Assembly: GCF_003247215.1 (NCBI RefSeq) | Contig: NZ_QKAP01000059.1 | Location: 1-38,754 of the forward strand | DNA from: Malonomonas rubra | GTDB lineage: Bacteria > Desulfobacterota > Desulfuromonadia > Desulfuromonadales > Geopsychrobacteraceae | Direction of reading: 5' to 3' | DNA: 38,754 bases | In this document: piece after piece, positions 1 through 38,754 of the stretch | Position numbering within the stretch: position 1 is the stretch's first letter | How the letters are laid out: every line of letters starts with the position of its first letter | Program-made: the position numbers and the translations under genes | Notes under the pieces: model-generated | The model's database searches: none | Seen by the model: the letters and a program-made list of their open reading frames with translations, nothing else | Told to the model about the DNA's origin: nothing

Positions 1-25
1 CTTTAGACTGGCAAGGAGTGACAAG

Positions 26-449
26 ATGGCAAAAATTGACACACTTTTCAAGATGATGCAGCAACAGTGGGCCAGTGATCTGCATATTTTGACCGGAGTA
101 CCGCCAATCAGCTGAAGTTGGCTGAAGGGGTACGCAAGATGACCAGCTTCAAGAAAGGGCTGGTGCTGGTGACCCCACGTGCCGATCGGCAGCGGCAAGT
201 CGATTACCCTGGCAGCTCTGGAGATCATGCATGGCAACGCGGCGATCGGCAACCTGATCCGGGAGGGGAAGATCTTCCAGAATCTGTCAATCATTCACAC
301 TGCCTACAATGGATGGGATGCAGTTGATGGACACCCACCTGATGAGCCTGCTCGACGATGGGCGGACCACACCACGAGAATCGTATCGTTGCGCGGTGGA
401 AAAAAGTACTTTCGAGTCAAAGTTGCCACCGGACGAGCAGGCCGAGTAG
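26..449 (+). pseudogene. Decayed PilT-like twitching-motility ATPase
   Basis: This is a remnant of a type IV pilus retraction ATPase. An AAGGAG ribosome site precedes an ATG at 26 that opens a 29-codon PilT-like N-terminus (MAKIDTLFKMMQQ, then ASDLH) and stops at 113. A second frame holds KKGLVLVT, which normally runs into the Walker A loop. The loop itself (GSGKS) is one frame away, starting about 179. It is followed directly by the late-protein segment AIGNLIREGK, so roughly 130 residues (Walker B, Asp and His boxes) are missing. From 318 a third frame continues with MQLMDTHLMSLL to a stop at 447. At least three frame changes and one large deletion make it non-functional. I infer it is a dead paralogue of pilT/pilU; an intact pilT is expected elsewhere. 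Confidence 0.8.
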
Positions 450-572
450 TTGTTTCGGATTCCTAAAAACCGTATAGTGGAAAAGTCGGGGTGACTTTGA
501 TGTCGTCCCTGTTCATTGCTGGACAGAACTCGGGCGAGCGTTAGCTCATTCCTGCAGATTTTGGATAAAATT

Positions 573-1550
573 TTGCGTGACACTTTTGCTCGAAAAATAG
601 ATTATCTACGGATTTCGGTGACCGATCGCTGCAATCTGCGCTGCCGCTACTGCATGCCGGAAGGGGGGGTGGTGTCGCTCGGACATGATGCGATCCTCAG
701 TTACGAAGAGCTTTTTCGGGTGGCGCGCGTCGCGGTGGAGCTTGGGGTGCGGAAAATTCGCCTGACCGGCGGTGAGCCGCTGGTGCGCAAAGGACTTCTC
801 GGGTTTGTCGAGGCACTGGCGAAGTTGCCGCAGCAGCCGGAGATCACTTTGACCAGCAATGGCTTGTTGCTTGCGGAAAATGCCTTGGCGCTAAAAGAGG
901 CCGGTCTGGCGCGGGTCAATGTCAGCCTAGACAGTCTGCGTCCAGAGCGCTTTGCCCATCTTACACGTTGCGATGCGCTTGAACAGGTCTGGCGTGGAGT
1001 GCACAGCGCGGAAGCGGCCGGGTTGACGCCGATCAAAATCAACATGGTGCCGATCCTTGGCGTCAACGAGGATGAGATCGCTGATTTTGCCCGTCTAACG
1101 TTCGCACATCCCTGGCAAGTGCGCTTTATCGAGTTCATGCCGCTCAGCCCCGAGCTGGAGTATTCCACCGAACAGCTGTATCCCGCGGCAAACATATACG
1201 CCGACCTGCAGAAGATCGCCGGGTTGACAGAGGTGGCGCGACAGGGGCCAGCCGGGCCGGCACGCCTCTACCAGTTTGAGGGAGCGCAAGGCTCTGTAGG
1301 AATTATCCCTGCGGTTTCAGAGCATTTTTGCCGCGAGTGCAACCGACTGAGGCTGACCGCAGATGGTCAGTTGCGGCCCTGCCTATTGGCTCCGCAGGAA
1401 ATAGATCTGCGAACAATGCTGCGGGCGGGAGTTTCTGACCAAGTGCTGGCGGAACAGTTGGAAAAATCGGTAGCAGCCAAACCGCAGCAGCACCACTTGG
1501 ATAAAGGAGATGGTACGGGGGGGAGGCATATGCAGGGGATTGGTGGTTGA
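573..1550 (+). CDS. moaA: GTP 3',8-cyclase MoaA (molybdenum cofactor step 1)
   Basis: MoaA is a radical SAM enzyme that, with MoaC, converts GTP to cyclic pyranopterin monophosphate, the first intermediate of molybdopterin. The N-terminal cluster motif CNLRCRYC (CxxxCxxC) follows the typical opening KIDYLRISVTDR. The C-terminal substrate cluster is CRECNRLRLTADGQLRPC, and the protein ends in Gly-Gly, which is required in this family. The reading frame is open from 516, but its first residues do not look like MoaA. TTG at 573 (GGAT about 7 bases upstream) gives 325 aa, the usual length; TTG at 561 is also possible. The only other moa gene here, moaC, lies about 21 kb away on the other strand. 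The product is very clear; the start is not. Confidence 0.93.
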   Translation: MRDTFARKIDYLRISVTDRCNLRCRYCMPEGGVVSLGHDAILSYEELFRVARVAVELGVRKIRLTGGEPLVRKGLLGFVEALAKLPQQPEITLTSNGLLLAENALALKEAGLARVNVSLDSLRPERFAHLTRCDALEQVWRGVHSAEAAGLTPIKINMVPILGVNEDEIADFARLTFAHPWQVRFIEFMPLSPELEYSTEQLYPAANIYADLQKIAGLTEVARQGPAGPARLYQFEGAQGSVGIIPAVSEHFCRECNRLRLTADGQLRPCLLAPQEIDLRTMLRAGVSDQVLAEQLEKSVAAKPQQHHLDKGDGTGGRHMQGIGG

Positions 1551-1556
1551 TGGCGA

Positions 1557-1588
1557 AAAAAAAGGAGCGGACAACCGCTCCTTTTTTA
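1557..1588. terminator. Bidirectional intrinsic terminator between moaA and tatA
   Basis: AAAAGGAGCGG and CCGCTCCTTTT pair around a four-base loop. There is an A-run on the left and a T-run on the right, so the hairpin can end transcription from both converging genes. Confidence 0.85.
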
Positions 1589-1607
1589 ATCTTCAAGCTG
1601 GCACCTA

Positions 1608-1817
1608 TCAGGCGTCCTTTTTCGAGTCGTCCTGGTTGTCTATCTTTTCGACCTTGGCTTCTTCGATTTCCTCTTCTTCAGCATCGCTCATGCCTTTTTT
1701 GAAGTTGCGCAGGCCTTTACCGAGCGAGCTACCGACTTGCGGCAATTTGCCGGCTCCGAAGATGATCATCACCAGCACCAGGATGATCAGTAATTCTTGA
1801 GTTCCCAATCCGAACAT
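1608..1817 (-). CDS. tatA: Twin-arginine translocase subunit TatA
   Basis: TatA/E-type component of the Tat protein export pore. The 69-aa protein starts MFGLGTQELLIILVL, a short N-terminal membrane helix. This is followed by the FGAGKLPQVG hinge, an amphipathic helix (SSLGKGLRNFKKGM) and an acidic, charged tail. The start at 1817 is set by a strong TTAGGAGGAAAG ribosome site six bases upstream; the frame is open 20 codons further but without a site. No tatB or tatC is present here. The two Tat-signal proteins of the Hyb hydrogenase (HybS, HybA) encoded nearby are the obvious clients. A perfect palindrome lies immediately upstream. Confidence 0.93.
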   Translation of the reverse strand: MFGLGTQELLIILVLVMIIFGAGKLPQVGSSLGKGLRNFKKGMSDAEEEEIEEAKVEKIDNQDDSKKDA

Positions 1818-1836
1818 CTCTTTCCTCCTAATATGG

Positions 1837-1855
1837 ATAAAACGAAACGTTTTAT
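1837..1855. repeat. Perfect palindrome upstream of tatA
   Basis: ATAAAACG and CGTTTTAT are separated by AAA, 20 bases before the tatA start. This could be an operator or a leader hairpin. No T-run follows it in the tatA direction, so it is not a standard terminator. Confidence 0.5.
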
Positions 1856-1989
1856 TTTCCAAAGAGATAACATACACCGGTCGAGGAAAAAAGACAATCT
1901 ATGTTGCTTGTGTATACGGGGATTGATTTTTTTTCAAAAGGGCTTCGCACCTGCCGTCGCTGACAAAAGGCGCGAAGAAGAGAGGGGTA

Positions 1990-2740
1990 AAATTCAGACC
2001 AGGCAATGGCCTGAGCCGACAATCCTTCGCTGGGAGCGGGCTCTCTTCTGAGTTGGCCGTGTTGTTCTGAGTCACCTGATCGATCTGACTAAGACCGGTG
2101 TTGACTTTCGCAATGCCGAAAGCCTATTCCTTGCTGGCTGCAGTGATTTCTGCAACCAAGTTGGGTACCTTGGTAATGCTGTCGATGATTTCACTTAACC
2201 CATGAGTTGTTTCATCGGCAATCTGCGCACCGTTTTCGGGTTTGTAAACCGAGCTTTGAATCAGCGCGTTCGTCTCAATGGGGCCTTGGCACTGCGGGCT
2301 GCTAAATTAAGTACTTCTTCGGCGATTACGGCGAAGTCTTTACTGTGCTGACCGGCGCGAGCCGCTTCGTCTGCGGCATTGAGTGCCAATAGGTTGATCT
2401 GGAAGGCGATTTCGTCGATCGCTTTGATGATCTTGGTGATTCCCTAGCCAGATTTTTTGATCTCGGCCATGGCGTTGACCATCTGCAGCATTTTCTGGTT
2501 GCCCGATTCGGCTGTCTGTTTTGCACTGGTCGAAAGGCTTCGGCTTGCTCGGCGTTGGTGGCGCTGAACTGAATCTGACGGGCCATTCGCTTCATTGACG
2601 TGCTGATCTCTTCCAGCGAAGCTGCCGAGGTAGTTGCCCCGTGAGAAAGTTGCTGGGCATTGTCGGAATCCTGCAGGGCCAGATTCAGCGAGACTTTTGC
2701 TGTTGGACATTTGTGCTAGCAATTTGTGACTCCTCCGTCC
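1990..2740 (-). pseudogene. Decayed methyl-accepting chemotaxis protein (signalling domain only)
   Basis: Reading the minus strand across several frames gives the conserved order of a chemoreceptor signalling domain. The pieces are [45 protein letters not shown] (the hairpin-tip approach), [19 protein letters not shown], an ITAASKEQ methylation-type segment, and SQIDQVTQNNTANSEES near the end. Frameshifts and in-frame stops interrupt it in at least three places. No sensor, membrane or HAMP part is visible upstream; the remnant fades near 2740 and ends around 1990. It is clearly non-coding now. Together with the pilT remnant it marks this end of the window as a decaying motility/chemotaxis region. 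Confidence 0.8.
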
Positions 2741-2923
2741 CCTCAAGCGGAATGATAAAACAAAAAAATAAGAAGTTATTAATGTGGCAAGAAGATTTGT
2801 CACTTATGATAAAAATAATCTAATAAATGATTGTTTCCCTTCTTCTCACTTGGATGATTAAGGTTCAGGTTAGGCTAAGGATATAGTAGCTTTCGGTTTT
2901 CCATGTTTCCTAGCTTTATAAGT

Positions 2924-3379
2924 TCAGATATCGGCAATGAGGTTGCTTAAAATTCCTGGCAGGGCTGCTTCAATTTCATTGCTTAAATGGGTTGCCGGTT
3001 GGCAGGTATTGATCTGTATCAGATGCAGACTGAGAGGGGAAAGCTGGTTCAGTTTTTGTGCTGTTAGGAGAATTTCCTGGAGATTGAAACTGTGACCGCT
3101 CTGCCAAGCGTCTGACAGCAGGAGGTTGGGTAAGTCGGCATTGTGAAATATTTTGTGGGTTCCCGGCACAGCCCCGAAGTCCGCCGCGTCGATGAGGAGT
3201 ACCTTTCGACAGTCGCTCAACAAAGGCAATAGCTTAAATCCGCCGCAGCCACCGTCGATTAGCTCGACTGCCTCGGGGAGTTGGATTTTTTCCAGCCGGT
3301 GGATGATTTCGATTCCGACTCCGTCATCTGCCATCAAGGGGTTGCCGACGCCGATGATTCTGATTTGGTCGGATGACAT
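2924..3379 (-). CDS. [NiFe] hydrogenase maturation protease (for the group 3b-like enzyme)
   Basis: Endopeptidase of the HycI/HybD/HoxW family. It trims the C-terminal tail of the large subunit after nickel insertion. It is 151 aa with the N-terminal motif GVGNPLMADDGVG. The metal-checking residues are visible: Asp in the MADDG segment, Asp in LIDGG and His in SGHSF. It is the last gene of the operon, three bases after the large-subunit stop, so its substrate is presumably that subunit. It is distinct from the HybP protease of the Hyb operon, as expected since these proteases are usually specific to one large subunit. It opens in ATG at 3379. Confidence 0.9.
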   Translation of the reverse strand: MSSDQIRIIGVGNPLMADDGVGIEIIHRLEKIQLPEAVELIDGGCGGFKLLPLLSDCRKVLLIDAADFGAVPGTHKIFHNADLPNLLLSDAWQSGHSFNLQEILLTAQKLNQLSPLSLHLIQINTCQPATHLSNEIEAALPGILSNLIADI

Positions 3380-3382
3380 TTG

Positions 3383-4663
3383 TCAGTTCAGATCAATTTT
3401 CAGCAGGTGAGTGGAGCAGCTCAAGCAGGGGTCGTAGGCTCGGATTAGCATCTCCAGACGCTGTTTGATCTGTGATTCTGGCAACTTCAGTAATTCTGGC
3501 AACAGCTGTTGCAGATCGGCCTCAACCGCGGCCAGATTCTGGGCGGTGGGGATCACGCAGTCCGCAGCCTTGAGAAATCCCTTTGCATCGAATTGATAGC
3601 TGTGAAAAAGCAGCCCTCGCGGTGCTTCCACGGCGGCTGTACTGCAGCCCCCCGCTGATGGGGTATCTTTGCCTCGTATCTGGGTCATCCCGCACAGCAG
3701 AAGCTCGTCAATGGTATGCAGCGCCTCCTCGGTAAAGTGCACCACTTCGACCAAGCGGGCTTTGAGGTTTTCAAACGGGTTGAGTCCGTTCGGATTGAGA
3801 TCAAGTGCTGAGCAGACTCGTTTAGCCATTGCTGAGAGTTTGTCCTGTCCATGCCGCAAGCGGGCCTGAGGGCCAACCATGTAGCTGCCGTGCTGGTTTC
3901 GGGCGAGCTTGGCGGTCGATTGGGGGGAAATATACTCCTCAATCTCTTCCCGATAAATGGTGGCCGGATAGTTGGTGCCGCAACTGCTCTGGATCTGTTG
4001 GTTGTGTAGGGGGTAGCGGTCATCCGGTGCCACGCTCAGTGTTTCCCGCTGGCGGCAGAACTGCGGATATTCGAAACTGGCAAACAGTTCCACGGTGGCT
4101 TCCAGGTCAGGCAGGCCGGCAACCAGTTCCTGACGGAGTTTCTTTAATTCAGCGGCTTCGGGACGGGCGGAAAAGCCGCCTATGCAGGTCGTTACCGGAT
4201 GGATCGGGCGACCGCCGACCACTTCGCATATTCGGTTGGCGGTTCGCTTTAGCCGCAACGCGCGGGCGACCAGTTCCTGTTTTTCATCCAACAGGTGAAA
4301 CAGGCTCGGGGTGTTGAAATAGTCGGGAAGCGCCATGAAATAGAGTTGCAGCAGATGGCTCTGGACGATTTCGCCATAGCTGAGCAGGCAGCGTAACAAT
4401 TGTGCTTGGACTGGCACCTCGATGCCGAGGGCCGCTTCCGTGGTCATTAGCGAGGCCAGGGTATGAGAAATGGAGCACACCCCGCAGACGCGGGCAACGA
4501 TGGTCGCCACATCAGAATAATGCCGTCCCTGCAACATCGCTTCAAAAAAGCGCGGCGTCTCGACGATCTGCAGCTGGCAACTAGTTATTTTCCCCGCTTC
4601 CCGGTCGATGACCAGATGAGCATGACCTTCGATTCGAGTCAGATAATCGAGTTCGATCTTCAT
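3383..4663 (-). CDS. hydA: Group 3b-like [NiFe] hydrogenase large (alpha) subunit
   Basis: Carries the Ni-Fe(CN)2CO active site of a cytoplasmic bidirectional hydrogenase. It is 426 aa, short like group 3 large subunits. It opens MKIELDYLTRIEGHAHL, with the L1 motif RVCGVC (Cys 60 and 63) and the L2 motif DPCLSCSTH (Cys 413 and 416) near the end. A seven-residue tail after His 419 would be the part removed by the downstream protease; short tails are known in archaeal group 3b enzymes. Its ATG overlaps the small-subunit stop (ATGA). Gene order beta-gamma, delta, alpha matches the hydBGDA sulfhydrogenase type, so I call it 3b-like; a phylogeny could shift the subgroup. Confidence 0.9.
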   Translation of the reverse strand: MKIELDYLTRIEGHAHLVIDREAGKITSCQLQIVETPRFFEAMLQGRHYSDVATIVARVCGVCSISHTLASLMTTEAALGIEVPVQAQLLRCLLSYGEIVQSHLLQLYFMALPDYFNTPSLFHLLDEKQELVARALRLKRTANRICEVVGGRPIHPVTTCIGGFSARPEAAELKKLRQELVAGLPDLEATVELFASFEYPQFCRQRETLSVAPDDRYPLHNQQIQSSCGTNYPATIYREEIEEYISPQSTAKLARNQHGSYMVGPQARLRHGQDKLSAMAKRVCSALDLNPNGLNPFENLKARLVEVVHFTEEALHTIDELLLCGMTQIRGKDTPSAGGCSTAAVEAPRGLLFHSYQFDAKGFLKAADCVIPTAQNLAAVEADLQQLLPELLKLPESQIKQRLEMLIRAYDPCLSCSTHLLKIDLN

Positions 4664-5394
4664 GCCGGCCTCTCGTTGACGTTGAAGGTTCTGTACTGTT
4701 CGAGAATTTCTTCCACCGTCAAACCGTGTTCTTCGAGGATGCGATGATACGGTGAAGTGCGCGGGTTGTCGATCAGCCCACGGCAGCCGCGGCAGTGAGT
4801 GCCGCCGTCGATGCAGATCGCTCGGCAGCCGGCCCGGGTGATCGGTCCCATGCAGACCTGGCCGTAATCGAAACTACAGGGGTATTCCGCCAGCTTGCAT
4901 TCGACGCAGACGGCAAAGCCGGGAAGTTCCGGCTGCTGTTTCAGCAACAGCGCCTGCAGAATGGCGAGGAACTCTTGGCCGTCGATTGGGCAGCCGGGGA
5001 TCCGGTAGTCGACCTTCACCAATTTACTTAGCGCATGCGGCGTTTCGGTATAGAGGTGAGGCAGGTCGGCGCCGTAAACTTCCTGACGCAGAACTTCGGG
5101 TGTGCGGTCGCTGCCGAGGGCGTTAACGCCGCCGTTGTCGGCACAGGAACCGAGCGCGATCAGGATGTCGCTGCGTCGGCGAATTTCCAACAGCCGTTCA
5201 CGATCACCGGGGCGGCAGATGCTCCCCTCGACAAAGGCGATGTCGATCTGTTCAGCGCTGCCGCTGTGAAGTTCGCGGAACTCAACGATTTCGACCAGCT
5301 GCAGAACCTGTAGCAACTGCTCCTCCAGGTTCATCACCGTCAGCTGACACCCTTCGCAACCGGCAAAATCGAAAAAACCGATCTTTGTTTTCAT
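4660..5394 (-). CDS. hydD: Group 3b-like [NiFe] hydrogenase small (delta) subunit
   Basis: Electron-transfer small subunit, 244 aa, with no signal peptide, so cytoplasmic. It opens MKTKIGFFDFAGCEGCQL, giving the proximal cluster cysteines 13 and 16, then GSCADNGG and GCPIDGQEF, which complete that cluster. A C-terminal Cys-rich block (CVECKLAEYPC, GQVCMGP, AGCRAICIDGGTHCRGCRG) binds further clusters. It is translationally coupled by ATGA overlaps to the beta-gamma fusion before it and the large subunit after it. Electrons would pass between the NiFe site and the iron-sulfur/flavin protein. Confidence 0.9.
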   Translation of the reverse strand: MKTKIGFFDFAGCEGCQLTVMNLEEQLLQVLQLVEIVEFRELHSGSAEQIDIAFVEGSICRPGDRERLLEIRRRSDILIALGSCADNGGVNALGSDRTPEVLRQEVYGADLPHLYTETPHALSKLVKVDYRIPGCPIDGQEFLAILQALLLKQQPELPGFAVCVECKLAEYPCSFDYGQVCMGPITRAGCRAICIDGGTHCRGCRGLIDNPRTSPYHRILEEHGLTVEEILEQYRTFNVNERPA

Positions 5395-7280
5395 CGTTCG
5401 ATTGCCTCGGCCAGATGTTTAATGCTGCTGTAGGGAAAGATTGGTCCGCATTCGCAAACGCAGATGTTGTTGATCCTGCATTTTCCGCACTTGCCAAGCC
5501 CGCATTTCATATGCCGCTCCAGGTTCAAGTAAACGCTCTCTTCGCTCAGCCCCATACGGAACAAGAGCGGATTGACCTGTCGATACATTTCAGGCGGTCC
5601 GGAAAGAGAAGCGACCGTGCGCTGCGGATCGATATCGAGATCCTTGAACAGGTAGCTGACATCCTGTGGGGGGATGCCCCAGCTGTTTTGCGGATCCTTA
5701 ACCGCAATCCGGCAATCGATCTGGCCTGATTGGTGCCAGTTGAGCAAATCGCTGGGAAAAATCAGCGCATCTATATCCTTGGCCCCGCAGATCAGGGTAA
5801 TGCGGCCGTATTTCTGCCGCTCGGCCAATGCCGCCAGCAACAGCGAGCGGATCGCCAGTAGACCTCGTCCTCGGGCAACAAGCAACAGGTCTTTATCCTG
5901 CATCTTTTCGAGCGAGTAGCCACTGCCGAACGGGCCACGGATGCCTATACTGTCACCCTTGCGGGTTCGATGCAGGGCCTGGGTCAGGGCGCCGGCCTTG
6001 CGTACCACCAGTTCGATTTCCTGTCCACCGTCCGGGGCCGACGCGATCGAGAAGGGAGCTTCGCCAAGGCCGAATACCGACATCTGCAAGAAACTGCCGG
6101 GAGAAAAGTCGATCGTCTGTGGTAGGCGAAGACGGAACAGTCGATCCAGTTCACTGAGCTGCTGGACATCAATGACCTGGGCCATCAGCGGTTGGTATTC
6201 GCTGCCGGGGCTGCTGGCAGGTAGCTGAGAGGAGTCGGCAAACAGTCGGTTGAGCACCGTGACCGGTTCTATCTCGGAAAGACATTCGCGGCTGCAACGT
6301 CCGCAACCGACACAGGCCGTGCGCTGATGCTTTTCCCACAGATACTTGTATTTTCGATAGAATCGGTGGCGCTGGCGATCGGCCTGACTGGAGCGGAAAT
6401 TGTTGCCGTCTGCGACCTGGGCAAACTGGTCGAATTGACAGGAATCCCAGGTGCGCACCCGTTGCCCTTCCTGTAGGTTGATCTCAAGTTTATCTTGAAC
6501 ATTGAAGCAGTAGCAGCTGGGGCAAAGCAGGGTGCAGGAGCCGCAGCCGAGACACCTGTGTCCGAGCTCTTGCCAGGTCTTGTCTTCGTAAGCTTCCCCA
6601 AGCAGGGATGGGAGGGATTCGGCTGGAAATTGAATCTGGTTGCTGCATTGCTTGACTTGTAATGGCAACGGCGATTCTTCTGGGCCAGCAAAGATTTCGG
6701 GGGCATGGGTCTGCAGCAGTTTGCGGCCCCGCTCGCTGCCGGTCTGTACTAGGTAATAGTTGTCGCGGCGATGCAGGAACAGGTCGAAACCGTGGGCAAT
6801 CCGATCGGTGCCGAGGCTGGTGCAGAAGCAGTACTCGTCAGGTGCACAGTCAACCCCGACCAGCAAAGTTGCTTCCCGCTTGGCACGGTAAGAGCTGTCG
6901 GTTTCCCCCTCGAAAAGGCAATCGTCGAGGATTTTTACCGCATGTAGGTCACAGGGGTGCATGCCGAAGATGATCCGTGGCGCGGCAGCGGTTTCCGGCT
7001 GGAGCAGGATGTTTTCGTCCAGTTTGAAACGGAAAAGCTGGTCCCAGTTCGGAAACAGGAATTTTTTCGGGGAGTGGACGTCGGGTGGAAATTCCAGAAT
7101 CAGGTCGGCGGCATCTTGCAGGGTGTCGAGAGTCAGGCGGTTGCGCTTTTTCTGTACACCGATCACATCGTAGGCGAGCAGCAGTGAACGGACGAATCTT
7201 AAGATCTCCGTAGGTTGGATGGCGCGCCACAGGGAGGTCGATGGGAGGTGTTCCGCTTGTGTGATAGTTTGCTGCTGCAT
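5391..7280 (-). CDS. Fused beta-gamma subunit of group 3b-like hydrogenase (4Fe-4S plus FAD/NAD(P) plus 2Fe-2S)
   Basis: Diaphorase part of the hydrogenase; it would exchange electrons between the small subunit and NAD(P)H. Residues 1-345 match the beta (HydB-type) subunit, with CLGCGSCTLLC at about 249-253 and CVGCGRCSREC near 323. Residues 370-629 match the gamma (HydG-type) subunit, with the flavin motif APFSIAS near 408 and a C-terminal 2Fe-2S motif CGLGKCGKC. In archaeal enzymes these are two genes; here they are one frame. The nucleotide-binding loop reads VARGRGLLAIRS, lacking the usual GGxG-x-xP pattern. The frame is open from a TTG at 7331, but a sigma-70-like promoter puts the transcript start at about 7331. 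ATG at 7280 is therefore preferred, although no clear ribosome site precedes it. Confidence 0.88.
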   Translation of the reverse strand: MQQQTITQAEHLPSTSLWRAIQPTEILRFVRSLLLAYDVIGVQKKRNRLTLDTLQDAADLILEFPPDVHSPKKFLFPNWDQLFRFKLDENILLQPETAAAPRIIFGMHPCDLHAVKILDDCLFEGETDSSYRAKREATLLVGVDCAPDEYCFCTSLGTDRIAHGFDLFLHRRDNYYLVQTGSERGRKLLQTHAPEIFAGPEESPLPLQVKQCSNQIQFPAESLPSLLGEAYEDKTWQELGHRCLGCGSCTLLCPSCYCFNVQDKLEINLQEGQRVRTWDSCQFDQFAQVADGNNFRSSQADRQRHRFYRKYKYLWEKHQRTACVGCGRCSRECLSEIEPVTVLNRLFADSSQLPASSPGSEYQPLMAQVIDVQQLSELDRLFRLRLPQTIDFSPGSFLQMSVFGLGEAPFSIASAPDGGQEIELVVRKAGALTQALHRTRKGDSIGIRGPFGSGYSLEKMQDKDLLLVARGRGLLAIRSLLLAALAERQKYGRITLICGAKDIDALIFPSDLLNWHQSGQIDCRIAVKDPQNSWGIPPQDVSYLFKDLDIDPQRTVASLSGPPEMYRQVNPLLFRMGLSEESVYLNLERHMKCGLGKCGKCRINNICVCECGPIFPYSSIKHLAEAIER

Positions 7281-7337
7281 CGAAAATTGTGCCGATTCTA
7301 TTTTTGCTAAAGGATAAGTCAGCTGATCCAAGTTAAA

Positions 7338-7366
7338 ATTCTAGTCTGGTAGGCAAAGCCGGTCAA
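7338..7366 (-). promoter_or_regulatory. Sigma-70-like promoter of the group 3b-like hydrogenase operon
   Basis: On the minus strand TTGACC (7361-7366) and TAGAAT (7338-7343) are 17 bases apart. The predicted transcript start, about 7331, leaves a leader of about 50 bases to the ATG at 7280. This is why the TTG at 7331 is not taken as the start. Confidence 0.6.
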
Positions 7367-7508
7367 GTTTAAACATTTTTGTATACATTTGACCGAAAAT
7401 GGTCTCTGTTTCGATTTTTGATAGATCGGATATTGAGTTGCTAGAAGGATTGTGATAAAGGAAATAGTCTCATTAAAAATGTAAAGCTAATTGAAAAGGG
7501 AGTAGTTT

Positions 7509-7766
7509 ATGTCGTTTGGTGAGCTGATTGCTCAGGCAGGGCGGCAACGCAGGATCGTCCGCCTGAAGTTGAAATCAAAAGATGGCCAGTCGTTACCACA
7601 ATCGGTTGAATTTGAACCTTACAGTTCGCGGGAATTTGGTGGCAAGGTTTCGTTCTTCTGTCTTGATGTGGAGAGGTTTGCCTGTCTGAACGTCGATCTG
7701 GCTTCGGTTGTTGACGTGGAAATTACCGAGCGAAGATTTAAGCCACGCTTTCCGGTCGCGTTTTGA
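7509..7766 (+). CDS. Small WYL-like single-domain protein
   Basis: An 85-aa protein preceded by a GGGAG ribosome site nine bases before the ATG. Its shape resembles the core of WYL domains (Sm-like folds found in regulators that bind ligands or nucleic acid). It has an RRIVRLKLKSKDG strand pair, then VEFEPYSSREFGGK, a strand with FFCLDVERFACLNVD, and an ending DVEITERRFKPRFPVAF. Basic residues are frequent and there is no helix-turn-helix or signal peptide. It stands alone between the two hydrogenase operons, pointing against both, and ends at a strong bidirectional terminator. The WYL assignment is by pattern only. The gene itself is likely real given the ribosome site and terminator. Confidence 0.6.
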   Translation: MSFGELIAQAGRQRRIVRLKLKSKDGQSLPQSVEFEPYSSREFGGKVSFFCLDVERFACLNVDLASVVDVEITERRFKPRFPVAF

Positions 7767-7796
7767 CCTGAGTTCTAAAAAAGTTTTTTGACCGTT

Positions 7797-7834
7797 AAAA
7801 AGCGGGCCACTGATTTTCAGAGGCCCGCTTTTTT
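7797..7834. terminator. Bidirectional intrinsic terminator between the WYL-like gene and hybB
   Basis: AGCGGGCC (7801-7808) pairs with GGCCCGCT (7822-7829), and an inner CTGA pairs with TCAG. It is flanked by an A-run and a T-run, so it serves both converging transcripts. Confidence 0.9.
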
Positions 7835-7861
7835 GTGCCACTTAGCAGGATCTGGGCTTTT

Positions 7862-9046
7862 TTAGTGCTCTTCTTCCAGAATCGGCAGATAATTGACAGC
7901 GATTTTGTACATCATTACTCCGAGTGCCAAAAAGGCGAAAGTCACAGCGAACTCGCCAACCGAAGGGAAGTAGTTCCAGTTCGACCCCATGTCCATGCCG
8001 ATCAAAAAGACATTGAAGCGGTTCAGCACTACGGCGCAGATCACCGACAGGGCGCAGAGGAACAGCTTGGTGCCACTCTGGCGGACATTCTTCGACTTTA
8101 ATGCAAAGTAGGGAATGACAAACAGGGCGATCTCGAGCAGGAACGAGTATCCGGCGACACTGCCGTCAAACGCCTGGGCCAGAACGCCGCGGTAAGCCAG
8201 GTCCAGAAAGCGCAGTAGCAGGTAAGTGCCAAGGAAAAGTGGTATGTATTTGGCGAAGCTGCCCAACAGCTCGGTTTCAGGTTTGCGACCGAAGAACTTG
8301 GCGGCCAAGGTGCCTTCGAAGATAACCATGGACGGGCCAACGCTGACCGCCGAGGTCAGAAACAACAGCGGCGACATCGGGGTGTACCAGAGGTCGTGCA
8401 GCTTGTAGGGGGCAATCAGCATCATGGTGCCGAGCGAACTCTGGTGTCCGAAGGAAAGTACGACGCCGGCGATAACGAAGAACGCCATGGTTTTTTTGGT
8501 GAACCAGTCAGCCTTGCTCAAAATCCAGTTGCCGAGGCGGTTGAAGCCACTCAAGGGGCCAGGTAGGTTGACGCGGCCGGAAAACTGCTCGACTACGTTC
8601 GGAATGTTCTCGATGCCGAGGACGGTCAGGTAGAGCATGACGCACCAGGCAACCTCGAACAGCACCGAGGTGCCGTTCCAGTAGATCAGCGCATGCCAGA
8701 TGTTGTAGTACTTGCCGAGGTCGAAGAATACCGCCAAGCCGACCAGAAAGTAGCCGATGAACGCAGTTAGAATCGCCGGGCGGACCAAGGCATGATATTT
8801 TTCCCGGCCGAAGATCTCAACGATCGCCGCTGTGGTAAATCCGCCGGCAGCCAAGGCGACACCACAAGCAACGTCGAAGGCGATCCAGAGGCCGAAGGGG
8901 TAGGCTTTGCTCATGTTTGTGACCGAGCCGAACCCTTCAAAGAAACGGAAATAGGCGAACCCCGCCCCTGAGACCATGAAGAAGATCAGGACCCAGAAGT
9001 TGGGGGTGATAAATTTCTGCTGCAGCGGTGCCGCTTTAATACTCAT
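7862..9046 (-). CDS. hybB: Hyb hydrogenase membrane subunit HybB (NrfD/PsrC family)
   Basis: Integral membrane quinone-reactive subunit that anchors the Hyb hydrogenase and passes electrons to the quinone pool. The protein of about 394 aa has roughly ten hydrophobic segments, beginning FWVLIFFMVSGAGFAYFRFF, and the NrfD-type pattern of charged residues between helices. ATG at 9046 lies five bases after AGGAGG, which is inside the end of hybA; the GTG two codons earlier is a worse fit. It overlaps hybA by 11 bases and is the last gene of the operon, ending at the shared terminator. Such subunits lack haem and transfer electrons through HybA. Confidence 0.93.
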   Translation of the reverse strand: MSIKAAPLQQKFITPNFWVLIFFMVSGAGFAYFRFFEGFGSVTNMSKAYPFGLWIAFDVACGVALAAGGFTTAAIVEIFGREKYHALVRPAILTAFIGYFLVGLAVFFDLGKYYNIWHALIYWNGTSVLFEVAWCVMLYLTVLGIENIPNVVEQFSGRVNLPGPLSGFNRLGNWILSKADWFTKKTMAFFVIAGVVLSFGHQSSLGTMMLIAPYKLHDLWYTPMSPLLFLTSAVSVGPSMVIFEGTLAAKFFGRKPETELLGSFAKYIPLFLGTYLLLRFLDLAYRGVLAQAFDGSVAGYSFLLEIALFVIPYFALKSKNVRQSGTKLFLCALSVICAVVLNRFNVFLIGMDMGSNWNYFPSVGEFAVTFAFLALGVMMYKIAVNYLPILEEEH

Positions 9047-9965
9047 CGTCACCTCCTAATTTGCCGGCGGCTTTCTTGCGCCGCTGATTGTAAGCCATGA
9101 TACCGCCGAGGATACTGTAGACGGCGATAGGCGGGATAAAATACTGGAAAATCCGGTGCTGGATGCTCTCGGTCAGGCCGGAAACCGCCTTGTATTCAAA
9201 GTCTTGCAGACCGAGCCCGGCGAACGCGACGTTCGGCTTGGTGAGGTAGAAGACACCGGTACCACCGACTTCCTTTTCGCCGTAAATATGATCCAGATAG
9301 CGCTCCGGTTCTGCTTCGATCCGCTTGCGCGCCAGCTTGATTAGGTCTTCCCGTTTGCCGAAGGTGATTGCCCCGGCCGGGCAGGCGCTGGAACAGGCGG
9401 TTGGTTGCCCTTTGCTCAAGCGGGTCTCGCTGCAAAGGGTACACTTCTTGATCGAGGGGATTGCCTTGTGCCATTCAAACTGCGGAATGCTGAACGGGCA
9501 GGCGACCATGCAGTAGCGGCACCCCATGCACATGCCAGCGTCGTACTTGACCGAGCCGTCCGGCTGTTTCTTCAGTGCGCCGACGATGCAGGCCGACTGG
9601 CAAGCCGGGTCAACACAGTGCATGCACTGCTGCTTGACGAAGGTGGTCTCCTTGGTTTGCTCATCCTGGTGCATCTTGATCAGGGTGAAAGTTTTCTCCG
9701 ATAGTTCGCGCGGCGAATCGTAGATCGCTTGGCCGAAGGCCTTTTCATCGCCGATGGTGCTTTCCGCCGGCAGTTTGTTCTCTTTTTTGCAGGCTACTTG
9801 GCAGGCTTTGCAGCCGATGCAGCGGGTGCTGTCGTTGAGCATGCCGTACCAGTTCGGATCTGGCTCCCTCTCATCGCGCGCCAAGGCCGGCGAGGAGAGG
9901 CTGCATGCAGCGGCCCCTCCGGCGGCTGTGCCGATTTTCAAAAATTTTCTGCGATTGAGTTCCAT
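9036..9965 (-). CDS. hybA: Hyb hydrogenase iron-sulfur subunit HybA
   Basis: Periplasmic ferredoxin-like subunit that carries electrons from HybS to HybB. A Tat signal (NRRKFLKIG) opens the protein. Four 4Fe-4S sites follow: CIGCKACQVAC, CMHCVDPACQSAC, CMGCRYCMVAC and CTLCSETRLSKGQPTAC with a following CPAGA. A C-terminal hydrophobic helix (YFIPPIAVYSILGGIMAY) anchors it. The frame opens at 9974, but there the ATG touches GGGAGG with no spacing. ATG at 9965 (MELNRRKF) has a nine-base spacing and is preferred. It lies 14 bases after hybS and overlaps hybB. Confidence 0.93.
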   Translation of the reverse strand: MELNRRKFLKIGTAAGGAAACSLSSPALARDEREPDPNWYGMLNDSTRCIGCKACQVACKKENKLPAESTIGDEKAFGQAIYDSPRELSEKTFTLIKMHQDEQTKETTFVKQQCMHCVDPACQSACIVGALKKQPDGSVKYDAGMCMGCRYCMVACPFSIPQFEWHKAIPSIKKCTLCSETRLSKGQPTACSSACPAGAITFGKREDLIKLARKRIEAEPERYLDHIYGEKEVGGTGVFYLTKPNVAFAGLGLQDFEYKAVSGLTESIQHRIFQYFIPPIAVYSILGGIMAYNQRRKKAAGKLGGDDEY

Positions 9966-9979
9966 TTGGCTCATCCTCC

Positions 9980-11065
9980 CTATTCTTTGTCAGAATCGGA
10001 TTTTTTCCCCATCACCTTGGTGCCGACGGCGCCTGCCGCCAGTCCGGCCAGAGCAGCGTAACCAGGGGTAACGTCTACCGACTTCTTGTTGTCGGTTATG
10101 ACGGGAGGATAGGTTCCAGGAGGAGTGACGCCGGTGATCGGCACAATGTTCCACATACTGCCTTCGTAGGGGTATTCGGGCTCGACGCAACCGTTGCAAG
10201 GATGACCGTTCTCAATGCACCAGTTGGTACCGGAATTGAACTTCTTTTCCGGGCAGTTGGCGTGCGCCACAGGGCCTTTGCAACCGAGCTTGTAAAGGCA
10301 GCCTTCGTCGCCGAATTTATCGGCAAAGAGGCCCTTATCGAATTGGCCGCGTAGCGGACAGTTGTCATGAATCAGTTTGCGGTAGAACATCTCGGGGCGG
10401 CCGTGCTTATCGACCTTGATTGCTTCCGGGCCGTTCAGCAGGATCGCAGCCAGGGTGCCGACGAACCAGTCGGGGTGGATGGCGCAGCCGGGCAGGTTGA
10501 TGGTCGGGGTGCTGATCCCTTCCTTTTTGAAGAATTCCATCACGCCGACCGAGCCGCTCGGGTTCATGTTGGCCTTGTTGACTCCGCCGTAGGAGGCGCA
10601 GGAGCCGACCGCCAATACCGCTTTGGCTTTGCTGCCAAGGCGCTTGATGTGGTCTTTGCCGTGGATACCGTGACCATCGTGCTCGCCGATTTCGCACATA
10701 ATTCCGTCGTCGGCCAGCATGACCGAACCTTCCACTACCAGAACGAACGGTTTCTCTTCGGTGTCGTACATTGCCTTCATCGCCAGGTCGCCGGCGGCGG
10801 CCATCACAGTCGGGTGGAAGTTGAGGGAAATGTGATGACCGGGCAGCACCTGGTCTAGCAGTACATCCTGGATGCGCGGGCTCAGGCTGTTGAGCAGCGA
10901 GACCGAGCAGCCGGAGCAACAGCCAGAGGCTAGCCAGATGACCGGAGTTTCCTGAACGGCGGCAGCGAAGGCGCTGCGCATGGTCGGATTGTCGAGCAGG
11001 CTGACGCCAAGGGCGGCGGTCCCTGCTGCGGACGTTTTCAGAAAAGAACGTCGGGTTAAAGCCAT
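9980..11065 (-). CDS. hybS: Hyb hydrogenase small subunit HybS
   Basis: Electron-transfer subunit of a group 1 membrane-bound uptake hydrogenase, 361 aa. A Tat signal (TRRSFLKTSAAG) targets the folded HybS-HybL pair to the periplasm. The proximal cluster is ligated by Cys 50 and 53 in GCCSGCSVSLLN, with VGSCASYGG and PGCAIHPDW further on. The distal and medial clusters use His/Cys in HDNC, GCLYKLGC and the CNGC block. Cys 49, just before the first proximal ligand, is an extra cysteine not usual in this motif. A weakly hydrophobic C-terminal stretch may be the membrane anchor. ATG follows AGGAGAAATTACA. It sits between hybP and hybA. Confidence 0.94.
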   Translation of the reverse strand: MALTRRSFLKTSAAGTAALGVSLLDNPTMRSAFAAAVQETPVIWLASGCCSGCSVSLLNSLSPRIQDVLLDQVLPGHHISLNFHPTVMAAAGDLAMKAMYDTEEKPFVLVVEGSVMLADDGIMCEIGEHDGHGIHGKDHIKRLGSKAKAVLAVGSCASYGGVNKANMNPSGSVGVMEFFKKEGISTPTINLPGCAIHPDWFVGTLAAILLNGPEAIKVDKHGRPEMFYRKLIHDNCPLRGQFDKGLFADKFGDEGCLYKLGCKGPVAHANCPEKKFNSGTNWCIENGHPCNGCVEPEYPYEGSMWNIVPITGVTPPGTYPPVITDNKKSVDVTPGYAALAGLAAGAVGTKVMGKKSDSDKE

Positions 11066-11076
11066 TGTAATTTCTC

Positions 11077-11577
11077 CTATTTATTCGAATCGATAAAATG
11101 ATTGATTTCTTGCAGCACTAATTCACCAGCTCGCTCGATCTGCGCCTTGACCGGCTCGCTCAGGCCGATGCCGAGGCCAGTGTCTTGCGGCTGACAGCCG
11201 ATCACTACGGTTTGCTTCGGCTTGCAGTCGACCAGCTCCCCAAGTTTCAGGGTTTCCAGCAGGCCGACCTGGTGTAACGAGTTCATCGGCAGAGAGCCGT
11301 TTTCGACCTCCTGCGGACTGAAGCGGTAGAGGGTGCCGGCCTGTTGTCCGCCACGGACGGCGTCGAGCACGATCAGCTGTTCGCGGTCGTGGAAAACGTC
11401 CATCAGATCAATGGCGCTGGTGCCGGCGTCGAACAGCTCAACCTCTTCCGGAAGCTCCATTTCCCCCAGATGCTTCAGCACAGCGTCAGCGAAGCCGTCA
11501 TCCATGCGCAGGATGTTGCCGACCGCCATCACCAGCAGTGGGGCTCGCTCTTCTTCGAACAGGGCTGCGGACTCCAT
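11077..11577 (-). CDS. hybP: Hydrogenase maturation endopeptidase HybP (HybD family)
   Basis: Cleaves the C-terminal tail of HybL once nickel is in place. It is 166 aa with AVGNILRMDDGFADAV at the N-terminus. Nickel-sensing positions are filled: Asp in RMDDG (Glu in E. coli HybD), Asp in LFDAGTS and His in NSLHQVG. It starts inside the hybL stop (TAATG overlap), so the two are translationally coupled. The neighbouring HybL has a clear cleavable tail. It is only distantly similar to the protease of the group 3b-like operon. Confidence 0.92.
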   Translation of the reverse strand: MESAALFEEERAPLLVMAVGNILRMDDGFADAVLKHLGEMELPEEVELFDAGTSAIDLMDVFHDREQLIVLDAVRGGQQAGTLYRFSPQEVENGSLPMNSLHQVGLLETLKLGELVDCKPKQTVVIGCQPQDTGLGIGLSEPVKAQIERAGELVLQEINHFIDSNK

Positions 11578-13136
11578 TACTCCGCTCCGACCACGAAACG
11601 GCCTAGATCTTCACCCTTCGGGGTGACGACGTGGACTGCGCAAGAGAGACAGGGGTCGTAGGAGCGGACGATACGGACTAGTTCGAAGGGATTGCGCTGG
11701 TCCTTGACCTTGGTGCCAATCAGCGACTGTTCGATCGGGCCCGGCTGGCCCTTGGCATCCATCGGGCCGGCGTTCCAGGTGGTCGGAACCACGGCTTGGT
11801 AGTTTTTGGTTTTGCCGCCTTCGACTACAATCCAGTGCCCCAGGGCACCGCGCGGAGCTTCGTGCAGACCCATGCCGCGGCTGCTGACGTCGAGGTTGAA
11901 GTCGGTGAAGGTCGGCTGACCTGGCTGTAGTTGCAGCGCCCATTCCTTGAGCTTCTCTGCGACGATTTTACATTCGATGGCGCGTGCGGCGTGGCGGCCG
12001 AGGACCGAGAACAGTGCTTCCGGACCGGCGTTGAATTTTTTCAGTACACCGTTGATCATGCTCTGGACCTGCTTATCGCCGGACACGTAACTGGTAAGCA
12101 TTCGCGCCAGTGCACCGACTTCCATGACCTCGCCGTCGTAGCGCGGCGATTTGATCCAACTGTAGGCGCCAGCTTTGTTCCGCTCGGGAACAGTCGTGCC
12201 GTCGTAGGGATGCAGGGCGCCGTGGTCCTGGAACCAACTGCTCTGCACTTCCTCGGTGATCTTGCTCGGGTCGAGGCGTTGTAGTGATAGGTCTGACTTG
12301 ACGATCCCTTGCGGGATGTAGCGATGGCGTTTGGTCAGGTCAGGGTCGCTGTCCATGTCGAAAATACCGAACGACATGAACTGCTTGCAGCCGGTGCCGA
12401 TACCGAAGTAGTCGCTATAGCGGCTGGCGACCAGTAGCACGTCCGGCAGATAGCAGGTGTCGATGAAGTCGGTCAGCTGCTCCATCCGCCAGATGAAGGC
12501 GGCGATCTTGTCGACGCTAGGGGCGGCGGTGACTCCACCTGCGACGATTGACATGTTGTGCGGCATTTTGCCACCGAATACGGAGACGGTCTCGTGGGCC
12601 AAGCGGCGCATATTGAGCGCTTTGACATAATGGCCGACGGCGGAGATGTTTTCATCCTTAGAGAGGCGGTAATCGCCTTCGTAGCGGGGCACGAAGGGGC
12701 CGAGGTGTCCGCGAGCTATGAAATCCTTGACTTTAGTCAGTTCCGGATCGCCACCGGTATAGTCAGCACAGGCAGCAACATCGACATAGTCGAGGGCGGC
12801 CAGTTGGTAAAAATGCAGGATGTGTGACTGGACGAAGTTGGCACCCTGGATCAGGTTGCGCAGTATCCTGCCGTTGTCGGTTATGTTGCCGTGGACGCCG
12901 TAAGCTTCGTCGAGGGCGAAGGCGGCGGCTAGGCCGTGGGAGGTCGGGCAGACACCACAGATGCGCTGGACGATACGGGCGGCATCGCGCGGGTCACGGT
13001 CGATCAGGATGTTCTCCAATCCCCGGTACATCATGCCGGAGCTTTTTGCTTCTTTGACGACACCGTTCTCGACGACGGCTTCCACTTTCATGTGGCCTTC
13101 GACGCGCGAGATCGGATCGATGACAATTTTAGCCAT
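11577..13136 (-). CDS. hybL: Hyb [NiFe] hydrogenase large subunit HybL
   Basis: Catalytic subunit of the uptake hydrogenase, 519 aa. It opens MAKIVIDPISRVEGHMKVE, carries L1 as RICGVCPTSH (Cys 60 and 63) and L2 as DPCLSCAVH (Cys 496 and 499). It ends in a 17-residue tail after His 502 that is expected to be cut by HybP. It has no signal of its own and is carried by the Tat signal of HybS. It is the first gene of hybL-P-S-A-B, the Geobacter-type order. Upstream lie a -24/-12 promoter and a leader of about 150 bases with two inverted repeats. The AGGAGAGAAGAGACTC ribosome region is purine-rich. Confidence 0.96.
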   Translation of the reverse strand: MAKIVIDPISRVEGHMKVEAVVENGVVKEAKSSGMMYRGLENILIDRDPRDAARIVQRICGVCPTSHGLAAAFALDEAYGVHGNITDNGRILRNLIQGANFVQSHILHFYQLAALDYVDVAACADYTGGDPELTKVKDFIARGHLGPFVPRYEGDYRLSKDENISAVGHYVKALNMRRLAHETVSVFGGKMPHNMSIVAGGVTAAPSVDKIAAFIWRMEQLTDFIDTCYLPDVLLVASRYSDYFGIGTGCKQFMSFGIFDMDSDPDLTKRHRYIPQGIVKSDLSLQRLDPSKITEEVQSSWFQDHGALHPYDGTTVPERNKAGAYSWIKSPRYDGEVMEVGALARMLTSYVSGDKQVQSMINGVLKKFNAGPEALFSVLGRHAARAIECKIVAEKLKEWALQLQPGQPTFTDFNLDVSSRGMGLHEAPRGALGHWIVVEGGKTKNYQAVVPTTWNAGPMDAKGQPGPIEQSLIGTKVKDQRNPFELVRIVRSYDPCLSCAVHVVTPKGEDLGRFVVGAE

Positions 13137-13185
13137 GAGTCTCTTCTCTCCTTTGTGCAGGGTTTAAACCCGTTGATAAATTGAT

Positions 13186-13277
13186 GGTTCGGTCATTTTG
13201 CTACTGGCCGACCTAACCAAAATTGCAAGTGGTCAGCGGTCTGTGTCTTAAGTAGCTAATGAGGACGGAAAGACACA
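13186..13277 (-). promoter_or_regulatory. Structured leader of the hyb operon (two inverted repeats)
   Basis: GGTTCGGTC (13186-13194) and GACCTAACC (13210-13218) form a nine-base inverted repeat with one mismatch. TGTGTCTT (13242-13249) and AAGACACA (13270-13277) form a perfect eight-base one. Both lie downstream of the predicted transcript start (about 13284), so they may fold in the RNA or bind a protein on the DNA. Confidence 0.4.
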
Positions 13278-13294
13278 TTAGCCGGTTGCATCGG

Positions 13295-13309
13295 GCAAGG
13301 ACTGTGCCC
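13295..13309 (-). promoter_or_regulatory. Sigma-54 (-24/-12) promoter of the hyb operon
   Basis: The minus strand reads GGGCAC-AGTCC-TTGC, which matches TGGCAC-N5-TTGC except for the first base. The -24 element is near 13308 and the -12 near 13296. It fits the sigma-54 activator encoded directly upstream on the same strand. Confidence 0.75.
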
Positions 13310-13350
13310 AAGAAAGTGTAGACGTGGCTAAGGGTTTGAAATAAAAGAAG

Positions 13351-13401
13351 GTATACGTTTACGGGTTGAAAAAATGGAAAGGTGTGTTTGGGCGTATACG
13401 G
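13351..13401. promoter_or_regulatory. Candidate upstream activator sites for the hyb promoter
   Basis: GTATACGTTTACGGG (13351-13365) and TGGGCGTATACGG (13389-13401) contain GTATACG cores 43 bases apart, about four helical turns. They lie 70-115 bases upstream of the predicted start, the usual range for sigma-54 activators. The second copy recurs as 11 of 13 bases at 14841-14853. Confidence 0.5.
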
Positions 13402-13435
13402 ACAGGATTAAACAGGGTGTGTCATTTTGTCCGGA

Positions 13436-14797
<1,362 letters not shown>

Positions 14798-14840
14798 CTT
14801 TGTCTCGTACTGTTGGGCCGTTTACGAATATCATTTCGTA

Positions 14841-14860
14841 TGGGCGAATACCGTATACGG
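14841..14860. promoter_or_regulatory. Candidate regulator site in the regulator-hypA intergenic region
   Basis: TGGGCGAATACCG (14841-14853) matches 11 of 13 bases of the site upstream of hyb, and runs into the perfect palindrome CCGTATACGG (14851-14860). GTTTACG at 14820-14826 also recurs from the hyb region. It ends two bases before the -24 element of the hyp promoter and is about 45-55 bases before the regulator's own start, so it could serve control of hyp or autoregulation. Confidence 0.45.
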
Positions 14861-14861
14861 C

Positions 14862-14877
14862 TGGAGTTAGATTTGCT
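14862..14877 (+). promoter_or_regulatory. Possible sigma-54 promoter of the hyp operon
   Basis: TGGAGT-TAGAT-TTGCT keeps the GG-N10-GC spacing of -24/-12 promoters but departs from TGGCAC at three bases. The predicted start near 14888 leaves a leader of about 100 bases to hypA. Confidence 0.45.
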
Positions 14878-14985
14878 TTTTTAGTAAATTTGCCTATAGT
14901 GAGCATTCTAGGTTAAAAATGTAACATTTTGTCTTGCTGCTCTTTAAAAAGACATTTTTTACAGTTTCTGTCAAAGGGATTTTTT

Positions 14986-15327
14986 TTGCACGAACTGGGA
15001 ATAACAGAAAGCATTGTTGAGATTGCCGAGCGCACGGCGAAACAGCAGCAGGCGAGCAAGGTTTTGTCGGTGACCGTCGAAGTCGGCAGCCTTTCCGGGG
15101 TGGTTCCTGAAGCTTTGGAATTCTGCTTTGAGGCCTGCAGCAAGGGAACCCTGCTGGAAGGGGCGCAGCTGTTGATCGAGAAGGTCGCGGCTCGGGCCCG
15201 CTGTCGTGACTGCGCGAGGGAATTCCCCCTCGACGATCTGCTGGCCTGTTGCCCTGTCTGCCGCAGCGCCGCCAGCGAACTGCTTTCCGGTGAAGAACTG
15301 CGCATCAAAGAAATGGAGATCGACTGA
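14986..15327 (+). CDS. hypA: Hydrogenase nickel incorporation protein HypA
   Basis: HypA delivers nickel to the hydrogenase large subunit together with HypB. The mature N-terminus must be Met-His-Glu because His 2 binds nickel. Here [14 protein letters not shown] is preceded by a TTG at 14986, which I take as the start, with AAAGGGA six to seven bases upstream. The frame is open from an ATG at 14929, but that would bury the His. The zinc site is CRDC plus CPVC in the C-terminal half. The 113-aa length is normal. It is the first gene of hypABCDE and ends two bases before hypB. Confidence 0.93.
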
Positions 15328-15329
15328 TC

Positions 15330-16070
15330 ATGTGTATCGATTGCGGCTGCGGACCGACCGACCATCATCACGATCATGACCACAAGCATGATCACGCTCA
15401 TGACCATGGCAAGGGAAAGAAAATCAACATCGAAGAAGATTTGTTGGCTAAGAACAACCGACTGGCGATGAACAACCGACAGTTGTTTCAGAAAAAGGGG
15501 CTGCTAGTGCTCAACCTGGTTAGCTCGCCTGGTAGCGGCAAGACCACTCTCCTCGAAACGACCCTGAAGGATCTGCAGGGCGAACTCGGCTTCGCGGTTC
15601 TGGAAGGGGATCAACAGACCAGTAACGACGCTGACCGGATTGCCGCGACCGGGGTGCCAGCCCATCAGATTAATACCGGAGCCGGTTGCCACCTCGACGC
15701 ACATATGGTCGGCCACGGGGTCGAACATTTCGACTTGGACAAAACCGATGTGCTGATGATCGAGAACGTCGGCAACTTGGTCTGTCCGGCCTCCTTCGAT
15801 CTTGGTGAAGACTGTAAGGTAGCGGTGCTCTCGGTCACCGAGGGGGAAGACAAGCCGCTGAAATACCCGCAGATGTTCCGGGCCAGCAACCTGATGCTGA
15901 TCAACAAGCTCGACCTGATGCCGCACCTGCGCTTCGATCTGGAGAAGTGTTGCAATTATGCCAAACGGGTCAACCCCGAGATCGAGATCCTCGAGCTGTC
16001 CTGCTACACCGGGGAAGGGTTGGAAAAATGGTACGATTGGCTTCGGAGTAAACTGGCGGCAAAGAAGTAA
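15330..16070 (+). CDS. hypB: Hydrogenase nickel chaperone GTPase HypB
   Basis: GTPase that stores and hands over nickel. It is 246 aa and opens MCIDCGCG, the high-affinity CxxCGC nickel site. A His/Asp-rich stretch follows (about residues 12-27, eleven His), seen in HypB proteins that store nickel. The P-loop is [12 protein letters not shown]. Downstream are [22 protein letters not shown] with the metal-binding Cys/His at the dimer interface, [10 protein letters not shown], and the guanine motif NKLDL. It starts two bases after hypA. A folded spacer of 129 bases separates it from hypC. Confidence 0.96.
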
Positions 16071-16075
16071 GGGGC

Positions 16076-16174
16076 GGATCAGGTTACTAATTCCAGGGGA
16101 CGCATACACCAGTACCTGGAACTTGATTGTCGCGGTCCGGGCGACAATCATCCCTTCCATCGGCAACCTGATCC
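16076..16174. repeat. Folded hypB-hypC spacer, REP-like three-way junction
   Basis: Three nested perfect inverted repeats fill the spacer. An outer stem pairs GGATCAGGTT (16076-16085) with AACCTGATCC (16165-16174). One arm pairs TTCCAGG (16091-16097) with CCTGGAA (16115-16121). A second arm pairs TGATTGTCGC (16124-16133) with GCGACAATCA (16141-16150). The AATTCCAGGGGACG part recalls intergenic REP elements linked to RAYT transposases. No coding frame is supported. Confidence 0.6.
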
Positions 16175-16199
16175 TTTTGTTGCGGAGGAGAATAAAATC

Positions 16200-16430
16200 A
16201 TGTGTTTAGCCGTACCGATGAAAGTGGTTGAAATTGCCGACGGCATAGCGATCTGCGAGGTCGATGGGGTGCGCCGCGAGGGCAGCCTGATGATGCTCGA
16301 CGATGTTGTGGTCGGTGACTACGTGCTGCTGCACGCCGGTTTCGCTATCGAGAAGATCGATCCGGGAGAGGCGGAAAAAACTCTCGAGGTGTTCCGCGAG
16401 GCGCTCGATGCCGGGTTGTCAGCGGAATGA
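16200..16430 (+). CDS. hypC: Hydrogenase maturation chaperone HypC
   Basis: HypC works with HypD to build the Fe(CN)2CO unit and to hold the immature large subunit. It is 76 aa and starts MCLAVPMKVVEI; Cys 2 is the essential ligand, which fixes the start. The rest is the small beta-barrel pattern (VRREGSLMMLDDVVVGDYVLLHAGFAIEKID). A GGAGGAG ribosome site precedes the ATG. Its stop overlaps the hypD start (ATGA). One HypC serves two hydrogenases here unless another copy exists elsewhere. Confidence 0.96.
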   Translation: MCLAVPMKVVEIADGIAICEVDGVRREGSLMMLDDVVVGDYVLLHAGFAIEKIDPGEAEKTLEVFREALDAGLSAE

Positions 16431-17518
16431 AATACGCCAGCGAATACCGTGACCCACAGCTGGGCAAGGCGCTGCTTGTCGCCATCGAAAAAGAGGTTGC
16501 CGATTATCCAGGCACCATGACCCTGATGGAGGTCTGCGGCACCCATACCATGTCGATTTACCAACATGGTATCCGCAGCCTGCTGCCGAAGCAGATCCGG
16601 CTGATTTCAGGGCCTGGGTGCCCTGTCTGCGTGACGCCGATTGGTTTTGTCGATCAGGCGGTTACTTATGCGCGGCTGGACGACGTAATCATCGCCACCT
16701 TCGGCGACATGATTCGGGTTCCCGGTTCTTCCAGCAGTCTGCAGCTCGAACAGGCTGCTGGAAGTCAAATCAAGATCGTCTATTCGCCGCTCGATGCAGT
16801 TGCTCTGGCGGAAAAACACCCCGAAAAGAAAGTGATCTTTCTCGGCGTCGGTTTCGAAACAACCACGCCGACCATAGCTGGTTCAATCGTTGCCGCCAAA
16901 CAGAAAGAGCTGAACAACTACTTCGTGCTCTGTGCCCACAAGACCATGCCAACGCCGATGGCTGCTTTGACCAGTGATCCGGAGCTGCAGGTCGATGGTT
17001 ACATCTGTCCAGCCCACGTCAGCGCGGTAATTGGCGCTAATGCCTATAGGCCGCTAGCAGAACAGTACAAAGTGCCCTGCGTGGTGACCGGGTTCGAGCC
17101 GCTCGATATGCTGCGCGGTGTGCAGATGCTTGCCGCACAGGTGGTTAGCGGGAGAGCGGAGGTGGAGAACGAATACCAGCGGATCGTCAAGCCGGAAGGG
17201 AACAAAAAAGCGCAAGCGCTGATCGAAGCAGTGTTTGAACCCTGTGACGCTGCCTGGCGTGGTATCGGAGTGATCCCCGGCAGTGGTCTGCAGATTCGTG
17301 AGGAGTTCGCTGCTTTCGATGCTGCTCGGCAGATTGTGGTTGAAGTTGAGGAGCCGAAGGAGCACAAGGGTTGCCTCTGCGGGGAGATCCTTAAAGGCAA
17401 AGTGACCCCAAAGGATTGCCCGCTATTTCGTACTGCCTGTACCCCGGAAAACCCGGTTGGGGCGTGTATGGTATCGTCCGAAGGGACCTGCGCAGCAGAA
17501 TATAAGTACGGTTGTTGA
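16427..17518 (+). CDS. hypD: Hydrogenase maturation protein HypD
   Basis: Iron-sulfur protein that, with HypC and HypE, assembles the Fe(CN)2CO group. It is 363 aa. Conserved segments are MEVCGTHTM (catalytic Cys), SGPGCPVCVTP, GFETTTP and the C-terminal 4Fe-4S region with GCLCGEILKG, DCPLF and the closing Cys residues (FRTAC, VGACMVSSEGTC). It is coupled to hypC by ATGA and followed 16 bases later by hypE. Confidence 0.96.
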   Translation: MKYASEYRDPQLGKALLVAIEKEVADYPGTMTLMEVCGTHTMSIYQHGIRSLLPKQIRLISGPGCPVCVTPIGFVDQAVTYARLDDVIIATFGDMIRVPGSSSSLQLEQAAGSQIKIVYSPLDAVALAEKHPEKKVIFLGVGFETTTPTIAGSIVAAKQKELNNYFVLCAHKTMPTPMAALTSDPELQVDGYICPAHVSAVIGANAYRPLAEQYKVPCVVTGFEPLDMLRGVQMLAAQVVSGRAEVENEYQRIVKPEGNKKAQALIEAVFEPCDAAWRGIGVIPGSGLQIREEFAAFDAARQIVVEVEEPKEHKGCLCGEILKGKVTPKDCPLFRTACTPENPVGACMVSSEGTCAAEYKYGC

Positions 17519-17534
17519 ATTTGGAGCGGAATAA

Positions 17535-18551
17535 GTGAAAACAGATGTCATACTCCTTGGTCACGGCAGTGGCGGAAAACTGAGCCACCAGTTACTAGAC
17601 GAGCTGATTATCCCAACCCTGTCGCAGGTTGCGCAAAGAGATCAGAATGACGCTGCGGTTCTGGAAGGAATCAACAGCAGCCGACTTGCTTTCACCACCG
17701 ATTCCTATGTGGTTGACCCGATCATTTTCCCCGGCGGTAACATCGGTGACCTCGCGATCAATGGTACGGTCAACGATCTGGCAATGAGCGGCGCACGACC
17801 GCTGGCGATCAGTGTGGGACTAATTCTCGAAGAGGGACTCTCAGTTTCGGAGTTGCGAGAGGTTTTGCAGGCAATGAAGCAGGCTGCCGATAAGGCTGAA
17901 GTCAAGATTGTCACCGGTGACACCAAGGTGGTGCCGCGCGGCAAAGGGGATAAGATTTTCATCAATACCTCAGGGATCGGTGTGTTCGACCACGATTGGA
18001 AGATTTGCGGTAGTGCGGCCAAGCCGGGGGATAAAATTTTGCTTAATGGCTCGATCGGCGACCACGGCATGGCGGTGTTGGCAAGCCGCGAGGGTCTCGA
18101 TCTTCAAAGCGATATTACCAGCGATTCGATGGCACTCAATCATTTGGTGGGGAAACTTCTGGCCGAGTTCGGGGCAGATGTGCATGTGTTGCGCGATCCG
18201 ACTCGGGGTGGGGTGGCGACCACGGTGAAGGAGATCGCCGTGCAGTCTCAGGTTGACATCTGCTTGCAGGAAACAGCATTGCCGATCAACGCAGCTGTCG
18301 CCGGGGCCTGTTCAATTCTTGGTCTCGATCCGCTGTTTGTAGCCAACGAGGGGAAACTGTTGGCAATTGTTGCAGCGGACAAGGCCGAGGCTGCTCTGGA
18401 TTTAATGAGTAGCCTGCCGGAAGGGACGGGGGCCGCGATAATCGGCGAGGTCGTGTCTGAATCTAATGGTCGAGTGATGATGCAGACCGCCCTCGGCGGA
18501 TTGCGGGCGATTGAGATGCTAGCTGGAGAGCAACTGCCTCGGATCTGTTAA
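17535..18551 (+). CDS. hypE: Hydrogenase maturation protein HypE
   Basis: HypE dehydrates a carbamoyl group on its C-terminal cysteine to thiocyanate, the source of the cyanide ligands. It is 338 aa and related to PurM/ThiL. It has GHGSGGKLSHQL at the N-terminus, TTDSYVVDP, the metal/ATP segments GDLAINGTVNDLAM and VTGDTKVV, DPTRGGVATT, and the required C-terminus LPRIC. It starts with GTG after GGAGCGGAATAA. It is the last gene of the operon and ends at a strong terminator. The carbamoyl donor enzyme HypF is not encoded in the window. Confidence 0.96.
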   Translation: MKTDVILLGHGSGGKLSHQLLDELIIPTLSQVAQRDQNDAAVLEGINSSRLAFTTDSYVVDPIIFPGGNIGDLAINGTVNDLAMSGARPLAISVGLILEEGLSVSELREVLQAMKQAADKAEVKIVTGDTKVVPRGKGDKIFINTSGIGVFDHDWKICGSAAKPGDKILLNGSIGDHGMAVLASREGLDLQSDITSDSMALNHLVGKLLAEFGADVHVLRDPTRGGVATTVKEIAVQSQVDICLQETALPINAAVAGACSILGLDPLFVANEGKLLAIVAADKAEAALDLMSSLPEGTGAAIIGEVVSESNGRVMMQTALGGLRAIEMLAGEQLPRIC

Positions 18552-18575
18552 CCGGACCTGGATAGTGTATGAAAA

Positions 18576-18614
18576 GAAACGCCCCCGAAAAAAATTCGGG
18601 GGCGTTTCTTTTTT
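18576..18614 (+). terminator. Intrinsic terminator of the hyp operon
   Basis: GAAACGCCCCCGAA pairs perfectly with TTCGGGGGCGTTTC across a five-A loop and is followed by a T-run. Confidence 0.92.
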
Positions 18615-18617
18615 AAT

Positions 18618-18684
18618 AAAAAAAGCCCGGTGATGGAGGGGGGGTATCACCGGGCTCCCAGATGAACAGGTCATCTGTTTTGTG
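18618..18684 (-). ncRNA. Candidate small RNA with C-rich loop
   Basis: The minus strand carries a compact transcription unit. Predicted to start near 18684, it has a hairpin CAGATGA/TCATCTG (18659-18665 and 18671-18677) and then a perfect 11-base terminator stem, AGCCCGGTGAT/ATCACCGGGCT, followed by seven T. The terminator loop on this strand is ACCCCCCCTCC, which could pair with GGAGG-type ribosome sites, as in C-rich-loop regulatory RNAs. There is no gene on this strand just upstream that needs a terminator: the kinase gene ends at 19119 and a plus-strand gene lies between. An alternative is a tandem terminator for hyp, since the second hairpin is followed by TTTTGTG on the plus strand. Confidence 0.45.
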
Positions 18685-18690
18685 TAATTT

Positions 18691-18720
18691 AGAGTACCCT
18701 ATTTGAAGTTTTGTAGTCAA
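18691..18720 (-). promoter_or_regulatory. Possible sigma-70 promoter of the candidate small RNA
   Basis: TTGACT (18715-18720) and TACTCT (18691-18696) are 18 bases apart on the minus strand. The -35 is good and the -10 weak. Confidence 0.35.
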
Positions 18721-18862
18721 GAAAAAGAATGCTTTATGTAACGTAGATTTTGGTCTTTTTTAAATGAGAGAGGGGCTGAGGATTTTTGTGCTGGAAAAGG
18801 ATCTGTTTTTTGGTTAATCTGCCTGATAATTAATTATCGCTAATGACTCTAGAGGGGTTGAA

Positions 18863-19069
18863 ATGAAAATTTCTCAGGTCAAGGTCATCTATCTTGACGG
18901 CAGTACTGGCGTCGTTAGCAACGATGCTTTAGATGTCTTGATTGCGACTGGAAAGATCAAATCGTTCAAACGTACCGAAGGCTGGGTTAATATCGTACGC
19001 GATTGCGCAAAGTTGCGCGATTATCGAAATGCGAAAGATTATCCCGGGCCGGACAGGCGGGCTCCCTAG
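18863..19069 (+). CDS. Small hypothetical protein
   Basis: A 68-aa soluble protein, MKISQVKVIYLDGSTGVV and onward, preceded by GAGGGG six bases before the ATG. It has beta-strand-like segments (VKVIYLDGSTGVV, KSFKRTEGWVNI) and a charged tail ending GPDRRAP. I have an impression of similar short proteins with a -GP-(E/D)RR ending in Geobacter relatives, but I cannot name a family. No cysteines form a metal site and there is no signal peptide. It stands alone between the hyp terminator region and the convergent kinase gene. It probably encodes a real protein because of the ribosome site and typical codon use. Confidence 0.6.
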   Translation: MKISQVKVIYLDGSTGVVSNDALDVLIATGKIKSFKRTEGWVNIVRDCAKLRDYRNAKDYPGPDRRAP

Positions 19070-19118
19070 CCTCCGGCAAGGGGCGGTGGGAAGTGAAAAG
19101 AACCACGGCGACAATCCG

Positions 19119-21020
19119 TTAGTGTAATTCCTGCCGCCCGATCGGGTCGGCGCTTCTGTGTTGGAGCCTGACCGGCAATATAATGCTAAAACAAGCCCCT
19201 GAAGCGGTGTTGATCACACCGATCTCCCCCTCATGATGCTCGATGATCCGATGACTGATGGGCAATCCCAGGCCGGTACCTTCTTCTTTGGTGGTAAAGA
19301 AGGGGTTGAAAATATTGCGCATCTGTTTCGGGGGGATGCCGCTACCGCTATCATGGATTTCAACCCGGACCGCCGGTTCACCACGCAGGCGGCTTTGGTG
19401 ACCGATAATCTTGATTTCCCCGCCCTTCGGCATTGCTTGGCGAGCATTGGAGATCAGATTGAGGAAAACCTGCTGTAGCTGCTCCGAATCCCCTTGCAGC
19501 TTCGGCAAATTTTCTTCCAGCTGCAGTTGTAAAGATATTTCTGCGTTTTGCAGCTTTTCTTCTTCCAGGGCAATGACCTTGTCGATGACTTCTTCAAGTT
19601 GGTATTGCTCAATGCAGAGCAGATGTTGCTTGGAAAAAGAGAGGATGTTATCGAGCATTTTTTCCAACCGTTCGGTCTCCTGCTGGATAATCTCCGCGTA
19701 CTTGTAGCTGGTATCAGTCTTGTCCAGCGACTTGGTCAGTCGTCGGGCAAACCCGCCTACCGAAACCAGCGGGTTTTTCAATTCGTGGGCAATTGATGCC
19801 GACATCTCACCAATGGTTGCCAATTTTTCACGCTGCAGCAACTGTTCCTGCGTTTCGCGCAGGCTCTGATGAGCGGTTTCCACCCGTTGCAGCAGCTGCG
19901 CGTTGTCGAGGGCGATCCCCGCTTGGCCGGCAAACATCTCCAGAAAACGCAGACGTTCTGCATCGATCGCTTCGCCGCTGTCGGCATTATCGACCGAGAG
20001 CACACAGAGAGTCCTACCGCGGCTGAGCAGGGGAACTGTGGCATGGTGACCTTTGTGTAAATACTTGCATAAAGGATCAACCAGGTCGGAATCCACCTGC
20101 TCCTTGGTAATCAGTATCGCTTTCTGCTCACGGGCGGCGATCGCCAGGCAGCTTTCGTTGGTTTCGATGTCAAGTCGCTGTTGCATGACTTCCTGTGAGA
20201 AGGGTGCCTCCCGTTGTCTTCGTTGCGCGTCTTCTGGGATCTTGATCTCCTGGGTATGGACCGGCGGTAGACCCTCCGGCAGCAGGTAGCTGACGCTCTC
20301 CCGGGTGACGCCGAGGATGCCCTGCATGGTACCGCTGCGCTGGTTGACCATAAACAGCATGGCGCGGTGAAAGCTGCCACCGTCGTGGGAAACCAGCAGC
20401 GACAGGATCAGGTGGAGCAACTCGTTCGGTGACAGGGTACTATGCAGTAGCTGAGTAATGCGGTAAAGCAACGACAAGCCCTGCAGCCTGCGGAAGTCGG
20501 AGGTTGAAACCTGGCGCAAGCGGGCCATGGTGACCAGCTGTTCGAAGGCTTGGGAGATTTGATAGGCGCAGGTCTGGAAAAATTGTTGTTGTTCACGGGT
20601 GAAAGTATTTTTCCTGTTCGGGCTACTGCCAAAAAGGCTGAGTGTGCCGAAATTGCGGTCATGAACCCGTAGCGGCAGCGAGTAGACCGAAGCCGGTATG
20701 TTTTTCAGCCGCTGTCCGGAAAGTGGTTGACGCAAGCAGTTTTTTCCCTGCTGCAGGGCCTCTGTGGCCAGTTGGCAGTCTATTTGTAAAAATAACAGCT
20801 TAAGAGCAGGATCGCTCGAGGAAGAAGCGCAGTAACAGGCATTCGGGGGTGGATTTCCGTAAAGGCGCGGACGGATAATGACGCCACAGACATCTTCGTA
20901 TTCGAGCAGCAGCTGTGTGGTTGACTGGCAGAGTGAATGTAAGCTGGTCGCAGAGTTAAGAGCTTGCCCCAGTTTTGAAAGCAGGGTCAGTTGTGCAAGT
21001 CGGCGGTTTGTTGCGGACAT
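19119..21020 (-). CDS. Soluble GAF-domain sensor histidine kinase
   Basis: A 633-aa cytoplasmic kinase without membrane segments. Residues about 15-170 and 190-370 look like two GAF domains; the second includes LLSRGRTLCVLSVDNADSGE and GQAGIALDNAQLL. A coiled linker follows. The phospho-acceptor His is near 413 in MSASIAHELKNPL. The ATPase domain (about 480-615) has NLISNARQAM, DSGSGIPP, FFTTKEEGTGLGL. The frame is open to 21140, but the upstream part crosses a terminator. ATG at 21020 has AGGAAA eight bases before it and gives MSATNRRLAQ. It has no adjacent regulator gene; the nearest is the HoxA/HupR-like one about 4.3 kb away, so partnership is possible but unproven. Confidence 0.9.
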   Translation of the reverse strand: MSATNRRLAQLTLLSKLGQALNSATSLHSLCQSTTQLLLEYEDVCGVIIRPRLYGNPPPNACYCASSSSDPALKLLFLQIDCQLATEALQQGKNCLRQPLSGQRLKNIPASVYSLPLRVHDRNFGTLSLFGSSPNRKNTFTREQQQFFQTCAYQISQAFEQLVTMARLRQVSTSDFRRLQGLSLLYRITQLLHSTLSPNELLHLILSLLVSHDGGSFHRAMLFMVNQRSGTMQGILGVTRESVSYLLPEGLPPVHTQEIKIPEDAQRRQREAPFSQEVMQQRLDIETNESCLAIAAREQKAILITKEQVDSDLVDPLCKYLHKGHHATVPLLSRGRTLCVLSVDNADSGEAIDAERLRFLEMFAGQAGIALDNAQLLQRVETAHQSLRETQEQLLQREKLATIGEMSASIAHELKNPLVSVGGFARRLTKSLDKTDTSYKYAEIIQQETERLEKMLDNILSFSKQHLLCIEQYQLEEVIDKVIALEEEKLQNAEISLQLQLEENLPKLQGDSEQLQQVFLNLISNARQAMPKGGEIKIIGHQSRLRGEPAVRVEIHDSGSGIPPKQMRNIFNPFFTTKEEGTGLGLPISHRIIEHHEGEIGVINTASGACFSIILPVRLQHRSADPIGRQELH

Positions 21021-21037
21021 GGTTGTTGTTTCCTGCC

Positions 21038-21074
21038 AAAAAAAATCGGGAGCGCACATGCTTGTGCACTCCCG
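21038..21074 (-). terminator. Intrinsic terminator between the DksA-type gene and the kinase gene
   Basis: CGGGAGCGCACA and TGTGCACTCCCG pair with one mismatch and a four-base loop, followed on the minus strand by eight T. The kinase gene starts just after it. Confidence 0.85.
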
Positions 21075-21091
21075 ACCGATCAAGTTTGGTT

Positions 21092-21448
21092 TTAGCCGAT
21101 CCGCTCTTGTCGTTCTTCTTCTGTTTTGCAGTCGATGCACAATGTGGTGACCGGGCGGGCACGCAATCTTTCCACGCTGATTGGCTCTTCACAACTTTCG
21201 CACAGACCGAACTCACCGCTTTCAATCCGCCCCAGAGCTTCGCGGATTTTGTTGAGCAGTTTGCGTTCACGGTCTCGGATACGCAGCTCGAAGTTACGGT
21301 CCGATTCGAGGGACGCTCTATCCGTCGGATCTGGGAAGTTGGTTTTTTCTTCGGTCATTTCTGAAACCGTCTCACCAGCATTGTGCAGCAGGTCCTGCAT
21401 CTGCTTTTGCAACAGCTCTTTGAATTCAGCCAGAATCGTTTCTTCCAT
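21092..21448 (-). CDS. DksA/TraR-type zinc-finger protein
   Basis: RNA polymerase-binding regulator of the DksA family, 118 aa. A coiled N-terminal part contains the acidic tip DPTDRAS, matching the D-x-x-D-x-A tip of DksA. The zinc site is CESC plus CIDC in the FGLCESCEEPISVERLRARP block. It is shorter than E. coli DksA (151 aa), as is common in deltaproteobacteria. GGAAGG stands about nine bases before the ATG. It ends 18 bases before its own terminator. DksA proteins with ppGpp adjust ribosomal and biosynthetic promoters; which of several paralogues this is cannot be told here. Confidence 0.88.
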   Translation of the reverse strand: MEETILAEFKELLQKQMQDLLHNAGETVSEMTEEKTNFPDPTDRASLESDRNFELRIRDRERKLLNKIREALGRIESGEFGLCESCEEPISVERLRARPVTTLCIDCKTEEERQERIG

Positions 21449-21509
21449 AACGCATTTCCTTCCAAGTAGCCGTCTTTCAATATTGCAGCTATATTAACCC
21501 AATTGGCGC

Positions 21510-22031
21510 CTAAAATGCGCCCCTCAATTGTACATAAATAATCAGCGCCAGAACGGCAACCGCGACCCACGCGGAAAAAACATCACTGGTTTTCTCCGGG
21601 GGATTGGCTGCCAATTGGCGTGTTTCATCGCTGATTGTCTTCTCCGGAGCCTTGTTCAACAACTCTTTGAGGAGTTGACCGAAGTTTTCATAACTGTTCG
21701 AAAAAATGATGAAATCGGTTTTGCTGCTGAGGCTGACAAAGGCACGCTTGCGAACCCGTACCGTGTCGATGGCAGTCATCTCACTATAGTCTATCCGCTT
21801 GTTGCGCAGTGGTCTGTGGATTTGCACTCCAGCGGCATCAATGCTGACACGGCGCAGGCAACTCTCGATAAACAGCAAAATGACCGGCAAGGTGAAGGCG
21901 CCTAGAATCAGGGTCTTGGCAAGAGGCACGTTAAGAATCAGACAGCAGATAAGCAGTATCAGGGTCAGTATAACGACCAGCCCCAAGGGAATCAAAAAAC
22001 TTTTACGGATGCTGTAGCTGTACGTTTCCAT
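21510..22031 (-). CDS. Membrane protein with a PH-like core, function unknown
   Basis: A 173-aa protein. Two adjacent N-terminal membrane helices (SFLIPLGLVVILTLILLICC and a following LILGAFTLPVILLFIES) lead into a soluble core. The core has RVSIDAAGVQIHRPLRNKRIDYSEMTAIDTVRVRKR, a pattern like bacterial PH-like domains. Then comes a helix (GQLLKELLNKAPE), a linker and one C-terminal membrane helix (VFSAWVAVAVLALIIYVQL). It lies downstream of moaC on the same strand with a gap of 91 bases. No catalytic residues are seen. The domain assignment is tentative. Confidence 0.7.
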   Translation of the reverse strand: METYSYSIRKSFLIPLGLVVILTLILLICCLILNVPLAKTLILGAFTLPVILLFIESCLRRVSIDAAGVQIHRPLRNKRIDYSEMTAIDTVRVRKRAFVSLSSKTDFIIFSNSYENFGQLLKELLNKAPEKTISDETRQLAANPPEKTSDVFSAWVAVAVLALIIYVQLRGAF

Positions 22032-22122
22032 GTTGATCCGTTCGTCGTTGAGGTCGTCGAATAACGGAAGGCTATCGACTCGCTGGAAAATTTATCAGAC
22101 TTTGTTAATTTTTCCAAACGAA

Positions 22123-22611
22123 TTACTTTGCTTCCACACGTTCAAAGGTGCCGCTGCGACCACCACTCTTGCGCAGCAGGCGAATCTGGCCGATTTCCAT
22201 CCCCTTGTCGACTGCTTTGCACATGTCGTAAATAGTCAGGGCGGCAATCGATACTGCGGTCAAAGCTTCCATTTCGATGCCAGTCTGGCCGGTCACCTTG
22301 GCAAGGGCGCCGACGCGGACGATGCCTTTTTCGGGATCTGTGTCGAAGTCGACCTCAACCGAGGTGATCGGCAGCGGATGGCAGAGCGGAATCAGTGAAG
22401 AGGTCTGCTTAGCACCCATGATTCCAGCCAGCCGTGCGACCGCCAAGACGTCCCCTTTTTGCATTTTACGATCGATAATCATTTGTAGGGTTGCTGGTTG
22501 CATCCGGATTTCACCGGCTGCAAGCGCCTCACGTTTGGTGATTGCTTTGTCGCCGACATCAACCATGATCGCTTTGCCGTCAGCGTCGAAATGGGTCAAT
22601 TTATCAGACAT
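22123..22611 (-). CDS. moaC: Cyclic pyranopterin monophosphate synthase MoaC
   Basis: Second enzyme of molybdopterin synthesis; it converts the MoaA product to cyclic pyranopterin monophosphate. It is 162 aa. Diagnostic segments are [11 protein letters not shown], the [23 protein letters not shown] block with the catalytic Asp and Lys, and KSGGRSG near the end. It starts at ATG 22611, 14 bases after radA, so the two are probably cotranscribed. moaA is at the other end of the window. Confidence 0.96.
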
Positions 22612-22625
22612 TTTTTCTCCTTTAC

Positions 22626-23993
22626 TTAAAGAAATATAGCGTCCAGTGCTTCGCTGGCATGGCGCACGCCGATCAGTTGCATCCCTTTAGGTGTGTCGAG
22701 GTTTTTCAGGCTGCTTTTTGGCAGCACACAGCGGTTGAAGCCAAGCCGGGCCGCTTCCTTGACCCGCAGTTCCGGTTGTGAGACGGCACGCACCTCGCCG
22801 GTCAGGCCAACTTCGCCGAACAGCACAGTTTGCGGGTCAATCACCTTGTTCAGGTGACTGGAGGCGAGCGCTGCGATGGCTGCCAGGTCGACCGCCGGTT
22901 CGTCGAGGCGCACGCCACCGGCAACGTTGAGGAAGATATCCTGTCCGGCCAGCGACAGCTCGACTTTCTTTTCTAGAATCGCCACCAGCAGCGCCACCCG
23001 CTTGTGGTCAAGACCGATGGCAGTACGCTGCGGGGTGCCGAAGGAGCTGCTGGAAACCAGCGCCTGCAGTTCGACCAAGATCGGCCGGCTCCCTTCTAGG
23101 GAAGGAACCACGGCGCTGCCGGCACTTTTTTCGGGGCGCTCGGCGAGAAACAGCTCCGAAGGGTTATCAACTTCGCGCAGACCTTTATCCTGCATCTCGA
23201 AGACGCCAATTTCGTTGGTCGAGCCGAAGCGGTTTTTCACCGCGCGCAGGATCCGATAGGGATGGCCGGGGTCGCCTTCGAAATAGAGGACAGTATCGAC
23301 CATGTGTTCAAGCACCCTTGGCCCGGCGATGGCGCCGTCCTTGGTGACATGACCGACCAGAAAGGTCGGTAGGCCTTCCCCTTTGGCCTGGATCATTAGC
23401 TGCCCAGTGCACTCGCGGACTTGGCTGACACTGCCGGGGGCCGACTCGATACTGTTGGTGAAGATGGTCTGGATCGAGTCAATGACCAGAAAGTCGGGCT
23501 GAAGCTCCTTAATCCGCGCCTTGATCTGTTCTAGCGATGTCTCCGCCAGCAGGTAGAGGTTGTTGGCGGTGGTGCCGAGCCGTTCGCCCCGCAGCTTGAC
23601 CTGGCGCGCCGATTCCTCGGCAGTCACGTAGAGGACTGTGCCTTGCCTCGCTAGTTGATCGGTCGCCTGCAACAGCAAGGTCGACTTACCGATGCCGGGA
23701 TCGCCGCCGACCAGGATCAGCGAACCAGGCACCACCCCGCCGCCGAGGGTTCGGTCGAGTTCGCCGATGCCGCAGTGCAGACGGTCCTCCTCGCGGCTGG
23801 TAATCTCGGCTAACTTCTGCGGTTTGCCGGGAGATGTCAGGGCGCGGCTGTGCTTGCTCTGCTCGACCGGTTGCTCTTCCACCAGGGTGTTCCACTGCCC
23901 GCAATCGGGACATTTCCCGAGCCATTTGGGGTTCTGGAAACCACACTGCTGACAGCTGAAAATAGTTTTCTGTTTGGCCAAGGTATTTCCCAT
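22626..23993 (-). CDS. radA: DNA repair protein RadA
   Basis: RecA-like ATPase involved in processing recombination branch intermediates. It is 455 aa, the usual length. An N-terminal zinc finger ([18 protein letters not shown]) is followed by Walker [12 protein letters not shown], the RadA signature [11 protein letters not shown], and a C-terminal Lon-protease-like domain ([29 protein letters not shown]) that lacks protease activity in this family. It precedes moaC on the same strand. Confidence 0.96.
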
Positions 23994-24065
23994 GTGAAGC
24001 GGGGTTAAACAGGCGGATATCCTATGCTGAATGAGGAGGGGGTGTCAATTGCAGTCGCAGCCTCT

Positions 24066-24093
24066 TTTGCCCGTTTTTTCTCTGAGGTATACT
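24066..24093 (+). promoter_or_regulatory. Possible sigma-70 promoter of the J-domain gene
   Basis: TTTGCC (24066-24071) and TATACT (24088-24093) are 16 bases apart. The start would lie about 40 bases before the ATG. Confidence 0.4.
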
Positions 24094-24141
24094 GGCGGAA
24101 CTTTTCGCCTTCGATAGTGACAAATCTGACTTGGAGGGTTT

Positions 24142-24435
24142 ATGACTTTTGCTGATTTGGTGGCTGCGTTGGAAGAATTCAATTTGCCTTCTAGCGTGAC
24201 TTGGAAGAAGATCAAAATCAGGCACCGTGAACTGGTGCGGCGTTATCATCCCGACAGTGGGGAACAAGCGGATGCCGATAAAATAAAACGGATTAACGCG
24301 GCCTATAAAATCCTCAGTACCTATGTCGGCGACTATCGATTCGATTTTTCTCGGGAGCAGTTTCTGGAGCAATACCCGGAGGAGCGACTCAGAGAACAGT
24401 TTTGGAGTGAAAAACCCTGGGGGGAAAATGTGTGA
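24142..24435 (+). CDS. Small J-domain (DnaJ-like) protein
   Basis: A 97-aa protein made mostly of one J domain. Helix II ends in RRYHPD, with the invariant His-Pro-Asp needed to stimulate Hsp70 ATPase, followed by KIKRINAAYKIL. It lacks the Gly/Phe region, zinc fingers and substrate-binding domains of full DnaJ, so it probably acts as a specialised co-chaperone. GGAGGG precedes the ATG, and a strong terminator follows. It is convergent with the alpha-E operon. Its client is unknown. Confidence 0.85.
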   Translation: MTFADLVAALEEFNLPSSVTWKKIKIRHRELVRRYHPDSGEQADADKIKRINAAYKILSTYVGDYRFDFSREQFLEQYPEERLREQFWSEKPWGENV

Positions 24436-24456
24436 GAGGCCCGACCGCCAGGTCAT

Positions 24457-24509
24457 GATCTTTGCAGCAACCCCGATCGCCTAGGTGTTGCTGGCAAAGA
24501 TCTTTTTTT
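24457..24509 (+). terminator. Intrinsic terminator after the J-domain gene
   Basis: GATCTTTGC-AGCAAC pairs with GTTGCT-G-GCAAAGATC and is followed by seven T. Confidence 0.88.
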
Positions 24510-24525
24510 AAAGAGAATACATGCT

Positions 24526-25479
24526 TTAAGAGTCTATCGTGTGAGGGCTGAAAAATACCTCATGGATTTCCGATCCGACCCCGTTGATACGGGTCTGGGT
24601 CTGATCGAGGTATTCGTGCAAGCCGATCTCGAAGACCTCGTCGAGCGAGGCGAAATTGAACTCGGCCAGGAGTCGGCCAAGTTTTTGTTCGGCCTTGTTG
24701 GCGAAGGTGCCGCGCGGACTGCCGGTAATGTTGTTCATCGAGATGATCGCGGTAATGATTGAATAATGGACGGCTCGCGGGAAATGAGGATCAAGCAGTA
24801 GGAAATCGACTATCTTCCGTGGGTTGATACGGCCATGTCGTTTGCGATACATCTCAAAGGCGCTGGCCGAACGCAGCAGCGCTCCCCAGAGCAGGTTGTC
24901 GTAAGAACTGCCAACATACTCTACCGAGGGCAACAGGATATAGTATTTAACGTCGAGAATCCGCGTCGTCTTGTCGGCCCGCTCCAGCATCCGGCCCATC
25001 CGTCCAAAATGCCATCCCTCCCCGTGATTCATGGTTGAATCGGTGATGCCGATGAAGGTGTGGCTGGCGGTCATTATATCGACGAAGATCTTGTGCGGCA
25101 GATCCATCAAGGTTTCTTTGGCTGCGGCGTTGATCATCAGGTAAAAGGTGTTGATCTGTTCCCACATCTCCGAACTGATGTATTCCCGCACCGAACGGGC
25201 ATTTTCGCGGGCCGCGCGGACACAGGAGTAGATTGAGTTGGGGTTGTTCCGGTCGAATACCAGAAACTCGATAGCATTTTCCCGGTTCACCTCGCCGTAC
25301 AGTTCTTCGAACAGCTCATGGTCACCGGTAGTATTAATCAGCGGCTGCCATTGGGCACTGGCGTTGTCCGGGATATCCAGAGCCATATGATAGTTGGCGT
25401 CGATGAAGCGGGCGACGTTTTCTGCCCGTTCAATATAGCGATTCAACCAGTAGATGGAGTTGGCGACTCTGCTGAGCAT
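24526..25479 (-). CDS. Alpha-E domain protein (DUF403)
   Basis: An all-helical protein of 317 aa. It opens MLSRVANSIYWLNRYIERAENVARFIDANYHM, which is the DUF403/alpha-E signature. It also has REYISSEMWEQIN, and an FGRMGRMLERADKTTRILDVKYY segment. The biochemical role is unknown. The family is almost always encoded next to circularly permuted ATP-grasp and transglutaminase genes, and has been predicted to assist peptide-bond formation or modification. Here it follows the stand-alone ATP-grasp gene by two bases and ends the operon. A second alpha-E domain is fused to the other ATP-grasp protein upstream. Confidence 0.92.
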   Translation of the reverse strand: MLSRVANSIYWLNRYIERAENVARFIDANYHMALDIPDNASAQWQPLINTTGDHELFEELYGEVNRENAIEFLVFDRNNPNSIYSCVRAARENARSVREYISSEMWEQINTFYLMINAAAKETLMDLPHKIFVDIMTASHTFIGITDSTMNHGEGWHFGRMGRMLERADKTTRILDVKYYILLPSVEYVGSSYDNLLWGALLRSASAFEMYRKRHGRINPRKIVDFLLLDPHFPRAVHYSIITAIISMNNITGSPRGTFANKAEQKLGRLLAEFNFASLDEVFEIGLHEYLDQTQTRINGVGSEIHEVFFSPHTIDS

Positions 25480-25481
25480 GA

Positions 25482-26969
25482 TTACTCCTCCTGACTCTGA
25501 TCCTGGATCGGTGATTCCGGTGAGCCACCACCGCTGGCATTGAGCACCCAGGTGTCTTTACTTCCTCCCCCCTGTGACGAGTTGACCACTAGCGACCCTT
25601 TTTTCAGGGCCACCCGGGTCAGTCCTCCCGGCAGGACGTAGACACTGTCCTTGCCGTAGAGAATATAGGGACGCAGGTCGACATGCCGCCCTTCGAAGTG
25701 ATCGTTGACCAGCACCGGAACCCGCGACAGCGCCAGGGTCGGTTGAGCGATATAGGTACGTGGCTTGGCTTTGATCCGCGTAGCGAATTCATCCCTCTCG
25801 GCCTGGGTCGCGTGTGGACCGACCAGCATGCCATACCCGCCCGATTCGTTGACCGCCTTGACCACCAGCTTGTCGAGGTTCTCCAGAACGTACTTACGGT
25901 CATCCTCACGCCAGCAGGCGTAAGTTGGCACGTTCTGGGTAATCGCCTCCTCGCCAAGGTAATACTTAATGATCTCAGGGACGTAGGCATAGACAGCCTT
26001 GTCATCTGCCACACCGGTTCCCGGCGCGTTGGCAAGGGCGACCTTCCCTTTACTGTAGGCTTTCATCAAGCCTGGCACGCCAAGCATCGAATCGGGACGG
26101 AAGGCCTTCGGGTCCATGAAATCATCATCAATCCGCCGATAGATGACATCGACCCGCTCCAGTCCCTTGGTGGTGCGCATCATCACCTCTCCCTTATGAA
26201 CCACCAGGTCACTTCCCTCGACCAGCGGAACTCCCATCTGCTGCGCCAAGAAGCTGTGCTCGAAGTAAGCGGAGTTGTAGATACCGGGGGTCCAGACCAC
26301 CACCATCGGGGATCGCACTCCGTCTGGTGCCATCTGTTGCAGCATCTCCAGCAGGCGGCTTGGGTAGTCAGTGACAGGCTGCACGCTGCAGGCGTCGAAC
26401 ACCGTCGGAAAGGTCCGTTTCATGATCAGCCGGTTTTCCAGCACGTAGGATACCCCGGACGGGCAACGCAGGTTATCCTCAAGGACGTAGAACTGGCCGT
26501 CGCCGTGCCGGACCAAGTCTGTGCCGGTGATGTGACACCAGACTCCGCTGGGTGGTTGCAGACCGATACAGGGTTTGCGAAAACCTTCGGCGGTGAGTAC
26601 CAAATCCGCCGGGACTACACCATCCTTGAGAATCTTCTGGTCATTGTAGATATCATTGATAAATGCATTCAGGGCGGTGATGCGTTGCTTGAGGCCCTTT
26701 TCGAGATTTTCCCACTCTTTGGCCTGAACGATCCGCGGGACGATGTCGAAGGGGAAGATCTTTTCGATCTGCGCGTCGTTGCCGTAAACATTGAAGGTGA
26801 TCCCCAGGTTCAGTAATGCCAGTTCCGCTGCCTTCTGCCGCCGTTGCAACTCGGTCTCAGGTAGTGCGTTTATCCTTTCGATCAGCACATCGGCGCCACC
26901 GCGAGGCTGATTCTGTTCATCGAAAAGTTCGTCATAAAATCCCTCTGTTTCATATCTATCAAATCTCAT
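25482..26969 (-). CDS. Circularly permuted type ATP-grasp protein (DUF404/DUF407)
   Basis: Predicted carboxylate-amine ligase of the permuted ATP-grasp group, 495 aa. Putative nucleotide and metal segments are intact: [14 protein letters not shown] (about 162-175), [11 protein letters not shown] (about 274-284), [11 protein letters not shown] (371-381) and [12 protein letters not shown] at 26969 has AAAGGAG about seven bases upstream; the longer frame from 27020 has no such site. It is followed two bases later by the alpha-E gene, giving the classic ATP-grasp/alpha-E pair. The substrate is unknown. Homologues are predicted to form short peptides or tag proteins, with the neighbouring transglutaminase-fold proteins as peptidases or ligases. 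Confidence 0.92.
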
Positions 26970-27063
26970 ATAAATCTCCTTTAAGATGAGACAGACCTCC
27001 TGAGCATAAAGCCAGGACATGCAAATCAGGGATTTACGCCTTTGTAAATCGATTGCAACTAAA

Positions 27064-27945
27064 TTATTCAGTCAGTCTGGCAACATCGACGGAAACTACA
27101 ACAGTGTGTTCTCCGCCGCCCAATGCGATCCCTTTTAAGGGGGATACATCTGAAAAATCACGCCCCCAGGCTACCGTGATATGCTGCTCAGCAGGTATTT
27201 GATTGTTGGTCGGATCAAAATCGATCCAGCCGATGCCCGGAGAAAAAATCGAAAACCAAGCATGCGACGCATCCGCGCCTACCAGCCGTTTCGTTCCGGG
27301 GGGTGGGATCGTTTCAATATAACCGCTCACATATCTTGCGGCAAGCCCCATAGCCCGCAAACAGCCGATGCCGAGATGGGCAAAGTCCTGGCAGACTCCG
27401 TGTCGATTCGCTAGTACCTCCTGCAGGGGGGTACTGATCGTCGTGACCTCCGGGTCATAACGGAAATCCTGGTAGATGCGCTGCATCAACTCCTCGACCG
27501 CCTCCGGCAACGGCCGCCCCGGCGGAAAGGATGGACTGGCATAGTCGACTAGTTGCGGGATTTCCCGAACCAGCGGCGAATCGTACAGATAGGGGAGCAC
27601 TGTCAGGGTGTCGGGGTTCCTGACCGTACGCAGATGCGCCCGCACACCGTCCCAGGCTTTGCCCTGTGTTGCATCGAACAGTGCTTGATTGGCAATGATC
27701 TCCACCTCGCTCTGCGCTGTGACGACCAGCTTTTCGTGTGGTTCCTGCAGGGCAAAATGCGTCACCCGGTTGCCGAAAAAATCTTTCCTCTCGTGGAGGT
27801 CGTCGGCTGTGGGAGAAACCTTCAGAGAGCTGTTTCGGCACAGCTGGAACTCGGTGCTGCGAGGCAGCAGGCTGGCCTGGTTGCGACACAGCTGGACCGG
27901 TTCGCTGTAGTGGTATTCGGTAATATGTTTGATCCGGTATTTCAT
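27064..27945 (-). CDS. Transglutaminase-like cysteine protease-fold protein
   Basis: Bacterial transglutaminase-like protein, 293 aa, with no signal peptide, so cytoplasmic. An N-terminal beta domain ([20 protein letters not shown]) is typical of the family linked to DUF403/407 genes. The triad is visible: Cys in HGVCQDFAH, His in ASHAWFSIF and Asp in WIDFDPTN. Such proteins usually cleave amide bonds rather than cross-link. Its start overlaps the stop of the fused ATP-grasp gene (ATGA). The gap of 94 bases to the next gene holds a small GATTTAC/GTAAATC hairpin. Confidence 0.93.
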
Positions 27946-30485
27946 TGTCCCTCCCTATGCCGGCTTCCCAACTGACGCGGTTCGAGCGTGGGACTGAAAT
28001 AAAGCCACATCAGCTCTTCTGAAAGCTTTTGCAGGCGCTCTTCCTGTTCGGTGAGAAAACTTTCCAGCAGGGGGTAGATTTCCTCATCGCTCGACATCTT
28101 GATCAATCTTTGTTGCACGGTATCGTTCAGCTCATTGATTGCCTGAGTGATTAGCTGGTCATCGGAGCGCGGTTCCGCCTCCTGGTTGTGGGGTAACGAC
28201 TGGATGTGTTTTTTCAGCTGGCGCAGCTGGCAGGCTAGAGCGCGGGGATAGTTTTCGTCCATCAACAATAGTTCCAGCACCGGTGCCAGCTGGATAAACG
28301 AGCGATAGCGCCGGCGAAATACGATCAGGCTGTTGCAGGTCGCCAGCACCGCCTCCAGAACCTGTGCGCCCATTGCGCCAGTGTAACTGGGTACCAGCGC
28401 CGCACGCAGCAGCGCGATCAGGTTCAAGGCGCGCTCCAGACGCCGACCAATGTTCAACAGCTGCCAGGCGGTTTCTCGAGACATATTTTCATAGGCCAGG
28501 CCGCTGAACCCAGCTAGCTGAATGATCAGCCGGTTGATGCTTTCATGTAATCTACCGCTGCCGATCTGCAGGCTGGAAATCTTCGGGTTCCAGTTCTGCT
28601 TCATGTTATCGATAACCCTCCAGGCGTCGGCCGGCAACAGGTCGCGAATGGCGTAAGCCGCATTCCACAAGGAGTTCAGTGATGAGCGAATCCCTCCCGG
28701 GCGTACATCGCGTACCAGGGAGAGCAGTTCCTCACGCGGGTTCTCGAGCTTCTCCTGTGAGCCTTCCCCGACAAAGCCGGGATAGGTCAACGTGACATGG
28801 GTTAGCGCGCGCAGCAGATGATTCAGAGCGAGTCGGTCATCGGCATCGCGAAACTCGTTCACCTCGCGCAGCTTGACCAGGATCGACCTTAGCAGTCGGG
28901 CGGTTTGTTCTGCGCGTTCTGCATAGCGCCCGGCCCAGAACAGGTTTTCCGCTGCCCGGCTCGGGAGTGAGCTGGCCTGGGATTTGATCAACTGGTTTGG
29001 TTGCGCTTGCAACCAAAGGTTGACCTGTTTGCCCGGTTCCGGGGTTAGCACCCAGGTGTCCTTGATTTCGTCCCCTGGCTGATTAAGTTGCAGCAGGCTG
29101 TCTTGCTCCGAGCCAACCCGGGTTACTCCCCCAGGCATGACCGAGTATGAATCTTCCTTTGCTGTCAGGTAGACGCTCAGTAGGCTCTGCTTGGAACAGA
29201 TGCGGTCATCCGCAAATGCCGGATAGGTCGCAAAATCGATCAGCTGTTGGCCGACGAACAGGTGCGGTTTGGCCTGAATCAGTTTTCTCCACTTGCGCTG
29301 TGCGGCAACGTTGCTACCGTGGGTTGCTACTGGCAGGTTTGGCAGGGGGTGAATCGGCTTGATGATAAGCCGGTCGAGATGTTCCAGAACATAGTTGCGC
29401 TCTTTCTCCTGTCCACACCACCAGGTCGCAACTGAAGGGATTTTCAGCTCCTCGCCCAGATAGTGTCGGCAGATTCCTGGCAGAAATGCCATTAACCCTG
29501 GATTTTCCAGCACGCTGCTACCGATCGGGTTGGCAATGGCAACATTGCCTCGCCTCACCACCTGCAGCAGGCCGGCGACTCCGAGCAACGAATCGCTGCG
29601 CAATTCCAGCGAGTCGCAATAATCATCATCAAGTCGGCGCAAGATCACATCGACTTGGCGCAAGCCTTCGACCGATTTCAGCCATAGGCGGTTGTCCCGG
29701 ACGGTCAGATCCCCTCCCTGAACCAGGGGGTAACCGAGATAGGAGGCTAGGTAGGCGTGCTCGAAAAATGAGCCATGGTCAGGACCGGGAGAGAGCATGA
29801 CAATGCAGGGGTCCTGCTGGTTGTGCCGGGCCAGGTGGGTCAGGTTGTTGCGCAGGGCACGGAAATACCAGGCTAGGCGGTGAACCTGGAAGTCAGTAAA
29901 AATCTGCGGGAAACTGCGGGTCATGATGATCCGGGTTTCCAGCGCGTAGCCGGCTCCAAGCGGGGGGTTGACGTAGTCGTCAATCACCCAGTAACTACCG
30001 TTCCGACTTTTGGCCACATTGGCTGAATAGAGGCTTAAGGCCGGCTGGTCAGGAGGGATCAGGCCGAGGCAGGGATAGAGGAAATTTTTATGGGCAAACA
30101 CCAATTCCGGTGGCAGCAGCCCGTTGGCGATCAGCTTCTGCGGACCGTAGATGTCCTTCAGCAGAAGGTTCAGCAGTTCTGCCCTCTGAATCAGGGCCTC
30201 TTCCAGTTGCGCCCACTCCGCGGAGCCGAACACCAATGGAATCGGGTCAAATTGCCAAGCACGCTGGGCTTTGGGAGAATCGAAAACGTTGTGGATCGCG
30301 CCGTTTTCCTGCAGCAACCGTTTGGCATCCTTGCTCCGTCTCTGCAGCCGTTTGGTGCTGAACTTTTCCAGCGCTTGCATGAGCTGCTCCCAGTGTGGCG
30401 AGAGATCCCCAGATGCGGAATAAACTCCACTGTTTACCACCTGTGCAACGTCTTTGTCTGGCAGAGGAATTGATTTGTCCTTCAC
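27942..30485 (-). CDS. Fused permuted ATP-grasp and alpha-E protein
   Basis: An 847-aa protein. Residues about 60-490 are the DUF404/407 ATP-grasp part and 505-840 an alpha-E domain (AENLFWAGRYAERAEQTARLL). Compared with the stand-alone paralogue in the same operon, the LEDN motif reads VIDDYVNPPLG (167-177). The Gly-rich [10 protein letters not shown] loop reads KPIHPLPNLP (375-384). LRRLDDDY and MPGGVTRVG are kept. It may therefore bind a different nucleotide or substrate, or have lost activity; the fused subfamily may share these changes. It lies 38 bases after the large transglutaminase gene and is coupled to the next one. Confidence 0.92.
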   Translation of the reverse strand: MKDKSIPLPDKDVAQVVNSGVYSASGDLSPHWEQLMQALEKFSTKRLQRRSKDAKRLLQENGAIHNVFDSPKAQRAWQFDPIPLVFGSAEWAQLEEALIQRAELLNLLLKDIYGPQKLIANGLLPPELVFAHKNFLYPCLGLIPPDQPALSLYSANVAKSRNGSYWVIDDYVNPPLGAGYALETRIIMTRSFPQIFTDFQVHRLAWYFRALRNNLTHLARHNQQDPCIVMLSPGPDHGSFFEHAYLASYLGYPLVQGGDLTVRDNRLWLKSVEGLRQVDVILRRLDDDYCDSLELRSDSLLGVAGLLQVVRRGNVAIANPIGSSVLENPGLMAFLPGICRHYLGEELKIPSVATWWCGQEKERNYVLEHLDRLIIKPIHPLPNLPVATHGSNVAAQRKWRKLIQAKPHLFVGQQLIDFATYPAFADDRICSKQSLLSVYLTAKEDSYSVMPGGVTRVGSEQDSLLQLNQPGDEIKDTWVLTPEPGKQVNLWLQAQPNQLIKSQASSLPSRAAENLFWAGRYAERAEQTARLLRSILVKLREVNEFRDADDRLALNHLLRALTHVTLTYPGFVGEGSQEKLENPREELLSLVRDVRPGGIRSSLNSLWNAAYAIRDLLPADAWRVIDNMKQNWNPKISSLQIGSGRLHESINRLIIQLAGFSGLAYENMSRETAWQLLNIGRRLERALNLIALLRAALVPSYTGAMGAQVLEAVLATCNSLIVFRRRYRSFIQLAPVLELLLMDENYPRALACQLRQLKKHIQSLPHNQEAEPRSDDQLITQAINELNDTVQQRLIKMSSDEEIYPLLESFLTEQEERLQKLSEELMWLYFSPTLEPRQLGSRHREGQ

Positions 30486-30523
30486 GTTAGACTCACTGAC
30501 ATTCTGTCTGTTTTTACAATCGG

Positions 30524-33500
30524 TTATGCCGGTTTACGGCGCAGATCAAGAGTATATGGAAACTCCAGGTTGATCTCTTCGCTTGGCGGTGTTTGTGGCC
30601 CCGGAGGTGACCCCTTGGGGAAAAACTTGCCAAGCGCTCGATATTCCGGCAGCGGTTGCAATGGCCCCTGGGTGTGACTGGTCTCCCGGAATAATGTCAC
30701 CCGCCGGGCCTCGGCGGTTATGGCATTGACCGGAAAATCATCGTAACTGCGGCCACCCGGGTGGGATACATGATAGCTGCAGCCACCGATAGAACGTCCG
30801 TTCCAAGTGTCGATCACATCAAAAACCAGCGGCGAGTGAACCGGAATTGTGGGGTGCAATGCGGAAGGCGGTGCCCAGGCCCTGTACCGCACCCCGGCGA
30901 CAAATTCATCTTTCCGCCCTGTCTTATGCAGCGGCAAGCGCCGACCGTTGCAGGTGATGACATGCCGCTCCTCGGTCAGACCCGTCACTCTCACCTGCAA
31001 CCGCTCCATCGACGAATCGACGAAGCGCGCAGTGCCCTGACTCCCCACCTCTTCGCCCAGCACATGCCAGGGTTCGATGGCAAAACGTAGCTCTAGCTCG
31101 ATATCATCAACCTGTACCGTGCCATACCTCGGGAAGCGGAATTCGAAGAACGGTTCAAACCAGTCGAACTGAAACTGATAACCGGCGGTCTGCAGATCGG
31201 AAACCACCTGCTTGATGTCCTGCCGGACAAAATAAGGCAGCAGGAACCGGTCGTGCAGTGCCGTCCCCCAGCGCACCAGTTCATGCTTGTAGGGTCGTTT
31301 CCAGAACCAGGCAATCAGGGTGCGCAGCAGCAGATTCTGCACCAGGCTCATCTGCGCATGTGGCGGCATCTCGAAGGCTCGCAGTTCGACTATCCCGAGA
31401 CGGCCGGAAGCGCTGTCGGGCGAATAAAGCTTGTCGATGCAGAACTCGGCGCGATGGGTATTGCCAGTCACATCGATCAACAGGTTGCGTAGAAGCCGAT
31501 CGACCAGCCAGGGGCTCGGGACTTCCCCCTCCGGCATCTGCTCAAAAGCGATTTCCAGCTCGTAGATGGAATCCTCCCGCGCCTCATCAATGCGCGGTGC
31601 CTGACTGGTTGGCCCCATGAACATTCCGGAGAACAGGTAGGAAAGTCCGGGGTGATGCTGCCAGTAACTGACCAGGCTGCGCAAAAGGTCTGGTCGCCGC
31701 AGCAGGGGGCTGTCCGCCGGCGTTGGGCCTCCGATGGTGATGTGGTTGCCACCCCCAGTGCCTGTATGGTGGCCATCGAGCATGAACTTCTCGGTGCCGA
31801 GGCGGGCCAGCCGCGCCTGCTCATAGAGGGTCTGGGTGTTCTCGACGATCTCTCGCCAGCTGTTCGCCGGGTGAATGTTGACTTCGATCACTCCCGGATC
31901 GGGCGTCACCGAGAGACGTTCGATTCGCCAGTCGCGCGGCGGCTCGTAGCCCACGATGACCACCGGCATCTGCAGCTTGGTCGCCGTCGTCTCGATCAGG
32001 GCGATCAGGTCGAGGTAATGTTCCAGTACCCCGAGTGGCGGCATAAAAATATTCAAACGACCGGTGTGCGCTTCTATGCAGAGCGCGGTGTGGCTGATCT
32101 CAACCAGTTTTTCCTCCACATCACGTTCCAGTTTGGTGGTCGGAGGTTGAGGGATTGCCTCCTCCTGGATTTCCGGTTCCAGTTTCCCGGCCCAGAGTCC
32201 ATGGTAGTTTTCAAGTTCCGGCAAGGGCTGAAACTGGCTTTGCTCAACGAAAGGCTCGCGCTTTTCCGGAGCAACCCAGGGGAGCGAGGCGAGTGGCAAG
32301 CGCAATCCCATTGGCGAGTCGCCGGGGATCAGTAGCATCTTCCCGTTGCGGAACTCCCAAGGGGTGGTCCCCCAAGTCTGGGTTTGCCAGTCCCAGCGCA
32401 GCGGGAGCGCATAACCGACCGGATTGCCCAATCCCCGTTGCAGCACCTGCGCGAGGGTGCGCCGCTCCACTGAATCATTCAGTTTGGCACTCGCCGGATC
32501 GATGTTGGCCGGCACCGTTCCTTCTTTCCAGAGCCAGTAAAGGGTGTCTTCGTAACCAGGCACCAACGCATCCGCCCCAAACCCGAGTGTTTCGCTCAAT
32601 GACTGAGCAAATGCCAATGCGTCTGCGTGGTCATAGCCGTAATCTCGGGAGATGTCTGCCAGTAACTCGGGATTCTGCCAGATCGGTTGCCGGTCCTTGC
32701 GCCAGAAGCAGCCGTTGGCCCAGCGCGGTAGCGGTTCTCCTGGGTACCATTTCCCCTGGCCGAAATGCAGCAACCCACCGATGGAGAAATTGTCACGTAG
32801 CCGGAGGGTCAGATCGTATGCAAGCTGGCGCTTATGTTGGCCGTCAGCCTTGGTGTTCCACTCGGCACCATCCATATCGTCGATGGAGACAAAGGTCGGT
32901 TCTCCTCCCATGGTCAGGCGGACATCTCCAGCTGTCAGCTCTTCATCGACTTTTTCGCCGAGAGCGTTGATCAATAACCATTGCTCGTTGCTGTATGGTT
33001 TGGTGACGCGTGGATCTTCGTGAATTCGGCTGACCTTGTTGCTGTGTTCAAATTCCACCTCGCAGACGTCGGTCGCCCCGGTGACCGGGGCAGCGCTGGC
33101 AGGGTGCGGCGTACAGGCGAGCGGGATATGTCCCTCGCTGGCGAGAAGCCCGGAGGTCGGGTCGAGACCGACCCAGCCGGCTCCAGGAACATAAACCTCG
33201 GTCCAGGCGTGCAGGTCGGTGAAATCGGCTTCAGGTCCGGAGGGGCCGTCGAGTGATTTTTCGTCCGGCGTCAGCTGCACCAGGTAGCCACTGACAAAGC
33301 GGGCCGCCAACCCCAGATGGCGGAAAATCTGCACCAGCAGCCAAGCCGAATCGCGGCAGGAACCGATTTTGCGCTCCAAGGTGGTGTCGCTGGACTGTAT
33401 CCCCGGCTCCAGGCGCACGCTGTAGGTGATCGCCTGCTGCACCTGGCGATTGACATCGACCAGAAAATCGACGGTCTTGATTTCGGAACGGTCGATCTTT

Positions 33501-33895
33501 TCCAGCCAGTTCTTCAATAACGGTCCGGAATCGACGATCTGGAGATAGGGGGCGAGCTCGCGGCGTTCCAGTTCGGTGTAACTGAAGGGATACTTCTCCG
33601 CGTAATCCTCGATAAAAAAATCGAACGGATTGTAGGCGGTCATGTCGGCGATCACTTCAACTTCGAAGCACAGTTCGCGGGTTTTCTCCAGAAACACCAG
33701 CCGTGCCAGATAATTGCCGAACGCATCCTGCTGCCAATTGATGAAATGTTTCTGTGGGGTGACCTTCAGCGAGAAGGCCCGGATCGGCGTCCGGCAGTGG
33801 GGGGCTGGCCGTAGTCGCAGCACATGCGGTGAGAGGGACACTGGCCTGTCAAATTTGTATTTGGTGACATGATTGCAGGCGATGCGGATCGGCAT
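30524..33895 (-). CDS. Transglutaminase-DUF2126 fusion protein
   Basis: A 1123-aa protein, first in the five-gene operon. The N-terminal 290 residues are a transglutaminase-like domain with the triad Cys (GSCRDSAWL), His (DLHAWTEVY) and Asp (GLDPTSG). The remainder is DUF2126, with GGEPTFVSIDDMD, FWRKDRQPIW and the conserved HHTGTGGGNHITIGG block. DUF2126 has been predicted to be a COOH-NH2 ligase-like domain related to glutamate-cysteine ligases. ATG at 33895 has AGGGG seven bases upstream; the TTG two codons earlier is less likely. A peptidase fold and a ligase fold in one chain suggests a make-and-trim cycle. Confidence 0.93.
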   Translation of the reverse strand: MPIRIACNHVTKYKFDRPVSLSPHVLRLRPAPHCRTPIRAFSLKVTPQKHFINWQQDAFGNYLARLVFLEKTRELCFEVEVIADMTAYNPFDFFIEDYAEKYPFSYTELERRELAPYLQIVDSGPLLKNWLEKIDRSEIKTVDFLVDVNRQVQQAITYSVRLEPGIQSSDTTLERKIGSCRDSAWLLVQIFRHLGLAARFVSGYLVQLTPDEKSLDGPSGPEADFTDLHAWTEVYVPGAGWVGLDPTSGLLASEGHIPLACTPHPASAAPVTGATDVCEVEFEHSNKVSRIHEDPRVTKPYSNEQWLLINALGEKVDEELTAGDVRLTMGGEPTFVSIDDMDGAEWNTKADGQHKRQLAYDLTLRLRDNFSIGGLLHFGQGKWYPGEPLPRWANGCFWRKDRQPIWQNPELLADISRDYGYDHADALAFAQSLSETLGFGADALVPGYEDTLYWLWKEGTVPANIDPASAKLNDSVERRTLAQVLQRGLGNPVGYALPLRWDWQTQTWGTTPWEFRNGKMLLIPGDSPMGLRLPLASLPWVAPEKREPFVEQSQFQPLPELENYHGLWAGKLEPEIQEEAIPQPPTTKLERDVEEKLVEISHTALCIEAHTGRLNIFMPPLGVLEHYLDLIALIETTATKLQMPVVIVGYEPPRDWRIERLSVTPDPGVIEVNIHPANSWREIVENTQTLYEQARLARLGTEKFMLDGHHTGTGGGNHITIGGPTPADSPLLRRPDLLRSLVSYWQHHPGLSYLFSGMFMGPTSQAPRIDEAREDSIYELEIAFEQMPEGEVPSPWLVDRLLRNLLIDVTGNTHRAEFCIDKLYSPDSASGRLGIVELRAFEMPPHAQMSLVQNLLLRTLIAWFWKRPYKHELVRWGTALHDRFLLPYFVRQDIKQVVSDLQTAGYQFQFDWFEPFFEFRFPRYGTVQVDDIELELRFAIEPWHVLGEEVGSQGTARFVDSSMERLQVRVTGLTEERHVITCNGRRLPLHKTGRKDEFVAGVRYRAWAPPSALHPTIPVHSPLVFDVIDTWNGRSIGGCSYHVSHPGGRSYDDFPVNAITAEARRVTLFRETSHTQGPLQPLPEYRALGKFFPKGSPPGPQTPPSEEINLEFPYTLDLRRKPA

Positions 33896-34440
33896 AAGCA
33901 AACCCCTGTCTTAGGCGGAAAAATTCAATTCAGAGCCAACTCAGACATTTTGATCAATAATAGCATGTTCATATTTTTCTGACGCCTCCTTTGCGATGAA
34001 GATATCTAGGTTTTTTTTTGTCATATCGATCAACTCCGGAAGTTTTCTTTGTCTTTGTGCCTCGGCAGCGGGAGGGGGGGACTCAGCAACTCAAGTTTTT
34101 CAGCTCAATGTTACGGAAAGCTTTCTTTGGGGCTGTATTAAAAGATTTTTTTCGACAGCTTTTCAGGGTGGGAGATTCTGGAGAGAAAATGCCTAATCTG
34201 GATTGATGTATTGATCGAAATCTTCTATAGGCTGCGGCAGGATCTGCTTGAAAAGGAATAGCAACTCTTTTTATGCCTTTTTTTCAAAGCTTTTAATGCT
34301 GAGCGGGAAAATGTTGGCGTGTGCTACCTTGCCGGTTGAAATCTTCGCTAAAATTACAAAAAACCTTTTAAATCGCTTGTCTTCAGATTCTTTGGGTGCT
34401 AGCTTAGTACCCTTTTTCGTTCTATGTATAAGGACTGCTT
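33896..34440. other. Intergenic stretch between divergent genes, no gene recognised
   Basis: A T-rich 545-base gap. It must hold the promoters of the minus-strand transglutaminase operon and the plus-strand radical SAM gene. The short open frames in it lack ribosome sites and look non-coding. I see no convincing -35/-10 pair, hairpin terminator or repeat. Confidence 0.5.
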
Positions 34441-36996
34441 TTGAACAGAATTGATCAGACAGAGGCATTGATCCAAGTTACCAAACCGTCCCGTTATCTG
34501 GGTGGTGAACTTGGTTCGATCTGCAAAGTTGATAACGGTATCGATGTGCACATGGCTTTGGCCTTTCCCGATGTCTATGAAGTCGGGATGAGTCACATCG
34601 GTTTTCCGATTCTTTACCACATCCTGAATCGCCTAGAATGGGCTGCTGCCGAGCGGGTATATGCCCCCTGGCCCGATATGGCGCAGTGGCTGGTTGAGAA
34701 TGAACAGCCACTCTGCTCGCTTGAGACGAACCGGCCACTGACTGCGTTCGACATCATCGGTTTTACACTGCAGTACGAACTCAGCTACACCAATCTGCTG
34801 GGGATGTTGCAGTTGTCTGGACTACCGCTGCGCCGCGAGCAGCGGGACGAGTCGGCGCCGTTGATCGTGGTTGGTGGACCTTGCGCCTACAACCCGGAAC
34901 CTCTGGCCGATTTTTTTGATGTTGCCCTCATCGGTGACGGGGAAGAGGCGATCGTCGAACTGGCTGAAGCGGTTCGAGAAGCGAAAAAACATGACTGGAG
35001 TCGTCGGCAGCTGCTGGAAAAACTGGCGGCTTGCGAGGGCTTTTACGTGCCGGAGTTTTTTTCTGTCAGCTACCTTGCTGATGGCAGGGTGGCTGAAATC
35101 GCTCCGTTGCATGCCGGCTACCAAAAGGTCCGGCGTCGGTTTCTTACCGATCTGGAACCAGCCCCTTTTCCGACTCAGCCGATCATCCCTTTCATGCAGA
35201 CGGTGCACAACCGGGTGGCAATGGAGATCTCCCGCGGATGCACGCGCGGTTGCCGTTTTTGCCAAGCCGGTTATATCTACCGGCCGGTTCGAGAACGTAG
35301 CCCGGAGACGATCCGTAACTTGGTTCACCAGGCCTTGGAAAACTCCGGCTATGAAGAAATCTCGCTCCTGTCCCTATCTACTGGCGATTACAGCTGCATC
35401 GAGCCGCTGCTGCGCAGCCTGATGGCGGAGCATGCTGATGATCGAGTGGCTGTCTCTTTACCCAGCCTGCGGGTCGGCTCCCTGACCGAGGAGTTGATGG
35501 AGGAGGTGAAAAAGGTACGCAAGACCGGCTTTACCCTCGCCCCGGAGGCGGGCAGCGAACGTCTGCGGGCGGTGATCAACAAGGGGATCAGTGCCGCCGA
35601 TCTGCTGGAAACCACCGGTAACGCCTACCGGCTTGGTTGGCGCCTAGTCAAGCTCTATTTCATGCAAGGCTTGCCGACCGAAACCGACGAAGACCTGGAT
35701 GAGCTGGTCGAGCTGGCCGCGCAGGTTAAGCGTAGCGGTAGAGGGACTGGCGGTAACGATGTGAACGTTGCGGTATCGACTTTTGTGCCAAAGCCGCACA
35801 CGCCGTTTCAGTGGCAACCCCAGATCGGGATCGAAGAAACCCGGCGCAAACAGACTTTGCTGCGCGATGGGTTGCGGAAAAAGAAGTTGCGCTTCAAGTA
35901 CCATGAAGCAGAACTCTCCTTCCTGGAGGGGGTGTTTGCCAGGGGGGATCGGCGTTTATCGGCGGTTTTGGAAAGGGCGCTCGAACTCGGCTGTCGCTTT
36001 GATGGCTGGCGTGAGCACTTCGCTTTCGAAGCCTGGCAGCAGGCTTTCGCCGATTGTGGGATCGACCCGGAATGGTATCTGCGGGCACGAAATGTCGACG
36101 AAGTTCTGCCTTGGGATCACATCGACTGTGGGCTGCCGAAAAGTTTCTTTCGGCGTGAATTAGAAAAGGCTCTCTCCGGCTCCGCTACTACCGATTGTCG
36201 TGGCGACGATTGTCACGGGTGTGGGGTTTGCGATTTTGAGGCCTTGCGGATGCGTCTGACTGAAGCGGCTCAGGTCGAGCCGTTGACTAAAATAGAGAGC
36301 GCGCTCGAAGAGGGAAAGCCGGAGAATTTCACCCGGGTGCGGCTGAAGCTCGCCAAACGTGGTCGGGCACGGATGGTTGCCCACCTCGAGTATCTGAGCA
36401 TGTTTCAACGCGCGGTACGACGCACCGGGATGCCGATTCGCTTTTCAGGCGGTTTTCATCCGAAACCGAAGATCTCCTATCTGGAGGCCTTGCCGATGGG
36501 AGTCGCCAGCGAAGCGGAGCTGATCGACTTGGAATTGCTCTGTCCTGTCGATGTTGATCAGTTAGTGTATGATTTGAATGTTCAACTTCCGGATGGGTTC
36601 ACAGTTATTGAAGGGGAGGTCGTGCCTTGGAAATCGCCATCGCCATCGGTGTCGGTAGCTACCAGTTGTTATCGGGTGCCACTGCCGCAAACGGCTTCGG
36701 TCGACTTGGACACGCGGATCGCTGATTTTCTGGCGGCAAAGACGGTGATCGTCCGCAAGCAGAAAAAAGGGCGTGAAATCGAGTTTGATCTGCGTCCGGA
36801 TGTACAGAATATGACTTTGCTTGATGGCGAGTTGGAGCTGGAACTGAAAAAAGGCAGCCCGCTGCAGGTTGCCGCTTATCTGCTGGAAATGGACGTCGAG
36901 GAGATTCGGCGCTTGCAGGTTCGCAAGATCGGCATTACTCTTAAAGATTTAGCGGTGGACGCTGCGTCGGAAGACGCTCCTGCCGCAGATCAATAG
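34441..36996 (+). CDS. Radical SAM protein fused to DUF2344
   Basis: An 851-aa protein. An N-terminal domain like the B12-binding fold of radical SAM methyltransferases precedes a radical SAM core with CTRGCRFC near residue 267 (CxxxCxxC) and GGxG-type segments. A Cys-rich linker follows (CRGDDCHGCGVC, about 583-594). From about 620 comes the DUF2344 domain (KRGRARMVAHLEYLSMFQRA, FSGGFHPKPKISY). The family (TIGR03960 plus TIGR03936 types) is commonly next to rng, as here, and may modify RNA or ribosome-linked targets; the reaction is unknown. The start is TTG with AAGGA seven bases upstream. Confidence 0.92.
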   Translation: MNRIDQTEALIQVTKPSRYLGGELGSICKVDNGIDVHMALAFPDVYEVGMSHIGFPILYHILNRLEWAAAERVYAPWPDMAQWLVENEQPLCSLETNRPLTAFDIIGFTLQYELSYTNLLGMLQLSGLPLRREQRDESAPLIVVGGPCAYNPEPLADFFDVALIGDGEEAIVELAEAVREAKKHDWSRRQLLEKLAACEGFYVPEFFSVSYLADGRVAEIAPLHAGYQKVRRRFLTDLEPAPFPTQPIIPFMQTVHNRVAMEISRGCTRGCRFCQAGYIYRPVRERSPETIRNLVHQALENSGYEEISLLSLSTGDYSCIEPLLRSLMAEHADDRVAVSLPSLRVGSLTEELMEEVKKVRKTGFTLAPEAGSERLRAVINKGISAADLLETTGNAYRLGWRLVKLYFMQGLPTETDEDLDELVELAAQVKRSGRGTGGNDVNVAVSTFVPKPHTPFQWQPQIGIEETRRKQTLLRDGLRKKKLRFKYHEAELSFLEGVFARGDRRLSAVLERALELGCRFDGWREHFAFEAWQQAFADCGIDPEWYLRARNVDEVLPWDHIDCGLPKSFFRRELEKALSGSATTDCRGDDCHGCGVCDFEALRMRLTEAAQVEPLTKIESALEEGKPENFTRVRLKLAKRGRARMVAHLEYLSMFQRAVRRTGMPIRFSGGFHPKPKISYLEALPMGVASEAELIDLELLCPVDVDQLVYDLNVQLPDGFTVIEGEVVPWKSPSPSVSVATSCYRVPLPQTASVDLDTRIADFLAAKTVIVRKQKKGREIEFDLRPDVQNMTLLDGELELELKKGSPLQVAAYLLEMDVEEIRRLQVRKIGITLKDLAVDAASEDAPAADQ

Positions 36997-37043
36997 AATT
37001 TAAAGTTTCACTTTAACGATATAGAAGAATTTGGAGAGAAAAT

Positions 37044-38549
37044 ATGCGGAAGGAGCTGGTCATTTGCACCACCTCCCACGAGACCCGTGTGGCTTTGCTT
37101 GAAGGGGGCCATATTGCTGAGCTTTATATTGAGCGGGAGCGGGAGCGGGGGATCGTCGGGAATATCTACAAGGGGAGAGTGATCCGGGTGCTGCCCGGCA
37201 TGCAGGCGGCGTTTGTCGATATCGGCCTGGAAAAAGCGGCTTTTCTCTATGTGGCCGATGTACTCGACGAAATGGAGCAGGTTGAGCGGACCATCGAAGG
37301 CGAGGAGCCGGGACTTGACCAGACCGAAGGGGGAGACTTGACCGCGCTTCCGCCGATCGAAGACCTGCTGAAAGAAGGGCAGGAGCTCTTGGTACAGATC
37401 TCCAAAGAACCGATCGGCACCAAAGGGGCTCGGATCACTTCGCACATTTCGTTGCCGGGCCGCCACTTGGTCTACATGCCGACTGTCGATCACGTTGGCA
37501 TTTCCCGCCGGATCGAGTGTGAGGAGGAGCGGGAGCGGCTCAAACAGGTGGTCGAGTCGATGCGCGAGCCAGGCACAGGCTTCATCGTCCGTACCGTCTC
37601 CGAGGGGAAGAGCGAAGATGAACTCCGCGGCGACATGGAGTTCCTGGTCGGTTTGTGGGACGACTTAAGCCGCGACATTGATCAGCGTAAGGCCCCCAGC
37701 CTGATTCACTCCGATCTCGATGTCACCAGCAAGGTACTTCGCGATATCCTCACCGAGGAAATCCAGCGGATTGTGGTTGATAGTCAAGAAGAGTACAACA
37801 AAATTGTTCGCTTTATCCGTACTTTCATGCCGAAGCTTAACTACTGCATTGAGTTGTATGACGGTGACGAGCCGATCTTCGATGCCTACGGTCTGGAGGT
37901 GGAGATTTCCCGTGCGCTGGGGCGCAAGGTCTGGCTGAAGAGTGGCGGATCGATCATTATCGAGCAGACCGAAGCGTTGACCGCCATCGACGTCAACACC
38001 GGGCGTTATGTCGGCAAGCACAACCTCGAGGACACCATCCTCAAGACCAATCTCGAAGCGCTCAAAGAGATCGCTTTCCAGCTGCGGCTGCGCAATATAG
38101 GCGGCCTGATCATCATCGACTTCATTGATATGGAGAAGGAAGCGCACCGCGAAAAAGTTCATGCGGCACTTGAAGAAGCGCTGAAAGGCGACAAGAACAA
38201 AACGAATATTCTGAAAATTTCCGAACTGGGACTGGTCGAGATGACTCGCAAGCGGGTGCGCGAATCGATCGGTCGCACCCTCTGCGAACCCTGCTCTTAT
38301 TGTGAAGGAAAGGGCTACGTCAAAGGCAAGCTGACCATCATCTACGAAATCCTTCGTGAGCTGCACCGGGAGATGGCTGACCTACCTGCCGGGCATATTA
38401 CCCTTCTGGCGCATCCAGACATCGCCGGACTGCTGATCGATGAAGAACGGGTCGGCATCGATGAATTGGAGCAGCGCTACGGACGGCATATCTCAATCAA
38501 TTCCCGCCCAGGTTTTCATATCGAGCAGTTTGAGATCGCAGTCGGGTGA
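37044..38549 (+). CDS. rng: Ribonuclease G
   Basis: RNase E/G family endoribonuclease that matures 16S rRNA and cuts mRNA. It is 501 aa. The S1 domain is at the N-terminus (GIVGNIYKGRVIRVLPGMQAAFVDIG split over about 35-60). Catalytic metal ligands are in ALTAIDVNTG and IIIDFIDM, and the zinc-link motif is CEPCSYC. It lacks the long C-terminal scaffold of RNase E. GGAGAG precedes the ATG. It lies 47 bases after the radical SAM gene and ends in its own terminator. Confidence 0.95.
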   Translation: MRKELVICTTSHETRVALLEGGHIAELYIERERERGIVGNIYKGRVIRVLPGMQAAFVDIGLEKAAFLYVADVLDEMEQVERTIEGEEPGLDQTEGGDLTALPPIEDLLKEGQELLVQISKEPIGTKGARITSHISLPGRHLVYMPTVDHVGISRRIECEEERERLKQVVESMREPGTGFIVRTVSEGKSEDELRGDMEFLVGLWDDLSRDIDQRKAPSLIHSDLDVTSKVLRDILTEEIQRIVVDSQEEYNKIVRFIRTFMPKLNYCIELYDGDEPIFDAYGLEVEISRALGRKVWLKSGGSIIIEQTEALTAIDVNTGRYVGKHNLEDTILKTNLEALKEIAFQLRLRNIGGLIIIDFIDMEKEAHREKVHAALEEALKGDKNKTNILKISELGLVEMTRKRVRESIGRTLCEPCSYCEGKGYVKGKLTIIYEILRELHREMADLPAGHITLLAHPDIAGLLIDEERVGIDELEQRYGRHISINSRPGFHIEQFEIAVG

Positions 38550-38584
38550 TATAAGTATCCTATGGTAGAATGTAAATCTTTGTG

Positions 38585-38619
38585 AGCGGGACTGGAGATT
38601 TTCCAGTCTCGCTTTTGTT
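38585..38619 (+). terminator. Intrinsic terminator after rng
   Basis: AGCGGGACTGGA and TCCAGTCTCGCT pair with one G-T wobble, followed by TTTTGTT. A structured element begins right after it. Confidence 0.8.
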
Positions 38620-38754
38620 GTTTGCCCAGCGGAGCTGGCAAACCCGGCTTGCTGAAAGAAGCAAGCGTCGCCCCGATCAGGGGGAAGACAATCCGAATCG
38701 CAAGGGCGTTGCTGGCAACGGCAGGGTCTGAAGGAAGCGATAGGAAGTGAGCTG
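38620..38754 (+). mobile_element. Probable 5' end of a group II intron (cut by the window edge)
   Basis: After the rng terminator the sequence becomes a chain of hairpins. GTTTGCC pairs with GGCAAAC (38620-38643), GCTTGCT with AGCAAGC (38647-38666), CCCC with GGGG around 38671-38684, and GTTGC with GCAAC near 38708-38719. The wording GACAATCCGAATCGCAAGG and GAAGCGATAGGAAGTGAGC resembles domain I of bacterial group II introns as I remember them. Insertion just after a terminator stem is a known habit of group IIC introns. The reverse transcriptase would lie beyond the window. Alternatives are another structured RNA or a leader of the next gene. Confidence 0.5.

Follow-up and report, generated by a model that had tools for sequence, protein, structure and literature searches.

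What is encoded on the minus strand between the convergent hypE-type gene of this Malonomonas rubra DNA and the small plus-strand ORF beyond it? The initial annotation had proposed a compact small RNA with a C-rich, anti-Shine-Dalgarno loop, and the parts it named (TTGACT-N18-TACTCT, a hairpin, a perfect 11-base terminator and seven T) are all present in the minus-strand sequence of the window, the whole stretch of 38,754 nt analysed here. It was also right that no minus-strand gene lies immediately upstream: the first ORF listed there is a plus-strand one (18863-19069), beyond which comes a minus-strand histidine kinase gene (19119-21140). The features of the locus are the following.

18691..18720, minus strand: sigma-70-like promoter TTGACT-N18-TACTCT, with 8 of 12 consensus matches
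18720-18715 and 18696-18691, minus strand: the promoter boxes TTGACT and TACTCT, with a spacer of 18 bases, read from the sequence
18618..18684, minus strand: predicted sRNA, about 67 nt long, with putative ends and a start at about 18684
18616-18687, minus strand: match of the covariance model R2 to the RNA, 74.5 bits
18659..18677, minus strand: 5' hairpin CAGATGA-CCTGT-TCATCTG, whose paired positions covary
18618..18656, minus strand: terminator hairpin of 11 perfect pairs with seven T, from sequence, folding and covariation
18656-18646, minus strand: 5' arm of the terminator stem, AGCCCGGTGAT, read from the sequence
18645-18635, minus strand: terminator loop of 11 bases, ACCCCCCCTCC, read from the sequence
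18634-18624, minus strand: 3' arm of the terminator stem, ATCACCGGGCT, read from the sequence
18624-18618, minus strand: terminator run of seven T, read from the sequence
18635..18645, minus strand: proposed seed, formed by the 11 loop bases ACCCCCCCUCC, the complement of GGAGGGGG ribosome sites, from loop conservation, duplex energy and site counts
18576..18614, no strand assigned: separate hairpin that resembles a terminator in both directions and belongs to the convergent hypE-type gene, not to the RNA, read from the sequence

The 75-nt strand folds with an energy of -29.6 kcal/mol, compared with -13.4 (sd 2.7) for shuffled sequences (z = -6.0), and none of 200 shuffles folded as well. A generic promoter and terminator scan of the window listed neither the promoter nor the terminator of the RNA, because 8 of 12 matches score below the limit of the scan and the loop is longer than it allows; the plus-strand terminator-like site that it reported at 18659-18677 is the 5' hairpin of the RNA on the opposite strand.

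The simplest alternative is an ordinary terminator or palindromic repeat that yields no RNA product and in which the C-rich loop is incidental. A perfect terminator standing next to the convergent gene's own terminator would fit this, as would the many weak Rfam matches that the window gave, which are to be expected of tandem hairpins. No family of Rfam release 15 reached its gathering cut-off in the window, and a known Rfam family was rejected as the identity of the RNA; anti-hemB (RF02837; 34.1 bits, cut-off 49.5) and ncr1175 (RF02450; 42.8 bits, cut-off 60) are weak tandem-hairpin matches that run into the hypE terminator.

Conservation beyond the window argues for an RNA. A DNA search of 60 genomes, including the window's own, gave a match in 21; the best match covers all or part of the RNA in 20 of these, often the terminator half only, and falls on the adjacent hypE terminator in G050. 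When 17 copies (16 distinct) were aligned without a model, 95.9% of cells were paired, compared with 86.1% after shuffling, and changes on both sides were seen in 11 of the 20 pairs of the two helices. A first covariance model, R1, was built from these copies and found further ones in the order; most of the weaker matches that were read share the loop, with stems that differ in sequence. A larger alignment of 77 rows (72 distinct) was fitted to the model and is hence biased towards it, a bias of which the 17-copy alignment is free; here, 92.7% of cells were paired (61.2% shuffled), both-side changes were found in 19 of 20 pairs, and the covariation score was 0.735, as against 0.188 for shuffled and at most 0.117 for slid alignments. 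For the 5' hairpin, both-side changes occurred in six of seven pairs among the 17 copies and in all seven among the 77 rows. The C-rich loop is conserved above this changing stem: the hairpin finder returned [A/C/T]CCCCCCCTCC or TCCCCCCCCTCCT in 65 of the 77 copies, and the remaining 12 comprise ten C/T-rich variants and two rows in which it chose another hairpin although the loop is present. Upstream of 40 of 74 copies lies a promoter-like sequence with at least 9 of 12 consensus matches, where 5.1 would be expected from shuffles (two rows were dropped as too short and one for lacking the loop pattern; the window copy has 8). The family therefore combines covarying hairpins and a T-run terminator with what appears, judged by consensus alone, to be its own promoter. 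The covariation that had been suggested as a check, with a conserved loop and compensatory stem changes, is thus found in related genomes, and the hairpins are conserved outside the genome of the window.

The model R2, itself built from many of the sequences that it found, matched 116 of 136 Desulfuromonadales genomes, with one to six matches in each, including all 44 genomes of the window's family, Geopsychrobacteraceae. It had no match in the 14 genomes of family f4, where R1 gave one weak match of 35.7 bits, on both strands, in G122; this was taken as chance, as R2 found none there. In a draw of 395 genomes from the phylum, with 12 candidates scored per genome, R2 matched all nine genomes of the order and none of the eight listed genomes of the class's other orders, and 12 of the 378 other genomes were matched weakly (31-42 bits). 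Near the match in four of these 12 loci, one of the two strands carries a C4TCC run, and such loci are possibly look-alikes or distant relatives.

A pattern scan returned 45 sites in 44 stretches, many from other phyla included, with a stem of at least nine pairs in 26. About eight of these 26 long-stem hairpins, with T-runs, lie in records of other groups, such as Caulobacter, Planctomycetaceae, Raoultella and Bradyrhizobium (L033, L044, L045, L048, L050, L065, L068 and L072), and may be unrelated sRNAs that share this design. Their sporadic occurrence in unrelated bacteria would also be compatible with a mere terminator hairpin. Plasmid and phage collections held no similar DNA, and viral contigs no exact match of the pattern, which speaks against a repeat and leaves a mobile origin of the locus unsupported. 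Set against the promoter signal, the covarying 5' hairpin, the loop kept over changing stems, the order-wide spread and the target match described below, the view that the locus is a terminator or repeat lacking a product seems to us scarcely tenable.

Of 21 loci viewed, 10 (three from the window's genus group, seven from g5) have a gene that looks hypE-like by eye adjoining the RNA or separated from it by one gene; the intervening gene in L082 has a Rubrerythrin match. In the window, the hypE-type gene carries AIRS domains (Pfam). The 68-codon ORF on the other side (18863-19069, plus strand) has no Pfam match, and similar ORFs, again by eye, adjoin the RNA in several relatives.

If the locus encodes an RNA, which messages would it bind? 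Ribosome sites of the hyb and hyp genes had been put forward. Among the window ORFs of at least 140 codons, the only ones scored, no ribosome site has more than six consecutive loop-complementary bases, and the genes for the NiFe-hydrogenase large subunit and the HypB-, HypD- and HypE-type proteins (Pfam) have three to four. This target set was rejected; the targets that emerged are genes of natural competence located elsewhere. The complement of the terminator loop is GGAGGGGG, and six genomes were searched for this sequence followed by ATG within 2-9 bases, which gave 94 matches (per-genome counts), compared with 36 for a reversed control pattern. Site-bearing orthologues common to several of the six genomes encode RadC, ComM, DprA, an integron integrase and an AddA-like helicase; two further shared pairs are, by eye, seemingly internal to longer genes.

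The 27 distinct GGAGGGGG sites of the complete genome G013 were all read, and 13 of them open an ORF of at least 200 codons. Six of these 13 ORFs encode an integron integrase, RadC, DprA, a ComF-like protein, an ATP-dependent DNA ligase and ComM. The genes radC, comM, dprA and that of such a ligase are members of known competence sets. Others lie outside competence: at L328, L330, L340 and L342, GGAGGGGG precedes genes for a multihaem cytochrome, a pyruvate:ferredoxin oxidoreductase and an IS200-type transposase, with a second transposase recognized by eye. Further site-bearing ORFs encode a GNA1162-type lipoprotein, an ice-binding-type protein and a response-regulator-like product.

The predicted duplex between loop and site has an energy of -19.9 to -22.5 kcal/mol at six sites, two of which belong to broken genes of the window's own genome, compared with -6.2, -6.7 and -12.3 kcal/mol at three sites of f4, the family without the RNA, and -9.5 kcal/mol at a made-up ordinary site.

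We then compared gene starts across genomes by the longest loop-complementary stretch, with a threshold of at least seven bases. Starts were read at 70 places for comM (30 loci, 40 regions), 50 for dprA (30 loci, 20 regions) and 30 loci for radC, and ORFs that had no start codon in range were excluded. Genomes with R2 E-values of 1e-6 to 1e-5 were regarded as uncertain and counted apart, and those above 1e-5, some with weak matches, as lacking the RNA. In RNA-bearing genomes outside the discovery six, the threshold is reached by 67 of 83 comM, dprA and radC genes (comM 32/39, dprA 20/25, radC 15/19), as against 4 of 286 other genes, drawn from the neighbourhood of the RNA or of a comM, dprA or radC gene in RNA-bearing genomes, discovery genomes included (4/260 when those are left out). 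With the discovery genomes, the target counts become 35/42 for comM, 23/28 for dprA and 16/20 for radC. In genomes with no R2 match or with an E-value above 1e-5, only 1 of 39 target genes reaches it (comM 0/15, dprA 0/19, radC 1/5), as does 1 of 29 other genes. Judged by sequence complementarity, the RNA would be able to pair with the leaders of several DNA-uptake genes.

This contrast between gene classes bears on the possibility that the conserved sRNA is a general mimic of the anti-Shine-Dalgarno tail of 16S rRNA, damping all strong GGAGG sites, with competence genes merely the most sensitive. In its 3' half the loop reads CCUCC, identical to the anti-Shine-Dalgarno core of the rRNA, and even with the made-up ordinary site part of the loop can pair. 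General damping is hard to reconcile with the scarcity of long complementary stretches in the other genes, and the G-run beyond the Shine-Dalgarno core extends pairing with the C7 loop when it should not improve pairing with the 16S tail. We consider such a mimic unlikely and prefer an RNA directed at a specific gene set.

Once the discovery genomes are set aside, the window's family gives the strongest signal, with 47 of 50 target genes in RNA-bearing genomes reaching the threshold; elsewhere it is weaker, with 20 of 33. With the discovery genomes included, the RNA-bearing families score 54/57 (f1), 5/6 (f17), 4/8 (f12), 3/5 (f5), 2/2 each (f2, f9 and f14) and 1/1 each (f11 and f21), and matches are shorter in f6 (0/3), f20 (0/2) and f18 (0/1). 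Where the RNA is lacking, the counts are 0/26 in f4, 0/5 in f18, 0/4 in f7, 0/2 in f13, 0/1 in f19 and 1/1 in f12. The sole exception is G075, a genome that is 59% complete and belongs to a genus in which ten other searched genomes have the RNA. Genomes with an uncertain R2 match gave 2/4 for comM, 2/2 for radC and 0/1 for dprA; two f3 genomes with only such a match have sites in all four starts. The comM of G100 and the radC of G062 have ordinary sites despite an R2 match. In a ComM tree of 67 sequences, the link between RNA and site amounts to two (on supported branches) to four independent pairs, with none to the contrary, and is not significant; the main evidence is therefore the contrast between gene classes within genomes. 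Fisher p-values, which take no account of relatedness, carry no weight in this comparison.

Alternatively, an RNA-binding protein, for example CsrA, could recognize the G-run sites, and the C-rich RNA would have nothing to do with them. CsrA recognizes a GGA motif, and GGA lies inside GGAGGGGGA. The protein exists in Geobacter (PMC11934962). Recognition by CsrA would leave unexplained the G run itself, a loop that is its complement and the joint absence of both in f4, and we hold it to be highly improbable.

Together, the promoter-like sequence, the stem compensation, the constancy of the loop and the matching ribosome sites support the small RNA with an anti-Shine-Dalgarno C-rich loop that was originally suggested. 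We predict, with a probability of roughly three in four, a multitarget trans-acting sRNA of about 67 nt that silences competence by covering ribosome sites. The gene on the minus strand, from about 18684 to 18618, would be transcribed into a trans-acting RNA, and its terminator loop C7UCC would pair with GGAGGGGG at the ribosome sites of comM, dprA and radC and, in some genomes, also of the integron integrase, the ComF-like gene and the ATP-dependent DNA ligase. Hfq is encoded in the genome and may help this pairing. By blocking ribosome binding, the RNA would keep natural transformation and the linked recombination genes off, and a fall in its level, on some lifting signal, would release the whole target set together. 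As the C-rich loop matches the unusual ribosome sites of DNA-uptake genes, the RNA probably holds them off until they are needed. The repressive direction is our deduction, and pairing might instead activate or stabilize the mRNAs of these leaders and so promote competence; this is very unlikely, since pairing would mask the ribosome site itself, which is usually repressive.

A broader reading, which we favour with less assurance, is that the order-wide RNA family acts post-transcriptionally as the master brake on natural transformation in Desulfuromonadales. Its near-constant C7UCC loop would read a GGAGGGGG code on comM, dprA, radC, the ComF-like gene, the DNA ligase and the integron integrase and thereby link DNA uptake with integron activity, having arisen independently of RocR, and genomes without the RNA would have ordinary Shine-Dalgarno sites. 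We know of no described competence regulator in Desulfuromonadales, an order that includes electron-transferring sediment bacteria. If the reading is true, the code from RNA to target is legible and predicts which species are transformable, and when, which suggests a route to genetic tractability for species of the order. DNA-uptake gene sets would then have a second example of sRNA control, probably of independent origin and joined here to the integron integrase.

By predicted function, we set the window RNA beside RocR of Legionella pneumophila, which would be its closest working analogue, without classing it as RocR. RocR is a trans-acting sRNA that pairs with several DNA-uptake mRNAs (comEA and pilus components) and represses them, requires the FinO-domain chaperone RocC and has four described targets (PMC9674577, PMC9977716). 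Like RocR, the RNA family of the window matches several DNA-uptake mRNAs, with repression predicted; unlike RocR, its proposed seed is the terminator loop, its targets would be comM, dprA, radC and others, and the genome has Hfq. The csRNAs of Streptococcus pneumoniae are several similar sRNAs under CiaR that control competence by pairing with the comC mRNA (PMC4507080), whereas the family described here matches DNA-processing genes. C-rich or anti-Shine-Dalgarno sRNAs are represented by LhrC (PMC4132741), RoxS (PMC8216469), sX13 (PMC3771888) and B11 (PMC12395582). Such sRNAs share a short, hairpin-rich form with C-rich pairing regions, and some are multicopy; they differ from the window RNA in belonging to other phyla or classes and in having other targets. 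The C-rich sRNA of PMC5869019 we take to be GsrN. No description of this RNA family was found among the matches listed in the titles and abstracts of open-licence PubMed Central.

The window's own genome (G000) departs from this pattern in its targets. At L205, L226 and L228, comM, dprA and radC are all broken, and their GGAGGGGG start sites remain. The comM gene keeps its start and GGAGGGGG site, but the stretch up to about residue 309 was not found and only C-terminal sequence follows; dprA breaks off after 24 codons, and radC has several stops and a frame change. There are no strong comM or dprA domain matches in this genome. The damage reflects either competence loss or an assembly effect: the organism, or the assembly, has lost the comM, dprA and radC targets while keeping the RNA, and with three genes broken, the RNA there has lost these partners or keeps others.

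At L152 (contig C146, 47880-47958), the same genome carries a second member of the RNA family, whose loop CCCCCCCCTCC is borne by a different stem; a third match, of 31 bits and with a different loop, was set aside. In the window, GGAGGGGGGG occurs at 34071 on the plus strand, in intergenic DNA before the gene at 34441, where neither strand has a hairpin comparable to that of the RNA. In family f18, L104, L118, L120 and L140 hold related units with a different loop (e.g. ACCCCTCCTCC) on a GTTCC stem; the f18 comM and dprA starts that were read have ordinary sites, so the targets in this family may differ. Tandem C-loop units are present at 11 loci of other families (L021, L022, L107, L108, L110, L114, L123, L126, L128, L131 and L146), where the second loop is shorter (e.g. 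TACCCCTCCT) and mostly stands on a GCCCCGTGA-type stem. At L143 (G133, minus strand, 2001-2081), the 5' hairpin also has a CCCCCCCTCC loop, and this RNA would thus bear two seeds.
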